From Gemmatimonadota bacterium (GTDB lineage: Bacteria; Gemmatimonadota; Gemmatimonadetes; Longimicrobiales; Gaopeijiaceae), in the NCBI GenBank assembly GCA_022823145.1, contig JAJDXS010000029.1, forward strand, positions 124,001 to 188,000: a DNA stretch of 64,000 nt, written 5' to 3'. Positions 1-64,000 of this stretch are shown piece after piece. The position numbers were made by a program, and so were the translations under genes. Under the pieces are notes generated by a model that was not told the DNA's origin, made no database searches, and worked only from the letters and a program-made list of their open reading frames with translations. The stretch's first letter is position 1; every line of letters begins with the position of its first letter.

Positions 1-27
1 CAGCGAGGGTCGGTACGTGCGCGTCAT
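1..27 (-). CDS. 5' end of an unidentified gene, cut by the window edge
   Basis: An ATG at 27 overlaps the stop codon of the M16 peptidase gene (ATGA), the same junction used throughout this window. Only nine codons are visible (M-T-R-T-Y-R-P-S-L), too few to identify. M16 peptidases are often encoded as tandem pairs, so a second M16-like protein is a plausible guess from context only. Confidence 0.4.
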
Positions 28-1583
28 GGCGGATCCCCGCGCACCATCGTCGCCACCGTTCGCGAACGGTCGACGAGGTATTTCACAGCGACGCGCCGCA
101 CGTCCTCCGGGGTCACCTCGCCGACCCGCCGGGACAGGCGGAAGGTCTCGCGCCAGTCGCCCAGCGCGGCCTCCGATTCGGAGAGCTGCATGGCCAGCTC
201 CAGGTTGGACGACAGCCGCCGGAACTCCCCGGCCCGCAACTGGTTCCTGATCCGTACCAGGGCGCTGGAGTCGGGTGCCGTCTCCTGGATCCTGCGGACC
301 TCGTCGTACACGGCCGCCTCGATGGCCTCGGTCGTGTGCGGTGCCTTGGGTACGGCCGCCACGGTGAACAGCCTCGGATACCGGAAACCCGGCCCCAGGT
401 AGGTGGCGACCTGGAGGGCGGACTGGTCTTCGGCGACGAGGCGCCGGTAGAGCGGCGTGGTCCGTCCGCCGCTGAGCACCGACGCGAGCATGGTGAGCGC
501 CGGCGCGTCCTCGTGGAACCCCGAGACGGTCCGCCACCCGATCATGAGGCGGGGCTCGGCGTCGTACTCCACGATGATCCGGCGTTCGCCGGCCTGGTCC
601 GGTTCGCGCGCCAGCACCGGAGGCGCGGCACGCCCCGCGGCGACGGGCCCGAAGTACTCCTCCGCCCACCGGGCCACCTCGTCCGCGTCCACGTCGCCGA
701 CGATTCCCGCGACCGCGTTGCGCGCCCCGTAGTAGTCGCGGAAGTACTGCACCGCCTGGCGCCGGGTCAGGGCGTCGAGGTCCGAGGCGTGGCCGATCAC
801 GGGAACCCCGTACGGGTGCACCTGGAACGCGGTGGCCAGGAAGGCCGTCTCGAGGAGCCCCCCGGGGCTGGTCTCGAGCCGCATGCGGCGCTCCTCCCTG
901 ACCACGTCCAGCTCCGTGAAGAACTCGCGAAAGACCGGATTCTTCATGCGGTCGGACTCCAGCGCGAACCAGAGTTCAATCCGGTTGGCCGGAAGCTCGA
1001 CGAAGTACCGTGTCGCCTCGTGCGAAGTGGTGGCGTTGAGCCCGCGCGCCCCCTCCGCGGACAGGATGCGGTCGAACTCGTTCGGGATGACGTGGGCCCT
1101 CGCCCGGTCTTCCAGCAACGAGATCCTCGAGCGCAGCCGGTTTGTCAGAGCCGTGTCGGGCTCGGGTCGCCCCATCGCGGCGACCAGCGAGTCGCGGGCC
1201 ACGTCCATCGCCTCCAGCAGCGGTCTCTCCAGCGCCCGGTCCGAAGTCCCGATCTCGTCCGAACCCTTGAAGAGCATGTGCTCCACCACATGCGCGATCC
1301 CGGTGTTGCCCAGGCGCTCGTTGACCGAGCCGACGGGGTAGTGCACCACCAGCGCGACGGTGGGCGACTGGCGGCGTTCCAGCACCAGAAACGTCATCCC
1401 GTTGTCGAGCGTGTGGCGGACGACCGGCAGTTCGGTGCCGGGGGCCGGCGCGACCGGCTGCTGGGCGGAGGCGGCGGAGCTTGCTGGGGGTGTGAGGATG
1501 GCGCCGGCCGCGAGGACGGCCAGTGCGGCGCGGGCGGGGTGGAGGCGCCGCTGCGGAGCCTGCGGGAAGGGTCTGGCCGTCAC
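24..1583 (-). CDS. M16 family zinc metallopeptidase, probably exported
   Basis: Predicted zinc peptidase of the insulinase/pitrilysin (M16) family, 519 residues. The inverted zinc motif HVVEH lies at residues 98-102 (two His ligands and the catalytic Glu), followed after an insert of about 60 residues by the conserved VVREERR helix that supplies the third ligand. An N-terminal hydrophobic segment (about residues 17-40, ending in Ala-rich sequence before AQQPVAP) looks like a signal peptide, so it should act in the periplasm. The start is a GTG at 1583 overlapping the mutM stop codon; the longer open frame upstream is mutM read in another frame. It is the penultimate visible gene of the minus-strand run that begins at 6315. 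Substrate unknown. Confidence 0.9.
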   Translation of the reverse strand: MTARPFPQAPQRRLHPARAALAVLAAGAILTPPASSAASAQQPVAPAPGTELPVVRHTLDNGMTFLVLERRQSPTVALVVHYPVGSVNERLGNTGIAHVVEHMLFKGSDEIGTSDRALERPLLEAMDVARDSLVAAMGRPEPDTALTNRLRSRISLLEDRARAHVIPNEFDRILSAEGARGLNATTSHEATRYFVELPANRIELWFALESDRMKNPVFREFFTELDVVREERRMRLETSPGGLLETAFLATAFQVHPYGVPVIGHASDLDALTRRQAVQYFRDYYGARNAVAGIVGDVDADEVARWAEEYFGPVAAGRAAPPVLAREPDQAGERRIIVEYDAEPRLMIGWRTVSGFHEDAPALTMLASVLSGGRTTPLYRRLVAEDQSALQVATYLGPGFRYPRLFTVAAVPKAPHTTEAIEAAVYDEVRRIQETAPDSSALVRIRNQLRAGEFRRLSSNLELAMQLSESEAALGDWRETFRLSRRVGEVTPEDVRRVAVKYLVDRSRTVATMVRGDPP

Positions 1584-2455
1584 GTTACGGCTCCCTGCTC
1601 GCGCGGTGCCGGCTGGCAGCGTGAGCAGACGAACGCGGAGCGGCCACCGAAGACGATGCGCCCGATGGGGGCGCGGCAGCGGAAGCACGGCAGCCCTTCG
1701 CGGCCGTAGGCGTGGAGGGCGCGGCGGAACCGCCCCTCGTTGCCGTCCGGGGCGCGGTAGTTGCGCAGCGTGGTGCCTCCCGCCTCGACCGCCCGGCGCA
1801 GAACCCGCCTGAGCGAGCGGTGCAGTCGGGCCCCCGCGCGGTCGCCGACCGCGTTGGCGGGCGTGCGCGGGTGGATGCGCGCGAACCACAGCGCCTCGAC
1901 GGCGTAGATGTTGCCCACGCCGGCGATCCTGCGCTGGTCGAGCAGCAGCGAACGCACCGGGGACCTGGAGCGCGCGAGGATCCCCCGCAGCCGCGCCCCG
2001 GTGAAGGACCGGGCGAGTGGTTCCGGTCCGAGCCGGCGCGACCAGCGCATCCATTCCGCCCCCGGGACATGGGTGAGCAGCCCGAACCTGCGCACGTCGT
2101 CGTAGGTCAGCGAGCCGCCGTCGCGCAACCGGAAGAGGACGGCGGGGTGTGTGGATGCGGACGCGGGACCGGCGCCGGATCCGGGCACCAGGCGGCCCGT
2201 CATCCCCAGGTTGACCACGACGCGGTCGACGGCGCGGCCCACGGTCGCCCCGGACGGGTCTTCGAGTGCGAGGACGACGTTCTTGCCACGCCTCCCGGTC
2301 GCGCCGAAACGCTTTCCCGCCACTGCCGCCGCAAAGCGGGAGGGCGTACCGCTCACCACGTCTTCGCGCAGCACGGTGACCGCGCTGACGACCCTCCCGG
2401 GCAGAACCCTGTTCAGCCCCCGCGCAATGGTCTCGGCCTCGGGGAGCTCGGGCAC
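1580..2455 (-). CDS. mutM: Formamidopyrimidine-DNA glycosylase (Fpg/MutM)
   Basis: Base-excision repair glycosylase/AP lyase that removes oxidised purines such as 8-oxoguanine from DNA. The protein begins MPELPE, supplying the catalytic Pro2 and Glu3, with the conserved Lys near residue 58 (GRRGKN). A C-terminal zinc finger of the form C-x2-C-x16-C-x2-C closes the protein, and the void-filling and DNA-binding helices are present. At 291 residues it is slightly longer than the usual 270. It follows the YbjQ gene by four bases and shares a 4-base overlap with the M16 gene. The MPELPE start is fixed because Pro must be exposed as the N-terminal residue after Met removal. Confidence 0.97.
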   Translation of the reverse strand: MPELPEAETIARGLNRVLPGRVVSAVTVLREDVVSGTPSRFAAAVAGKRFGATGRRGKNVVLALEDPSGATVGRAVDRVVVNLGMTGRLVPGSGAGPASASTHPAVLFRLRDGGSLTYDDVRRFGLLTHVPGAEWMRWSRRLGPEPLARSFTGARLRGILARSRSPVRSLLLDQRRIAGVGNIYAVEALWFARIHPRTPANAVGDRAGARLHRSLRRVLRRAVEAGGTTLRNYRAPDGNEGRFRRALHAYGREGLPCFRCRAPIGRIVFGGRSAFVCSRCQPAPREQGAVT

Positions 2456-2459
2456 GCCA

Positions 2460-2780
2460 CTACTCCAGCGCGACCGCGGTGCCGCTCGACGAGACCATGA
2501 GCATCCCGTTCGACGTGCCCAGCACCTCGTAGTCGAGATCCACGCCGATCACCGCGTCGGCACCGCGGGAACGCGCCTGCGAGGCCATCTCGCGGAGCGC
2601 CCCCTCGCGGGCCGTCCTGAGCGCGTCCTCGTACGCTCCCGAGCGGCCCCCCACGATGTCGCGGATGCTGGCCATGATGTCCTTGAAGACGTTGGCGCCG
2701 ATGATCGTCTCCCCGGTCACGATCCCGAGGTACTCCCTGATGCGCTCTCCCTGCAGTGTGGGTGTGGTTGTGATGATCAA
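2460..2780 (-). CDS. YbjQ/UPF0145 family protein
   Basis: Small cytoplasmic protein of the YbjQ (UPF0145) family, predicted to form oligomers; function not established. The core reads [11 protein letters not shown], then [20 protein letters not shown], ending [14 protein letters not shown], collinear with E. coli YbjQ (107 residues). I chose the TTG at 2780 (M-I-I-T-T-T-P-T-L): it gives 106 residues, matches the family N-terminus, and has a GGAGGG ribosome site about 7 bases upstream. An ATG at 2795 would add five residues (MEGTT) and would place that ribosome site inside the coding region. It lies between purD and mutM in the same run. Confidence 0.88.
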
Positions 2781-2828
2781 GGTCGTTCCCTCCATGTGCT
2801 ATCGTTTTGATATTGGCCGGACGCGCTC

Positions 2829-4097
2829 TCAGCTTCGGCGTTCGGCCTCGCGCCACCCGATGTCCCTTCGATAATACCTGCCTTCGAAGGTGATCGCCTC
2901 CGCGACCGCGCGGCTCACCGTCCGGGCGCGCTCGAAGTCGCGGTCGAGAGCGGTGACCGCGAGCACGCGGCCTCCCGACGCGACCAGGCGGCCGGACCGG
3001 CGCGCGGTGCCGGCGTGGAAGACCTCGGCGCCCCGCGGCAGGGGCGGGATGTCGATGGCGGCCCCCTTGTCGTAGCTCCCCGGATAGCCGGAGGCCGCCA
3101 GGACGGTCGTGACCGCGGCCGCGTCGGCGAAGACGGGTTCATGGTCCGCCAGGCCCGATCCCTCGGCGACGGCCATCATCGGCTCGAGGAGCGACGAGGC
3201 TAGCAGCGGCAGCACCGCCTGCGTCTCCGGATCGCCGAAGCGGCAGTTGAACTCGACCACCTTCGGTCCCTCCCCGGTGATCATCAGCCCGGCGTAGAGG
3301 AGGCCGCTGAAGCGGTTGCCGCCCTCGGCCAGCGCCGTGAGCACGGGCGCGACGATCCTGTCGCCCACCTCTCCGATCAGCGCGTCGGTCACGAATCCCA
3401 CCGGCGCATAGGCCCCCATGCCGCCGGTGTTGGGTCCGGTGTCCCCCTCGCCGATCCGCTTATGGTCCTGCGACGACAGGAGCGGCACGAACTCTTCCCC
3501 GTCGGCGAGACAGAACACGGAGAGCTCCTCGCCCTCCATGTACTCCTCGATCACCACCTCGCGGCCCGCCTCGCCGAACGACCCCGAAAGCATGTCGCGC
3601 GCGGCCGTCACGGCCTCCTCCACGGTGCCGCACACGATCGCGCCCTTGCCCGCGGCCAGACCCGACGCCTTGACGACCACCGGCGCACCAACCGACTCGA
3701 TGAAGGCCGCTGCCCGGTCGGCGTCGGTATGCACCTCGTAGGCGGCGGTGGGCACACCCGCGCCCGCCATCAGATCCTTGGCGAACGCCTTGCTGGACTC
3801 GATCCGGGCCGCTCCCGCCGAGGGCCCGAAGACGGGGACGCCGGAGCGCTTCATCCGATCCGCAAGGCCCGCGGCCAGGGGTGTTTCGGGGCCCACGACG
3901 GCCAGGTCGATCCGGTTGGCGGCCGCCCATCCCGCCAGCGCCACCACATCCGTGGGCGCAATGTCGACCGCGGCGCAATGAGGCGCCATCCCGCCGTTGG
4001 GGCGAGTCGCGTAGAAGGCGGTCCCGGGCGCGTCCCGGCGCAGCTTCCACAGCAGCGTGTGTTCACGCCCACCGTTTCCGACGATCAGGATCCGCAT
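2829..4097 (-). CDS. purD: Phosphoribosylamine-glycine ligase (GARS)
   Basis: Catalyses the second step of de novo purine synthesis, joining glycine to 5-phosphoribosylamine with ATP to give GAR. It is a 422-residue ATP-grasp enzyme: N-terminal MRILIVGNGGREH nucleotide-like fold, an ATP-grasp core with VVVKASGLAAGKG and EEYMEGEELSVF, the metal and substrate loop EFNCRFGDPETQ, and the usual C-terminal GARS domain. Length is normal for the family. It starts five bases after the M48 gene. The other purine genes are not in the window, so purD is detached from a pur operon here. Confidence 0.97.
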   Translation of the reverse strand: MRILIVGNGGREHTLLWKLRRDAPGTAFYATRPNGGMAPHCAAVDIAPTDVVALAGWAAANRIDLAVVGPETPLAAGLADRMKRSGVPVFGPSAGAARIESSKAFAKDLMAGAGVPTAAYEVHTDADRAAAFIESVGAPVVVKASGLAAGKGAIVCGTVEEAVTAARDMLSGSFGEAGREVVIEEYMEGEELSVFCLADGEEFVPLLSSQDHKRIGEGDTGPNTGGMGAYAPVGFVTDALIGEVGDRIVAPVLTALAEGGNRFSGLLYAGLMITGEGPKVVEFNCRFGDPETQAVLPLLASSLLEPMMAVAEGSGLADHEPVFADAAAVTTVLAASGYPGSYDKGAAIDIPPLPRGAEVFHAGTARRSGRLVASGGRVLAVTALDRDFERARTVSRAVAEAITFEGRYYRRDIGWREAERRS

Positions 4098-4102
4098 GCC
4101 CG

Positions 4103-5131
4103 TCAGGGCTGCTTTCTGAAGGAATCCCAGAAGCTCTCACCGGCACGTCTGGCGGCCCCGGCCATCTGCCCGAGCATTTCCCTGGCGCCGGTCTTGTAGC
4201 TGTCGGCGGCCTCGGCCAGGTCCTCGGCGTAGGCGGGATCGGGGTCGCCCCGCCGCTGGTATTCGCCGCGCAGGATCCGGTCGTAATCGCCCGTCTCGAT
4301 CCAGCCCCGGAGTTCCGATACGCGCAGGACCCAGAAGGGGTGCGACTGGCCAAGCAGATTCAGGACCTTGAAGACCTGGTCGGCCATGTCGCCGGACTGG
4401 CGGTAGTCTTCCGCCTGCCGGATGAACTCGGGCAGCGACGTCTCCTCGTCCCGCCCGCCGCCGGCCATCTTCAACATGGAGCCCATGACCTCGTCGGGCT
4501 CCTGGATCGCGAGAAGCCCCGCCCGGTCCGACGAGAGCTCGCTCTTCCTCGACCATTCGAGGAGCGCGATGAGGATCGCCCGGGCCGCGAGCCCCACCAG
4601 CGGAAAGCCCAGCTTGGCGAGCTCGGTGAGCAGAACTGTCATGGTCCTGTAGAGGACGTGGTCGCTCATCACATGGCCGACTTCGTGGCCCATCACGTAC
4701 GACACCTGCCGGTCGGTGAGAAGCTCCAGGGTGCCGGAGTTGAGGATGATGAAGGGCTGCTTCATCCCGTATGCGCCCGCGTTGACGACCGGGTTCTGGG
4801 AGACGAACAGGGGGTAGCGCTCGGGGGCGTCCAGCGTGGTGCAGACCTCGCAGTACAGGTCCCAGAGGTGAGGAAACTGGTTCGGTCCCACACGTACCGC
4901 GTTGGCCTGGAAGGCGAGCCGCACCGGCTTCTCGCCGAAGATCCCGAAGAGGGTGCGCAGCACCTGGTCGAAGCCGGGCAGCTTGCGCAGGGCGGCCAGG
5001 GCGGCCCGGTCCGCGCTGTGCTCCCACGATCGCGACGAGATGCCGCTGAGGATGCGGGTGGCGCGGGGTTCGCCGTTGGCGCCGGTGTCGTCTCCGTGGC
5101 CGTATGAAGTGTCGAAATCGTCGTAGTTCAT
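4103..5131 (-). CDS. M48 family zinc metallopeptidase
   Basis: Predicted M48 (Ste24/HtpX-type) peptidase of 342 residues. The zinc motif HEVGH is at 149-153 and the downstream ligand Glu is at about 198 (SELSSDRAG). One hydrophobic stretch near residues 170-192 may touch the membrane; no signal peptide is visible, and the protein is not as membrane-rich as HtpX. The C-terminal 120 residues are charged and helical. The ATG at 5131 overlaps the upstream gene's stop codon (ATGA); the longer open frame is a shadow of that gene. Substrate unknown; stress-related membrane-protein turnover is the usual role of the clan. Confidence 0.9.
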   Translation of the reverse strand: MNYDDFDTSYGHGDDTGANGEPRATRILSGISSRSWEHSADRAALAALRKLPGFDQVLRTLFGIFGEKPVRLAFQANAVRVGPNQFPHLWDLYCEVCTTLDAPERYPLFVSQNPVVNAGAYGMKQPFIILNSGTLELLTDRQVSYVMGHEVGHVMSDHVLYRTMTVLLTELAKLGFPLVGLAARAILIALLEWSRKSELSSDRAGLLAIQEPDEVMGSMLKMAGGGRDEETSLPEFIRQAEDYRQSGDMADQVFKVLNLLGQSHPFWVLRVSELRGWIETGDYDRILRGEYQRRGDPDPAYAEDLAEAADSYKTGAREMLGQMAGAARRAGESFWDSFRKQP

Positions 5132-6315
5132 CGTTGGATGTGTCCTGTACCATGGTTGTCGAGGGCGCGTTCCAGGTCTTCGACGAGATCCCGCGCGTCT
5201 TCGATCCCCGCCGAGAGCCTGACCAGTCCGGCGGTGATGCCCAGGCGCAGGCGGGCCGCCTCCGGGACCGACGCGTGGGTCATTACGGCGGGGACGCAGA
5301 TCATGGATTCCACGCCGCCCAGACTCTCCGCGAGGCGGAAGAGGGTGGTGCCCTCGGCGAGGCGCTTCGCGTCCGCATGCGAAAGCTCCGCCGAGAGCAT
5401 GCCGGAGAACCCGCGCATCTGGCGCCGGGCCAGATCGTGTTGGGGATGGGCCGGCAGCCCGGGGTAGTGGACGGCCCGCACCGCCGGGTGGGACTGGAGG
5501 AACCGGGCGACCTGCATCCCGTTCTCGTTGTGGCGGTCCATGCGCAGGTGCAGCGTCCTGGTGCCGCGCAGCGTGAGCCATGAATCGAGCGGTCCGGGCA
5601 GCGGGCCGGTGGACTTGCGCACGAAGTGAAGGTCTTCGGCCAGGGCGTCGTCGTCCACCACGAGGATGCCTCCGAGGAGATCCGAGTGTCCGGCCAGGTA
5701 CTTGGTGGTCGAGTGCACCACGACATCGGCGCCCAGCGCGAGCGGCTTCTGGTTGAAGGGTGACGCGAAGGTGCTGTCCACGCAGACGAGCGCACCGTGC
5801 GCCCGGCCCAGCTCCGCGACCGCCCCGATGTCGGCGATGCGCATCAGCGGGTTGGACGGAGTCTCGAGATGGATGAGCCGGGTGTCCGGACGCAGGGCGG
5901 CCCGGATGGCGCCCGTGTCACGGGTGTCGACCAGCGTCACGTCGATGCCCACGCGGTCGAAGACCTGCGTGAACATCCGCGTGGTACCGCCGTAGGTATT
6001 CTCCTCGCTCACGATGTGGGCACCCGGCGCGACGGTCTTGGCGAGGCACTCGATCGCGGCGAGGCCGCTCGAGAAGGCGACGCCGTGCCGTCCGCCCTCG
6101 AGCGCCGCGATGTTGGCTTCGCAGGCTTCACGGGTGGGGTTCTGGAGCCGCGCGTATTCGTAGCCGCGGTGGCGCCCCAGCCCGTCCTGCACATACGTCG
6201 AGGTCTGGAACACCGGCGTCGTTATCGCCCCGGTGACCGGTTCCGGAGACTGTCCGGCATGCACGCAGCGGGTGTCGAAACGTTGGGTATCCAATCGTCT
6301 TGGCGGTTCGGACAA
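5128..6315 (-). CDS. metB: Cystathionine gamma-synthase/lyase family PLP enzyme
   Basis: Cys/Met-metabolism PLP enzyme, 395 residues. The PLP lysine is K205 in HSTTKYLAGH; FSSGLAA and ENTYGGT line the cofactor pocket, and LETPSNP is the usual strand. Family members act as cystathionine gamma-synthase, gamma-lyase or O-acylhomoserine sulfhydrylase; sequence alone does not separate these and no met neighbour helps, so the symbol is a best guess. The start is TTG at 6315, supported by an AGGGAG ribosome site 7 bases upstream and the in-frame conserved N-terminus (RFDTRCVHAGQ). It heads the minus-strand run and is divergent from glmM, with about 60 bases between them. Confidence 0.88.
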   Translation of the reverse strand: MSEPPRRLDTQRFDTRCVHAGQSPEPVTGAITTPVFQTSTYVQDGLGRHRGYEYARLQNPTREACEANIAALEGGRHGVAFSSGLAAIECLAKTVAPGAHIVSEENTYGGTTRMFTQVFDRVGIDVTLVDTRDTGAIRAALRPDTRLIHLETPSNPLMRIADIGAVAELGRAHGALVCVDSTFASPFNQKPLALGADVVVHSTTKYLAGHSDLLGGILVVDDDALAEDLHFVRKSTGPLPGPLDSWLTLRGTRTLHLRMDRHNENGMQVARFLQSHPAVRAVHYPGLPAHPQHDLARRQMRGFSGMLSAELSHADAKRLAEGTTLFRLAESLGGVESMICVPAVMTHASVPEAARLRLGITAGLVRLSAGIEDARDLVEDLERALDNHGTGHIQR

Positions 6316-6374
6316 CGGATTCTCCCTGAATCCGGGGCTCCAATGGCGTCTGCCAATATACGCTAATTTCCCGC

Positions 6375-7769
6375 ATGCCCATTCTCCTGCCCGACGACCT
6401 GATGGTCAGCGTATCCGGGTTCCGCGGCCGCGTGGGCGGCGCGCTCACGCCGGAGCTGGTCGCGGGACTTGCCGCGTGCTACGGGGCCTTCCTGCGGGAA
6501 GAGGGAGACGAGGGGCCGGTCGTGGTGGGTCGCGATTCGCGGACCTCGGGGCCGATGCTGATGCGCGCGGCCGTGGCCGGGCTGCTGTCGGTGGGGTGCC
6601 GGGTGGTGGAGCTCGGGGTCGTGCCGACGCCGACTCTGATGCTGGCCGTGCGGGAAGGGGACGCCGCTGGGGGGCTGGGCGTGACCGCGAGCCACAACCC
6701 CGCCGAGTGGAATGCGCTGAAGTTCGCGGTAAGGGGGGGGACGTTCCTTCCGCCAGCCCGCATGAGGCGTTTCCAGGCGCGGGTGCGGGAGCGGGAACCG
6801 GGGCGCGCACTCTGGCACGCGATCCCGCGTGTGGAGCGGGACGGGGGCGCGGTGGAGCGTCACATCGAGGGGATCCTGAACCTGTCTCTGCTCGATACCC
6901 GACAGATCCTCAGCGAAGGGATGCACGTTGCGCTCGACTGCGGCAACGGGGCAGGTGGTGTGATCATGCCGGAGCTGCTCTCGCGGCTGGGATGCGAGGT
7001 CAGCGCCATCGGGACCGAGGCGAACGGACGGTTCCACCGGAATCCCGAGCCCGTTGCGGCCAGTCTGGCTGCGCTGGGGGAGCTTGTGCGCGAGTCGGGG
7101 GCGCGGATCGGGCTGGCGGTCGATCCGGACGTGGACCGGTTGTCGCTGGTGGACGACGAGGGACGGGCCCTGGGCGAGGACCTGACGCTGGCGCTGGCGG
7201 CCGACGTGGTGCTCTCGCGGCGGCCCGGGAGCGTCGTCACCAACCTCTCGACGAGCCGGGTCGTGGACGATGTGGCGGAGAGCCACGGTTGTCCGGCGAT
7301 CAGGGCGCCGGTCGGGGAGATCAACGTCGTGGAGCGGATGATCGCCGAGGATGCGGTGGTGGGGGGCGAAGGAAACGGGGGGGTGATCCTGCCGGAGCTG
7401 CATCACACGCGCGACGCGCCGGTGGGTGCCGCGCTGCTGCTTCAGTTTCTGGCCGACGAGCCGGGAGTGCCGCTTTCGGTGCGCGTGGGGCGCCTGCCTG
7501 CCTACCGGATCGTTAAGGAAAAGGTGTCGTTTCCACGGGAGCTGCTCGCCGATGCCTTCGAGGCCCTGGGGCGGGTGCTGCCCGGCGGGGTCCGTGAAGA
7601 GAGCGACGGCCTGCGGATCGAGTGGCGGTCGCGGCGGTGCTGGCTGCATGTGCGGCCTTCCGGAACGGAGCCGGTTGTGCGGCTCATCGCCGAGGCGGGT
7701 GGAGCGGCGGAGGCGCAGTCGCTTGCGGACCGGGCCCGGGCAGTGCTCGCGGGGGTGGCCGGCGGCTGA
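6375..7769 (+). CDS. glmM: Phosphoglucosamine mutase-type phosphohexomutase
   Basis: Alpha-D-phosphohexomutase of 464 residues that should convert glucosamine-6-phosphate to glucosamine-1-phosphate for UDP-GlcNAc synthesis. The phosphoserine loop TASHNP has Ser at 106, the magnesium loop is DPDVDR, the sugar loop is GEGNGG, and the phosphate-binding loop is RPSGTEP near the C-terminus. Phosphomannomutase and phosphoglucomutase share these motifs; I prefer GlmM because glmS follows with a one-base overlap (TGATG), giving consecutive steps of one pathway. Divergent from the cystathionine enzyme. Confidence 0.88.
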   Translation: MPILLPDDLMVSVSGFRGRVGGALTPELVAGLAACYGAFLREEGDEGPVVVGRDSRTSGPMLMRAAVAGLLSVGCRVVELGVVPTPTLMLAVREGDAAGGLGVTASHNPAEWNALKFAVRGGTFLPPARMRRFQARVREREPGRALWHAIPRVERDGGAVERHIEGILNLSLLDTRQILSEGMHVALDCGNGAGGVIMPELLSRLGCEVSAIGTEANGRFHRNPEPVAASLAALGELVRESGARIGLAVDPDVDRLSLVDDEGRALGEDLTLALAADVVLSRRPGSVVTNLSTSRVVDDVAESHGCPAIRAPVGEINVVERMIAEDAVVGGEGNGGVILPELHHTRDAPVGAALLLQFLADEPGVPLSVRVGRLPAYRIVKEKVSFPRELLADAFEALGRVLPGGVREESDGLRIEWRSRRCWLHVRPSGTEPVVRLIAEAGGAAEAQSLADRARAVLAGVAGG

Positions 7770-9604
7770 TGTGCGGGATCATCGGGTATGTGGGGCCCCG
7801 GCCAGCGGGTCCAATCCTCCTGGAGGGCCTGAAGCGGCTGGAGTACCGCGGATACGACTCGGCGGGGCTCGCGGTCCTCGCGAATGGTGGACTGGCGGTC
7901 GAGAAGCGGCCGGGGAAGATCGCCGAGCTGGAGGACGCGCTCGACGGCCGGCTGCCGGTGGGGAGCTGCGGGATCGCGCATACGAGGTGGGCGACGCACG
8001 GTCCGCCGAACCGGGTGAACGCGCACCCCCAGCTGTCGGCCGACGGGGACATCGCGCTGGTGCACAACGGGATCGTCGAGAGCGCGGCCCGCCAGCGGCC
8101 CCGGCTGCGCGAGCTGGGCTTCGAGTTCCGGAGCGAGACCGACACCGAGGTCCTGGTACACCTGATCGACCTGGCCTTCCGGGACTGCGAGGCGCTGGAG
8201 GACGCGGTCGCCGGCGCGCTCGCCCAGATCGAGGGGACCTACGGGATCGCGGTCGTGAGTTCACGCGACCCCGGCAAGATCGTCGTGGCGCGGCACGGCA
8301 GCCCGGTCCTGTTGGGCATCGGTCGGAACGACGAGCTCTTCGTCGCCTCGGACGCGGCCGCGGTGGTGGCGCACACCCGGAAGGTGGTGCGGCTGCGGGA
8401 CGGCGACTCGGCGGTCCTGACCCGGGAGGGATACCGGACCTTCGACCCGGCGCGGCGGGCGGTGCGGCGCGGTTCCCAGACCGTCGACTGGGACGTGCGC
8501 AAGATCGGCAAGGGCGGCTACGACCACTACATGTACAAGGAGATCCGCGAGCAGCCCTCCTCCCTGCGGGACGTGATGCGGGGACGGCTCCTCGAGGACG
8601 AGGGGATGTCGCGGCTGGGCGGGATCACGGTGTCCGACCCGGACCTCCAGGCGGTCGACAGGATCGTGATCACGGCGTGCGGCACCAGCTGGCACGCGGG
8701 GCTGATCGGGGGGCGCATGATCGAGGACATGGCGCGGATCCCGGTCACCGTCGAGTACGCGTCGGAGTTCCGCTACCGCAATCCCGTCCTGTCCCCGGGA
8801 ACGCTGGTGATGGGGATCAGCCAGTCGGGGGAGACGGCGGACACGCTGGCCGCGCTCAGGGAGGCCAGGCGTCGCGGCTGCCGGATCATGGGGATCGTGA
8901 ACGTGGTGGGCTCGAGCATCGCCCTGGAGACGGACTTCGGGGTCTATCTGCACGCCGGGCCCGAGATCGGGGTGGCGTCCACGAAGGCGTTCTCGAGCCA
9001 GGTGGTGGCGCTGGCGCTGGTCACTCTGTACCTGGCGCGCCGCCGGAACATGTCGCTGCCGGAGGGTCGCCGGCTGGTGCGCGCGCTCGAGGCGCTGCCG
9101 GACCAGGTGGAGGAGGTGCTGGACGCCGACGACCGGGTGGCGGAGTTGGCGCGGAAGTACGGGGACGCGCCGAACTTCCTCTATCTGGGGCGCGGTTACC
9201 AGTTTCCGGTGGCCCTCGAGGGTGCGTTGAAGTTGAAGGAGGTAAGTTACATCCATGCAGAGGGTTATCCTGCCGCGGAAATGAAACACGGTCCGATCGC
9301 GCTGATCGACGAGAACATGCCCGTCGTGGTGCTCGCGCCCCGTGACGTGGTGTACCCGAAGACGCTGTCGAATATCGAGGAGGTGCGCGCCAGGCGCGGC
9401 CGCGTGATCGCCGTTGTCAACGACCGCAACAGCGAGGTGGTCGACCTCGTGGACGACGTGATCCTGGTCCCCCGCACGATCCCGGCGCTGATGCCCGTGC
9501 TGACGACCGTGCCGCTCCAGTTGCTCGCCTACCACATCGCGGTGATGCGCGGCTGCGATGTGGACCAGCCCCGCAACCTCGCCAAATCGGTGACGGTGGA
9601 GTGA
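7769..9604 (+). CDS. glmS: Glutamine-fructose-6-phosphate aminotransferase (isomerising)
   Basis: Makes glucosamine-6-phosphate from fructose-6-phosphate and glutamine, the committed step to peptidoglycan and lipid A amino sugars. 611 residues: an N-terminal glutamine amidotransferase domain with nucleophile Cys2 (MCGIIGYVG), then two SIS sugar-isomerase domains ([29 protein letters not shown]) and the canonical [14 protein letters not shown]-terminus. The ATG at 7769 is fixed by the need for Cys at position 2, and overlaps the glmM stop by one base. No ribozyme-like leader is possible here because the gene abuts glmM. Confidence 0.97.
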
Positions 9605-9611
9605 CGGGGCG

Positions 9612-10070
9612 GTGAGGGTCGTGGTGCAGCGGGTCGCCGAGGCTTCGGTGACGGTGGAGGGCGAGGTCGTGGGCGAGATCGGACCCGGGTTGCTCGTGCT
9701 GGCCGGGTTCGTGCCGGGGGACGACCGGGGCGTCACCTCCTGGATGGCGGAGAAGCTGGTCAACCTGCGGATCTTCGCCGACGGGGAGGGACGGATGAAC
9801 AGGTCGCTCGCCGATGTCGGGGGCGAGGTGCTGGCGGTGAGTCAGTTCACGCTGTACGGAGATGCGCGGAAGGGGCGGCGGCCGTCGTTCGTGCGCGCGG
9901 CGCGGCCCGAGATCGCGATTCCGCTCTATGAGGGCTTCGTGGCAGAGCTGGAGACGCGGTTGCCGGGACGCGTGCGGTGTGGGCGCTTCGGGGCGGAGAT
10001 GCGGGTGGCGCTGGTGAACGACGGCCCGGTGACGCTGGTGGTCGAGCGGCAGGGGGACGCGGCATCATGA
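9612..10070 (+). CDS. dtd: D-aminoacyl-tRNA deacylase
   Basis: Proofreading enzyme that hydrolyses D-amino acids, and glycine mischarged on tRNA-Ala, from tRNA. 152 residues with the family motifs SQFTLYGD and NDGPVT, the latter carrying the Gly-cisPro element that excludes L-amino acids. The start is GTG at 9612 (MRVVVQRV), 7 bases after glmS. The stop overlaps the maf start (ATGA). Length is normal for the bacterial DTD family. Confidence 0.95.
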
Positions 10071-10729
10071 CCGCGCCTGCGAACCCGGTGCGGGCACGGC
10101 GGGCCGGGACGGCGGCGATGACCCCTTCGGCACGCGGCTCGGTCCCGGTCGTACTGGCGTCGGCATCGCCGAGACGGGCCGATGTACTGAAGATGCTCGG
10201 CCTTTCCTTCGACGTGGCGCCAGCCCGGATCGAGGAGCGCCGTGAGCCGGGCGAGGAGCCGCTTCGCTATGTGGAGCGCCTTGCCGGAGAGAAGGCCCGT
10301 GCGGTGTCGGCGACCCGGGCGAACTCGCTGACGATCGCGGGCGACACGATCGTGGTGCTGGACGGGCGCGTCCTGGAGAAGCCGGCGGACCGGGAGGACG
10401 CCGCCGGAATGCTGGCTTCCCTGTCGGGGCGCGTGCACAGCGTCTATTCCGGTCTCGCACTGGCCTGCGGGGGACGGATGGCGTCCCGCGTGGCGAAGGC
10501 GCGGGTCACGTTTCGCAGTGTCGGCCATGACCTGATCGGCAGCTATGTGGAGACCGGTGAGCCGCTGGACAAGGCGGGCGCATACGGCATACAGGGATAC
10601 GGTTCGGCTCTGGTGGAGAGGATCGAGGGGGACTACTTCACGGTCGTCGGGCTCTCCGTGGCCGCCTTCGTCGAACTGCTGCCGGAACTCGGGCTCGACT
10701 ACCGCCCGGGCAGGGTGTTCGCGCCATGA
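10067..10729 (+). CDS. maf: Maf-type nucleoside triphosphate pyrophosphatase
   Basis: Hydrolyses non-canonical or excess nucleoside triphosphates (dTTP/UTP or m7GTP subgroups) to monophosphates. The signature SASPRR is present, with the catalytic Asp region in TIAGDTIVV and the [11 protein letters not shown] motif. From the ATG at 10067, which overlaps the dtd stop, the protein has 220 residues; a second ATG at 10118 would remove a 17-residue leader that is not conserved in the family and may be the true start. The stop overlaps the glpK start. Subfamily substrate is not settled from sequence. Confidence 0.93.
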
Positions 10730-12219
10730 GCGGCGGCGCGGTCCTCGCCATCGACCAGGGCACCACGGGGTCGTCGGCCCTGGTGGTATCGGCCCGGGGC
10801 GAGGTGGTGGGGCGGTCCTATCGCGAGTTCACGCAGCACTTCCCGCGGCCAGGGTGGGTGGAGCACGACGCGGAGGAGATCCTTGCCGTGACCGCCCGGG
10901 TGGCCCGCGAGGCGGTGGCGGACGCGAACACCGAGGTCGTCGCGGTCGGGATCACGAATCAGCGCGAGACGGTCGTGGTGTGGGATCCGGCCACGCTCAG
11001 GCCGCTGCACCGCGCAATCGTCTGGCAGGACCGGCGCACTTCCGCGCTGTGTCGCGAACTGCGGGCGGCGGGGCACGGGGAGACGGTTCGCCGTCGCACC
11101 GGCCTTCTGCTGGATCCCTACTTCTCGGGGACCAAGCTTCGCTGGCTCTTCGAGACGGATCCCGGGTTGGCGGCCAGGGCCGAGAGCGGAGACCTTGCCG
11201 TGGGGACGATCGACGCCTGGCTGGTGACTCGCCTGACCGCGGGCGCCGTGCACGCGACCGACCCGACGAACGCCTCGCGCACCCTCCTCTTCGACCTGGA
11301 CGAAGGGGGCTGGCACGACGACCTCCTTGCGCTGATGGGTGTTCCCCGGCGCATCCTGCCGGAAGTGCGCCCCAGTTCGGGGGACTTCGGAGTCACCGAC
11401 GGCGGTGTGCTGGGCGTTGAAGTCCCGATCGCGGGCGTCGCCGGCGATCAGCAGGCGGCACTGTACGGCCAGGGATGCTGGGAAGCGGGGACGGGAAAGT
11501 GCACCTACGGCACCGGGGCGTTCCTGCTCTTCAACACCGGGTCTACGCGTGTGGCATCCGATCACGGTCTGCTGACCACCGCGGCCTGCAACGCCATGGG
11601 AGGCCCCGCTTTCGCCCTCGAAGGCTCGATCTTCGTCGCGGGCGCGGCGATCCAGTGGCTGCGCGACGGTCTCGGGATTCTGGAAGACGCCGCCGAGAGC
11701 GAGGCGATGGCGCTTTCCCTCTCCGGAAACGACGGCGTCTACCTCGTCCCGGCCTTCACGGGGCTGGGCGCGCCCTACTGGCAGCCCGACGCGCGCGGGG
11801 CGATCACCGGCCTCACCCGCGGAACGACACGCGAGCACCTGGTCCGGGCCGCGCTCGAGGCGATGGCGTACGGCACGCACGAGATTCTGGCTGCGATGCA
11901 ACGCGATTCGGGGGTGCGCTCGACCGGACTCCGGGTCGATGGCGGTGCGGCGAAGAACGACTGGCTGCTCGAGTTCATGGCCGGAGTGCTCGGGGTTCCG
12001 GTGAGCCGCCCCAAGATGGTCGAGACGACCGCGTTGGGCGCCGCCGGGTTGGCCGGACTGCACGCCGGGGTGTGGCGCTCGCCGGAGGAGTTTTCCCGGG
12101 CCTTCGCGGCCGGACGCAGCTTCGAACCCGGGATCGACGCCGGGGAGCGGGGGACGCTGATCGAGGGCTGGCGGCGTGCCGTGCGAGGGGTTCTGTCGGC
12201 GTCTGGACTGTCCCGGTAG
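10726..12219 (+). CDS. glpK: Glycerol kinase
   Basis: FGGY-family kinase that phosphorylates glycerol to sn-glycerol-3-phosphate, feeding glycolysis and phospholipid synthesis. 497 residues, normal length. It opens LAIDQGTTGSSALV (phosphate-binding loop), has GITNQRETVVVWD and WQDRRT in the N-terminal domain and GDQQAALYGQ and the RVDGGAAKNDWLLEF sugar-kinase motif in the C-terminal domain. The ATG overlaps the maf stop. No glpF or glpD is nearby. A hairpin 20 bases downstream probably ends the transcript. Confidence 0.96.
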   Translation: MSGGAVLAIDQGTTGSSALVVSARGEVVGRSYREFTQHFPRPGWVEHDAEEILAVTARVAREAVADANTEVVAVGITNQRETVVVWDPATLRPLHRAIVWQDRRTSALCRELRAAGHGETVRRRTGLLLDPYFSGTKLRWLFETDPGLAARAESGDLAVGTIDAWLVTRLTAGAVHATDPTNASRTLLFDLDEGGWHDDLLALMGVPRRILPEVRPSSGDFGVTDGGVLGVEVPIAGVAGDQQAALYGQGCWEAGTGKCTYGTGAFLLFNTGSTRVASDHGLLTTAACNAMGGPAFALEGSIFVAGAAIQWLRDGLGILEDAAESEAMALSLSGNDGVYLVPAFTGLGAPYWQPDARGAITGLTRGTTREHLVRAALEAMAYGTHEILAAMQRDSGVRSTGLRVDGGAAKNDWLLEFMAGVLGVPVSRPKMVETTALGAAGLAGLHAGVWRSPEEFSRAFAAGRSFEPGIDAGERGTLIEGWRRAVRGVLSASGLSR

Positions 12220-12239
12220 CACGACGTTTGCCCGGTAGC

Positions 12240-12280
12240 CCGTGGACGAACCCTCTCGGCTCGTGCGGGTTCATCCACGG
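12240..12280 (+). terminator. Inverted repeat after glpK, probable terminator
   Basis: Arms CCGTGGACGAACCC (12240-12253) and GGGTTCATCCACGG (12267-12280) pair over 14 positions with one C-A mismatch around a 13-base loop. It lies between glpK and the ccm cluster. No T-run follows, so it may need Rho or may serve another purpose. Confidence 0.5.
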
Positions 12281-12282
12281 AC

Positions 12283-12291
12283 TGCTAGATT
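12283..12291 (+). promoter_or_regulatory. Candidate extended -10 promoter for the ccm cluster
   Basis: TGC-TAGATT fits an extended -10 element; no convincing -35 is visible. Transcription would start near 12298, giving a leader of about 70 bases before ccmE. The same TGCTA...T pattern precedes prs and rpsF. Confidence 0.35.
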
Positions 12292-12370
12292 ACTCCGAGT
12301 GCCTGTCCCGCAGGATGCCGGGCGCGGCACGGCTGGGCGGTCCCACTATGGAACCGGAGAGAGGATACTC

Positions 12371-12789
12371 ATGAAGCACGGACGTTTCTTTGTCGGCCTG
12401 GTCGGCGTGGCTGCGGTGGTAGCGTATCTGATGTGGACCGGAATCAGCGACAGCATGGTGTACTACCTGACCCCGGTCGAACTGGCGGACAGGGTCGAAG
12501 CGGACCCCACCTTCCATGAAGTGGGTGTGAAGGTGAGCGGGCGGGTCGTCGAGGGCTCTTGGGAACGCGGCGTGGCCGGCACGGGCACGCATGCCTTCAC
12601 GGTTTCCGACCTGGAGCAGCCGGAGGTCGCATTTGTGGTCCGCTACGACGACGTGCTGCCCGATACCTTCAACGACCAGGCCGAGGTCGTGTTGGAAGGC
12701 ATCTACGGTACGGACGGCGTTTTCCGCGCCCACACCGTACTCACCAAGTGCGGCAGCCGATACGAGGCCGCCGAGGAGGACTTCGCGAC

Positions 12790-12793
<4 letters not shown>
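12371..12793 (+). CDS. ccmE: CcmE haem chaperone, CxxxY type
   Basis: Periplasmic, membrane-anchored haem chaperone of cytochrome c maturation, 140 residues: one N-terminal transmembrane helix (about 6-22) and an OB-fold domain. In classical CcmE the haem is held by His in a KHxxxY motif; here the aligned motif is TKCGSRY, placing Cys127 where His130 of E. coli lies and keeping Tyr131. The upstream context (EVVLEGIY, RAHTVLTK) aligns without gaps, so the substitution is at the haem site. This Cys variant is known from archaeal and some deltaproteobacterial Ccm systems that lack CcmG and CcmH. The ATG at 12371 follows a purine-rich GAGAGGA site. The stop overlaps the ccmF start. Confidence 0.93.
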
Positions 12794-14835
<2,042 letters not shown>

Positions 14836-14842
14836 TCTCGCC

Positions 14843-15346
14843 ATGACCGCGCTGATCGGCGGGATTCTCCTCGCCGCGGGTGTCATGCTGTACGTGCTCG
14901 AACCCGTATTCTCCGGGCGTGGCGCGCCGGTCTATGCCGGCGAGGACGACTACGACGAGGGGGCGGCGCGCCGGCGTGTCGCGCTCACGGCGCTCCGCGA
15001 TCTCGAATACGACAGAATGACGGGAAAGCTCGACGGGAAGGACTACGAGCTGCTGAAGGGAGAGCTGTCGCGGGACGCATTGCGTCAACTGGGGCCGGGG
15101 CCGGAAGAGGGCGGGAGCGATCCCGGTGTGGACCGGGCTTCCAGGCAACTCGAGGAAGAGATCGCCCAGCTCCGCGACGCGCTTCGTGAAGGGCTCCAGT
15201 GCGCCCGGTGCGAGCACGTCAACCGCGGCGGGGCGCGCTTCTGCGGCCATTGCGGCAAGGCACTGGGCTCGCCGCCCGACCTGGCGGAGGGCGCGGCGGC
15301 AACCGCGGCAGCCGGCGGGATGCCGGTCGACGGCCCGGGAAGATGA
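14843..15346 (+). CDS. CcmI-like membrane protein with a C-terminal zinc ribbon
   Basis: A 167-residue protein inside the ccm cluster. Residues 4-20 form one membrane helix. Residues 43-80 (RRRVALTALRDLEYDRMTGK, then LDGKDYELLKGEL) resemble the N-terminal region of CcmI/CycH, which follows its first helix. Residues 100-116 look like a coiled coil. Residues 120-137 hold two CxxC pairs (C120, C123, C134, C137), a small zinc ribbon. Classical CcmI has TPR repeats instead, and classical CcmH has an LRCxxC redox site; neither is present. A role in apocytochrome handling is inferred from position. The ATG at 14843 is chosen because it precedes the membrane helix directly; the stop overlaps ccmA. 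Confidence 0.8.
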   Translation: MTALIGGILLAAGVMLYVLEPVFSGRGAPVYAGEDDYDEGAARRRVALTALRDLEYDRMTGKLDGKDYELLKGELSRDALRQLGPGPEEGGSDPGVDRASRQLEEEIAQLRDALREGLQCARCEHVNRGGARFCGHCGKALGSPPDLAEGAAATAAAGGMPVDGPGR

Positions 15347-16050
15347 CGCTGTCGGCGCGGGGACTGGTCTGTGACTACGGCCCCACCCGCGCCCTCGACC
15401 GGGTGGACCTGGATGCGTCCGGCGGATCGATCCTGGCGGTGTTCGGCCCCAACGGCGCTGGGAAGACCACATTGCTCCGCGCCCTTAGCGGCGAGCGCCG
15501 GCCCGACGCCGGCGAGGTCACGCTGAACGGCGCGGCGGTCTCGGGCTCCGATCCGGCGTGGCGGGCACGGGTGGGGCTGGTCTCGCACCGCACCGGTCTG
15601 TACCGGAAGCTCACCGTCGGCGAGAACCTCGCCTTCTTCGGTGCGCTCCACGGAATCAACCGTGACCGGCAGATGGCGGTTCAGGCGCTGGACGAGGTGG
15701 GCGCTGCGGACCTGGCGGACATCCCGGTCGAGAAGCTCTCGCGGGGCCAGCGGCAGAGGGCGGCGCTGGCGCGCTCGCTACTGCACGACCCCGACGTGCT
15801 CTTTCTGGACGAACCCTTCACCGGTCTCGACCCTGGGGGGGCTTCGACCCTGGAGGCCATGCTCCAGGTGCGCAGGGAGGCGGCCACGGTCGTGGTGCTG
15901 GTGACGCACGACCTTGAGCGGGGCCTGAAGCTGGCGGACAGGGCGCTGGTGTTGCGCCGGGGCAGAAGGGTGCTGGACACGGAGTGCTCCGGGCGGGAGG
16001 CCGAGGACCTGCTGCCCTTCTTCACGGCCGGAGGGAACAGGGTCGAATGA
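15343..16050 (+). CDS. ccmA: Haem exporter ATPase CcmA
   Basis: ABC-type ATPase that with CcmB and CcmC drives release of haem-loaded CcmE. 235 residues with Walker A GPNGAGKTT, the signature LSRGQRQR, Walker B VLFLDEPFTGLD and the switch His in LVTHD. The start overlaps the upstream stop (ATGA), and the stop overlaps ccmB. Identification as CcmA rather than another small ABC ATPase rests on the flanking ccmB and ccmC. Confidence 0.94.
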   Translation: MTLSARGLVCDYGPTRALDRVDLDASGGSILAVFGPNGAGKTTLLRALSGERRPDAGEVTLNGAAVSGSDPAWRARVGLVSHRTGLYRKLTVGENLAFFGALHGINRDRQMAVQALDEVGAADLADIPVEKLSRGQRQRAALARSLLHDPDVLFLDEPFTGLDPGGASTLEAMLQVRREAATVVVLVTHDLERGLKLADRALVLRRGRRVLDTECSGREAEDLLPFFTAGGNRVE

Positions 16051-16724
16051 TGTCGCTTCGCTGGGCCCGGCTGATCGCGTGGAAGGATCTGCAGGTGGAG
16101 TTCCGGTCCGGCGGACGGCTTCTGGCCATGATCGCCTTCGTGGTTCTCGCGTGCTTCCTCTTCGCCCTTGCGCTGGACAGGAGCCTGGTGCCGGCGAGGA
16201 ATGTGGCCGCCAGCCTCGCGTGGCTCACCATCCTCTTCGCGGCGACCACCGGCGCCGGCCGGACGTTCGACACCGAAGAGGAGGACGGGGCCTTCCGGCA
16301 CCTGCTTCTCACCCCGGTGTCGAGACACGCGATCTTCCTGGGCAAGTCGGCGGCGAACCTGGTGCTGGTGTGGATCGTGACGATCCTCGCCTTCGTTGCC
16401 CTGACGAGCTTTCTGGGAGTACGCGACGCCGGTTCCATCGTCCGGCACGGGGCTGTACTCCTGCCGGGAACGATCGGGCTGGCGGCGGTGGGCACCTTTT
16501 TCGGCCTCATGTCGCGTCACAGTTCGCTGGGGGACACGCTCCTTCCGGTGCTGACCTTTCCGCTGCTGGTTCCGGTTATCTTCTTCGGGGCCACCGCCTC
16601 GGGCCGGGTCCTCACGGAACGGCCGTGGGCGGAGATCTCGGGGTCGGTACGGCTGCTCTGGGCTTTCGCGATCGGTTTCGTCGCCGTGGGTTCCGTGCTC
16701 TTCAGATACCTGGCCGAAGAATAG
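16047..16724 (+). CDS. ccmB: Haem exporter permease CcmB
   Basis: Six-helix membrane partner of CcmA, 225 residues. It opens with an amphipathic KDLQVEFRSG segment characteristic of CcmB, and contains the FDTEEEDGAFRHLLLTPVSR loop and a LPVLTFPLLVPVIFFG helix typical of the family. Two adjacent ATGs (16047 and 16050) both follow ccmA; the first overlaps its stop codon. After the stop come 67 unusually AT-rich bases before ccmC. Confidence 0.94.
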   Translation: MMSLRWARLIAWKDLQVEFRSGGRLLAMIAFVVLACFLFALALDRSLVPARNVAASLAWLTILFAATTGAGRTFDTEEEDGAFRHLLLTPVSRHAIFLGKSAANLVLVWIVTILAFVALTSFLGVRDAGSIVRHGAVLLPGTIGLAAVGTFFGLMSRHSSLGDTLLPVLTFPLLVPVIFFGATASGRVLTERPWAEISGSVRLLWAFAIGFVAVGSVLFRYLAEE

Positions 16725-16758
16725 CGAACCCTGTGGAATGTATGATAAACATGACAAT

Positions 16759-16778
16759 ATGTAAACTTCACTTTACAT
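16759..16778. promoter_or_regulatory. AT-rich palindrome ATGTAAA-N6-TTTACAT before ccmC
   Basis: Perfect 7-base arms separated by CTTCAC, ending 13 bases before the ccmC ATG, inside an AT-rich stretch (about 16737-16780) that stands out in this GC-rich DNA. It could be a repressor operator (PadR-type sites use ATGT...ACAT half-sites) or an mRNA hairpin near the start codon. A 17/20 identical copy lies inside smc at 48768-48787. Confidence 0.5.
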
Positions 16779-16791
16779 TGCGATCAACGGC

Positions 16792-17499
16792 ATGAATGCA
16801 AGGAGCGCGACGACGATCGGGTTGGTCCTGGTGGCCGCGGGGGTCGCCACGATGCTTCTCGTGCACTGGATGGTGGTGTTCTGGGTGCCGACGGAGGCGG
16901 AGCAGGGGATCGTCCAGCGAATCTTCTACATTCACGTCCCGGCGGCGTGGACGACCTTTCTCGCCTTCGGCGTGGTTGCGCTGGCGAGCGCGGCCTACCT
17001 GTGGCTCGAGGACGAGCGTGCCGACGCCGCGGCGGTGGCGGCTGCCGAGGGCGGCCTGATCTTCGGCGCGATCATGCTGATCTCGGGGCCGCTGTGGGGG
17101 CGGATCGCGTGGGGAACCTACTGGACCTGGGAGCCGCGGCTGACCCTTACGCTGCTGCTCTGGTTCACCTACCTCGGCTACTTCCTGGTCCGCGGTTCGG
17201 TCGCCAATCCCCGCAAGGGAAAGAGGTTCGCGGCCGTGCTGGCGATCGTCGGATCGCTCAACATCCCGCTGATCCATGTGAGCGTCGTCTGGTTCAGATC
17301 GCTGCACCCCGAGCCGGTCGTGATCAAGGCCGAAGGACCCACGCTGCACCCCGACATGCTCACGACGCTGCTGACATCGCTGGCAGGATTCACGATGTTG
17401 TTCTTCGGACTGTTCCTTTTTCGCTACACGGTCGAGCTTCTGGGCCGGCGCCCGGGACGGGGAGTCGCTGCACGCTTGGCCGGTGAGGTGTCGACATGA
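16792..17499 (+). CDS. ccmC: Haem-handling protein CcmC
   Basis: Six-helix membrane protein that presents haem to CcmE. 235 residues with the WWD motif near 102-118 (LWGRIAWGTYWTWEPR) flanked by conserved histidines in FYIHVPAAW (His48) and LIHVSVVWFRSLHP. Length is normal. It is separated from ccmB by an AT-rich spacer with a palindrome, and no clear ribosome site precedes the ATG (GATCAACGGC), which is unusual among its tightly coupled neighbours; an AAGGAG sits just inside the coding region. The stop overlaps the ccmD-like gene. Confidence 0.94.
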   Translation: MNARSATTIGLVLVAAGVATMLLVHWMVVFWVPTEAEQGIVQRIFYIHVPAAWTTFLAFGVVALASAAYLWLEDERADAAAVAAAEGGLIFGAIMLISGPLWGRIAWGTYWTWEPRLTLTLLLWFTYLGYFLVRGSVANPRKGKRFAAVLAIVGSLNIPLIHVSVVWFRSLHPEPVVIKAEGPTLHPDMLTTLLTSLAGFTMLFFGLFLFRYTVELLGRRPGRGVAARLAGEVST

Positions 17500-17696
17500 T
17501 CGTGTGGACTTTCACGGACGCCGCGGCCGCGGCACTGGATCTGCTTGCGCTGCCGGCGCAGGGCGGCGGAAGTCCCTCGCTGCGGCCCTACGTGCACATC
17601 TTCCTCGCCTATGCGGCGGCCTGGATCCTGATCCTGTTCTGGGTGTGGCGGATCTGGCGCGGCATGGGGCGACTGGACTCGACCGAAGACGGATGA
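17496..17696 (+). CDS. CcmD-like small membrane protein
   Basis: A 66-residue protein with one membrane helix (about 34-52, VHIFLAYAAAWILILFWVW) preceded by PY and followed by a basic stretch (RIWRG), the layout of CcmD, which stabilises the CcmABC-CcmE complex. The N-terminal 28 residues are not helix-forming. CcmD is poorly conserved, so the assignment depends on the position directly after ccmC with an ATGA overlap. It also overlaps the next gene. Confidence 0.75.
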   Translation: MIVWTFTDAAAAALDLLALPAQGGGSPSLRPYVHIFLAYAAAWILILFWVWRIWRGMGRLDSTEDG

Positions 17697-19294
17697 CGCG
17701 CCCGCACCGCCGGCTCTCCCTCCCGGGCATTGCCGGCGTTCTGGCACTCACACTTCACATTGCGCCGGGAAGCGCGCAGACCCTGCGCGTCCCCTCGAGC
17801 CTGCGGTACGGTTCCGGGTTGCTGCACATCCCGGTGGCTTCGGTGCTGCCGCACCTCGTGGTCACCGGCACCTATTCGGGGTTCCGGGTCTCGGTTCCGA
17901 ATCTCCTGATCGTGGACCGGGACGGCGAGGGCTTCGCGTCGGGCGAGCCCTTCGAGAAGTGGATGTCGGACGGCTCGGTCGCAATCGGGCTTTTCAACCG
18001 CGTGGAGGCGGGCGCGACCCTGCAGCACTTCGGCGATGAGGCGGGGGGCGGCCGGATGGTCGGTGCGTTCGGCCGTATCTCGGTGCTGCCCTCGTCGGTG
18101 CGGTATCTGGATGTCGCCGCTGGGCTGCGGTATGTGCCGGCGCCCGGCTTCGGCGGCCGTTACGACCACGACTTTCAGCCGAACCGGCTCGGCTACCCCG
18201 ATTCCCGGATCTTCGACGGGGTCGGCGGCGAGGCGTTCAACAGCACGCTGACCCCCTACGTGGTCGCGACCGCCCGGCTCCCCGGCCTGGAGCCCGATCC
18301 CGGCTACGACGTCACCCTCACCGCCGGGTGGGGGGGCGGGATGTTCTCGGCCGGCGGGGAGTTGGAGTTCTACCGCGCCGGCTCGTCGGGAGGGTTGTTC
18401 GTGGGATCGGCGGTCCACCTGTCGATGGGACGGGGGCGGCTCGTCAACGTCATGGCCGAGTACGACGGCTTCGACGCGAACGCGGGGGTCCAGCTGGACC
18501 TGGGCGGCCTGCGGCTGGGTGCCTTCTCACTGGGCCTCGGCGGCGACGCCCAGTCGACCTTTCGCACTGCCCGGTTCGGGGTGCTGGCTTCGGTGGCGTT
18601 CTGCGCGGGAACCGCCTCGCCCTGTGGCCCGGGGCCCCACGGTCCCGCGCCGGACACGGTCGTGCTGCCCGCGCCGCCGCCGGACACGGTGTTGATCGAA
18701 CGGGCGCCTGCCACGGAGCGCGTCCCGGGGACGCCGGTCACGCTCTGCCTGGCCACGGGGATCGAGGTCGAGGTGTCGATCACGGCGGCAGGGGACACGC
18801 TGGTGGGCCCGGCGGGGGTTGCCATTCGCGAACTGCGCCCGGGCGTCGATTTCGCGGGCACCTACGCCGGGGGTGAGGACTGGTTCGAGCAGAGTGGTCG
18901 GGTCGCAGCGGCCGGTCGCGAGTATGAGAAGTCCGGACAGCCGGTTCGGCCCGCCTGCAGCGGGATCGTGCCGGTGGCCGGCTACGAGGGTGTGCCCGTC
19001 TTCGCCGCGACGGACGACGCGGAGCCGTACCAGGTGCTGTACCTGCCGGTTGCCCCGGGCCTGTGGCAGCGCTACACGCCGCGGCCTCCGCCGGGCGCCG
19101 GGTCGAGCCCGAGGCGCTCCAGCACCTCCGGCGTGAGGTCGTTTGCCGTGTCGACATCGGATTCCAGCTCGAGCCAGGTCAGGCGCAGTCCGGCTTCGCG
19201 GGCCCGCGCCGCGGTGTCGCGAAGTACCGTGTCGGTACTCCAGTCGATCCCCTCGAAGAGCGACGGGCACGGAGCGCGGAGGCCCATCAGGTAG
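17693..19294 (+). CDS. Exported outer-membrane-type protein of unknown function
   Basis: 533 residues. An N-terminal signal peptide (about 1-29, ending IAPGSAQ) precedes alternating hydrophobic and polar segments rich in Gly, Tyr and Phe (RVEAGATLQHF; YLDVAAGLRY; DVTLTAGWGGGMF; VNVMAEYDGF), consistent with a beta-barrel of the YjbH-like sort. A Pro-rich linker (about 315-335) leads to a soluble C-terminal region. No family is assigned with confidence. The start overlaps the ccmD-like stop. The last 222 bases lie antisense over the 3' end of the glycosyltransferase gene; there the residues become Ser/Arg-rich and low in complexity, so the true C-terminus is unsure. Confidence 0.7.
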   Translation: MTRPHRRLSLPGIAGVLALTLHIAPGSAQTLRVPSSLRYGSGLLHIPVASVLPHLVVTGTYSGFRVSVPNLLIVDRDGEGFASGEPFEKWMSDGSVAIGLFNRVEAGATLQHFGDEAGGGRMVGAFGRISVLPSSVRYLDVAAGLRYVPAPGFGGRYDHDFQPNRLGYPDSRIFDGVGGEAFNSTLTPYVVATARLPGLEPDPGYDVTLTAGWGGGMFSAGGELEFYRAGSSGGLFVGSAVHLSMGRGRLVNVMAEYDGFDANAGVQLDLGGLRLGAFSLGLGGDAQSTFRTARFGVLASVAFCAGTASPCGPGPHGPAPDTVVLPAPPPDTVLIERAPATERVPGTPVTLCLATGIEVEVSITAAGDTLVGPAGVAIRELRPGVDFAGTYAGGEDWFEQSGRVAAAGREYEKSGQPVRPACSGIVPVAGYEGVPVFAATDDAEPYQVLYLPVAPGLWQRYTPRPPPGAGSSPRRSSTSGVRSFAVSTSDSSSSQVRRSPASRARAAVSRSTVSVLQSIPSKSDGHGARRPIR

Positions 19295-20445
19295 TAGCCG
19301 CCATCGGCGGCGGGTCCCAGTACCACGTCGGCCGAGTCGAGGGCTTCGAGGGCGCGGTTGACGGTTCCCGCGTCTACGGCGGGCGCGTCCGTGCCGATCA
19401 CGACGACCCGGTCGGCGGCCTTGAAGGCGCGCTCGAACATGCGGGCCATGCGCTGGCCGAGGTCGCCCGGGGGCTGCGCCGTGTACCGTGCCGGGGTGTC
19501 TCCGAGCCAGCCGCGGACCTCGTCTCGCGCGCCCGGCGGGTCGTAGCAGACGGTCACCGGGGCTTGCACGCCGGCCAGCCGGTCGACCACGAAGCGGCCC
19601 ATGCGCCGGTACACCTCTGCCGCCGCCGCATCCCCGATGCTCCGGGCCAGCCGGGTCTTCACCTTCCCGGGACGTGGGGCCTTGGCAAAGACGAGCAGGG
19701 TTGCCCTCTTTTCCTCCTCGACGATGCCCCGCCGGGAAGGGCTCTCGGCAGGGCGCGGCCTGCGCGGAGGGTATCGGTGCGCCAGTTCCGCAGGGCTTGC
19801 GTCCAGCAGGAACCGGGTGATCAGGGTCGCGTTGCGGATCCATGCGCGCAGGCGGCCCTCTTCTTCGTAGCGGCGGGGGCTGGTGGTGATCGTCGCAGGG
19901 AGGGTCCGGAGCTTCCCTGCGACGATCAGCCGGCGGTTGAGGATGACGTCCTCCATGATCGGCACGTCGGGGTAGGGGCCGAGGCCGAAGAAGAGGTCGC
20001 GCCTGATCAGGAGCCCCTGGTCGCCGTAGACGAGGCGGGCGGCTCGGGCGCGAATGCGCTGGGCGGCCTCGATGAACCGGTAGAAGGGGTGCCGATGCGC
20101 GATTGACAGGCGCAGGCACGCGGCGTCGGAGCGGGCGGCGAGCACGTGGGATTCGACTGCCCGCAGAGCGTCCGAGTCCAGACGCGAATCGGCGTGCACG
20201 ATGAGCAGCCACGGTGTCCGGAGCAGGCGCGCACCGGCGTTCATCTGACGCGCGCGCCCCGTGCGGCTCCTCATGACCCGGGCACCGGCGCGCCGGGCCG
20301 CTCGCACGGTTTCGTCACGCGAGCCTCCGTCGACCACCAGCACCTCATGGCGAAGGTCGAGTTGTGCGAGATCCCGGAGCAGGTCGGGAAGGGCCTCGGC
20401 CTCGTCGAGAGCCGGGATGACGATCCCGAGTTTCGGGGGGTCCAT
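19072..20445 (-). CDS. Fused glycosyltransferase: TIGR04283-type GT2 plus DUF2064 (TIGR04282-type)
   Basis: Two domains in one 457-residue chain. Residues 1 to about 225 are a GT-A family 2 transferase (LGIVIPALDEAEALP; VVDGGSRDET; LIVHADSRL; YGDQGLLIRRDLF). After a linker, residues about 248-450 match the DUF2064 nucleotidyltransferase-like fold (LLVFAKAPRPGKVKTRL; VIGTDAPAV; GPAADGGYYLMGL; ELESDVDTANDL). In other bacteria these are usually two neighbouring genes, often linked to rSAM/arsenosugar genes, which are absent here. The sugar donor and acceptor are unknown. It follows the TVP38-DUF547 gene by 22 bases. Confidence 0.9.
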   Translation of the reverse strand: MDPPKLGIVIPALDEAEALPDLLRDLAQLDLRHEVLVVDGGSRDETVRAARRAGARVMRSRTGRARQMNAGARLLRTPWLLIVHADSRLDSDALRAVESHVLAARSDAACLRLSIAHRHPFYRFIEAAQRIRARAARLVYGDQGLLIRRDLFFGLGPYPDVPIMEDVILNRRLIVAGKLRTLPATITTSPRRYEEEGRLRAWIRNATLITRFLLDASPAELAHRYPPRRPRPAESPSRRGIVEEEKRATLLVFAKAPRPGKVKTRLARSIGDAAAAEVYRRMGRFVVDRLAGVQAPVTVCYDPPGARDEVRGWLGDTPARYTAQPPGDLGQRMARMFERAFKAADRVVVIGTDAPAVDAGTVNRALEALDSADVVLGPAADGGYYLMGLRAPCPSLFEGIDWSTDTVLRDTAARAREAGLRLTWLELESDVDTANDLTPEVLERLGLDPAPGGGRGV

Positions 20446-20467
20446 GGTCGGGGGTTGCGGGTGGCGT

Positions 20468-22078
20468 CTAGCGCGAAGTGTCGTTCAGCGTCCAGTCGTA
20501 GTCGATGAACTCGAGGCCGGTGTTCGGGTCCTCGAGAGCCTCGGCGTCGGATCCGGGGGTGTAGCGCGCGAGGAACGGACGGATCCCCGCGAGGCCGCCG
20601 AAGTCCTCCTTGAACCAGTCGAGCACGATGTTGACCCGCACGGTGCGCCGCCCGCCTTCCGCCGCCACGGTGAATTGTCGGGGATCGTTCACGAACGCGT
20701 GCACGCGGGCGTCCAGCTGCGCGTCCAGAGTGGAAGCGTCGTAGGCCTCCGGGATCAGGGGGGGACAGCTGAGCGCGGCGCAGTTGATCGCGAAGTGGAT
20801 GCGGGGGTCGCCCATCGGGCGGATGATCTCGTGTTCGATCTCGTCCTGGGAGCGGACGCTGCCGGCCACCGGGCAGTGGTCGCCGGTGAAGACGTCCGCG
20901 ATCTGCCACACGGAGTTGGCCGGGCGTCCCGCGACGGTGTTCGTGATGCGCCGGAGTCCCCCGGCACGCCTGATCGGGTAGTGGTCGGCCACGCGCTTGA
21001 GCATGCAGGCGTTGTAGGCGTTGATCCAGAACGCGAGTTGGGCGTCGGGGGAGGCAGCGCTGAGGTCGGTGGGGTCGGTGGCGTCGAGTGCGGCGATGTA
21101 GGCGTCGAGGGCCGAGCGGTCGGCGGCGAGGCGTGCGTAGTCCACCAGCGGCGGCACGCCCACGATGGGGGCGAGCACCGCCGTGAAGGCCCGGTGGTCG
21201 GGGAGCGCTCCGCCAGCCGTGGTCTGCGCGGCGGCGTGTCCGGTTCCCGCGAAGCCGGACGCCAGTGCCGCGACGAGAACCGCCGCGCCCATGCCCGGGA
21301 GGCGCACGCCGAGCCGCTTCAGCAGCGCCGGCAGGAAGCTGAGAAGGATCAGGAGGATTCCGGCGACGGCCACGCGGATGAGCGCGTCCCGTGAGGCCTC
21401 CTGGGAGCCCTGCAACAGTGCGTCGGCGAAAAAGGTGTAGACGGCCGTCCCGGGGAGGATGCCGATGAGCGTGGCCAACGCGTAGGTCCTCCACCTGAGC
21501 GGCATCAGCCCGGAGCCGAAGTTGAGCGCGTTGAAGGGGACCAGCGGGATGAGCCGCAGGGTCAGCAGGCCCCGCAGTCCGTGCCGCTTGACGACGCTGT
21601 CGAGCTTTTCCAGCGCACCCGAATCGTTGCCCATAAGGTGGCGGACGCCGTCGCGGCCGAGGGCGCGGGCGATCACGAAGGCCGCGTTGGCGCCGATGTT
21701 GGCGGCTGTGAAGTTGAACAGCGTGCCCCACCAGAAGCCGAAGATCGCGCCTCCGCCGAGGGTGAGAATCGTGCCGGGCACGGCCAGCGCGGTGGCGGTA
21801 GCGTAGAGGGCGACGAATATGACGGGTGCCCAGGGGTGGCCTCGGAGCCAGTTGACGAGCTCGAAGATCCCTTCGCGGCTCAGGTAGCCGCCCAGCGGCG
21901 TCCGTGTGGCCACGAGGTAGCCTGCGATGATGAGGAGGACGAGCACGCCCAGTTTGAAGAGGGCGCCACGCGACCGGGGCCTTGCCGGGGCGGACGGCGT
22001 GGTCCCTTCCGCAGGCTCGGCCGGGTGGGTTCGTGCCGCGGGTTCCGGCGACGCGGCAGTGCGGTCTACTTCAGCCAT
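20468..22078 (-). CDS. TVP38/TMEM64 (VTT) membrane domain fused to DUF547
   Basis: 536 residues. Residues about 40-270 are a TVP38/TMEM64 (VTT/DedA-like) membrane domain with re-entrant-loop sequences VPGTILTLGGGAIFGFWWG and LRLIPLVPFNALNFGSG. After a further helix (272-287) that ends in an Ala-rich, signal-like stretch, residues about 295-536 form a DUF547 domain (AFWINAYNACML; IHFAINCAALSCPPL; FIDYDWTLND). The VTT family includes lipid scramblases; the DUF547 role is unknown and its placement outside the membrane is inferred. In many genomes these are separate neighbouring genes. Its start overlaps the oxidoreductase stop by 13 bases. Confidence 0.9.
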   Translation of the reverse strand: MAEVDRTAASPEPAARTHPAEPAEGTTPSAPARPRSRGALFKLGVLVLLIIAGYLVATRTPLGGYLSREGIFELVNWLRGHPWAPVIFVALYATATALAVPGTILTLGGGAIFGFWWGTLFNFTAANIGANAAFVIARALGRDGVRHLMGNDSGALEKLDSVVKRHGLRGLLTLRLIPLVPFNALNFGSGLMPLRWRTYALATLIGILPGTAVYTFFADALLQGSQEASRDALIRVAVAGILLILLSFLPALLKRLGVRLPGMGAAVLVAALASGFAGTGHAAAQTTAGGALPDHRAFTAVLAPIVGVPPLVDYARLAADRSALDAYIAALDATDPTDLSAASPDAQLAFWINAYNACMLKRVADHYPIRRAGGLRRITNTVAGRPANSVWQIADVFTGDHCPVAGSVRSQDEIEHEIIRPMGDPRIHFAINCAALSCPPLIPEAYDASTLDAQLDARVHAFVNDPRQFTVAAEGGRRTVRVNIVLDWFKEDFGGLAGIRPFLARYTPGSDAEALEDPNTGLEFIDYDWTLNDTSR

Positions 22079-23478
22079 CGTATCACTCGCTTAAGAAAGC
22101 GCCCCGACGCGGTATCCAGGCGGGAACGCATGTACTCCTTGGCGGCCCGCTGCACCCCTTCGGCCATCGTGGGGTAGGGGAAGATCGTGTTCGCGATGCT
22201 GCCGAGCTTGAGCCCGTGCTGCTTCGCCAGGACGAAGGGCAGGATGAGATCGCCGGCCCCGTGCGCGACGACGGTGGCTCCCATGACCCGGCCCTTGCGG
22301 TCGGCCGAGACCTTCACGAAGCCCGTGGCGGTGGCGTCCACGATCGCGCGGTCGAGGTCGTCGAGCCGGTAGGTGTAGGTCGTGCCACCCTCTGCGGCCG
22401 CCTCGGCCTCCGGCATGCCGACGTGGGCGACCTCGGGGTCGGTGTAGGTGACGCGGGGCACGTTGTCGTAGCGGATCTTCGCCTTCAGCGGCAGGACCGA
22501 GTTGCGGAGCGCGATCTTCGCCATCTGGTCGGCGACGTGGGTGAACTGCATCGCTCCGGTCACGTCTCCGACGGCCCAGACGGAAGGGGAAGTGGTGCGG
22601 AGGTGGGGGTCGACTGTGATGGCCCCATTTTGCGTTTCGACACCGGCGGCGCCCAGGCCCAGCCCGCCGGTCATGGGGCGGCGTCCGGTGGCCACGAAGA
22701 TCTCATCGGCGGCGATCCGGGCACCGTCGCCGGTGTGCAGGATCTTGGCCCCGTCCTCCACGGTGACGCGCTCCAGCGCCGCGTCGACATGGACGTCGAT
22801 CCCCTCGGCCGTGAAGAGGTCCTTCATGAAGGAGGAGGCGTCGGGGTCCTCGTGGGTGAGGATCGACGGCATCATCTCGACGATCGTGACCCGAGCTCCC
22901 AGCCTGGAGAAGACCTGCGCGAACTCGGCACCGATCGGTCCGCCCCCCACGACGACGATCGACCGCGGCAGTTCGTTCTCGTCGAATACGGTTTCGTAGG
23001 TCCAATAGCCGGCTTCCGCGAGCCCGGGGATCGGCGGGACGGCGGCGACGGCTCCGGTCGCGACCACGAAGCGCCTCGAGCGGACCCGGCCGATGCCCGG
23101 GACCTCGACGGCGTTCGGGTCGAGGAAGCGCGCGGTGCCGAAGTGGACGGCGACGCCCATGGCGCGGAAGCGTTCGGGGTCGTCGTGGTGGGAGACGGTG
23201 TGGCGGGCCGAGCGCATGCGCTCCATGACGGTGCGGAAGTCGTGGCGTCGGGGGGAGCCGTTTGCGAGCCCCAGGTCGGCGGCGCGGTCCATCCGGTGCG
23301 CGAGGCGGGCCGACGCGATGAGAGCCTTGGAGGGAACGCAGCCGGTCCAAAGGCAGTCGCCCCCCAGCGCCGCTTTTTCGATGATCGCTGCGTCGAGCCC
23401 CAGATAGGCCGCCCCCGCGGCCGTGACGAGTCCTCCGGTGCCGCCGCCGATCGCTACGAGGTCGTATTCTGCGTTCAT
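22066..23478 (-). CDS. FAD-dependent pyridine nucleotide-disulfide oxidoreductase (mercuric-reductase-like)
   Basis: 470-residue flavoprotein of the class I disulfide reductase fold: FAD site GGGTGGLVTAAGAA, redox motif GGDCLWTGCVPSK with the CxxxxC pair, NAD(P) site VVVGGGPIGAEFAQ, second FAD motif VWAVGDV, and a C-terminal dimerisation domain. True disulfide reductases have a HxHPTxxE base pair near the end; here it reads IFPYPTMAE, so the catalytic His is Tyr. This suggests a changed substrate. The start at 23478 (MNAEYDLVAIG) places the FAD loop correctly; 20 extra residues are possible upstream. No MerR or mer gene is nearby; the partners are the TVP38-DUF547 and glycosyltransferase genes. 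Confidence 0.9.
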   Translation of the reverse strand: MNAEYDLVAIGGGTGGLVTAAGAAYLGLDAAIIEKAALGGDCLWTGCVPSKALIASARLAHRMDRAADLGLANGSPRRHDFRTVMERMRSARHTVSHHDDPERFRAMGVAVHFGTARFLDPNAVEVPGIGRVRSRRFVVATGAVAAVPPIPGLAEAGYWTYETVFDENELPRSIVVVGGGPIGAEFAQVFSRLGARVTIVEMMPSILTHEDPDASSFMKDLFTAEGIDVHVDAALERVTVEDGAKILHTGDGARIAADEIFVATGRRPMTGGLGLGAAGVETQNGAITVDPHLRTTSPSVWAVGDVTGAMQFTHVADQMAKIALRNSVLPLKAKIRYDNVPRVTYTDPEVAHVGMPEAEAAAEGGTTYTYRLDDLDRAIVDATATGFVKVSADRKGRVMGATVVAHGAGDLILPFVLAKQHGLKLGSIANTIFPYPTMAEGVQRAAKEYMRSRLDTASGRFLKRVIRWLK

Positions 23479-23684
23479 TTGACGAGTGGGAAGGCCGGGC
23501 GCCGCGCGTCTCGGGGGCCGCTTCGCAGATTGGCGCATTCAGACATGGAACCGCCCCCCGATAAGGATAGCTTGATTGTCGTCGTCCCGGCGGCGCTTCC
23601 GCGGAGCGCGGCAGCGGGCGCGGGAATGGGCCTGAAGCCTCTTCCTGTTCGCTACACCGGCCCCCGTCATCGGGTCCGATGTTC

Positions 23685-23712
23685 TTGACGACGAGCTATT
23701 TCGTGTTATCTT
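23685..23712 (+). promoter_or_regulatory. Likely recA promoter
   Basis: TTGACG (23685-23690), a 16-base spacer and TATCTT (23707-23712) preceded by TGT, an extended -10. Transcription would start near 23719, leaving a 35-base leader with AAAGGA before the recA ATG. I see no clear LexA box. The rest of 23479-23753 holds no gene. Confidence 0.6.
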
Positions 23713-23753
23713 CGGTTTTAGTGCGAACCCCGACTGCAAAGGAACAGGCAACG

Positions 23754-24833
23754 ATGTCCGGAAAACAGAAGAAGCCCTCTGCGAGCGGCAGAGACAGGGA
23801 GTTGAAGAAGAAGGCGCTCGACACGGCCGTCACCCAGATCGAGAGGTCTTACGGGAAGGGGGCCATCATGCGCATGGGGTCCGATCAGCCCAGCCTGAAG
23901 ATCAGGAGCATCTCCACCGGCGCGATCAACCTCGACGCCGTGATCGGCATCGGCGGGGTCCCGCGCGGGCGGATCAGCGAGATCTACGGGCCCGAGTCCT
24001 CGGGCAAGACGACGCTATGCCTGCACATCATCGCCAATGCGCAGCGGGACGGAGGCGTGGCCGCCTTCATCGACGCCGAGCACGCGCTGGACATTCAGTA
24101 TGCGCGGAAGCTGGGGATCGACGTGGATGACCTGCTGGTTTCCCAGCCGGACACCGGGGAGCAGGCGCTCGAGATCGCCGAGGTGCTCATCCGCAGCAAC
24201 GCCGTGGATGTGATCGTGGTGGATTCCGTGGCGGCGCTGGTGCCGCGGGCGGAGATCGAGGGCGAGATGGGCGATTCGCACGTCGGACTCCAGGCTCGCC
24301 TGATGAGCCAGGCGCTGAGGAAGCTGACCGGGGCGGTGAGCCGCTCGAACGCGGCGATCATCTTCACCAACCAGATCCGCGAGAAGATCGGGGTGATGTT
24401 CGGGAGCCCCGAGACGACGTCGGGCGGACGCGCGCTGAAGTTCTACGCGTCGCTGCGCATGGACATCCGCCGCATCGGCGCGCTGAAGGACGGCCCCAAC
24501 ATCATCGGGAACCGGACCCGCGTGAAGGTCGTGAAGAACAAGTGCGCGCCGCCCTTCAAGCAGGCCGAGTTCGACATCCTGTACGGCAAGGGAATCAGCC
24601 ACACCGGCCTCCTGATCGACATCGGGGTCGAACAGGGGGTGGTGGACAAGTCCGGGTCCTGGTTCTCCTACGGTGATCTGCGGCTGGGTCAGGGCAAGGA
24701 GAACGTGCGAACCTTCCTGGAGGAGAATCCGGATGTTGCGGAGGAGATCGAGGCGCGGCTGCTGGTTGCGCTGGGGATCGTGGAGCCGCCGGCCGAGGAG
24801 CCGCAGGGCGCACCGTCGGTCAAGGTGGTGTAG
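23754..24833 (+). CDS. recA: Recombinase RecA
   Basis: DNA-dependent ATPase that forms filaments on single-stranded DNA, performs strand exchange and triggers the SOS response. 359 residues: N-terminal helix, Walker [10 protein letters not shown], Walker [13 protein letters not shown], loop L1 [20 protein letters not shown], loop L2 with [19 protein letters not shown], and a short acidic C-terminal tail. The start at 23754 is chosen for the AAAGGA ribosome site 9 bases upstream; the open frame extends 25 residues further without support. No recX follows; alaS comes next after 117 bases in which I see no gene. Confidence 0.98.
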
Positions 24834-24950
24834 GGGCGCGGTCGCGACCGGGTTGGGCTAACTTCCAGAGCCCCTGGGCGCGCCGGCCCGGTGGTGGCTG
24901 GCCGCCCGTGACGGAATCAGCCCGAAGTGTGCGCAAGAACCCGCGACCCG

Positions 24951-27625
<2,675 letters not shown>

Positions 27626-27629
<4 letters not shown>

Positions 27630-27955
27630 CCGCACGCGAGAATGACCCTTCGGGAGTGGCCGCATTGACGTTTGGCGAATGGATCGACCGGCGTGAGCGT
27701 CCGGTCCCCGAGCCGCTTCACCGCCATCTGGACACTGACGGCCCCGTCACTGCGGACGCCATGGTCAGGGCTGCGGAACGGGCGGCGCAAGCTTGCGCTG
27801 CCGGTAGCCGCCGCAACCGGGATGCCGCGTTCGGACTGTTGGCCGCCGACGCCCATATCACGTACGCCTGCCTCTGGCTTGTGCTGAACGACGGCGGCAC
27901 CGACGCTCTGAAATCGGTCGCACGGCGAGTGGCCCGCGTGGCTTGGCGCGAGTAG
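27626..27955 (+). CDS. Hypothetical protein (109 residues)
   Basis: Not recognised. It is a soluble, mostly helical, Ala/Arg-rich protein (RAAERAAQACAAGSRRNRDA; VLNDGGTDALKSVARRVARV) with no membrane segment or signal peptide. It starts with GTG overlapping the alaS stop and ends 8 bases before the PHP phosphatase, so it is likely co-translated with alaS. Support for being coding is the tight spacing and the absence of a better frame. Confidence 0.6.
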
Positions 27956-27963
27956 GAACGCTC

Positions 27964-28725
27964 ATGGCGGGGTACGCGGATTTCCACAGTCACCTGATCC
28001 CGGGAGTGGACGACGGATCGCAGACACTGGCCGAGGCCGTCCACTCGCTGGAACGCATGCTCGACGCCGGGATCACCCGCGTGATTACCACACCGCACCT
28101 TTCCGCCTCCGTCGCGACGACCCACGACTTCGCCGCCTACCTCGGGCTCTTCGACCGTCGCTGGAACATGCTGCGCGACATCGTGCGCGACCGCCATCCC
28201 GACCTCGATTTCCGGCGCGGTTTCGAAGTCAGGCTCGATGCGGCCTTCCCGGACAGGGAAGACGAACGACTTCGGCTCGGCAGCACGCGCTTCGTCCTCG
28301 TCGAGTGGCATGGGTTCCGGGCCCACCCCGAGACCCCCGAAATGCTCAGGCGCATCGCCGCAACCGGCCTGACCCCCGTCGTTGCGCACCCCGAGCGATA
28401 CTACGGGATCGACGAGCGACTCGATGTCGTCAGGGCCTGGAAGAGCGCCGGAGCATTCCTGCAGGGCAACTATGGCTCGCTCGCCGGGCAGAACGGCTCT
28501 CGTGCCCGGGACCTACTCATCCGATTTCTCCGCGAAGGCCTCCTCGACTATCTCTGTTCCGATTTCCACGGACGCCCGGACTACACGCTCTACTTCCCAC
28601 CCGGCGCTGCCCATCTCGCACGCCTCGGAGGCGCCGCGCAGCTGGAACTTCTGGGCAAGGTCAATCCGGGTCGGCTCTTCGATGATCGGCCGCCGCTTCC
28701 CGTGCCCCCCCCTGGTGGTCGATGA
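27964..28725 (+). CDS. PHP-domain phosphatase, CpsB/YwqE-type
   Basis: Metal-dependent phosphoesterase of the PHP family, 253 residues, resembling CpsB/YwqE tyrosine-protein phosphatases that control capsule and exopolysaccharide synthesis. Metal-binding motifs in order: DFHSHLIPGVDDGSQ, TTPHLSAS, GFEVRLD, LVEWHG, VVAHPERYYG and CSDFHGRPDYT. The chosen ATG at 27964 immediately precedes the DFHSH strand. The stop overlaps the gmhA start. A cognate BY-kinase is not in the window, so a tyrosine phosphatase role is inferred from the family only; histidinol phosphatase is less likely. Confidence 0.85.
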   Translation: MAGYADFHSHLIPGVDDGSQTLAEAVHSLERMLDAGITRVITTPHLSASVATTHDFAAYLGLFDRRWNMLRDIVRDRHPDLDFRRGFEVRLDAAFPDREDERLRLGSTRFVLVEWHGFRAHPETPEMLRRIAATGLTPVVAHPERYYGIDERLDVVRAWKSAGAFLQGNYGSLAGQNGSRARDLLIRFLREGLLDYLCSDFHGRPDYTLYFPPGAAHLARLGGAAQLELLGKVNPGRLFDDRPPLPVPPPGGR

Positions 28726-29471
28726 GCAGGAGAGCGACCGCTTCGCAAGCGGGTCCCTCGGATGAGCGCGATGCACCCTCCACCGCCTCACGGTGCGCCT
28801 GCGCGATGAACGGCCGCGATCCCCGACCGGAAAGACCCCCGCCTGTGGCTTCCGCCGACACCCGGCCCGCGTTCGGCGACGGCCTCCTCGAACTCGCCGA
28901 GGTAGCACGCACGGCCGCCACCGTCTGCAGCGACGCCATCGGCGCGTACGCGCGGGCCGCCGCGGAGACGATGCGCAGCGGCGGCAAGCTCCTGTTCTGC
29001 GGAAACGGCGGGTCGGCGGCCGACGCTCAGCACCTTGCCGCCGAATACGTGGTCCGCTTTTCCGGCGACCGCAGGGCGCTGGCCGCCGTTGCGCTGACTG
29101 CCGACAGCTCGGTGCTGACGGCGTGCGCCAACGACCTCGGCTACGACGAGGTCTTCGCTCGTCAGATCGAGGCCCTGGGAAGGCCCGGCGACCTGCTCGT
29201 CATGCATTCCACCTCGGGCGCATCCGCCAACCTTCTCCGCGCGGCGGAGGCGGCGACTGCGGTGGGGATCCGCACGGTGGCGGTTCTGGCACGGGGCGGC
29301 GGGTGCCTTGCCGACAGGGTCGACACGGCCGTCGTGGTCCCCACAGAGCGTACGGCGCGCGCGCAGGAGATCCAGCTCGCGATCGGCCACATCGTCTGTA
29401 GCTACGTTGAAGGCACGTCAGCGGCCGAAACCGTCGGAGACGAGCCCGACGCCGGCATCGATCGAACCTGA
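28722..29471 (+). CDS. gmhA: Sedoheptulose-7-phosphate isomerase (GmhA-like SIS protein)
   Basis: SIS-domain isomerase that should convert sedoheptulose-7-phosphate to D-glycero-D-manno-heptose-7-phosphate for lipopolysaccharide core or heptosylated glycans. Motifs: FCGNGGSAADAQHLAAEYVVRF, ALTADSSVLTACAND, STSGASANLLRAAE and a final EIQLAIGHIVCSYVE helix. From the ATG at 28722 (overlapping the upstream stop) it has 249 residues, about 50 more than typical; an ATG at 28806 would give 221. DiaA-type DnaA-binding proteins share this fold, but the full sugar-site motifs favour GmhA. Confidence 0.87.
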   Translation: MSRRATASQAGPSDERDAPSTASRCACAMNGRDPRPERPPPVASADTRPAFGDGLLELAEVARTAATVCSDAIGAYARAAAETMRSGGKLLFCGNGGSAADAQHLAAEYVVRFSGDRRALAAVALTADSSVLTACANDLGYDEVFARQIEALGRPGDLLVMHSTSGASANLLRAAEAATAVGIRTVAVLARGGGCLADRVDTAVVVPTERTARAQEIQLAIGHIVCSYVEGTSAAETVGDEPDAGIDRT

Positions 29472-29474
29472 AAC

Positions 29475-30254
29475 ATGGAGAACCAGGTGACAGGATTGAA
29501 TCTGCAACTTGCGGGCAAGCGCGCTCTGGTGACCGGAGGGTCGCGCGGCGTGGGTGCCGCCACGGTGCGCCTGCTCGCCCGGGCCGGCGCCGATGTCGGC
29601 ATCTCATACCACAGCCGTGCCGACGATGCGCGGCGAGTGGTGGCAGAGGCGCGCGCGATGGGCGTGCGAAGCTGGGCGATGGGCGGTGACCTCGCCGAGC
29701 GCGGTGCAACCGACGTCCTCTTCGAACGCGTGGATGCCGAATTCGGGGGTCTCGACATCTTCGTGGGCAACGCGGGCATCTGGCCGTTCGCCGACGTGCC
29801 CCTCGCCGAGATGGACGACGACCAGTGGCACAGGACCGTGGCCGTCAATCTCGACTCCATCTTCTTCACGACCCGGGCGGCGCTGCAGCGCATGAGCGAC
29901 GACGGCCGCGTGGTCCTCGTGAGCTCCACGGCGGGACAGCGGGGCGAAGCCTTTCACTCCGACTACGCGGCCACGAAGGGTGCGATCATCTCGATGGTCA
30001 AGGGGCTCTGCGTGGAGGTTGGGGACCGGGGCATCACGGTCAACGCGGTCGCACCCGGGTGGATCGACACGGAGATGTCCCGCGACGCACTGGAAGGGCC
30101 CGAGCGGGCGGCGATCGACGCCGCCATCCCGATCGGCAGAGTCGCGACCGCAGAGGATGTGGCCGGACCCATCGTGCTCCTCTGCTCGCCCCTGGCGCGC
30201 CACATCACCGGAGAGATCCTGAACGTGAACGGGGGCTCGGTACTGGTCGGGTGA
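29475..30254 (+). CDS. Short-chain dehydrogenase/reductase (FabG-like)
   Basis: Classical SDR oxidoreductase of 259 residues. Cofactor loop TGGSRGVGAA, NAGIW motif, catalytic Ser in VLVSSTAGQ and the Tyr-Lys pair in YAATKG; the ending GEILNVNGGSVLVG is typical of 3-oxoacyl-ACP reductases. Substrate is not settled: no other fatty acid genes are nearby and the neighbours concern sugars and tRNA. The ATG lies three bases after gmhA. The stop overlaps the following GTG start. Confidence 0.88.
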   Translation: MENQVTGLNLQLAGKRALVTGGSRGVGAATVRLLARAGADVGISYHSRADDARRVVAEARAMGVRSWAMGGDLAERGATDVLFERVDAEFGGLDIFVGNAGIWPFADVPLAEMDDDQWHRTVAVNLDSIFFTTRAALQRMSDDGRVVLVSSTAGQRGEAFHSDYAATKGAIISMVKGLCVEVGDRGITVNAVAPGWIDTEMSRDALEGPERAAIDAAIPIGRVATAEDVAGPIVLLCSPLARHITGEILNVNGGSVLVG

Positions 30255-31534
30255 ACGTGAATCCGAATGCTCCCCCCGCCGTCCGCGGGTTGATCAAGGC
30301 GCTCGAGGAACAGGGCTTCGAGACCTGGGCGGTAGGGGGCGCTATCCGGGATGCGCTTCGGGGCAAACCCGGAGAGCGAGAGGATTGGGACCTGGCCACC
30401 CGAGCCACTCCCCGGGAAGTCAGGAGGCTCTTCAGGCGCATCGTACCGCTTGGGATGGAGTACGGTACCGTCGGGGTGTTCGGCTCCGACGGTGTCCTAT
30501 ATGAGGTCACGACCTTTCGCCACGACGTAATCACCTACGGGCGCAAGGCCGTGGTCGCCTTCGCATCGAGCGTGGAAGAGGACCTCGCCCGGCGCGACTT
30601 CACGGTAAACGCCATCGCCTGGCACCCGAAGCGCAAGTTCTTCGACCCTTACGGCGGAGCGGAAGACCTGAAGCGCCGCCTACTTCGGGCCGTGGGCGAT
30701 CCGGCCGAGCGTTTCCGGGAGGATTACCTGCGGGTGCTGCGCGGCCTGCGATTTGCCGGCACCTTCGAGATGGAAATCCACCCGGACACCTGGAGGGGAA
30801 TGATCGATGCCGTCCCGGGACTCGCACACCTGTCGATGGAGCGTGTGCGCGAAGAGCTGCTAAGGGTCCTGGACAGCACCGTCCCATCCGGGACGCTCGA
30901 ACTCTACGAGCGCTCCGGGGCCCGAGCTGTGATTCTCCCTGATCTGCACGAGGGGATCGGACCCTCGGCATTGGCTACGATCGACGGCGTGCGGGGCAGG
31001 CGAACGGAGGGCTCTCGAAATGTGGCGGAGCTCCGGCTTGCGGTGCTCCTGCTCTTCGGCGCCGGGAAGGAGACTGATCCTGCCACGGTGGCGGAGATAC
31101 TCGAGCGTCTTCGGTTCTCGAAATCCGAAATCGTGCGAGTCGGGGCCGCGGTGAGCGGGGGTTTGGGCCCCGGGCCCGATCTGCTGGGAGACGCTGCGCT
31201 CCGGCGCCGCTGGCAGGCCTCGTTGGGACCGCGGCACATTCGTGACGTACTCCGTGTATGGCTTGCGGCACTGCGAGCCGGCACATCGCCGGTGGGACGG
31301 CACGAGGTGTTCCAGTTGATCGCCAGGGCGCGTCGCGACCTTCGGAACGGTGTCCCGATGTCCATGGGCGATCTGGCGGTCGCTGGGAGGGACCTGCTTG
31401 AACTGGGGTGGGCCCCCGGTCCCGAGATCGGGCGCACCCTGAGGCGCCTTCTCGAGGCCGTGTGGGAGGATCCCGATCTGAACGACCGCGCGACGCTGAT
31501 CGAGTTGGCGACGGGCGAGGGGTCGGCGCAGTGA
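30251..31534 (+). CDS. cca: CCA-adding/poly(A) polymerase family tRNA nucleotidyltransferase
   Basis: Class II nucleotidyltransferase that adds or repairs the 3' CCA end of tRNAs. 427 residues: active-site helix VGGAIRDALRG followed by the metal-binding DWDLAT, then EEDLARRDFTVNAIAW, the base-recognition segment RFREDYLRVLRGLRFA, and a helical tRNA-binding tail. The tRNA in this window lacks an encoded CCA, so such activity is needed. A poly(A) polymerase cannot be excluded. The start is GTG at 30251, overlapping the SDR stop. Confidence 0.88.
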   Translation: MNVNPNAPPAVRGLIKALEEQGFETWAVGGAIRDALRGKPGEREDWDLATRATPREVRRLFRRIVPLGMEYGTVGVFGSDGVLYEVTTFRHDVITYGRKAVVAFASSVEEDLARRDFTVNAIAWHPKRKFFDPYGGAEDLKRRLLRAVGDPAERFREDYLRVLRGLRFAGTFEMEIHPDTWRGMIDAVPGLAHLSMERVREELLRVLDSTVPSGTLELYERSGARAVILPDLHEGIGPSALATIDGVRGRRTEGSRNVAELRLAVLLLFGAGKETDPATVAEILERLRFSKSEIVRVGAAVSGGLGPGPDLLGDAALRRRWQASLGPRHIRDVLRVWLAALRAGTSPVGRHEVFQLIARARRDLRNGVPMSMGDLAVAGRDLLELGWAPGPEIGRTLRRLLEAVWEDPDLNDRATLIELATGEGSAQ

Positions 31535-32883
31535 GCGAGAGTCTGGACCTGTTCCCGGGTGCCGTGCAGGCCGGTGGCAGCCACGGCGACGCCGGGCAGG
31601 ACCCGGGCTCGTCGGCTCCCCTCGCAGCCCGCATGCGTCCGCGCACGCTGGAGGAGTTTCGCGGCCAGGAGAGGGTCGTGGGCCCGGGCGGCGCCATTCG
31701 CACGATGATCGATACCGGGCGGATCTCCAGCTTCATCCTCTGGGGGCCGCCGGGGTGCGGTAAGACGACGCTTGCCTGGCTGGTCGCCGGATCCGCCGAC
31801 GCCGCCTTCGTCTCCTTCAGCGCGGTCACCGAAGGAGTGGCGCGGGTCCGCAAGATCATCGCCGAGGCGCGGACCCGTCGACGCGCGACGGGGCGGGGGA
31901 CCATACTGTTCTGCGACGAGATCCACCGCTTCAACAAGGCGCAGCAGGACGCGTTTCTCCCCCATGTCGAGGCCGGCGACATCGTGCTTATCGGCGCAAC
32001 CACGGAGAACCCGAGTTTCGAGGTCGTGCGCCCGCTCCTGTCGCGGGCCCCCGTCGTGGTGCTGGAGTCACTTTCACGGGACAATCTTCGCAAACTGTTG
32101 CGCGATACCATCTCGGACGGCGAGAGGGGCCTCGGCGAGGCCGGGATCGAGTCGCCGCCGGAAGTTCTCGAGCGGATCGCGGAGGCCGCGGACGGTGACG
32201 CCCGGCGCGCGCTCGGTATCCTGGAGCGGGCGGCCGAGGTCGCGGGTCCCGGCGGAGCGCTGACCGTCGAAGCCGTCGAGACCGCCATCCAGCGACGCTT
32301 CGCCGTCTACGACAAGTCGGGCGACCAGCACTACGGCTTCATCTCGGCGTTGCACAAATCGGTACGAGGCGGAGATCCGGACGCCGCCCTCTACTGGCTC
32401 GGGCGGATGCTCGACGCGGGCGAGGACCCCATGTACATCGCACGGCGGCTGGTTCGGATGGCGGTCGAAGACATCGGACTCGCCGCGCCGGGGGCGTTGG
32501 CGATCACGATCGCGGCGCGGGACGCCTACCGTTTCCTGGGCTCGCCCGAAGGGGAACTGGCGCTTGCGCAGGCGACCGTCTACCTGGCCGGAAGCCCCAA
32601 GTCCAACCGGCTCTACAAGGGGTGGGGACGTGCGCTGAACCGCGCCCGCGAGACGCCGGGCGAGGCGGTGCCCCTTCACCTGAGAAACGCGCCCACCCGG
32701 CTAATGAAGGACCTGGGCTACGGAAAGGGGTATCTTTACGATCCGGATCAGCCGGGCGGCGTGTCGCGCCAGAGCTACCTGCCCGACAGCATGCTGGGCG
32801 AGGAGTTCTACAGGCCCGGCGATTCCGGCTGGGAGTCTGCTCTGCGTGAGCGCCTGGCCGAGTGGCGACGGAAGAGGAGGTAA
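31531..32883 (+). CDS. rarA: Replication-associated recombination protein A (RarA/MgsA)
   Basis: AAA+ ATPase of the clamp-loader/WRNIP1 family acting at stalled replication forks. 450 residues: Walker A WGPPGCGKTT, Walker B ILFCDEIHRFNKAQQD, sensor 1 GATTENPSF, arginine-finger region LLSRAPV, sensor 2 DGDARRALG, and the C-terminal tetramerisation domain (HYGFISALHKSVRGGDPDA; RLVRMAVEDIGLA; SPKSN). The GTG at 31531 overlaps the previous stop. Its own 3' end supplies the ribosome site for hflX. Confidence 0.95.
   Translation: MSESLDLFPGAVQAGGSHGDAGQDPGSSAPLAARMRPRTLEEFRGQERVVGPGGAIRTMIDTGRISSFILWGPPGCGKTTLAWLVAGSADAAFVSFSAVTEGVARVRKIIAEARTRRRATGRGTILFCDEIHRFNKAQQDAFLPHVEAGDIVLIGATTENPSFEVVRPLLSRAPVVVLESLSRDNLRKLLRDTISDGERGLGEAGIESPPEVLERIAEAADGDARRALGILERAAEVAGPGGALTVEAVETAIQRRFAVYDKSGDQHYGFISALHKSVRGGDPDAALYWLGRMLDAGEDPMYIARRLVRMAVEDIGLAAPGALAITIAARDAYRFLGSPEGELALAQATVYLAGSPKSNRLYKGWGRALNRARETPGEAVPLHLRNAPTRLMKDLGYGKGYLYDPDQPGGVSRQSYLPDSMLGEEFYRPGDSGWESALRERLAEWRRKRR
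32875..32880 (+). promoter_or_regulatory. Strong ribosome binding site setting an AUA start for hflX
   Basis: AGGAGG directly before the rarA TAA stop. Counting nine bases on leads to ATA at 32890, in frame with hflX; the next ordinary start (GTG, 32941) is 60 bases away and cuts into the first strand of the protein. Confidence 0.6.
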
Positions 32884-32889
32884 CGGCTC

Positions 32890-34209
32890 ATACCAACCCA
32901 GCTGCTGGATCCCCGCAAGTCCGTCGAACGGGTAGTCCTCGTGGGGACGCCGCGTGGACCCGAAGGGGGCGCCGAGGCGAACGAACACCTCGCCGAACTC
33001 GGCCGGCTGACGGACACCGCCGGCGGCGTGGTCGTCGGCAAGGTCGTCCAGCGGATCCGTTCGCCGGGCCCGCGATACTACGTGGGCAAGGGCAAGGCCG
33101 CCGAACTTGCCGAGCTGGTGCGGGAGCAGGAAGCCGAACTGGTCATCTTCGACGACGAGTTGACCCCTGCTCAGGGGAAGAACCTCGAGGACCTGTGCGG
33201 CGTGCGGGTGATGGATCGGGCCGAGCTGATTCTGGACATCTTCGCGACGCGCGCGCGAACCTACGAAGCGCGCATGCAGGTCGAACTCGCGCAGTTGCAA
33301 TACCTGCTTCCGCGGCTGCGCAGAATGTGGGTCCACCTCTCGCGTATCCGCGGCGGGATCGGCTTTCGGGGACCCGGCGAGACCCAGCTGGAGACGGACC
33401 GGCGGCTGATCGGCGTGCGGATCGCCGAATTGCGCCGCAAGCTGAAGTCCGTCGCGCGGGCTCAGGCCAACCAGCGCAAGGGGCGGCGCGGCTACTTCCG
33501 GGCGGCGCTGGTCGGCTACACCAATGCGGGCAAATCGTCGCTCCTGCAGGGGCTGTCCGGCTCGGAGCAGTTCGTCGAGGACAGGCTCTTCGCCACCCTG
33601 GACGCGTCGACCCGACTGGTGCCCCTGGGCGAGGGATACGAGACGCTACTCACCGATACCGTCGGTTTCATCCGCAAGTTGCCCCACCACCTGATCGCAT
33701 CGTTCCGATCCACACTGGAGGAAGCCCGCGAAGCCGATGTCCTCCTGCACGTCGTCGACGCGTCGCACCCGGACCGGGAGAGTCACAGGAGGGTGGTGCA
33801 CGGAGTGCTTGACGAACTGGGGCTGGGCCGCCGACCCAGGATGCTGGTCTACAACAAGACGGACCTTCTTGCGCCGGACGACCTGCTTACGCTGAAGAAG
33901 CGGGGCGCCTCGGGCACGAGGGGGAGGTCCACGCTTTACCTTTCGGCGGTGGTTCCGGCCACGCTCGGGCCGCTTCGAAGCGAACTCAGGGCCCGCATCC
34001 GTGCAGGGTTGCGAGAGGTGCAGGTGCGACTGCCCGCCACCGAGGGGAGGACGTTGGCGACGCTCTACGAGGAGGGCGAGGTGCTGTCGCGCAGCCAGGA
34101 TGGCTGTACCGTCAGCGTGGTGGCCAAGGCGTCCCCGGCCCTGATCGGCCGTCTCTCGGGCATCGCGGGAGTCCAGGTAACCGACATCGACCAGGGAAGT
34201 CCCAAATGA
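32890..34209 (+). CDS. hflX: Ribosome-associated GTPase HflX, probable AUA start
   Basis: OBG-HflX family GTPase that binds the large ribosomal subunit and splits stalled ribosomes. Motifs: N-terminal nucleotide-binding domain (YYVGKGKAAEL; VIFDDELTPAQGKNLE), the HflX linker (GGIGFRGPGETQLETDRR), then the G domain with G1 GYTNAGKSS, G3 DTVGF and G4 NKTD. From 32890 it has 439 residues. The segment IPTQLLDPRKSVERVVLVG before the GTG at 32941 looks like real HflX sequence (ERxxLVG strand), so the gene must begin upstream of 32941; only ATA (32890) and CTG (32902, 32905) are available, and ATA is correctly spaced from AGGAGG. The stop overlaps pdxJ. Confidence 0.92.
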   Translation: MPTQLLDPRKSVERVVLVGTPRGPEGGAEANEHLAELGRLTDTAGGVVVGKVVQRIRSPGPRYYVGKGKAAELAELVREQEAELVIFDDELTPAQGKNLEDLCGVRVMDRAELILDIFATRARTYEARMQVELAQLQYLLPRLRRMWVHLSRIRGGIGFRGPGETQLETDRRLIGVRIAELRRKLKSVARAQANQRKGRRGYFRAALVGYTNAGKSSLLQGLSGSEQFVEDRLFATLDASTRLVPLGEGYETLLTDTVGFIRKLPHHLIASFRSTLEEAREADVLLHVVDASHPDRESHRRVVHGVLDELGLGRRPRMLVYNKTDLLAPDDLLTLKKRGASGTRGRSTLYLSAVVPATLGPLRSELRARIRAGLREVQVRLPATEGRTLATLYEEGEVLSRSQDGCTVSVVAKASPALIGRLSGIAGVQVTDIDQGSPK

Positions 34210-34976
34210 GACTGTACATCAACATCGACCACGTCGCGACGGTGCGGCAGGCGCGCCTGACGGATGAGCCCGACCCGGTGCGCGCGGCCGTCCTCGCGGA
34301 ACTCGGTGGCGCCGACGGCATCACCATTCATCATCGTCAGGACGCCCGTCACATCTCGGTGCGCGACGTGGAGCTCCTGGGGCGCACCGTGCGCACCGGG
34401 ATCAATCTTGAGATCTCGTCCAACGAACGCATGGTCGACCTCGCCGTCAGCACGCTGCCCATGCAGGTCACGCTGGTTCCCGAGAAGCGCGAGGAGGTGA
34501 CCACCGAAGGCGGGCTGAACCTGACCTCGGCGTCGGTGCGCGGTTCTCTGGCCGCGGGGCTGGGGCGGCTGGCGGACGCCGGTATCCGCACCTCGCTCTT
34601 CATCGATCCGGATGCGGTGTCGGTGGACGAAACGAAGGCGCTGGGAGCGGATGCCGTCGAACTGCACACCGGTGAATACGCGAACGCGGTCGGGGACCGC
34701 GAAAAGGCCACGGAGCTTGCACGCCTGGCGGAAGCGGCGGCGCGCGCGGACGCTGCCGGGCTGGCCGTTCACGCCGGTCACGGGCTTACCTACGAGAACG
34801 TCGTTCCGGTCGCCGCGCTTCCCCTGATCGAGGAATTGAACATCGGGCACAGCGTGGTGTCGCGGTCCGTCTTCGTGGGAATCGAGCGCGCGGTGCGTGA
34901 AATGAAGGAGATCGTGGAAGGGGCCCCCGGGCGCGTTCGACGCCCCGGCGAGTGGGCGCCGCCGATCGGTTTCTGA
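34206..34976 (+). CDS. pdxJ: Pyridoxine 5'-phosphate synthase
   Basis: Condenses 1-deoxyxylulose-5-phosphate with 3-amino-2-oxopropyl phosphate to make pyridoxine 5'-phosphate in the DXP-dependent B6 pathway. 256 residues, a TIM barrel starting MRLYINIDHVATVRQAR, with HHRQDARHI, the catalytic Glu region NLEISSN, VTLVPEKREEVTTEGG, ELHTGEYA, VHAGHGLTYENV and ELNIGHSVVSR. The start overlaps the hflX stop (ATGA). Confidence 0.97.
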   Translation: MRLYINIDHVATVRQARLTDEPDPVRAAVLAELGGADGITIHHRQDARHISVRDVELLGRTVRTGINLEISSNERMVDLAVSTLPMQVTLVPEKREEVTTEGGLNLTSASVRGSLAAGLGRLADAGIRTSLFIDPDAVSVDETKALGADAVELHTGEYANAVGDREKATELARLAEAAARADAAGLAVHAGHGLTYENVVPVAALPLIEELNIGHSVVSRSVFVGIERAVREMKEIVEGAPGRVRRPGEWAPPIGF

Positions 34977-34995
34977 AGGGCTGACTGGCTCTCCG

Positions 34996-36045
34996 ATGGG
35001 CATCCGATGGATGACGTTTCTCGGGCTCGCGATTGCCGCCTTCCTCATCTGGTGGCTGCTCCGCCATGAGGATCCGGCCGAGGTGTGGAGTCACGTCCGG
35101 GACGCGAACTTCGGCCTCCTGGCGCTTGCCGTCCTGGTCACCACCGCCGTCTTTCCGCTGAGGGCGATTCGCTGGCGCTACTTCCTGGCGCCGGCTCAGG
35201 CCGACAGCCCGTTCCGATCGCGCTTCGCCGCGGTCTGTGTCGGCTTCATGGCCAACAACCTGCTGCCGGCCAGGGCCGGGGAACTTGCCCGGGCGTACGC
35301 GTACAGCCGACTGGAACCGGTGTCCACGGCCACGGCGCTCGCCACGCTGGTGGTCGAGCGATTCCTGGACGGAGTTGTGATCCTGCTCCTGCTGGTCGTG
35401 GCCCTGGCACACCCGGACTTCCCCTCCGGTGCGCTGCCGGACGAGCTGGTCGTCGGAGTCCGGGGGGCATCGCTGTTTCTCGCCGTCGTTCTTCTCGTCT
35501 GTCTGGTCCTGCTCGCCTTTCCCGAACGCAGCCTCCGCGCCGCCACGACGGTGGCTCACGCACTGCTTCCGACTCGCATCGCCGCGGCGCTCGTGACCTT
35601 CGCCGAGCACATCGTGGCCGGACTGGCGTCGATGCGCGGCTGGCGCCTTCTGCTCCCCGCCTTCGCATGGAGTCTGGCCGTGTGGACGATGCAGTCGCTC
35701 TCCTTCTGGATCGGCTTCTTCGCCTTCGGCATCGAACTGCCATTTGCAGCGGCCCTCCTCGCAAACGCGACGGTGGCCCTCGCCGTGGCGGTCCCGTCGG
35801 CACCGGGGTACGTGGGGACCTTTCATGCCGGTGCAAAGCTCGCGCTGACCGACGTCTACGGAGTGGCCGCGGCCTCCGCCCTCGGATTCGCCTTTGGCTG
35901 GCACCTGGGAGGCTTCATTCCGATCACCCTGATGGGCTTGTGGTACGCGCGCCGCATCGGCCTCTCGATGAGGGACCTGCGCGGAAGCGCCCGCGAGGCC
36001 GCATCCGCAGGCAGGGCGCACGGCCACGAACAGGCGGTACCGTGA
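34996..36045 (+). CDS. Lysylphosphatidylglycerol synthase TM-region family protein
   Basis: Polytopic inner-membrane protein of 349 residues with about eight hydrophobic helices, resembling the LPG_synthase_TM/UPF0104 family (MprF flippase half, AglD). Typical features are RAIRWRYFL after the second helix, the ANNLLPARAGELARAY segment, VVERFLDG and the VPSAPGYVGTFH loop. It lacks the MprF aminoacyltransferase domain, so a transport or lipid-glycosylation role is more likely than LPG synthesis. The ATG is at 34996; another at 35008 is possible. The stop overlaps ispE. Confidence 0.85.
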   Translation: MGIRWMTFLGLAIAAFLIWWLLRHEDPAEVWSHVRDANFGLLALAVLVTTAVFPLRAIRWRYFLAPAQADSPFRSRFAAVCVGFMANNLLPARAGELARAYAYSRLEPVSTATALATLVVERFLDGVVILLLLVVALAHPDFPSGALPDELVVGVRGASLFLAVVLLVCLVLLAFPERSLRAATTVAHALLPTRIAAALVTFAEHIVAGLASMRGWRLLLPAFAWSLAVWTMQSLSFWIGFFAFGIELPFAAALLANATVALAVAVPSAPGYVGTFHAGAKLALTDVYGVAAASALGFAFGWHLGGFIPITLMGLWYARRIGLSMRDLRGSAREAASAGRAHGHEQAVP

Positions 36046-36989
36046 CCGGCGTCTCGGTGGCGTGCCCGGCCAAGGTCAACCTCTTCCTGCACATCCTTGC
36101 GCACGAAGACACGGGGTATCACCAGATCGAGACCCGATTCCAGGCGATCGGGCTCTTCGACCGGGTGGAGGTCCGGCGGCAAACCGAAACAGGCATCTCC
36201 CTGGAGATCCGCCGGCGGGAATCCGTTGCTGGAAGTGGCGACGTCATCGGCGATCTCGGGGAGCCCGAGCAGAACACCGTGATGAAAGCGGCACAGGCCT
36301 TCTTCGCAGCCACCGGAATCACTCCCGCGGTCTCGATGTCACTGACGAAGACGATCCCGGCCGGGACCGGTCTGGGCGGCGGTTCGTCCGATGGTGCGGG
36401 GACGCTTGCCGCGCTGAATCTCCTGTATGGCAGACCTCTGGCAAGGAGCGATCTGATCGAGTTGGGAGGAAGAATCGGCTCGGACGTCCCCTTCTTCTGT
36501 GCCCGCGTCCCTGCGGCGCTGGCGTGGGGCAGGGGTGACCGGTTGCTGCCCTGTCCACCGCCCCCCGCCGCCCCGATCGTGATCGTGGTTCCGCGCGACC
36601 GCGCGAGGACCGCCGCCGCCTACCGGGAAGCGTCGGCGGGGCTTGAGCTGCCCGCCGCTTCCGCGATGCTGGAAGGAATTGACTCAGCGGACTGGCGGCA
36701 CCTTGCCCCGCTCCAGGCCAACGACTTCGAGGGACCCGTCTTTGCCCGGCTTGGCGGGCTCGCAGCCGTCCGAGATACCCTTGAGCGACGCGGGGCAGTG
36801 CTGAGCGGCCTGACGGGCAGCGGGTCTGCGGTCTTCGCGATCTTCGACTGCGAGCGGGAGGCCCTGCGGGTCGCCGGAGAAGTCCGCGGCGGACCACGGA
36901 TCGCGGCGGTTCTGATGGTGCCGACGCTGACGGCGATTCCCGAGCCGGTCCCGGTGGCCGGTGCGCTCGGGCGCGCGCCCGCATCTTGA
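36042..36989 (+). CDS. ispE: 4-diphosphocytidyl-2-C-methyl-D-erythritol kinase
   Basis: GHMP-family kinase of the non-mevalonate isoprenoid pathway. 315 residues beginning with a GTG at 36042 that overlaps the upstream stop. The N-terminus CPAKVNLFLHIL and HQIETRFQAIG are typical; the ATP loop is PAGTGLGGGSSDGAG; GSDVPFF and the C-terminal LTGSGSAVFAIF complete the family pattern. ispF, ispD and dxs are not nearby. Confidence 0.95.
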   Translation: MTGVSVACPAKVNLFLHILAHEDTGYHQIETRFQAIGLFDRVEVRRQTETGISLEIRRRESVAGSGDVIGDLGEPEQNTVMKAAQAFFAATGITPAVSMSLTKTIPAGTGLGGGSSDGAGTLAALNLLYGRPLARSDLIELGGRIGSDVPFFCARVPAALAWGRGDRLLPCPPPPAAPIVIVVPRDRARTAAAYREASAGLELPAASAMLEGIDSADWRHLAPLQANDFEGPVFARLGGLAAVRDTLERRGAVLSGLTGSGSAVFAIFDCEREALRVAGEVRGGPRIAAVLMVPTLTAIPEPVPVAGALGRAPAS

Positions 36990-37015
36990 ACCCGTTCCCG
37001 TGCCTGCGCTACGAT
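36986..37015 (+). promoter_or_regulatory. Candidate promoter for tRNA-Gln
   Basis: TTGAAC (36986-36991, overlapping the ispE stop), an 18-base spacer and TACGAT (37010-37015). It lies 70 bases before the tRNA; a start near 37022 would leave a 5' leader for RNase P. Confidence 0.45.
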
Positions 37016-37084
37016 TCCGGTGCGGGTAATCGGGCGCGATACCGTCCGTCAAGCGATGGTCGGCGACCGGTGATTCCCGCTGCC

Positions 37085-37155
37085 TGGCCCGTCGTCTAAT
37101 GGCAGGACACCGGTCTTTGGAACCGGCGGTGGTGGTTCGAGTCCACCCGGGCCAA
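37085..37155 (+). tRNA. tRNA-Gln (anticodon UUG)
   Basis: A full cloverleaf: 7-bp acceptor stem TGGCCCG/CGGGCCA, a D arm with GGCAGGA, anticodon arm CCGGT-CTTTGGA-ACCGG with anticodon TTG, a T arm containing GGTTCGAGTCC, and discriminator A at 37155. The U1-A72 pair fits tRNA-Gln. CCA is not encoded (CTG follows), so it must be added by the nucleotidyltransferase. Confidence 0.95.
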
Positions 37156-37182
37156 CTGTGTGCCGCCGTGCAGGGGCCGCGC

Positions 37183-37201
37183 CCCCGGGGTCAGCCCGGG
37201 G
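37183..37201. terminator. Hairpin between convergent tRNA-Gln and the membrane-protein gene
   Basis: CCCCGGG (37183-37189) and CCCGGGG (37195-37201) form a perfect 7-bp stem with a GTCAG loop. It spans the stop codon of the minus-strand gene and could end both transcripts. No T-run is seen. Confidence 0.4.
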
Positions 37202-37589
37202 AGTCCCACGGGTCCTCCGGCCTGGCCCGCATCTCCGAGGTCTTGCGCTGCACCAGGCCCTCGAACTGGGCGATGAGTTCGTCGGCGTCCGGCGCCTCGA
37301 GTCGGGACAGGGCGTCCCGGTCATCGTTGGAGGGAATCCCCCGTAGCCGGTGCAGGTCCAGCCATCCCTCGAAGCGGGCGCTCAGGCGCACTACGCCGTA
37401 GAAGAAGCGCGGATGGCTTCCACGCCCGGCGAGCAGGTCGATCACGATGGCGATGACGGACAGGTTGATCGCGATTACGTCCTTCAGCCCGTCAGCCGCC
37501 AGTTTGATCTGGAAGACTATGAAGTCCCTGATGACCACCCTGCGACCGGCCGGCACGGGGAGTTGACTGCCGTAGGAATCTGACATCAT
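37191..37589 (-). CDS. Small membrane protein of unknown function
   Basis: 132 residues; not recognised. A basic N-terminal region (RRVVIRDFIVFQIKLAADGL) leads into a hydrophobic helix (about 40-58, VIAINLSVIAIVIDLLAG), then a soluble, charged C-terminal half (FYGVVRLSARFEGWLDLHRL; ADELIAQFEGLVQ). The start is one of two adjacent ATGs (37589, 37586) with GGAG five bases upstream; the much longer open frame is antisense to the secreted-protein gene. It is divergent from that gene, with 81 bases between the two starts, and convergent with tRNA-Gln. Confidence 0.7.
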   Translation of the reverse strand: MMSDSYGSQLPVPAGRRVVIRDFIVFQIKLAADGLKDVIAINLSVIAIVIDLLAGRGSHPRFFYGVVRLSARFEGWLDLHRLRGIPSNDDRDALSRLEAPDADELIAQFEGLVQRKTSEMRARPEDPWDSPG

Positions 37590-37670
37590 GAAGCTCCAGG
37601 AGTGATGTCCGACGTTGCGACGCGCCGGGTCCGACTTCAAGGTATACAGCAACCCGGACCCGCGAACACC

Positions 37671-39419
37671 ATGATCTCCTACGCCACCCTGGCCGCCGCG
37701 CTGGCGGTGCTGTCCCCGGGCGCCGCCGCGTCCCCGGCGACATACTCGGCGGCCGTGCACTTTCAGGTCGCGGATTCCGCGGACACCCACGACCACGCCC
37801 GCAGCCTCCAGGCACAGTTCGAGCGCCGCCGCGTACGTCAACTGCCCCGCTCGCTGTCGGGTGGGGGCCACGAGTGCGACGAGATCATCGGACGGCTCTG
37901 TGTCTGGGACGACGGGGACGAGGGTTGGCGGCCGCGGGAGGAACCGGAAGACATCGGCGCTGCCCGAATCGAGTTCCTTGCCGCTCTGGACTCGCTGGCC
38001 CGCCTGATCCCCGGAGATCACTGGATCTTCGGGCAGCGAATCCGCTACTTCGTCGAGGCGAAGCGGCTGGAGGACGCCGAGTCGCTGGCACGGGCGTGCG
38101 GGCTGCCGGACCGATGGCGATGCGATGCCTATCTCGGCTATGTGCGGCACCATGCGGAAAATGTCGAGGGCGCCGAGTACGCCTTCGCACGGGCACTCGA
38201 GGCCATGCCTGCGGAGCTCCGGGCGGAGTGGACGGACCCCGGGCCGCTTCTCGACGGTGGGCTGATGGACTGGCTCTCGGCCCAGGCCGACTCGTCCCGT
38301 GCGGCGGACCGGCTCTGGGTGCTGGCCGACCCCCTGTTCCTCGCCGGCGGCAACGACCGCTGGACGGGGCACCTGAGTCGGTGGGTGTACGCCATGAGCT
38401 CCGAGGGAGCCCGCAACCCTCACCGTCTGCGATGGGGCGACGACATGGCGGAAGCCGCCGTCCGCTATGGGTGGCCGGTCGCCTGGGAGCGTTCGTGGCC
38501 GCGGGGCGGATCGCAGACTTTCACGGTGACGGGGCGCGACAACCCGGCGGCGGTCAGAACCTTTCCGCCGGGCGAGGTCCTTGAATTCTCCGGCGAGGAC
38601 GCCGTTCCCTGGGAGATCCGCGACGGACACGCGCGCAGCGTCCATCTTCCGCCATTCCTGGACTCGCTCGCCCCGCTCGATGGCCAGGTGGGACGGTTCT
38701 GGCGTGGGGACGGGGTGGTCATCGCGGCTGCCTGGAAGCCGCCCACCCCGTCGGCGGCCGACAGCGCCGGTTTCGCGCCGGGCGCCGTTGACGCAGGGCT
38801 GTTCGTGGAGCAGTCCGGCGCACTCGAGCTCGAGGTGACGACCGAGGCCCGTGCCGGCGAGACGGTCAGGCTCTCCGGGCTGACTCCGTGGGGCGAGTGG
38901 GGCATCGTCAGCTTCGAAATCCTCGCGCCGGAGATCCGCCGCGGGTACCGCCTGCGCACCGGGGTGGGGCTGAGGCGCGTACCGCCCGATGTGCTTTCCA
39001 TCTCGGACCTCGTGCTCCTCGACGCCGATGCCGAGCCGGCCGATTTCGACGAAATGCTGACCGTTCTCCGGGGTTCCGGCGAGATCCCGGCCGGGGAGGC
39101 CCTGGGCGTCGCGTTCGAGGTCTACGGGCTGGGTTTCCGGTCCGAGGTGGTGGGGTTCGACGCGTGGGTGGAGAAGCGCGGCGAAGGAGTCCTTTCGCGG
39201 GCAGTGCGATGGCTGGGCTTCGGTGGCCCGAAGGAAGAGGTGTCCGTGAGCTGGGAAGAGGCCGGCCCGGATCGGCCCCGCCCGCTCTTCCGCGCTTTCC
39301 GGATCGGCCTGCCGGATCTCGACGCGGGTGAGTACGACGTCGTGGTGGAAGTGTCCGTTGCGGGCCGCTCGCCGCTTTCCGGGCGACGGAGCTTCCGGGT
39401 ACGATCAGCAGCCTATTGA
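37671..39419 (+). CDS. Exported protein of unknown function with a GWxTD-like middle region
   Basis: 582 residues. A signal peptide is likely (MISYATLAAALAVLSPGAAA, start 37671). Residues about 95-190 are helical and TPR-like. A segment near 215-290 (LADPLFLAGGND, then RWVYAMSSEGA, WGDDMAEAAVRYGWP) resembles the GWxTD domain common in Gemmatimonadota and Acidobacteriota, though the core motif is altered. The C-terminal half is beta-rich (FVEQSGALELEVTTEARAGE), ending in Ig-like strands. Function unknown. A longer frame begins at 37602 but would bury the signal peptide. Confidence 0.75.
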   Translation: MISYATLAAALAVLSPGAAASPATYSAAVHFQVADSADTHDHARSLQAQFERRRVRQLPRSLSGGGHECDEIIGRLCVWDDGDEGWRPREEPEDIGAARIEFLAALDSLARLIPGDHWIFGQRIRYFVEAKRLEDAESLARACGLPDRWRCDAYLGYVRHHAENVEGAEYAFARALEAMPAELRAEWTDPGPLLDGGLMDWLSAQADSSRAADRLWVLADPLFLAGGNDRWTGHLSRWVYAMSSEGARNPHRLRWGDDMAEAAVRYGWPVAWERSWPRGGSQTFTVTGRDNPAAVRTFPPGEVLEFSGEDAVPWEIRDGHARSVHLPPFLDSLAPLDGQVGRFWRGDGVVIAAAWKPPTPSAADSAGFAPGAVDAGLFVEQSGALELEVTTEARAGETVRLSGLTPWGEWGIVSFEILAPEIRRGYRLRTGVGLRRVPPDVLSISDLVLLDADAEPADFDEMLTVLRGSGEIPAGEALGVAFEVYGLGFRSEVVGFDAWVEKRGEGVLSRAVRWLGFGGPKEEVSVSWEEAGPDRPRPLFRAFRIGLPDLDAGEYDVVVEVSVAGRSPLSGRRSFRVRSAAY

Positions 39420-39475
39420 CCGAGCCGGGCGCGGCGCACGACCGTGTCGGCTTCTCACACCCGCCGACCCGGAAT

Positions 39476-39484
39476 TGCTATAAT
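39476..39484 (+). promoter_or_regulatory. Extended -10 promoter for the prs operon
   Basis: TGC-TATAAT, a perfect -10 hexamer with TGn extension, 50 bases before the prs ATG. The -35 region is weak. The start point should be near 39491. Confidence 0.6.
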
Positions 39485-39533
39485 ATACGGCTGTCACGGA
39501 ATCGACGGGCATCCATCTCCAAAGCACCGCTAC

Positions 39534-40523
39534 ATGGAAGAATCGATCGGGCCGAATCCGCTCCTGCTCCTGGCTGGCCGGGCCAACCGGCCTCTGGCCG
39601 GCGAGATCGCCGACAACCTCGGCACATCGGCGGACGGGGTCACCATCTACAACTTCGCGGACGGTGAGATCTTCGTGCGGATCGACCGCAACGCACGGGG
39701 CAGGGACGTGTTCATCGTCCAGCCGACGGTCGCGAACGCCGACAACATCATGGAACTGCTCCTGCTGGTTGACGCCGCCCGGCGCGCATCGGCGGCGCGG
39801 GTCACGGCGGTGGTGCCCTATTTCGGCTACGGGCGCCAGGATCGCAAGGACCAGCCTCGTGTTTCGATCGGTGCCAAGCTCGTCGCCAACCTGATCACGG
39901 CGGCGGGGGCCGACAGGGTGGTCAGCATCGATTTCCACCAGCACCAGATCCAGGGTTTCTTCGACATTCCGGTCGATCATCTCTATGCCGCACCGGTCTT
40001 CACGAGCTATTTCAAGCAGAAGCGGCTGCCGGACCTGGTGGTGGTGGCGCCCGATGTAGGCTCGGCCAAGATGGCCCGGGGGTTCGCCAAACGGCTGAGC
40101 GCGTCGTTCGCGATCATCGACAAGCGCAGGCCCACCGCGAACGTTTCCGAAGTCCTCAACGTCGTCGGCGACGTGGACGGACGCACGTGCCTGATCACCG
40201 ACGACATGATCGACACCGGCGGCACCATCGCGCAGGCGGTCAGCGCGCTCAAGGAACGTGGGGCCAGGCGCGTCTACGTCGGGGCCACGCACGCCCTGCT
40301 TTCGGGCGAGGCCGTGTCGAGGCTGTCGGCCTCGCCGCTGTCGGAGCTGGTGGTGACCAACACGATCCACATTCCCCACGAGAAGCGCTTCGACCGACTG
40401 ACGGTACTCTCGGTGGCGGATCTGCTGTCGCGGGCCATCACCTACATCCACACGCACTCGTCGGTCAGCCAGCTCTTCGAACTCACGAATCAATACGGGC
40501 CACCCAAGGTGGTCGCCGGATGA
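39534..40523 (+). CDS. prs: Ribose-phosphate pyrophosphokinase
   Basis: Makes PRPP from ribose-5-phosphate and ATP for nucleotide, His and Trp synthesis. 329 residues: DGEIFVRIDRNARGRDVFIVQ, the flexible loop YFGYGRQDRKDQPR, SIDFHQHQIQGFFDIPVDHL, and the PRPP loop LITDDMIDTGGTI. The ATG at 39534 gives the usual length; an upstream frame contains the promoter and is ignored. rplY and pth follow, a common bacterial order (prs-rplY-pth). Confidence 0.96.
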   Translation: MEESIGPNPLLLLAGRANRPLAGEIADNLGTSADGVTIYNFADGEIFVRIDRNARGRDVFIVQPTVANADNIMELLLLVDAARRASAARVTAVVPYFGYGRQDRKDQPRVSIGAKLVANLITAAGADRVVSIDFHQHQIQGFFDIPVDHLYAAPVFTSYFKQKRLPDLVVVAPDVGSAKMARGFAKRLSASFAIIDKRRPTANVSEVLNVVGDVDGRTCLITDDMIDTGGTIAQAVSALKERGARRVYVGATHALLSGEAVSRLSASPLSELVVTNTIHIPHEKRFDRLTVLSVADLLSRAITYIHTHSSVSQLFELTNQYGPPKVVAG

Positions 40524-40556
40524 TTTCGAGTCCTCACTGACGTACGGAACTTTCCC

Positions 40557-40877
40557 ATGGAAGCAAGACTGAACCTCAAGACCCGCAACGAAGCCGGAAA
40601 GGGAGTTGCCCGCAGACTGCGGCGCGCCGGCCGCGTACCCGGTGTCATCTACGGTGACGGGCGCGACACGGTGCTGGTCTCGATGGAGGCCCGCGAAGCC
40701 CACAACCTGCTCCATTCGATTTCGCTCGACGACACCGTTCTCCAACTGGCGGTGGACGACGGTACGACCGAACTCGCCACGGTGCAGGAGGTACAGGTGC
40801 ATCCCGTCCGCCCCCAGCTTCTCCACGTTGATTTTCTTCGTGTCGCAACGGAGGGATCCGGCGGGGACAACGGTTGA
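40557..40877 (+). CDS. rplY: 50S ribosomal protein L25, short form
   Basis: 5S rRNA-binding protein L25, 106 residues, the short form without the C-terminal CTC/TL5 domain found in many bacteria. Typical sequence: NEAGKGVARRLRRAGRVPGVIYG near the N-terminus, and VQEVQVHPVRPQLLHVDFLRV at the end. It follows prs by 33 bases, and its TGA overlaps the TTG start of pth. Confidence 0.93.
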   Translation: MEARLNLKTRNEAGKGVARRLRRAGRVPGVIYGDGRDTVLVSMEAREAHNLLHSISLDDTVLQLAVDDGTTELATVQEVQVHPVRPQLLHVDFLRVATEGSGGDNG

Positions 40878-41482
40878 CCACGGGTGGGGAAGCGGAGTGC
40901 CGCGCCCCCGAAATCCGCACCATCGTGGTCGTCGGCCTCGGAAACCCGGGACCCCGGTACGACGCCACGCGCCACAATGTCGGGTGGTGGGTGCTGGACC
41001 GCTTCGCATACGATCACGAATTCGAGCCTTTCGCGCGCCGGGCGAAGCGATTCGAGACCTCCCGCGTGGTCGGCGGACGCACCATCCTCCTGGTCAAGCC
41101 GCGAACATACATGAACCGAAGCGGGCTGGCCCTGACCAACCTGTGGCGAATCGACGGATTCCGCGTGGAGACCGACCTCCTGGTCGTGACCGACGACGCC
41201 AACCTGGACGTGGGACGGGTGAGGTTCCGCCCCGGTGGCGGTGCGGGCGGCCACAACGGCCTCAAGTCCGTCAGCGAGGTCCTCGGCACCACCGCCTACG
41301 CCCGCCTCCGGGTCGGAGTGGGAATCGCCCCGGCGGGAGCGGATCTGGCCGACTGGGTGCTTTCGCCCATGCCCGAAGAGGATGAGGACCGGGTCGTGGC
41401 GTTGTTGCCGGAGCTTGGCGAGGCGATCGGGGTGTGGGCCGATGACGGCGTCGAGGCAGCGATGAACCGCTTCAACCGATGA
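40874..41482 (+). CDS. pth: Peptidyl-tRNA hydrolase
   Basis: Releases tRNA from prematurely dropped peptidyl-tRNA. 202 residues with the family motifs [20 protein letters not shown] (including the catalytic His), [25 protein letters not shown] and [12 protein letters not shown]. The start is TTG at 40874, overlapping the rplY stop (TTGA), giving a 14-residue extension before the usual beginning. Confidence 0.95.
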
Positions 41483-41561
41483 GCGCGCCCGGCGCGACAG
41501 GCCTTGCCGAAACACGCAGACAGACGACCGACAACCTCCACAAGAGAGAGATGAAGACCAG

Positions 41562-43619
<2,058 letters not shown>

Positions 43620-43625
43620 CCCGCA

Positions 43626-44861
43626 ATGACTTCATCAGAGAGAGTATCGTTCGACGCCGCCCTGGCGTTCGCGCAGGACCTCATCCGCATCCCCTCGATG
43701 CCGGGAGAGGAAGGCGAACTCGCGCGCCGCGTCGTCGCCGAAATGGAGAAACTGGGTTACGACGAGGCCTGGACGGACGATCTCGGCAGCGTGGTGGGGA
43801 TCGTGCGGGGAGGCGCCGGGCCGACCGTCATGCTCAGCGCACACCTCGACATGGTTGCCGCCGGAGACCCGGAGGAATGGGAATACCCGCCCTTCGACGG
43901 CGTGATCGCGGACGGCTTCCTGCACGGACGCGGCGCCATGGACATCAAGGGCCCGCTCGCCATCCAGACGCACGTCGCCGCGGCGCTGAGGGACCGGGCA
44001 CCCGGTGACATCATCGTCGCGCACCCCGTCTACGAGGAGCGCGGCGGCTGGGGCATGGACCACCTCACCCGTCTCGACGGCGGGTTGCGCCCCGACGCGG
44101 TGATCATCGGCGAGTCGACGCAGGGAGACATCGCCATCGGGCACCGTGGGCGCGCCGAGGTCGAGATCATCGCCCAGGGGCTGGCGGGTCACGCTTCGGC
44201 GCCCGAACGCGCACGCAACACCTTCGATCTCGTGCCTCCCATTCTTGCCGGTGTGCGGGACCTCGCCGCCCGCCAGGACTCGGACGACGTCCTGGGAGCC
44301 TCATCGGTCGTGGCGACCGGCATCGACGCCGTCCCCACCAGCCTCAACGTCATCCCCGACCGGGTCACGGTCACGCTCGACTGGCGCATACTCCCCGTCG
44401 ACACGGAAGAGAGCCTGCTCGGCCGCCTTGCCGACGCGGTCCGCCCCCACCTGGACCGGTTCGATGCGCAAGAGGGACGGCAGCGCGGAGCGGGCGTCGA
44501 GTTCCGCCTGGCCACGCAGATCCAGCGCGCCTGGACCGGGGTCGAAGAGGAGCGCCGCATCCTCAGCCCGGGCTTCCTGATGGATCCTGGCCACCCCATC
44601 GTCACGGCGGCGGCCCGCGCGGTGGGCAGCCGGAACGGCAACGGCGAATCCGCCCGGGTCCGACCCTGGACCTTTGCCACCGACGGCGGATGGACGTGCG
44701 GCGTGCGCGGCGTCCCCACCATCGGCTTCGCCCCGGGCGAGGAGCGCCACGCCCACACCAACACCGAACGGCTCGATCTGGCAGAGGCGCGCTGGGGCTA
44801 CGGGAAGTATCTGGACCTGGTGCCGGCGGTGCAGACCGCCGCGCGCGCCGGCCGCGACTGA
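43626..44861 (+). CDS. M20 family metallopeptidase/deacylase
   Basis: Di-zinc hydrolase of the ArgE/DapE/CPG2 (M20) family, 411 residues. Metal ligands lie in [17 protein letters not shown], the catalytic Glu pair EERGG and GEST; a lid domain ([20 protein letters not shown]) and a C-terminal ligand His ([14 protein letters not shown]) are present. It lacks features that would fix it as DapE, ArgE or a peptidase; the YgeY-like branch is possible. It follows hppA by 6 bases and ends at a hairpin shared with the convergent aldolase gene. Confidence 0.87.
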
Positions 44862-44867
44862 GCGGAA

Positions 44868-44899
44868 GTCTCGCCTCTCCGCGTGGCGGGGGGCGGGAC
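44868..44899. terminator. Bidirectional hairpin between convergent genes
   Basis: GTCTCGCCTCTC (44868-44879) and GGGGGGCGGGAC (44888-44899) pair over 12 positions with three G-T wobbles around an 8-base loop, filling the 48-base gap between the M20 and aldolase stops. Confidence 0.45.
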
Positions 44900-44909
44900 G
44901 ATCCGCGCG

Positions 44910-45995
44910 CTAGTTCATCGGCACCGTCTGCACGATCCGGGCACCCACCCGCTCGAAGATCTCGTCGAGGCTGGTCCCGGTGATCGTCAGGCCGTGGTTC
45001 TTCAGCCCCACCACGCACCGGCTGGGGTCGTCCGACTCCCGGACGATGTCCGCGACGGCCTGGCCCAGCTCGCGCGTGCCGCACGGGTAGTTGAACTCGG
45101 TCGACGGAACACCGTTGATCCAGCCGTGGACGTGCAGGATCGCCCCGACCTCCGGGTGCTCGCGATAGATCATCCAATGCTCGATCGCATCGACCGAGAC
45201 CCGGCGCGGCTCCACTCCGGGGGGGTGGCTCACCCGCATGCCGTTGCGCTCGGCGTCGTAGTCCTTGACCATGAGAATGTGTTGCCCGATATCCTTCAGG
45301 TTGGACTTGTCGACCCCGCTCGCACTCATCCAGAACCACTCGTCATTGTAGCGCGCCGACAGGTTGCCGTAGCTGAGGCCCCCGATCCCGAACAGCCGCT
45401 TCAGATGCCGCAGGTCCCTCTCGGCCAGGTAGTCGTGGATCGGGAAGGGCGCGGGAAGAAGGTTGAGGCCCTCCAGGTGTTTCCCGGCCCGGTAGATCGA
45501 CTCGGTGATGTCGTCGCCGTGCCAGAGCTCCTCCGGGAGATCCGGCTCGAAAATGTTGTCGATGACAAGCGTCGAGGCGGCCAGAGGCTCGATGCGCGTG
45601 TAGACCTCGCGGAAGAAGTTCTCCCGGTCCAGTCCGCCTGATACGACGTAGTGGCCCTGTTCCGGGGTGACGAAGTGGATGTCGGCATCTCCGCCGTCGG
45701 ACGACGGAACAAACCCCGCGACAAGGTTGGCCAGCGACCGCAGCAGGAAGGGATAACCCTGAGAGAGGTGCTCGGTGAAGGGCACCGGAAACTCGGTGAC
45801 CGCACAGACGAACACGGCGTTGGCCTTCCGCCGCACCGGCCTAGGCCGAGTCGGCGGAAAGAAGTTGAGAACCAGCTTGGCGTCACCCGAATCCTCCATA
45901 TACCGGTGGCCTTCCGATTCCATCACTTCCCGCAAGCCGCGGGCGAACCAGCCGAAGGTTTCGCTGCTCGTAGCACCTACGAACGCAAAGTCCAT
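44910..45995 (-). CDS. Class II aldolase/adducin domain with an extra N-terminal domain
   Basis: 361 residues. The C-terminal half (about 180-361) is a class II aldolase/adducin fold: LSYGNLSARY, the zinc motif ILHVHG with two His ligands, and the third His in GLKNHGLTITG. Known members are zinc aldolases, epimerases and dehydratases of sugar phosphates. The N-terminal 175 residues (MDFAFVGATSSETFGWFARG; DAKLVLNFFPP; FVCAVTEFPVP) are a separate alpha/beta domain I do not recognise. It stands alone on the minus strand between plus-strand genes; the upstream 159 bases hold its promoter and that of rpsF. Confidence 0.85.
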   Translation of the reverse strand: MDFAFVGATSSETFGWFARGLREVMESEGHRYMEDSGDAKLVLNFFPPTRPRPVRRKANAVFVCAVTEFPVPFTEHLSQGYPFLLRSLANLVAGFVPSSDGGDADIHFVTPEQGHYVVSGGLDRENFFREVYTRIEPLAASTLVIDNIFEPDLPEELWHGDDITESIYRAGKHLEGLNLLPAPFPIHDYLAERDLRHLKRLFGIGGLSYGNLSARYNDEWFWMSASGVDKSNLKDIGQHILMVKDYDAERNGMRVSHPPGVEPRRVSVDAIEHWMIYREHPEVGAILHVHGWINGVPSTEFNYPCGTRELGQAVADIVRESDDPSRCVVGLKNHGLTITGTSLDEIFERVGARIVQTVPMN

Positions 45996-46071
45996 GTGCG
46001 AGGGGACCTCTCGGGTTCAGGGTAAGGCAGGTAGCGTACACAAGGTCGCCTTCCCGCGCCAGATGGCAAGG

Positions 46072-46080
46072 TGCTACATT
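46072..46080 (+). promoter_or_regulatory. Candidate extended -10 promoter for the S6-S18 operon
   Basis: TGC-TACATT; no good -35. A start near 46087 would fall just before the leader hairpin at 46089. Confidence 0.4.
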
Positions 46081-46088
46081 TCGCTGAC

Positions 46089-46127
46089 AACCGTACCCGC
46101 TCCGCCCGGGAAGCGGAGCCCGTAGTT
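46089..46127 (+). promoter_or_regulatory. Leader hairpin resembling the S6:S18-binding RNA
   Basis: Outer pairs AAC/GTT and TAC/GTA, with CG bulged between them on the 5' side (part of an AACCGTAC stretch), enclose a CC/CC internal loop and a perfect 7-bp stem GCTCCGC/GCGGAGC with loop CCGGGAA. Bacterial rpsF leaders often hold an RNA that mimics the 16S site of the S6:S18 dimer, marked by a bulged CCG beside a hairpin. The match is by eye only, but position and gene fit autoregulation. Confidence 0.4.
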
Positions 46128-46154
46128 CACCGCGGTCCAAGGGAGTTCCCGCGA

Positions 46155-46853
46155 ATGAGAGAATACGAAATCGTCTATATCCTCGACTCGGTTCTGAGTC
46201 GGGAAGCCGTGGACGCCAAGCTCGATACCTTCCACGCCGCCCTGGGTGGCGAAGTCAACACCCTCGACCACTGGGGCGTGCGGCCGCTCGCCTACCCGAT
46301 CCGCAAGGCCGGCACCGGGTACTACGTCATCGCCCACGTGACCGCCGACCCGGTCGGCCTCCCGGAGTTCGAGCGCCTCCTCAAGCTCGACGAGGAGATG
46401 ATGCGCTATCTGATCGTGCTCAACGAGGGACAGCCCGCCTCGGGTGCCTCGGTCCTCGCCGAGCGGCCGCAGAAGCCGGCCGACGAGGATGCCGACTCGG
46501 AGACGCCGCAGCCGGAAGCCGAAGAAGAAGCCGCTTCGGAAGAGGACGGAGACGGCAACGGAGACGGCGGCGGCGACGCGACGGACGGGGAGTCGCCGGA
46601 GGAGGAGCAGCCTTCGGGCCCGCCGGTGTTCTCCGGTGCCCGCGGGCGTCGCCGGCGCCACGAGGGGCCGCCGATCGTTCTCCTCAACTACAAGGACGTC
46701 ACGACCCTATCCCGCTTCCTCACCGAGCAGGGCAAGATCCTGCCGAAGCGCACGACGAAGGTCACGGCCCGCTTCCAGAGGCAGCTTGGAGTCGCCGTGA
46801 AGCGCGCGCGGCACCTCGCGCTTCTCCCGTACATCAGGGATCACGAGGCCTGA
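46155..46853 (+). CDS. Fused ribosomal proteins S6 and S18
   Basis: One 232-residue frame encodes two small-subunit proteins. Residues 1 to about 96 are S6 ([35 protein letters not shown]). Residues about 97-160 are a Glu/Asp/Gly-rich linker. Residues about 161-232 are S18 ([20 protein letters not shown], then [31 protein letters not shown]). S6 and S18 form a dimer on the 30S platform, so the fusion joins natural partners. The S18 part has no zinc cysteines. AAGGGAG lies 9 bases before the ATG. An internal GTG at 46626 could in principle start S18 alone, but its nearest purine-rich site is about 19 bases away. ssb, often between the two genes, is absent; rplI follows as usual. Confidence 0.93.
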
Positions 46854-46884
46854 GGTCCGTGCAGCATCCGAACCGGAGCAACCA

Positions 46885-47340
46885 ATGAGACTGATTCTTC
46901 GTGAAAAAGTGGCCCATCTGGGACAGGCCGGTGACCTGGTCACGGTCAAGCCCGGGTACGCGCGCAATTTCCTGATCCCGAAGGGGCTGGCCTACAGGGC
47001 GACCGAGGCGAACGTCCGGCGAATCGAGGAGGAACGTCGCATCGGCGAGGAACGGGACCGCAGAGCGTATCTGGAAGCCAACCGTCGTGCGTCGCGCCTG
47101 GAGGGTGTGACCCTGACCTTCAAGGCCCGTGCGAGCCCCGAAGGAACCCTCTTCGGTTCCGTGGGCATGAAGGACATCTTCGACCGGCTGCAGGAATCGG
47201 AAATCGGCTTCGAACTCGACAAGCGGTCCGTCCTGCTCGACGAGCCGATCAAGTCGGTCGGCGAGCACATCGTCCCGCTGCGCCTGCACGCCGGGGTGGA
47301 GACGGAGGTGCAGGTCATCGTGGAGGCCGAAGAGGATTGA
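46885..47340 (+). CDS. rplI: 50S ribosomal protein L9
   Basis: L9, 151 residues: N-terminal 23S-binding domain MRLILREKVAHLGQAGDLV and VKPGYARNFLIPKGLA, a long connecting helix (about 45-75), and the C-terminal domain with GTLFGSVGMKDI. It follows the S6-S18 gene by 31 bases, matching the common rpsF-rpsR-rplI order. Confidence 0.96.
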   Translation: MRLILREKVAHLGQAGDLVTVKPGYARNFLIPKGLAYRATEANVRRIEEERRIGEERDRRAYLEANRRASRLEGVTLTFKARASPEGTLFGSVGMKDIFDRLQESEIGFELDKRSVLLDEPIKSVGEHIVPLRLHAGVETEVQVIVEAEED

Positions 47341-47353
47341 TCGCGACCCGAAC

Positions 47354-47728
47354 GTGAACGGATCGGCCGACTTCGAGATGCCGTCGGAGGTGCGCAAGGC
47401 GGCCGACTACGCCCTCGACAGAAAAGCCGTCGACGTCACGGTGCTGGATCTGCGTGATCTGTCGAGCGCGACCGACTTTTTCGTGATCGCGACCGGGCGT
47501 TCCGATATTCACGTTCGCGCGATCGCCGAACACATCCTCGACTCGGCCAGGGGGGACGGGAATCGCCCGGAGCACATCGAGGGACTGGACGAGGGTCGCT
47601 GGGTCCTGCTCGACTACATCGACCATGTCGTCCACATCTTTCATCCATCCGTCCGCGACTTCTACCGCCTGGAGGCGCTCTGGGGCGACGCGCGGTCGAT
47701 GCCGATCCCCGATTCGTCGGTCCCATGA
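47354..47728 (+). CDS. rsfS: Ribosomal silencing factor RsfS
   Basis: Binds L14 and blocks subunit joining under starvation. 124 residues, nucleotidyltransferase-like fold with AADYALDRKAVDVTVLDLRD, SSATDFFVIATGRSDIHVRAI, EGLDEGRWVLLDYIDHVVHI and HIFHPSVRDFYRLEALW. The start is GTG at 47354. The stop overlaps the smc ATG. Confidence 0.94.
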   Translation: MNGSADFEMPSEVRKAADYALDRKAVDVTVLDLRDLSSATDFFVIATGRSDIHVRAIAEHILDSARGDGNRPEHIEGLDEGRWVLLDYIDHVVHIFHPSVRDFYRLEALWGDARSMPIPDSSVP

Positions 47729-50700
47729 AGCTCAAGTCCCTCCGGCTCCACGGCTTCAAGTCCTTCGCGGATTCCACGCGCGTGGAATTCCACGAGGGCA
47801 TCACCGCGATCGTCGGCCCCAACGGGTGTGGCAAATCCAACATCGGCGATGCCGTCCGCTGGGTCCTGGGCGAGCAGCGGCCCACCGCGATCCGGGGAGC
47901 CAAGATGGAGGAGGTGATCTTCCAGGGCACGGCTTCGAGGCGTCCGGTGAACCGCGGCTCGGTCTCCATGGTCGTCAACAACGACGACGGAGCACTGGCC
48001 ATCCCGTTCGAGGAGGTGGAGATCGCCCGGACGGTGTATCGGGACGGTGGCAGCGACTACCGGCTCAATCGCTCCGCGTGTCGCCTGCGGGATATCGTCG
48101 ATCTGTGCCGCGACACCGGTCTGGGCGCCAACGCCTACTCGGTGATCGAGATCCGAATGATCGATGCGATCCTCTCGGAACGCACCGACGAACGCCGCTC
48201 CCTCTTCGAGGAAGCTGCCGGGATAGGGAAGTACAAGGAGCGGCGCCGCGCCGCCATTCGACGTCTTGAGACGGCGGAGGTCGATCTCCAGCGGGTCGAG
48301 GACGTCATCGCGGAGGTCCGGACCAAGGTCCGCTCGCTGGCGCGCCAGAAGGGAAAGGCGCAGCGCTATCGCGAGTTGCGGGAGCGGCGCCTGGCGGCCG
48401 AGGTCGCGGTCGCGCGGGTGGAACTCGACGAGCTCGATCTTCTCCTGTCGCGACTAAAGGCCGACCTGCAGGCGGATCGCGAGGAGTCGGCGGGGATGGC
48501 GGCGGCCCTGGCCGCTGCAGAGACCGGGCTCGAACGGACCCGGCTGGAGCAGCTGGAAGCCGAGAAGACACGGGTGGCCTGTGCCGAACGGCTGGACGCC
48601 GTCGGCTCCGAACTCTCTCGGATCGAGACGGAGGTAGCGGTTGCGGACGAGCGCCTGGCCAACGGCAGGCGCCGCCTTGCGCAGATCGCCGAGGAACGGC
48701 AGTCGGTGACCGCGTTGCGCGCCAGCGCGAAGGATGAATTGGCTGTGCTGGAAGATCTGAGGTCAGAATGTAAACTGTCCTTTACATCTTTACAAGTAGA
48801 CCTTACAGAACGAAAGCAGGCTGCCGACGAAGTCCGGACGAGGGTGGATGAAGCCAGGGCCGAGACACGCACGTTGGAGGAGGCGAGCAGGAGCGTTGCC
48901 GCACGCATGGCTCGCCTCGAGGGGGACCGCGACAGTGCACGGCTTCAGGCGGCCGAACTGGCGCGCAGGCTCGAACGTCTGGCGCGGGATGCCCGTCAGG
49001 GAGCAGGGGCGCTCAGGGAGGTCGAGTCGCAGCGCGACCTGTTCGCGGACCGGCGGACCGTCGCGACAAGAGCAGCCGAGCAGGCGACCCGAGATTTCGA
49101 GGCTTCCCGCCGGCGTCTGGCCATGGTGCGGGGGCGTCTCGCGTCCGCGCGGGCCGAGGAAATGCGGGCCGAGACTCAACTGTCCGCTCTTGAGGCGGAG
49201 CTTGCGGCACTGAAAGGGCTGGCCGGGTCGGACGAAGGGGTGGCGTCGATGGCAGCGGCGGCGCGCCAGGCGTTCCCCGAGGCGGTTCGAGGAGAGCTGT
49301 CGGATTTCGTGCGGGTCTCGGGCACCGCTGCTCGCGCCGTGGACGCGCTGCTCGGACCCTGCGGATCGGCGCTGGTGGTGCACGGACGGGACGATGTGGA
49401 GCGCATCACGCGCTGGTACGAAGGCAACGCAGCACGTCGGGCCGCCCTTCGGCTCCTGCCTCTCGATGCGGTGCCGGCGCCGCTGGGGCCGCTTCCCGCC
49501 GGCGTGACCGCGGCCGGCGACGGGGCGCCGTGGGTGAAGGCGTTCCTCGGGGGGGCGGATGCCGGGGACGGTGGCGGCTGGACGGATGTACGGGGCATCT
49601 TCCACCTCCTTCCCGACATCGGTGCGGAGGGTGGGCTGGAACGCCGGGGAAGGATCGAGTCCCTGTCCGCCGAGTGCGAGCTGGCGAGGGAGATGCTGGA
49701 TGAGGACAGAGAGGTTCGACTCGGCTGCGAAGAGGAACGAAAGGACGCCGAAGCCGAGGCGGACCGGGCCTCGGACCAGGTGCTGGCCGCCCGCGACGAA
49801 GCGAGAGCCGCCGAAGCCGAGGCGACGACGCAGAGTGAGCGACGGGAGCGGCTGTCCCGTCACCAGGAGGAAACCCAGCACCGGCTTGTCGAGACTCGCG
49901 CCTCCCGGGACAGGGCGCTCGGAAGGGAACGTCAGGCGGAGGACGAAAGGAGCCGGCTCCGGGACGAGGAAGTGTCGGTGGCGGACCGCGTGCAGGAGTC
50001 GCGCGATGTGCTCGCCGCGGTGGAGGCCGAGTGGGAACATGTGCGCGAGTCCGCCGCGGAGGTGACGATCCGCTCCGCGCGGCTCGAGAGCCGGTTGGAG
50101 AGACTCGACGGGCAGTTGGGAGATGCTCGCACGACGCTGGAAAGCACGGTGGCGCGTCTTGGCGACCTTGCTGGGGAGCAGGACGCGCTCACCAGGGAGT
50201 CCGTCCGGATTCGCGCCGCGCGCAACGAAGGAAGGGACGCGCTCGAGGGCCTGTTCTCGAAGCGTGACGAACTGAAGGCGGTACTGTCGGAACAGGATCG
50301 CGTTCTCGGCAACGCCTCGGCGGCGGTTGCCGAAGCGGAGCGCCGTCTGAGGGAGATGCGCGGCAGAGAGCGGGAGGCGGTTGGTCGCAGACACAGGCTT
50401 GAGATGACGGAGCAGGACATTCGCAATCGGGCGGCCAGGATCGGGGAGCGCCTGGAGGCGGAGTGGGGCCGGCCCCTGGAAGCGCTGTTCGACGAGGCAG
50501 ACAGGGTCGAGGGCGACACCGAGGCGCTCAGGGACGAACTTCAGGAGATTGTCCGGGCGCTGGAACGGATCGGACCGGTGAACATGCTTGCGGTCGAGGA
50601 GCACGCGGAGGAGAGCGCCCGCCTCGAATTTCTGGTCCAACAGCGCGAGGATCTGGCCACCGCGCGAGACGACCTCCGGTCCGCAATCCGTCGGATCAAC

Positions 50701-51192
50701 GCAACCGCCACCACACTCTTCATGAACACGTTCGAGGCGATCACGGAGAACTTCCGGTCGACCTTTCAGCATCTGTTCAGCGGCGGACGGGCCGATCTTC
50801 GACTCTCCAACCCGGAGGAACCGCTCGAATCCCCGGTCGAGATCCACGCGGCGCCGAAGGGCAAGCGTACGCAGAGGATCGACCTGCTTTCGGGCGGTGA
50901 GCGGGCGCTTACGGCGCTTTCGCTGCTCTTCGGGATCTACCTCGTCAAACCGAGCCCGTTCTGTGTTCTCGACGAAGTGGACGCGCCGCTCGACGACTCC
51001 AACATCGGGCGCTTCATCCGGTTGCTTCAGGGGTTCAAATCGCAGACCCAGTTCGTGGTGATCACCCACAATCCACGCACGATCGCCGCGGCCGACTGGA
51101 TCTATGGGGTGACGATGGAGGAGCCCGGGGTCTCATCGATCGTGGGCGTGCGCCTCGAGTCTCCGGCCGAGGCATCGGGAACGACCGCATGA
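47725..51192 (+). CDS. smc: Chromosome segregation ATPase SMC
   Basis: Core of the SMC-ScpAB condensin, 1155 residues. Walker A GPNGCGKSNIGDAVRWVLG near the N-terminus, two long coiled-coil arms (about 165-500 and 650-1000) around a hinge (about 505-630), and the C-terminal head with LLSGGERALTALSLLFGIY and Walker B VLDEVDAPLDD. Length is typical. Residues about 345-370 are encoded by a strikingly AT-rich island (48765-48812, codons such as TTA, GTA, ACA) that contains a palindrome shared with the ccmC upstream region. The start overlaps the rsfS stop and the stop overlaps the next gene. Confidence 0.97.
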   Translation: MKLKSLRLHGFKSFADSTRVEFHEGITAIVGPNGCGKSNIGDAVRWVLGEQRPTAIRGAKMEEVIFQGTASRRPVNRGSVSMVVNNDDGALAIPFEEVEIARTVYRDGGSDYRLNRSACRLRDIVDLCRDTGLGANAYSVIEIRMIDAILSERTDERRSLFEEAAGIGKYKERRRAAIRRLETAEVDLQRVEDVIAEVRTKVRSLARQKGKAQRYRELRERRLAAEVAVARVELDELDLLLSRLKADLQADREESAGMAAALAAAETGLERTRLEQLEAEKTRVACAERLDAVGSELSRIETEVAVADERLANGRRRLAQIAEERQSVTALRASAKDELAVLEDLRSECKLSFTSLQVDLTERKQAADEVRTRVDEARAETRTLEEASRSVAARMARLEGDRDSARLQAAELARRLERLARDARQGAGALREVESQRDLFADRRTVATRAAEQATRDFEASRRRLAMVRGRLASARAEEMRAETQLSALEAELAALKGLAGSDEGVASMAAAARQAFPEAVRGELSDFVRVSGTAARAVDALLGPCGSALVVHGRDDVERITRWYEGNAARRAALRLLPLDAVPAPLGPLPAGVTAAGDGAPWVKAFLGGADAGDGGGWTDVRGIFHLLPDIGAEGGLERRGRIESLSAECELAREMLDEDREVRLGCEEERKDAEAEADRASDQVLAARDEARAAEAEATTQSERRERLSRHQEETQHRLVETRASRDRALGRERQAEDERSRLRDEEVSVADRVQESRDVLAAVEAEWEHVRESAAEVTIRSARLESRLERLDGQLGDARTTLESTVARLGDLAGEQDALTRESVRIRAARNEGRDALEGLFSKRDELKAVLSEQDRVLGNASAAVAEAERRLREMRGREREAVGRRHRLEMTEQDIRNRAARIGERLEAEWGRPLEALFDEADRVEGDTEALRDELQEIVRALERIGPVNMLAVEEHAEESARLEFLVQQREDLATARDDLRSAIRRINATATTLFMNTFEAITENFRSTFQHLFSGGRADLRLSNPEEPLESPVEIHAAPKGKRTQRIDLLSGGERALTALSLLFGIYLVKPSPFCVLDEVDAPLDDSNIGRFIRLLQGFKSQTQFVVITHNPRTIAAADWIYGVTMEEPGVSSIVGVRLESPAEASGTTA
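48768..48787. repeat. Copy of the ATGTAAA-N6-TTTACAT palindrome inside smc
   Basis: Arms identical to those at 16759-16778, spacer CTGTCC; 17 of 20 bases match. Further TTTACA and CTTACA half-sites follow within 25 bases. The reading frame is preserved through the island. No other TGTAAA/TTTACA pair was found in the window. Confidence 0.55.
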
Positions 51193-51983
51193 CTGCCCGG
51201 TTGACGGTCATTGGCTCGGGGACGCTGGTTCCGTCGGCGGATCGCGCCAGCCCCTGTCACCTCGTCGAGAGCGGTTCCGACATGCTTCTGCTCGACGTGG
51301 GCCCCGGTGCGGTGCACGGACTGGCCCGTCTCGGCAAGCCCTGGTGGAAGATCAGCCACATCGTCCTGACGCACTATCACACCGACCACATGGGCGACCT
51401 TCCACACCTGCTCTTCGCATTGAAGTGGGCGGCTCCCTCGCCACGCACCCGACCGCTGCACGTCCTGGGTCCCCCCGGCCTGTCGGTCCGCACGGAAGCC
51501 TTGCGTGCCGCGCACGGTGACTTCATCGTCGCCCCCGGCTTCACGGTCGTGTATGAAGAGATCGACACACGGACGACCTGGACCGAAGCGGAGGCGTCCC
51601 TGCAGTTGCGCTTCCTTCCAACACCTCACGCGGAGGGCTCGGTGGCGGTGCGTGTGAACACCGAAGGCGGCTCGATCGGGTATACCGGCGATACGGGACC
51701 CGATCCGGCGCTGGGCGCGTTCTTCGCGGGCGTGGATGTTCTCGTCAGTGAGTGCGCCTACGCCGATCCGCCTCCCGCGAACAACCACCTGTCGCCCGTT
51801 TCGGTGGCGGCCATGGCGCGGTGCGCACAGCCGGCTACGCTCCTGCTCACGCACCTCTATCCACCCCTTGAAGCCGACGCCGTACCCGCACTGGTGCGCG
51901 ACGCCGGCTATTCCGGGCGCGTGTTCTGCGCCCGTGACGGTCAGGGCTTTTGCATCGGAAAGGCGAAACCGTGCTCATCGTGA
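51189..51983 (+). CDS. RNase Z-like metallo-beta-lactamase fold hydrolase
   Basis: 264 residues. Metal ligands: [12 protein letters not shown] (HxHxDH), [18 protein letters not shown], then a distal NHLSP and LLLTHLYPP. The N-terminal [20 protein letters not shown] resembles RNase Z and the related arylsulfatase/phosphodiesterase branch. No exosite insertion for tRNA is obvious, so a tRNA 3' nuclease role is not certain. Overlaps smc by four bases and the DAHP synthase gene by 13. Confidence 0.83.
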
Positions 51984-53026
51984 TGGATCACCGGGCGACG
52001 CCCGAAGAGATACAGCGAGTCGTCGATACGATTTCTGACATGGGATACGGCGCGAAGCCGATGCCCGGCAAGCAGCGCACCGCGATCGGCCTGGTCGGCA
52101 ACGACGGCAGGGTGGAGTCGGCCCGCCTGGCCGGACTCCCCGGCGTGCGGGAACTCATCAAGGTGAGCCAGCCCTACAAGCAGGTTTCGCGCGAGTGGCG
52201 GGACGAGGACACCCTGGTTGACATTGGCAACGGAGTCGTGATCGGGGGCCGGGAAGTGGTCGTGATCGCGGGCCCGTGCGCGGTCGAGGGGCGGGAGCAG
52301 ATCCTGGACATCGCGGCAAGCGTTCGCGACTCCGGCGCGAGCGCGCTGCGGGGTGGTGCGTTCAAGCCGCGCACCTCGCCCTATTCGTTCCAGGGTCTCG
52401 GCCCCAGGGGTCTGGAACTCCTCGCCGAGGCCCGCGAGCAGACCGGCCTCGCGATCGTGACCGAAGCGGTCGAACCCGAGGGCGTGGCTCTGGTGGCCGA
52501 GTACGCCGATGTGATCCAGATCGGTGCGCGCAACATGCAGAACTATCCGCTCCTGAAGCGGGCCGGCCGCTCCGGACGACCCGTTCTCCTGAAGCGGGGC
52601 ATGTCGGCGACAATCACGGAGCTGCTCCTCGCGGCGGAGTACCTGCTCAGCGAGGGGAACCCCGATGTCATCCTCTGCGAGCGCGGCGTGCGCAGCTTCG
52701 ACAGGCGGACACGCAACCTGCTGGACCTGACCGCCATACCGCTCGTCAAGTCGCTGACCCACCTGCCGGTGATCGCCGACCCCAGTCACGGGACCGGCGT
52801 GCGCGACAAGGTCACACCCATGGCCCGGGCTGCGGTGGCGGTGGGGGCGGACGGCCTGATCATCGAGGTGCATTCGAATCCGCCCGAGGCCCTGTCCGAC
52901 GGTGCGCAGAGCCTGTACCCCGAGCAGTTCGAACGTCTGATCCGCCAGTGCGGCCCGATCGCGGAGGCGATCGATCGTTCCCTGGCGCGACTGCCGGAGA
53001 CAGTGGGGTCAGCAGGACCGTTCTGA
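51971..53026 (+). CDS. aroF: 3-deoxy-7-phosphoheptulonate synthase (DAHP synthase, type I beta)
   Basis: First enzyme of the shikimate pathway, condensing PEP and erythrose-4-phosphate. 351 residues: an N-terminal ferredoxin-like regulatory domain (about 1-70, [20 protein letters not shown]) as in Thermotoga DAHP synthase, then the barrel with [52 protein letters not shown] and DPSHGTG. The regulatory domain is the one that binds Tyr/Phe in Thermotoga. The GTG at 51971 matches the family N-terminus; a GTG at 51980 overlapping the upstream stop is the alternative. Confidence 0.94.
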
Positions 53027-53172
53027 CCCCTCGCCGGCACAGGGCCCAGGCCCCTTCCTGCGGCGTACCGGAGTCGTCGCGGTCGAATCCGTCCCGGTTG
53101 CACAAACGCCTGTTTCCGACACGTCCCATCCAGCCATTCCAACGCCCGTGGGACCTCGCCACCTTGTCGGCC

Positions 53173-53550
53173 ATGAGAGTGAGGACCGGAAGAAACGGGT
53201 GGGTTCACGGCCGCAGGGGCGAGGCGATCGCGGCAGACCATCTGCGGTCCCGCGGCTGGACGGTGCTGGCCCGCAACTACCGCGCCGGGTCGATGGAAAT
53301 CGATCTGGTGGTTCGCAGAGGCCGGGTCGTCGCGTTCGTGGAGGTGAAGACGCGCACGACCTCTTCGGGGGGCACTCCGCTGGAACCCATCGGAAGATCC
53401 AAGAGGAGGACGGTCGTGTCGGCAGCAAGAAGGTGGATCCATGAACACGGCAGGGCCGGCACCAACTATCGATTCGACGCGGTCGGGGTGAGAATCGTGG
53501 GAGAGGAGGTCGAAATAGAGCACATACCGGATGCCTGGCGCCCCGGTTGA
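53173..53550 (+). CDS. YraN/UPF0102 family nuclease-fold protein
   Basis: 125-residue protein of the YraN family, predicted Holliday-junction-resolvase-like fold. Conserved blocks: HGRRGEAIAADHLRSRGWTV, ARNYRAGSMEIDLVV with the metal-site Glu and Asp, and VVAFVEVKTR with the catalytic E-x-K. Function in the cell is not established. The ATG at 53173 is the last good start before the conserved block. The 146 bases upstream of it hold no recognisable feature. Confidence 0.88.
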   Translation: MRVRTGRNGWVHGRRGEAIAADHLRSRGWTVLARNYRAGSMEIDLVVRRGRVVAFVEVKTRTTSSGGTPLEPIGRSKRRTVVSAARRWIHEHGRAGTNYRFDAVGVRIVGEEVEIEHIPDAWRPG

Positions 53551-53576
53551 CGCTGGTTTGCGAATCCGGGTAGCTT
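53547..53576 (+). promoter_or_regulatory. Promoter of the SRP RNA gene
   Basis: TTGACG (53547-53552), an 18-base spacer and TAGCTT (53571-53576). A start 7 bases on falls at about 53583, exactly where the SRP RNA end stem begins. It overlaps the YraN stop. Confidence 0.6.
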
Positions 53577-53582
53577 TGCTGC

Positions 53583-53682
53583 GTGCCCCAGGTCCGCGGG
53601 TCGGAAGCCCATGAACCCCGTCAGGACCCCGCAGGTAGCAGCGGTAAGTGTGGTGACCGTCGCCGCGGAGCGCCTGGGGCAC
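53583..53682 (+). ncRNA. ffs: Small signal recognition particle RNA (4.5S type)
   Basis: About 100 bases folding into one rod. GTGCCCCAGG (53583-53592) pairs with CCTGGGGCAC (53673-53682), then TCCGCGG with CCGCGGA. The apical domain IV shows the Ffh-binding signatures GAACCCCGTCAGG on the 5' side and AGCAGCGGTAAG on the 3' side. The closing helix is ACC/GGT with a five-base loop CCGCA where most bacteria have GGAA. The gene order SRP RNA-dnaX-ebfC-recR is the one known in Bacillus. Confidence 0.88.
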
Positions 53683-53716
53683 TTCGCGGCCACCCGAAGC
53701 CCCCACCGACGGCCTC

Positions 53717-55345
53717 TTGTCCTATCTTGCCCTAGCCCGGAAGTACCGGCCCCGCCATTTCGGTGAGGTGTCCACACAGGAGCACGTGTCCGAGACACTC
53801 AAGCGGGCCGTGGCCGGTGACCGCGTGGGGCACGCCTACCTCTTCTGTGGGCCCCGCGGCGTGGGAAAGACGACCGTTGCCCGGATTCTCGCGATGTCGC
53901 TGAACTGCGCCGACCGGACGCCAGAGGGCGAGCCGTGTGGACGCTGCGACAACTGCGAACGCATATGGGGCGGCCACACTTCACTCGATGTGGTCGAGAT
54001 CGACGCCGCCTCCAACCGGGGCGTGGAGGACGCCCGCGACCTGAGACAGCGCGCGATGTACGCTCCGTCGGACGAGGGCCGCTTCAAGGTGTACATCCTC
54101 GACGAAGCCCATATGCTCACGCGCGAGGCGTGGAACGCGCTGCTGAAGATCCTCGAGGAGCCGCCCCCGCGGGTGATCTTCTGTTTCGCCACCACGGAGC
54201 CCCGCCGGATCGAGCAGAGTGCCTCACCGATCCTGTCACGGTGCCAGCGGTTCGACTTCAGGCGTATCGGCGCCGACGACATCGTCGAGCGTTTGCAGCA
54301 GGTGCTGGCGACCGAGGGCATCGCGTTCGACCGGGAAGCGCTTCGTGCGATCGCGCGAAAGGCGAACGGGGGAATGCGCGACGGGCTCTCGCTCCTGGAC
54401 CAGGTCCTGGCGCTATCGGACGAAGAGGTGTCCGTCGAGTCGGTGGTCCAGGTGCTGGGTGTCGTCGCCGAGACACGGTACCTGGAGGTCCTGGACATCA
54501 TCATCGGGAAGCGGCACGGGGCCGTCTTCGACTTTGTCGAGACCCTGATCGACGAGGGGTACGACCTGGTCGAGTTCTACCACGGCCTGACGGAGAAACT
54601 CAGGCTCCTGTTGCGCATGGCGGTGGACCCGAAGTGCGCCCCCGGGGTGATGGGAGCCGAACTCCGGGATGCGTTTGCACAGCGCGCGGCCGCCTTCGCC
54701 CCGGGCGATCTCGTGCGCATGCTCGCCATGTGCTCCTCGCTGGAGGCGGACGGCAGCCTCCGGCGGACAGGCCGTCCGCGGGTGCTGGTCGAAGTGCTGC
54801 TTCTGCGCATGAGCTATCTGGACAGGACGGTCGAGCTCGAGGACGTGATTCGGGCTCTCGGGGGAGCACCCGAAAGAGTACCGGCTCCGGCCGCTCCAAC
54901 GGCGGCTCCGGTGTCCCGCGACCCGGTGCCCTCCTCCTCGGCCGAGGCTCCAGGAACGGCGCCGTCCTCTACGCGCCGTCTGGCCGACGCCTGGAAGGAG
55001 CTGCTCGACGACGGACCGCGCCTCCCTCGCGGACTTGCCAGCATTCTACGCGGCGTGAGAGCCAGGGAAGACGGTGACGCCCTGGTACTGGAGGTCGGGA
55101 AGGATCTCGCGTCCGGGCGGCTCGGAGACGAGTCAATCCGCCGGAGGCTCGAAGAGGGACTGGCCCTTCATGCCAGGCGCGAATCTGCCAAGATTCTATT
55201 TGCGAGCGAACCGGCCGATGGTTCTCCGACAGCGGAGAGGGTTACGAGGGAAACGGTTCGCCGAGACCGTTTGCAGGACTTGATCGACCGCGCGCCCGTC
55301 ATTGATCGGGCGGTCAGGGAACTGGACCTGGAGCTGGTTGACTGA
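53717..55345 (+). CDS. dnaX: DNA polymerase III gamma/tau subunit
   Basis: Clamp-loader ATPase that organises the replisome. 542 residues: MSYLALARKYRPRHFGEV start, Walker A CGPRGVGKTT, a zinc module with CGRCDNC, Walker B VYILDEAHML, the SRC motif LSRCQRFDF, domain III, then a Pro/Ala/Ser linker (about 375-410) and a tau-type C-terminal domain. The start is TTG at 53717, the only codon giving the conserved SYxxLARKYRP N-terminus. I see no slippery A-run for a gamma product. Confidence 0.96.
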   Translation: MSYLALARKYRPRHFGEVSTQEHVSETLKRAVAGDRVGHAYLFCGPRGVGKTTVARILAMSLNCADRTPEGEPCGRCDNCERIWGGHTSLDVVEIDAASNRGVEDARDLRQRAMYAPSDEGRFKVYILDEAHMLTREAWNALLKILEEPPPRVIFCFATTEPRRIEQSASPILSRCQRFDFRRIGADDIVERLQQVLATEGIAFDREALRAIARKANGGMRDGLSLLDQVLALSDEEVSVESVVQVLGVVAETRYLEVLDIIIGKRHGAVFDFVETLIDEGYDLVEFYHGLTEKLRLLLRMAVDPKCAPGVMGAELRDAFAQRAAAFAPGDLVRMLAMCSSLEADGSLRRTGRPRVLVEVLLLRMSYLDRTVELEDVIRALGGAPERVPAPAAPTAAPVSRDPVPSSSAEAPGTAPSSTRRLADAWKELLDDGPRLPRGLASILRGVRAREDGDALVLEVGKDLASGRLGDESIRRRLEEGLALHARRESAKILFASEPADGSPTAERVTRETVRRDRLQDLIDRAPVIDRAVRELDLELVD

Positions 55346-55379
55346 CGGAAGCCCGGGACCACAGCGACGAGAACGAACA

Positions 55380-55697
55380 ATGACGAACATTCAGCAACTC
55401 ATGAAGATGGGACAGCAGCTCCAGGCGAAGGTGAAGGAGCTGCAGGACAGTCTCGACAGCGAGCAGATCGAGGCCTCGGCGGGAGGGGGGATGGTCAGGG
55501 CGCGCGTGACGGGCAAGGGCGATCTGGTCGGCGTGTCGATCGAACCCGAAGTGGTCGACCCGGAGGATGTGGAGATGCTCGAGGACCTTGTGGTCGCCGC
55601 GGTGGCCGAGGCGCAGCATCGTGCCCGGACCTTTTCCGAAGAGCGCATGCGGAGCGCGGCGGGAGGGTTTCCGGTGCAGCTCCCCGGACTCTTCTGA
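55380..55697 (+). CDS. ebfC: YbaB/EbfC nucleoid-associated protein
   Basis: Small dimeric DNA-binding protein, 105 residues, opening MTNIQQLMKMGQQLQAKVKE, with the core ASAGGGMVRARVTGKGDLV and VSIEPEVVDPEDVEMLEDLV typical of the family. It lies between dnaX and recR, the standard bacterial arrangement. The ATG at 55380 is chosen by family length; the frame extends back into dnaX. Confidence 0.94.
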   Translation: MTNIQQLMKMGQQLQAKVKELQDSLDSEQIEASAGGGMVRARVTGKGDLVGVSIEPEVVDPEDVEMLEDLVVAAVAEAQHRARTFSEERMRSAAGGFPVQLPGLF

Positions 55698-55714
55698 CAC
55701 CCCCGACCTTCACG

Positions 55715-56308
55715 GTGTCGGCGATCGGGAATCTCACGCGCGAACTCGGCAAGCTTCCGGGCGTGGGTACAAAGACTGCGTTGCGCCTTGCGTACCATCT
55801 GGTAAAGGGGGCCAGGGGTGATACGCGGCGGCTGGCACGCGCGCTCGAGGACGTGGCCGACAGGGTGCATCCGTGTCCCAGATGCGGCAACTACTGCGAG
55901 GCGGAGCTGTGCCAGGTCTGTCAGGACCCGTCGAGGGATCAGGAGATCATCTGCGTCGTCGAGGAAGCCTATGAAGTCGGAGCGATCGAGCGCGCGGGCC
56001 GATACAAGGGGCTCTTTCATGTGCTGGGCGGCCGTCTCTCCCCGCTGGACGGGATCGGTCCCGAGAAACTCAACATCGCTGGCCTGATCGAACGGCTGGA
56101 GGGTGCCGGGACGCCCGCGAGGGAGGTGATCCTCGCGACCAACGCGAGTGTCGAGGGTGAGGCCACGGCCGTGTATCTGGAGCGCCTCCTGCGGACCCGG
56201 AAGGTGCGCATTACACGCCTGGCCAGAGGCATTCCCGTGGGCAGCGACCTGGAGTACGTCGACGGGACGACCATTGCCGAGGCCCTGGCGGGCCGAAGGG
56301 AGATGTAG
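55715..56308 (+). CDS. recR: Recombination protein RecR
   Basis: RecFOR-pathway protein that loads RecA on gapped DNA. 197 residues: helix-hairpin-helix LGKLPGVGTKTALRLAYHLV, a four-cysteine zinc finger (CPRCGNYCEAELCQVC) and a Toprim domain (IICVVEEAYEVGAIER; LFHVLGGRLSPLDGIGPEKL; NASVEGEATA). The start is GTG at 55715. Confidence 0.96.
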   Translation: MSAIGNLTRELGKLPGVGTKTALRLAYHLVKGARGDTRRLARALEDVADRVHPCPRCGNYCEAELCQVCQDPSRDQEIICVVEEAYEVGAIERAGRYKGLFHVLGGRLSPLDGIGPEKLNIAGLIERLEGAGTPAREVILATNASVEGEATAVYLERLLRTRKVRITRLARGIPVGSDLEYVDGTTIAEALAGRREM

Positions 56309-56315
56309 CGAGCCG

Positions 56316-56615
56316 ATGGATCGCCGCATGCGCAGGTTCGGCCTGCTTCTGCTCGGCGCCGGCGCGGTTGCCGCCATTTCAGCGCTGATTCTGCGCGACC
56401 AGGTGTCCCGCCACCGCAGGAACCTCTTCAGCCCGAGCCCTCTTCGCCGGCTGGCGGCCCTGGGGCATCTCGCCGGTGAACCGGCCAGCGTCGGGGCGGT
56501 CACGCTCCTGCGGGATTTCCGGGCGTGGGAGGCACGCGGACTGCTGCGCGGCAGGGCCGCAGCGATTCTCGCCCGCATGGAGGATGAGCTCCGCGGAAGG
56601 GTCGCAGGCCCGTGA
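56316..56615 (+). CDS. Small membrane-anchored hypothetical protein
   Basis: 99 residues; not recognised. A basic N-terminus and one membrane helix (about 8-26, GLLLLGAGAVAAISALIL) precede a helical Arg/Ala-rich domain (SPLRRLAALGHLAGEPASVG; LRGRAAAILARMEDELRGR) that may be HEAT-like. It sits between recR and pgsA and overlaps the pgsA start by four bases, which supports its being translated. Confidence 0.65.
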   Translation: MDRRMRRFGLLLLGAGAVAAISALILRDQVSRHRRNLFSPSPLRRLAALGHLAGEPASVGAVTLLRDFRAWEARGLLRGRAAAILARMEDELRGRVAGP

Positions 56616-57241
56616 GCATTCCCAATGTCATCTCGGTCGCGCGGATCGCGCTGTGTCCCGTCATCGCGTACCTGGCGCTGTCACCGGACCGTCCTCAGCG
56701 CTACGCGGCCTTCGCCGTGTTCCTGGTCGCCGCGCTCTCCGATGTCTGGGACGGCCATCTGGCCCGGAAACACGGATGGATCTCGGACGCGGGAAAACTC
56801 CTGGACCCGATAGCGGACAAGCTGCTCATGGCGAGTGCCTTTGTTCCGCTCTACTTCATCACCCGCAGGGACGACGGGTTCCACGAACTGCCGTTCTGGG
56901 GGACTCTCCCGGTCTGGGTCATCGCCGTGGTGTTCAGCAGGGAACTCATCGTGACCGTTTTTCGCAGCTACGCGGCCCGCCGGGGGACGGTCATCGCGGC
57001 CGGAAAGTCGGGGAAGTACAAGTCCCTGGTGACCAATTTCTTCATCGGTTCGCTTCTGCTCTGGTATCCTCTGTTCCTCTCCGGGACCGAAGCAGGTTGG
57101 ACGCACGGCTTTTGGGGCGCGTGGCAGCTCCTCCACACCGGCTTCGTCGCTGTCACCCTGGCCGTCGCGGTGTTCCTGACGGTCTTCTCGCTCGCTGACT
57201 ATGTCTGGCGCTACAGGTCCGTGGTCGCGCAGTCCAGATGA
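56612..57241 (+). CDS. pgsA: CDP-alcohol phosphatidyltransferase (PgsA-like)
   Basis: Inner-membrane enzyme, 209 residues, that should make phosphatidylglycerophosphate from CDP-diacylglycerol and glycerol-3-phosphate. The family motif D-x2-D-G-x2-A-R-x8-D-x3-D is present (SDVWDGHLARKHG, then AGKLLDPIADK). The N-terminus SIPNVISVARIALCP is the usual first helix; about six helices follow. Phosphatidylserine or cardiolipin synthases of the same family are alternatives. GTG start overlapping the upstream stop; stop overlaps the next gene. Confidence 0.88.
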   Translation: MSIPNVISVARIALCPVIAYLALSPDRPQRYAAFAVFLVAALSDVWDGHLARKHGWISDAGKLLDPIADKLLMASAFVPLYFITRRDDGFHELPFWGTLPVWVIAVVFSRELIVTVFRSYAARRGTVIAAGKSGKYKSLVTNFFIGSLLLWYPLFLSGTEAGWTHGFWGAWQLLHTGFVAVTLAVAVFLTVFSLADYVWRYRSVVAQSR

Positions 57242-57753
57242 CGGCAACCGTGGGGAATGGTGAATTCTCCTCCGTTGCGGACGGGGTACGGCGTCTGGCC
57301 GGCAGGGCGATGGCCCGCGGTCTCAGGCTCGCAACCGCCGAGAGCTGCACGGGCGGGCTGCTGTCCAAGGTCATCACCGATCTTCCCGGTGCATCGGGCT
57401 GTTACAGCGGCGGTCTGATCGCCTACTCCAACGACATCAAGGTCCGGCACCTGGGAGTCGACCCCCTGGCACTGGAGCGTCACGGCGCCGTCTCGCGAAT
57501 CGTCGCGCTGCAGATGGCCTTCGGCGCTTGCCGTGCCTTTTCGGCGGACCTGGCGATGTCCGTGACCGGAATAGCGGGTCCCGGCGGCGGGACGAAGGAC
57601 AAGCCCGTGGGCACCGTATGGCTGGCGGTTGCCATGTCCACGGGCACCGGAATCGCCCGTCAGGAGCTGTTCGATGGCGACAGGACCGCCGTTCGCGAGA
57701 GCAGCGTCGTGGCCGTCCTGCACATGGCGCTGCAGGCCATGGCACGACTGTAG
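57238..57753 (+). CDS. pncC: CinA C-terminal family nicotinamide-nucleotide amidase
   Basis: 171-residue CinA C-terminal domain protein that deamidates NMN to nicotinic acid mononucleotide in pyridine nucleotide recycling. Motifs: LATAESCTGGLLS with the catalytic Ser, GGLIAYSNDIKVRHLGV and AMSVTGIAGPGGGTKDKPVG. The N-terminal CinA (COG1058) domain is absent, so this is the single-domain form. It overlaps pgsA by four bases. Confidence 0.92.
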   Translation: MTATVGNGEFSSVADGVRRLAGRAMARGLRLATAESCTGGLLSKVITDLPGASGCYSGGLIAYSNDIKVRHLGVDPLALERHGAVSRIVALQMAFGACRAFSADLAMSVTGIAGPGGGTKDKPVGTVWLAVAMSTGTGIARQELFDGDRTAVRESSVVAVLHMALQAMARL

Positions 57754-57881
57754 AAGCGTGGCCGATGTATGGACCAGGGTACCCGAATACACGACTTTGG
57801 AATGCACCCGTTGACGGGCCGTCCACCGTGCTTGCGGCACAAGAAACGCGCGGTGGCACCAGATAGATTGCGAGCGAGGAA

Positions 57882-58532
57882 ATGAACTCTCAAGACGAAC
57901 ACAACGGTGAAGAGGTGGGCCGCGAGACCGAAGCAGGGGAGGTCCACAGCCACGAGCAGGCGCGCGAGGGCGAAGACGACTCCGGGACCGGGGAGGCGCA
58001 GGGCGCCGGGGGGCTCCACGGCGATGAGGACGTACCCGCCGACGGTGAGGCTGGCCCCGAAGAGCTCGGGCAGGACCCTCTCGTGGAACTCGCGGCCGAG
58101 AGGGATCGTCTGAAGGATCAGCATCTTCGGCTAGCCGCCGATTTCGACAACTACCGGAAGAGGACGGAGGACAGATTGCGGCAAGGCTGGGACCGCGCGC
58201 AGGCCGACCTCGTCTCCCGTCTTCTGGATCCCCTGGACGATCTGCTTCGGGTTACCGCCCTGGAGCCGGAAAACAAGTCCTCCGTGGATTCGATCGTGGA
58301 AGGGGTCGACCTCGTCGAGCGCAAGTTCTTCCGCGTACTGGGTGACGCCGGGGTCGAGGTCGTGGACCCCGCCGGCGAGACCTTCGATCCCAACACGATG
58401 GAGGCGATGATGCGGGTTCCGACCGAGGCGGAGGAGGACGACGACACCGTCGCAATGGTGTTCCAGAGAGGGTATACCCTGAGAGGGGTTCTCATCCGTC
58501 CGGCACGGGTGAGCGTCTTCAAGTCCGACTAA
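57882..58532 (+). CDS. grpE: Nucleotide exchange factor GrpE
   Basis: DnaK co-chaperone, 216 residues. A long acidic, disordered N-terminal region (about 1-65) precedes the coiled coil (ELAAERDRLKDQHLRLAADF, DNYRKRTED) and the beta-domain with FDPNTMEAMM and VFQRGYTLRGVLIRPARV. GCGAGGAA precedes the ATG. No hrcA or CIRCE element is upstream; the 128-base gap contains no other feature I can support. dnaJ follows after 13 bases; dnaK is not in the window. Confidence 0.95.
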   Translation: MNSQDEHNGEEVGRETEAGEVHSHEQAREGEDDSGTGEAQGAGGLHGDEDVPADGEAGPEELGQDPLVELAAERDRLKDQHLRLAADFDNYRKRTEDRLRQGWDRAQADLVSRLLDPLDDLLRVTALEPENKSSVDSIVEGVDLVERKFFRVLGDAGVEVVDPAGETFDPNTMEAMMRVPTEAEEDDDTVAMVFQRGYTLRGVLIRPARVSVFKSD

Positions 58533-58545
58533 CGGTTCAGAGGCG

Positions 58546-59655
58546 ATGACGACGACCGACAAGGACTACTACGCCATCCTCGGTGTCGATCCGAAGGCGG
58601 ACCCGGAGACGATCAAGAAGGCCTATCGCAAGCTGGCGAAGCAGTATCATCCCGATGCCAACCCCAACAACCCGAAAGCGTCCGAACGTTTCAAGGACGT
58701 CGGAGAGGCGAACGCCATCCTGTCCGATCCGAGGAAGCGTGCCAAGTACGATCAGGTGCGCAAGCTCGGGGCATTCGGGTTTGGCGGCGCGCGTCCCGGC
58801 GGAACACGTCCGGGGACGCAGCAGTCCACGAGCTTCTCCTTCGAGGATCTCGGCGTGGGCGGGTTTTCGGACATCTTCACGTCCATCTTCGATCGAGGAA
58901 AGAAGGAAGAGGCGCGCAAGCCTTCCGGGCCGGCCAGGGGCGAGAACGTGGAGTACACGGTCGAAGTGCCGTTCATGGTTGCGGCGACCGGCGGCAAGGC
59001 GCCCGTTTCGGTTCCGATCAACGAGGAGTGCGCAACGTGCGGGGGTACGGGTGGCGCGCCGGGCACGACGTGGAAACAGTGCGATGAGTGCAGGGGATCC
59101 GGTACCGTCTCCTTCGGTCAGGGCGGGTTCGCGGTGAGCCGTCCCTGTCCGGCATGCGTCGGTCGTGGCCGGAGAGCCGAAAAGGTCTGTGGCGCCTGTG
59201 GCGGGGACGGCAAGGTCCACCAGAACCGCAAGCTGGAGGTGACGGTGCCCGCCGGTGTGGACACCGGCTCCAAGGTCCGCTTGACGGGTCGGGGCGAGCG
59301 CGGCACGAAGGGTGGGGCGCCCGGCGACCTCATCATCACCTTCAAGGTTGTGCCGCACCGGTTCTTTCGCCGTGAGGGCAACGATATTCACGTCACCGTG
59401 CCGGTGAACCTGGTGCAGGCGATGCTCGGGTCCAGGATCCGGGTGAGCACCATCTCGGGGAGGAAGGTCGTCCTGCGCGTGCCCCCGGGTACCCAGCCCA
59501 GCACACGCTTCCGGATCCGGGGCCAGGGGATCAGCCGCGAGGGACGGCGGGGCGACCAGTTCGTCGAGGTGAAGGTGGAGGTTCCCGAATCTCTTACCGA
59601 GGAGCAGCAGGAGCAGATGCGGGAATTCGCCGAGTCGTCCGGGATGAAGTGGTGA
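58546..59655 (+). CDS. dnaJ: Chaperone DnaJ
   Basis: Hsp40 co-chaperone, 369 residues: J domain with HPD (KQYHPDANP), a Gly/Phe-rich segment (about 72-110), four CxxCxGxG zinc repeats (CATCGGTG, CDECRGSG, CPACVGRG, CGACGGDG) and the two C-terminal beta domains. All parts are present. Its last 62 bases overlap the 3' end of mnmA on the other strand. Confidence 0.96.
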   Translation: MTTTDKDYYAILGVDPKADPETIKKAYRKLAKQYHPDANPNNPKASERFKDVGEANAILSDPRKRAKYDQVRKLGAFGFGGARPGGTRPGTQQSTSFSFEDLGVGGFSDIFTSIFDRGKKEEARKPSGPARGENVEYTVEVPFMVAATGGKAPVSVPINEECATCGGTGGAPGTTWKQCDECRGSGTVSFGQGGFAVSRPCPACVGRGRRAEKVCGACGGDGKVHQNRKLEVTVPAGVDTGSKVRLTGRGERGTKGGAPGDLIITFKVVPHRFFRREGNDIHVTVPVNLVQAMLGSRIRVSTISGRKVVLRVPPGTQPSTRFRIRGQGISREGRRGDQFVEVKVEVPESLTEEQQEQMREFAESSGMKW

Positions 59656-60748
59656 CCCGCCGGATCCTGCCGCCCCCGACCACGCGGTCGCCGCGGAAGA
59701 GGACGGCTGACTGGCCGGGAGTCACCGCGCTCGCCGGTCGGTCGAAGGAAAGCCGCATGGAATCGTCCCCGCAGGAATCGATCCGGCAGGCCTGGAGCGG
59801 CGACCGGTATCGGATCTGCACATGGAGGGGCGTTCCGGGTGGCGGGGCGGCGGTGAGCCAATTCAGATCTCCGACCACGACGCCGCCGACTTCGAGCAGG
59901 TGCCTGGGACCCACCACCACCTCACGCGACTCCGGCCTGATTTCGAGCACGTAACAGGGCTCCGGCAGCCCTCCGCCGATCCCCTTGCGCTGGCCCACCG
60001 TGAAACCGGAATAGCCGTCGTGGCGGCCGAGCACGCGGCCCCGGTGGTCGACGATCGCCCCGGGCAGAAGCGCCGGGTGGATCGGGAGCAGCTTCCTGGC
60101 CAGGAAATCCCGGTAGTCGCCGGTGGGCACGAAGCAGATCTCCTGCGACTCGGGCTTGTCGGCCGTCACCAGTCCCATCTCGCGTGCCCTTGACCGCACC
60201 TCGGCCTTGGTGAGTGCCCCGAGCGGAAAATGAAGCCGGTCGAGGAGCCCGGACGGCAGTCCCCAGAGGAAGTAGGACTGGTCCTTGGCGGAGTCGAGCC
60301 CGCGGAGCAAGCGGGTCTCGCCGGCGTCCCGGTCGATCCTGACGTAGTGGCCCGACGCCACGCCGTCGCACCCCAGCACGCGCCCCCTCCGGAAGAGATC
60401 CCGGAACTTGGTGTTCGAATTGCAGCGCACGCACGGGTTCGGCGTGCGGCCGCGGCTGTATTCGCTCACGAAGTCGTCGATCACGTCGCGGGTGAACTCG
60501 CGCTCGACGTCGAAGACGTAGTGCGGAATCCCCAATCGGTCCGCGACTGCCTTCGCGTCCTGGATGCCGTCCAGTCCGCAGCACGTGCGGGTGCCGACAG
60601 CGACCTCCTCGTCGCCGTAGCAGAAGGTCTTCATGGTGGCGCCGATCACCTCGTGCCCGGCGTCGACGAGCATCGCGGCCGCGACCGAGGAGTCCACGCC
60701 CCCCGACATCGCCACCAGGATGCGCTGCCGCGCGCTCCTGCCGTTCAT
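59594..60748 (-). CDS. mnmA: tRNA-specific 2-thiouridylase MnmA
   Basis: Thiolates U34 of tRNA-Lys, -Glu and -Gln using sulfur from a cysteine desulfurase. 384 residues: PP-loop LVAMSGGVDSSVAAAML, the nucleophile Cys in TPNPCVRCN, the second catalytic Cys in ESQEICFVP, and GYSGFTVGQRKGIG. It is about 20 residues longer than usual; the extra Ser/Thr/Arg-rich tail lies antisense to dnaJ. The ATG at 60748 overlaps the iscS stop, and the longer frame upstream is iscS in another frame. The pairing with a desulfurase is functional: iscS supplies the persulfide, and the window's tRNA-Gln(UUG) is a substrate type. Confidence 0.95.
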   Translation of the reverse strand: MNGRSARQRILVAMSGGVDSSVAAAMLVDAGHEVIGATMKTFCYGDEEVAVGTRTCCGLDGIQDAKAVADRLGIPHYVFDVEREFTRDVIDDFVSEYSRGRTPNPCVRCNSNTKFRDLFRRGRVLGCDGVASGHYVRIDRDAGETRLLRGLDSAKDQSYFLWGLPSGLLDRLHFPLGALTKAEVRSRAREMGLVTADKPESQEICFVPTGDYRDFLARKLLPIHPALLPGAIVDHRGRVLGRHDGYSGFTVGQRKGIGGGLPEPCYVLEIRPESREVVVGPRHLLEVGGVVVGDLNWLTAAPPPGTPLHVQIRYRSPLQACRIDSCGDDSMRLSFDRPASAVTPGQSAVLFRGDRVVGGGRIRRVTTSSRTTRRIPASAPAAPR

Positions 60749-61923
60749 GAGACGACCAGCGCGCGCGTCCGCTCGACGGCGCTCGTCACGGCTGCCACGA
60801 TCCGTCCCACCTGATCGCGCGAATTGAGCCGGCCGAAGCTCAGGCGCAGGGCGGCGCTGGCAGCATCGAACCCGAGCACCGCCAGCGAGGGGCTCATCGC
60901 ACTCGATCCACTGGCGCACGCCGACCCGCCCGAAGCCGCAATGCCGCAAGTGTCGAGCGCGGCCAGCAGGGTGTCCGAATCCGCACCCTGGATCGACAGG
61001 GAGAGGATATGAGGCGCCCGCGGCAGGCCACGTCCGTTTACGCGCAGGCCCGGGACCGAATTGACCAGCCCCGTCTCGATCTCTTCCCGCAACGTGGTCA
61101 GGCGGGCGGATTCCGTCGAAGTTTCCGCGACCGCGAGCTCGAGTGCGACGGCAAGCCCGACGGCGCCCGCCACATCCTCGGTCCCCGGCCTCAGTCCCCC
61201 CTCCTGGCCGCCACCGAAGTGCAGCGGACGGAGGTCGTGCCGGTTTTGGACGATGAGTGCTCCGGTACCCTTGGGGCCGCAGATCTTGTGGCCGGTGACG
61301 GTGAGCAGGTCCCCCGGAATGCCCGCCGCGGGCAGCGGCATCTTTCCTGCCGCCTGCACGGCGTCGCTGTGAAGCGGAGCGCCCCGGGCACGGCACTCGG
61401 CCGCGATCTCGGGAATCGGCAGCACAATCCCGGTCTCGTTGTTGACCCACATGCACGACACCACCGCCGGTCTCTCGCGGAGCACCCGGCGCAGCGCGTC
61501 CATGTCGAATGCCCCCTGGTCGAAGCCGACGACCGTATGTGTCCCCCCCTCCCTGACCGCCTGGTGCGCGGCCTCGAGCACCGCCGGGTGCTCGATCGAC
61601 GAAGTAACGACGTGCGCGCTGCCGGTCGCTGCCGCAACGCTTCGCGCCCTCCCCAGAACGGCCAGGTTGTCGGACTCCGTGCCTCCCCGTGTGAAGTGCA
61701 CCGTGGCTGCGGACACGCCCAGGGAGGCTGCGACCCTCTCGCGAGCCTCCTCCAGTCGGCTTCTCGCACTCCGCCCCCACGTGTGCCGGCTCGACGGGTT
61801 GCCGAAGTCCTCGATCACGCAGGTTGCCATCGCCGCCGCGACCTCCGGACGAACCGGTGTCGTGGCGGCGTGGTCCAGGTAGATCGCCTGGGAGTCGTGG
61901 TGCATCGGGGTGTTCGGAAGCAT
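60745..61923 (-). CDS. iscS: Cysteine desulfurase (IscS/NifS family)
   Basis: PLP enzyme that takes sulfur from cysteine for tRNA thiolation and Fe-S assembly. 392 residues: IYLDHAATTPVRPEV, HFTRGGTESDN, SSIEHPAVLE, PLP lysine in VTGHKICGPKG, and the active Cys in SGGSACASGSS. The start ATG at 61923 has AAGGA four bases upstream; an ATG at 61905 is the alternative. No iscU or iscA follows; coupling to mnmA suggests a tRNA-directed role. Confidence 0.94.
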   Translation of the reverse strand: MLPNTPMHHDSQAIYLDHAATTPVRPEVAAAMATCVIEDFGNPSSRHTWGRSARSRLEEARERVAASLGVSAATVHFTRGGTESDNLAVLGRARSVAAATGSAHVVTSSIEHPAVLEAAHQAVREGGTHTVVGFDQGAFDMDALRRVLRERPAVVSCMWVNNETGIVLPIPEIAAECRARGAPLHSDAVQAAGKMPLPAAGIPGDLLTVTGHKICGPKGTGALIVQNRHDLRPLHFGGGQEGGLRPGTEDVAGAVGLAVALELAVAETSTESARLTTLREEIETGLVNSVPGLRVNGRGLPRAPHILSLSIQGADSDTLLAALDTCGIAASGGSACASGSSAMSPSLAVLGFDAASAALRLSFGRLNSRDQVGRIVAAVTSAVERTRALVVS

Positions 61924-62014
61924 GGGTCCTTCAGCGGCGGGGGGCTCTGTAATATGATATGAAGGCCGTCTCTCCAAAGTGCCCGACGCCGGGTGGCACG
62001 ACGGTCCGGGATGG

Positions 62015-62042
62015 TTGTCCCGAGCCCGATTCCCTGTAACTT
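62015..62042 (+). promoter_or_regulatory. Candidate promoter giving a very short sucC leader
   Basis: TTGTCC (62015-62020), a 16-base spacer and TAACTT (62037-62042). A start 7 bases further (about 62049) is only 2-3 bases before the ATG at 62052, and no ribosome site is visible, so the mRNA may be almost leaderless. Confidence 0.4.
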
Positions 62043-62051
62043 CATGGCTCC

Positions 62052-63182
62052 ATGAACCTTCACGAATACCAGGCCAAGGAACTCTTCCGCGCCGCCGGCA
62101 TGGCGGTCAACCCCGGCGAAGTTGCGGACAATGTGCAGGCCGTCCGCGAGATCGCGGACCGCTACGGGGGCGGAGTCGTCGTAAAGGCTCAGGTCCATTC
62201 CGGTGGCCGGGGCAAGGCTGGTGGCGTGAAGCTGGCGTCGGGTCCGGACGAAGCGGCTGCCCACGCCGAGGCCATTCTGGGGATGGAGATCAGCGGACTC
62301 ACGGTCGAGAAGGTGCTGGTCTGCCCCACCGAGGAGATCGCTACCGAGGCCTATGTCGGTGTTCTCGTGGACCGCGAGGGACAGTGTCCTGTATTCATGG
62401 TGTCGGCCGAGGGAGGCGTCGACATCGAGGAAGTCGCGGCCACGAATCCGGACGCCATTCACAAGCTCCGTGTCGATCCGCGTTATGGTCTGATGCCGCA
62501 CCAGGCCTATCGCCTCGCCACCCGCCTGTATGCCGATCCTTCCCTCGCCCGCCAGGGTGCGAGGATCATCTCGCAACTCTACGACGTCTTCGTCGGCAAC
62601 GGCGCCTCCATGGCCGAGATCAATCCCCTGATCTCGACGACCGGGGGCGAAGTCAAGGCGATCGACGCCAAGGTCAGCATCGACGACAACGAACTCTTCC
62701 GCCGTCCTTCGATTGGCGCCTTGAGAGATTCCGGCTCCGAGGACGGGGCCGACGCGCAGGCACGCGAAGCCGGCCTCAGCTTCGTCAAGCTCGATGGAAA
62801 CGTCGGCTGCTGCGTAAACGGCGCGGGACTGGCGATGGCGACGATGGACCTCGTCAAGTACTACGGCGGGGATCCCGCGAACTTCCTGGACATCGGCGGC
62901 TCCTCCAACCCGGACAAGGTGGTGGCCGCGCTCGAGATCATCACCTCCGATCCGGCGGTTGAGGTGATCCTCTTCAACATCTTCGGCGGGATCACCCGAT
63001 GCGACGATGTGGCGCGAGGGATCGTGGAAGCGACCGAGCGGATCGATATCGGGGTTCCCATCGTGATCCGGCTCACGGGAACGAATGAGGACCTCGCACG
63101 GCAGATCCTGGCGGACGCCGGATTCACCGCGGGCACCTCGATGGACGAGGTGGTCCAGGAAGCGGTGCGGCTGGCCAGCTGA
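62052..63182 (+). CDS. sucC: Succinate-CoA ligase (ADP-forming), beta subunit
   Basis: TCA-cycle enzyme subunit, 376 residues, binding nucleotide and succinate. It starts MNLHEYQAKELFRAAGM; the ATP-grasp domain has VVKAQVHSGGRGKAGGVKL, the metal loop AEINPLI, KLDGNVGCCVNGAGLAMATM, NFLDIGGSS and FNIFGGITRCDDVA. The beta-subunit length is slightly shorter than the usual 388. sucD follows after 45 bases. Confidence 0.97.
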   Translation: MNLHEYQAKELFRAAGMAVNPGEVADNVQAVREIADRYGGGVVVKAQVHSGGRGKAGGVKLASGPDEAAAHAEAILGMEISGLTVEKVLVCPTEEIATEAYVGVLVDREGQCPVFMVSAEGGVDIEEVAATNPDAIHKLRVDPRYGLMPHQAYRLATRLYADPSLARQGARIISQLYDVFVGNGASMAEINPLISTTGGEVKAIDAKVSIDDNELFRRPSIGALRDSGSEDGADAQAREAGLSFVKLDGNVGCCVNGAGLAMATMDLVKYYGGDPANFLDIGGSSNPDKVVAALEIITSDPAVEVILFNIFGGITRCDDVARGIVEATERIDIGVPIVIRLTGTNEDLARQILADAGFTAGTSMDEVVQEAVRLAS

Positions 63183-63227
63183 TCTGGCGGATGACTCCCA
63201 GACCGACAAAGGACACCGAGAGACAGC

Positions 63228-64000
63228 ATGTCGATCTTCGTTGACGAGAATACCCGCGTCGTCGTTCAGGGGATCACCGGACGGGACGGCTCGTTTCATA
63301 CCCGTCAGATGATCGCGTACGGCACGCGCGTCGTGGCCGGTGTGACGCCGGGGAAGGGCGGCCGCGACTTCGAAGGGCCCGAAGGGCGCAGTGTGCCCGT
63401 GTTCGACACGGTCGCCGACGCCGTGGCCGAGACCGGGGCAGACGCGTCGGTGGTCTACGTTCCGCCCGCGTTCGCGGCGAGTGCCATCATGGAAGCCGCC
63501 GACGCAGGCGTTTCCTTCATCGTCTGCGTGACCGAGGGAATCCCGGTCCTGGACATGACGCGCGCCCACGCGCTGGCACGGGATCGAGGCAGCCGGGTTC
63601 TCGGCCCCAACTGCCCCGGGATCATCTGTCCGGGCAAGACCACTCTGGGCATCATTCCCGGGCGAATGGTAACGCCCGGCCCCGTCGGACTCATATCGAG
63701 ATCCGGCACGCTCACCTACGAGGCGGTGCACCACCTGACCCGGGATGGACTGGGTCAGACGACCTGCGTGGGGATCGGTGGCGATCCGCTGATCGGGACC
63801 AGCTTCGTGGACTGCCTATCGGCGTTCGCCGACGACCCCCAAACCGAGGCCGTGGTCATGATCGGGGAAATCGGCGGAACCGCCGAGCAGGAGGCGGCCG
63901 AGTGGGTCAGCGCCAATCTGAGCATCCCCGTGGTCGGCTTCATTGCGGGGCGAACGGCTCCACCGGGCAAGCGAATGGGCCACGCCGGCGCGATCATAAG
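63228..64000 (+). CDS. sucD: Succinate-CoA ligase alpha subunit, cut by the window edge
   Basis: Partial, 257 codons visible of about 290. It binds CoA and carries the phosphohistidine. Motifs: [84 protein letters not shown], and the active His in MGHAGA just before the edge. AAAGGA lies about 18 bases upstream of the ATG and may be too distant; GAGA is nearer. Confidence 0.96.

Follow-up and report, generated by a model that had tools for sequence, protein, structure and literature searches.

Ribosomal proteins bS6 and bS18 are encoded as a single polypeptide in the window (the whole 64,000-nucleotide stretch of DNA analyzed here, from a Gemmatimonadota bacterium). One open frame on the + strand, 46155-46853, runs from an ATG at 46155 to a TGA at 46851-46853 over 232 codons, with S6 in its first part and S18 in its last. 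We consider it probable that this is a genuine bS6-bS18 fusion: a 232-residue chain that is the sole source of both proteins, that arose once by loss of a stop codon, and that pairs its two domains within the chain, stays joined and probably represses its own synthesis. The fusion is a trait of one large Gemmatimonadota family, in which this novel way of arranging two well-known proteins has become fixed; word searches of the literature, whose coverage took in a minority of subscription papers, found no description of it.

Both domains exceed the curated cut-offs of Pfam and of NCBIfam. S6 is matched by PF01250 at residues 3-88 (77.1 bits against a cut-off of 27, E = 1.2e-21, profile positions 1-89 of 90) and by TIGR00166 at residues 1-89 (67.6 bits, cut-off 42.9), and S18 by PF01084 at residues 177-224 (72.6 bits, cut-off 21, E = 2.8e-20, profile positions 5-52 of 52) and by TIGR00165 at residues 174-229 (74.4 bits, cut-off 38.75). 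The initial annotation had described a full S6 and a full S18 in one uninterrupted frame of 232 residues, and these matches, with no stop between them, bear this out. Its '60-residue acidic linker' is a fair description, as about 66 of the 88 residues between the two Pfam matches (residues 90-155) form an acidic tether, the remainder being the basic N-terminal part of S18. The locus is laid out as follows.

46155-46421, + strand: S6 (bS6) domain, residues 1-89 (PF01250, TIGR00166, AlphaFold pLDDT)
46422-46619, + strand: acidic low-complexity tether, residues 90-155 (acidic tails of separate S6 proteins, pLDDT)
46620-46670, + strand: conserved basic junction motif of 17 residues, 156-172 (invariant residues in 49 aligned fusions)
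46626-46628, + strand: GTG, the sole in-frame start-like codon between the domains
46671-46850, + strand: S18 (bS18) domain, residues 173-232, without the CX2C...CX2H motif (PF01084, TIGR00165)
46851-46853, + strand: TGA stop of the fused gene
46885-47340, + strand: rplI (L9), the next gene downstream (Pfam L9 N and C domains)

The fused gene is followed by rplI, rsfS and smc, so that apart from the missing gene boundary the locus has the usual rpsF-rpsR-rplI order. Downstream of rplI, rsfS and smc occupy 47354-51192 and overlap, smc beginning at 47725 and rsfS running to 47728.

The initial proposal has held when relatives were searched for the same fusion and the genome for a stand-alone rpsR. 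A whole-genome search of the window's assembly (4.49 Mb in 83 contigs, 92.8% complete) found one S6 and one S18 match, both of them the fused frame, and no second copy of either. This genome (G000) has no rpoB match and is thus incomplete, so the absence of a second S18 leans on five single-contig relatives (G001, G021, G078, G081 and G084), each of which has one S18, in a frame shared with S6, and no stand-alone rpsR. Of the 121 genomes of the family, 116 have an S18 match and 115 an S6 match (five genomes lack a match to either, and G161 lacks one to S6), and the two lie in one stop-free frame in 109 of the 116. That count includes G112, where the S6 part is cut at a contig end and a second S6 piece lies elsewhere, and G258, where a contig end carries another S18 piece. 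Among the seven genomes without a shared frame, G311 and G313 have truly separate S6 and S18 within the family; G351 also has separate genes, in a different, A+T-rich layout, and this locus may be foreign to its bin. The locus is cut by contig ends in G161 and G222, a run of N falls in the linker of G173, and a frame change, real or an error, lies inside the linker of G284 (L125, also L103), with both domains still recognizable. In a scan of genome contigs, the fused relatives among the best 80 of 87 matches are labeled mostly Gemmatimonadetes, Gemmatimonadota, Gemmatimonadales or Longimicrobiales. One fused locus (L089, 2454-3104) sits in a record titled Gammaproteobacteria, a title that is probably wrong.

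With many members assembled from metagenomes, and with the frame change in G284 and the N run in G173, one could suspect an assembly or sequencing artefact in which a stop was lost or the frame misread. The independent family genomes checked for a stop or frameshift agree with the open frame in all but the seven cases above, G284 being the one with a frame change, and they comprise records of many isolates, the five single-contig genomes included. We regard an artefact as scarcely credible, the recurrence across independent genomes having in practice refuted it.

An open frame alone is weak evidence of fusion in this setting, because the DNA is G+C-rich and because S18 genes in long frames outside the family (159-312 codons) have S6 in another frame in 16 of 16 genomes among the matches listed. 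We therefore rejected frame length by itself as a sign of fusion. What sets the fusion apart from chance is the large part of the family in which S6 and S18 lie in a common frame. Two further families of this order have the genes separate in 16 of 16 genomes. When a profile of the fusion was searched over 298 genomes of the phylum, full-length stop-free matches came only from the one family (f1), among the matches listed; elsewhere in the phylum, again among the matches listed, the profile often spans both genes with exactly one in-frame stop, as in G229, G031, G033 and G035, which belong to the same order as the window. A search of 148 genomes of another phylum (146 with a match) gave no full-length stop-free match among those listed, and six genomes of other records have one short-frame S18 each. 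With one other phylum and these six genomes sampled, fusions may still occur elsewhere.

A different reading takes the open frame as incidental and has S18 translated on its own from an initiation site within the linker. We examined 79 distinct fusions, which were chosen for their shared frame, are related to one another and are in some cases cut at contig ends, and took as the usable stretch for an S18 start, by our own choice, codons 45 to 8 upstream of the NYKD core. A start codon does lie 9 codons before NYKD in 33 of the 79, and the GTG at 46626-46628 in the window lies 20 codons before the S18 core, a place where 6 of the 79 have a start codon. Shine-Dalgarno-like sites also occur elsewhere in the linker of some fusions: in 9 of the 79 they lie 3 codons before NYKD, and in 11 they lie more than 45 codons before it. 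Yet start-codon positions shift between relatives, 36 of the 79 have no start codon in the usable stretch, and only 4 have a Shine-Dalgarno-like site there. Because 8 of the 79 have no ATG, GTG or TTG anywhere between the domains, a separate start for S18 appears unlikely on sequence grounds, and as an account of the whole locus we hold it to be very improbable. For the GTG in the window, no Shine-Dalgarno-like site was found at usable spacing, the upstream purine run ending 18 bases away; the statement in the initial annotation that the window holds no stop, frameshift or well-spaced internal ribosome site stands. The openness of the linker says little either way: as the fusions were chosen for sharing a frame, an open linker is not a finding in itself, and while frame +2 contains stops in 61 of 79 linkers, frame +1 does so in only 16 and is thus also stop-free in 63.

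The evolution of the linker is consistent with its being translated. From S6 residue 89 to NYKD the 79 fusions span 59 to 201 residues (median 74). In 14 hand-chosen close pairs, the tether changes faster in amino acid sequence than the S6 and S18 parts, and in 13 of them synonymous change per site in the tether exceeds non-synonymous change by uncorrected counts, the exception being L063-L067 (0.075 synonymous versus 0.077 non-synonymous). Such a synonymous excess, together with fast amino acid change, fits a translated, loosely constrained tether. The longest tether, in L100 / L131 (G081), spans about 200 residues between S6 residue 89 and NYKD and is alanine- and glycine-rich rather than mainly acidic.

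An AlphaFold model of the fused chain, built on 49 aligned fusions and with pLDDT given per ten-residue block, consists of two confident domains and a low-confidence linker. The pLDDT is 92-98 for residues 1-90, 85 for residues 91-100, 45-65 across the tether and junction (residues 101-170) and 82-94 for residues 171-220, then falls to 75 and 36 at the chain end. With a pTM of 0.67, the placement of the domains relative to each other is not readable from the model. The S6 part matches solved S6 chains, the best with a target-normalized TM-score of 0.88 and an rmsd of 1.3, and none of the 60 chains listed among 116 PDB matches covers both S6 and S18 domains.

Whether the chain stays whole is the point on which the most serious rival to an uncut fusion turns. 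The fused gene could encode a precursor that a protease cuts, in the acidic tether or at the junction, to give ordinary separate S6 and S18. The junction (consensus PPxFSGxRGRRRR) is strongly conserved beside a freely varying tether, with residues 156, 161, 163, 164, 168, 171 and 172 invariant in the 49 aligned fusions, and the consensus is absent from two unfused sister sequences, so that it could be a cleavage site; it may, however, simply be the arginine-rich, rRNA-binding N-terminal part of S18. Processing of ribosomal proteins has precedent elsewhere, L27 reportedly being processed by Prp in Firmicutes. The distribution of RimK, the S6-glutamate ligase, bears on the same question. RimK acts on the S6 C-terminus, according to the available part of PMC7343187, and a RimK family match above cut-off was found in 6 of 15 fused genomes (G084, G145, G207, G157, G101 and G078) and in 0 of 10 separate ones. 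Its presence in fused genomes is odd, as S6 in an uncut chain has no free C-terminus, and would make sense if cutting restored one. Against this, three tested members of the window's genus (G000, G001 and G021) have no RimK match above cut-off. We judge cutting to be unlikely, and prefer a chain that remains intact. The idea that the fusion had made RimK needless was rejected on the same counts of fused and separate genomes.

The fused S18 differs from its separate counterparts in a second respect. The CX2C...CX2H motif is present in 0 of 72 distinct fused S18 sequences and in 19 of 19 distinct separate Gemmatimonadota S18 sequences (20 chosen loci, one a duplicate), which have CX2C before the core and CX2H or CX2C after it; the fused sequences have neither of these halves. 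In the portion of PMC11791143 available, the CX2CXnCX2H of bacterial bS18 is described as binding zinc, and bS18m and bS6m of the human mitoribosome as jointly holding a [2Fe-2S] cluster. As far as that source describes it, the mitochondrial pair resembles the present case in that S6 and S18 are linked to each other, in that instance through a metal cluster; unlike both the zinc-type bS18 and the bS18m-bS6m pair, the fused S18 has no such motif and the link is a peptide. The tether may have taken over the stabilizing role of the lost metal site.

To place the fusion in an evolutionary context, we compared trees from three data sets. In a tree of S6, S18 and L9 (111 tips, the distinct sequences among the 148 loci that were kept and contained each of the three markers), a split holding all fused sequences, with L103 included as fused, has an ultrafast bootstrap of 100. 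The corresponding fused-clade split has 84 in an rpoB tree of 26 tips and 100 in a combined-data tree of 23 tips, drawn from those 26 genomes. The rpoB tree covers 26 of 30 genomes (G000, G024 and G309 had no match, and G313 only a fragment), with frames picked by similarity, the longest frame in some loci not being rpoB. A value of 67 on the fused clade in one tree is a product of re-rooting, the split itself having 100 in that tree; several inner nodes of the clade are weak. The unfused G311 adjoins the fused clade in the trees, and so does G313 in the S6+S18+L9 tree. In both of these sisters S6 ends in TAG and the ATG of S18 follows three bases on, in frame. Given that the fused sequences form one clade and that their neighbors are often one stop apart, a single stop-codon loss suffices, and the fusion likely originated in this way between adjacent, in-frame rpsF and rpsR genes. 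The loss would have occurred once, near the base of the one Gemmatimonadota family. The listed tails of 20 separate Gemmatimonadota S6 proteins are acidic, and the tether is thus best read as the old C-terminal tail of S6, which would have been in place to become the tether. Two separate S6 proteins (L104 and L107) end in acidic tails that, at 143 and 100 residues, are much longer than the others listed.

Upstream of the fused gene lies a candidate regulatory leader, noticed on visual inspection and afterwards tested by counting base pairs. Its elements, with window coordinates assigned by hand from locus L001, are as follows.

46095-46157, + strand: structured 5' leader of the fused gene, ending at the ATG (alignment of 35 leaders)
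46096-46098 with Shine-Dalgarno bases 46141-46143, + strand: leader helix H1
46099-46105 with 46113-46119, + strand: leader hairpin H2
46120-46123 with 46132-46135, + strand: third leader helix

The leader is kept in fused and separate loci alike, a 5' CCC or CCU pairing with the GGG or AGG of the Shine-Dalgarno sequence around a conserved hairpin. The starting pattern was present in 87 distinct leaders, whereas 27 loci (8 of them fused) lacked it or were too short. From the 87, 35 with short hairpins were picked by eye for alignment (28 fused and 7 separate), and in these the helices form pairs in 87.9 to 96.1% of cells. In 22 cells both sides have changed, against 5.4 in shuffled alignments, none of 500 of which reached as high; the number of pairs showing such change (5 versus 3.4 in shuffles) is not exceptional, 66 of 500 shuffles doing as well. 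Slid versions of the alignment pair far less. Pair 4-59 is C-G in 28, U-A in 4 and U-G in 3 of the 35 leaders, and pair 1-62 fails in 16 of them. Folding without guidance reproduces the two main stems but misses the third helix. At Rfam gathering scores no leader family matched in the window or in 19 loci that included other phyla, which suggests that the Rfam library may lack this leader family. The accessible part of PMC4647458 describes repression of translation by the S6:S18 complex at the E. coli rpsF leader. As far as the available portions of PMC4647458 and PMC7247131 describe it, the published rpsF leader is similar in having a stem that holds the Shine-Dalgarno sequence, with a conserved hairpin and cytosines, directly upstream of rpsF; in contrast, the leaders of the fused clade and of its two unfused sisters carry one further short helix, which includes the conserved cytosines. 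By the predicted binding to this leader, the fused chain probably also represses its own mRNA.

In our preferred reading, that of an intact fusion, the chain is much like ordinary separate bS6 and bS18 in its domains, both near full length and above the Pfam and NCBIfam cut-offs, and differs in being one covalent chain with an acidic tether, in which neither the N-terminus of S18 nor the C-terminus of S6 is free. The two domains would most likely fold separately and then pair within the chain, the tether fixing a 1:1 stoichiometry and raising the local concentration of each partner. Separate S6 and S18 first assemble into a heterodimer, which then joins the complex of rRNA and S15, in the account available from PMC4647458; the fused chain would enter the 30S platform as a unit where that dimer would join S15-bound 16S rRNA. 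Once in the ribosome, S6 and S18 would stay linked, uncut, by a disordered and mobile acidic loop. Ubiquitin-ribosomal protein fusions of eukaryotes, as outlined in the literature available, are comparable in that a ribosomal protein is encoded within a fusion; here, instead of ubiquitin, the partner is a second ribosomal protein, one that contacts the first within the ribosome. The eukaryotic fusions are split. A more far-reaching possibility, which we offer tentatively and as rather doubtful, is that the uncut chain gives these bacteria a 30S platform with one protein fewer, that the tether replaces stabilization by the zinc site so that the ribosome is less zinc-dependent, and that a single-chain repressor acts on the leader.

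S6 and S18 are a textbook pair, known for dimerizing before they enter the 30S subunit, and a lineage in which they are joined is a natural experiment on whether dimerization limits assembly. The same lineage bears on how ribosomal protein stoichiometry is set and on what the metal site of S18 does. Its neighbors, with the two genes in frame and one stop apart, provide a clear before-and-after for the fusion.
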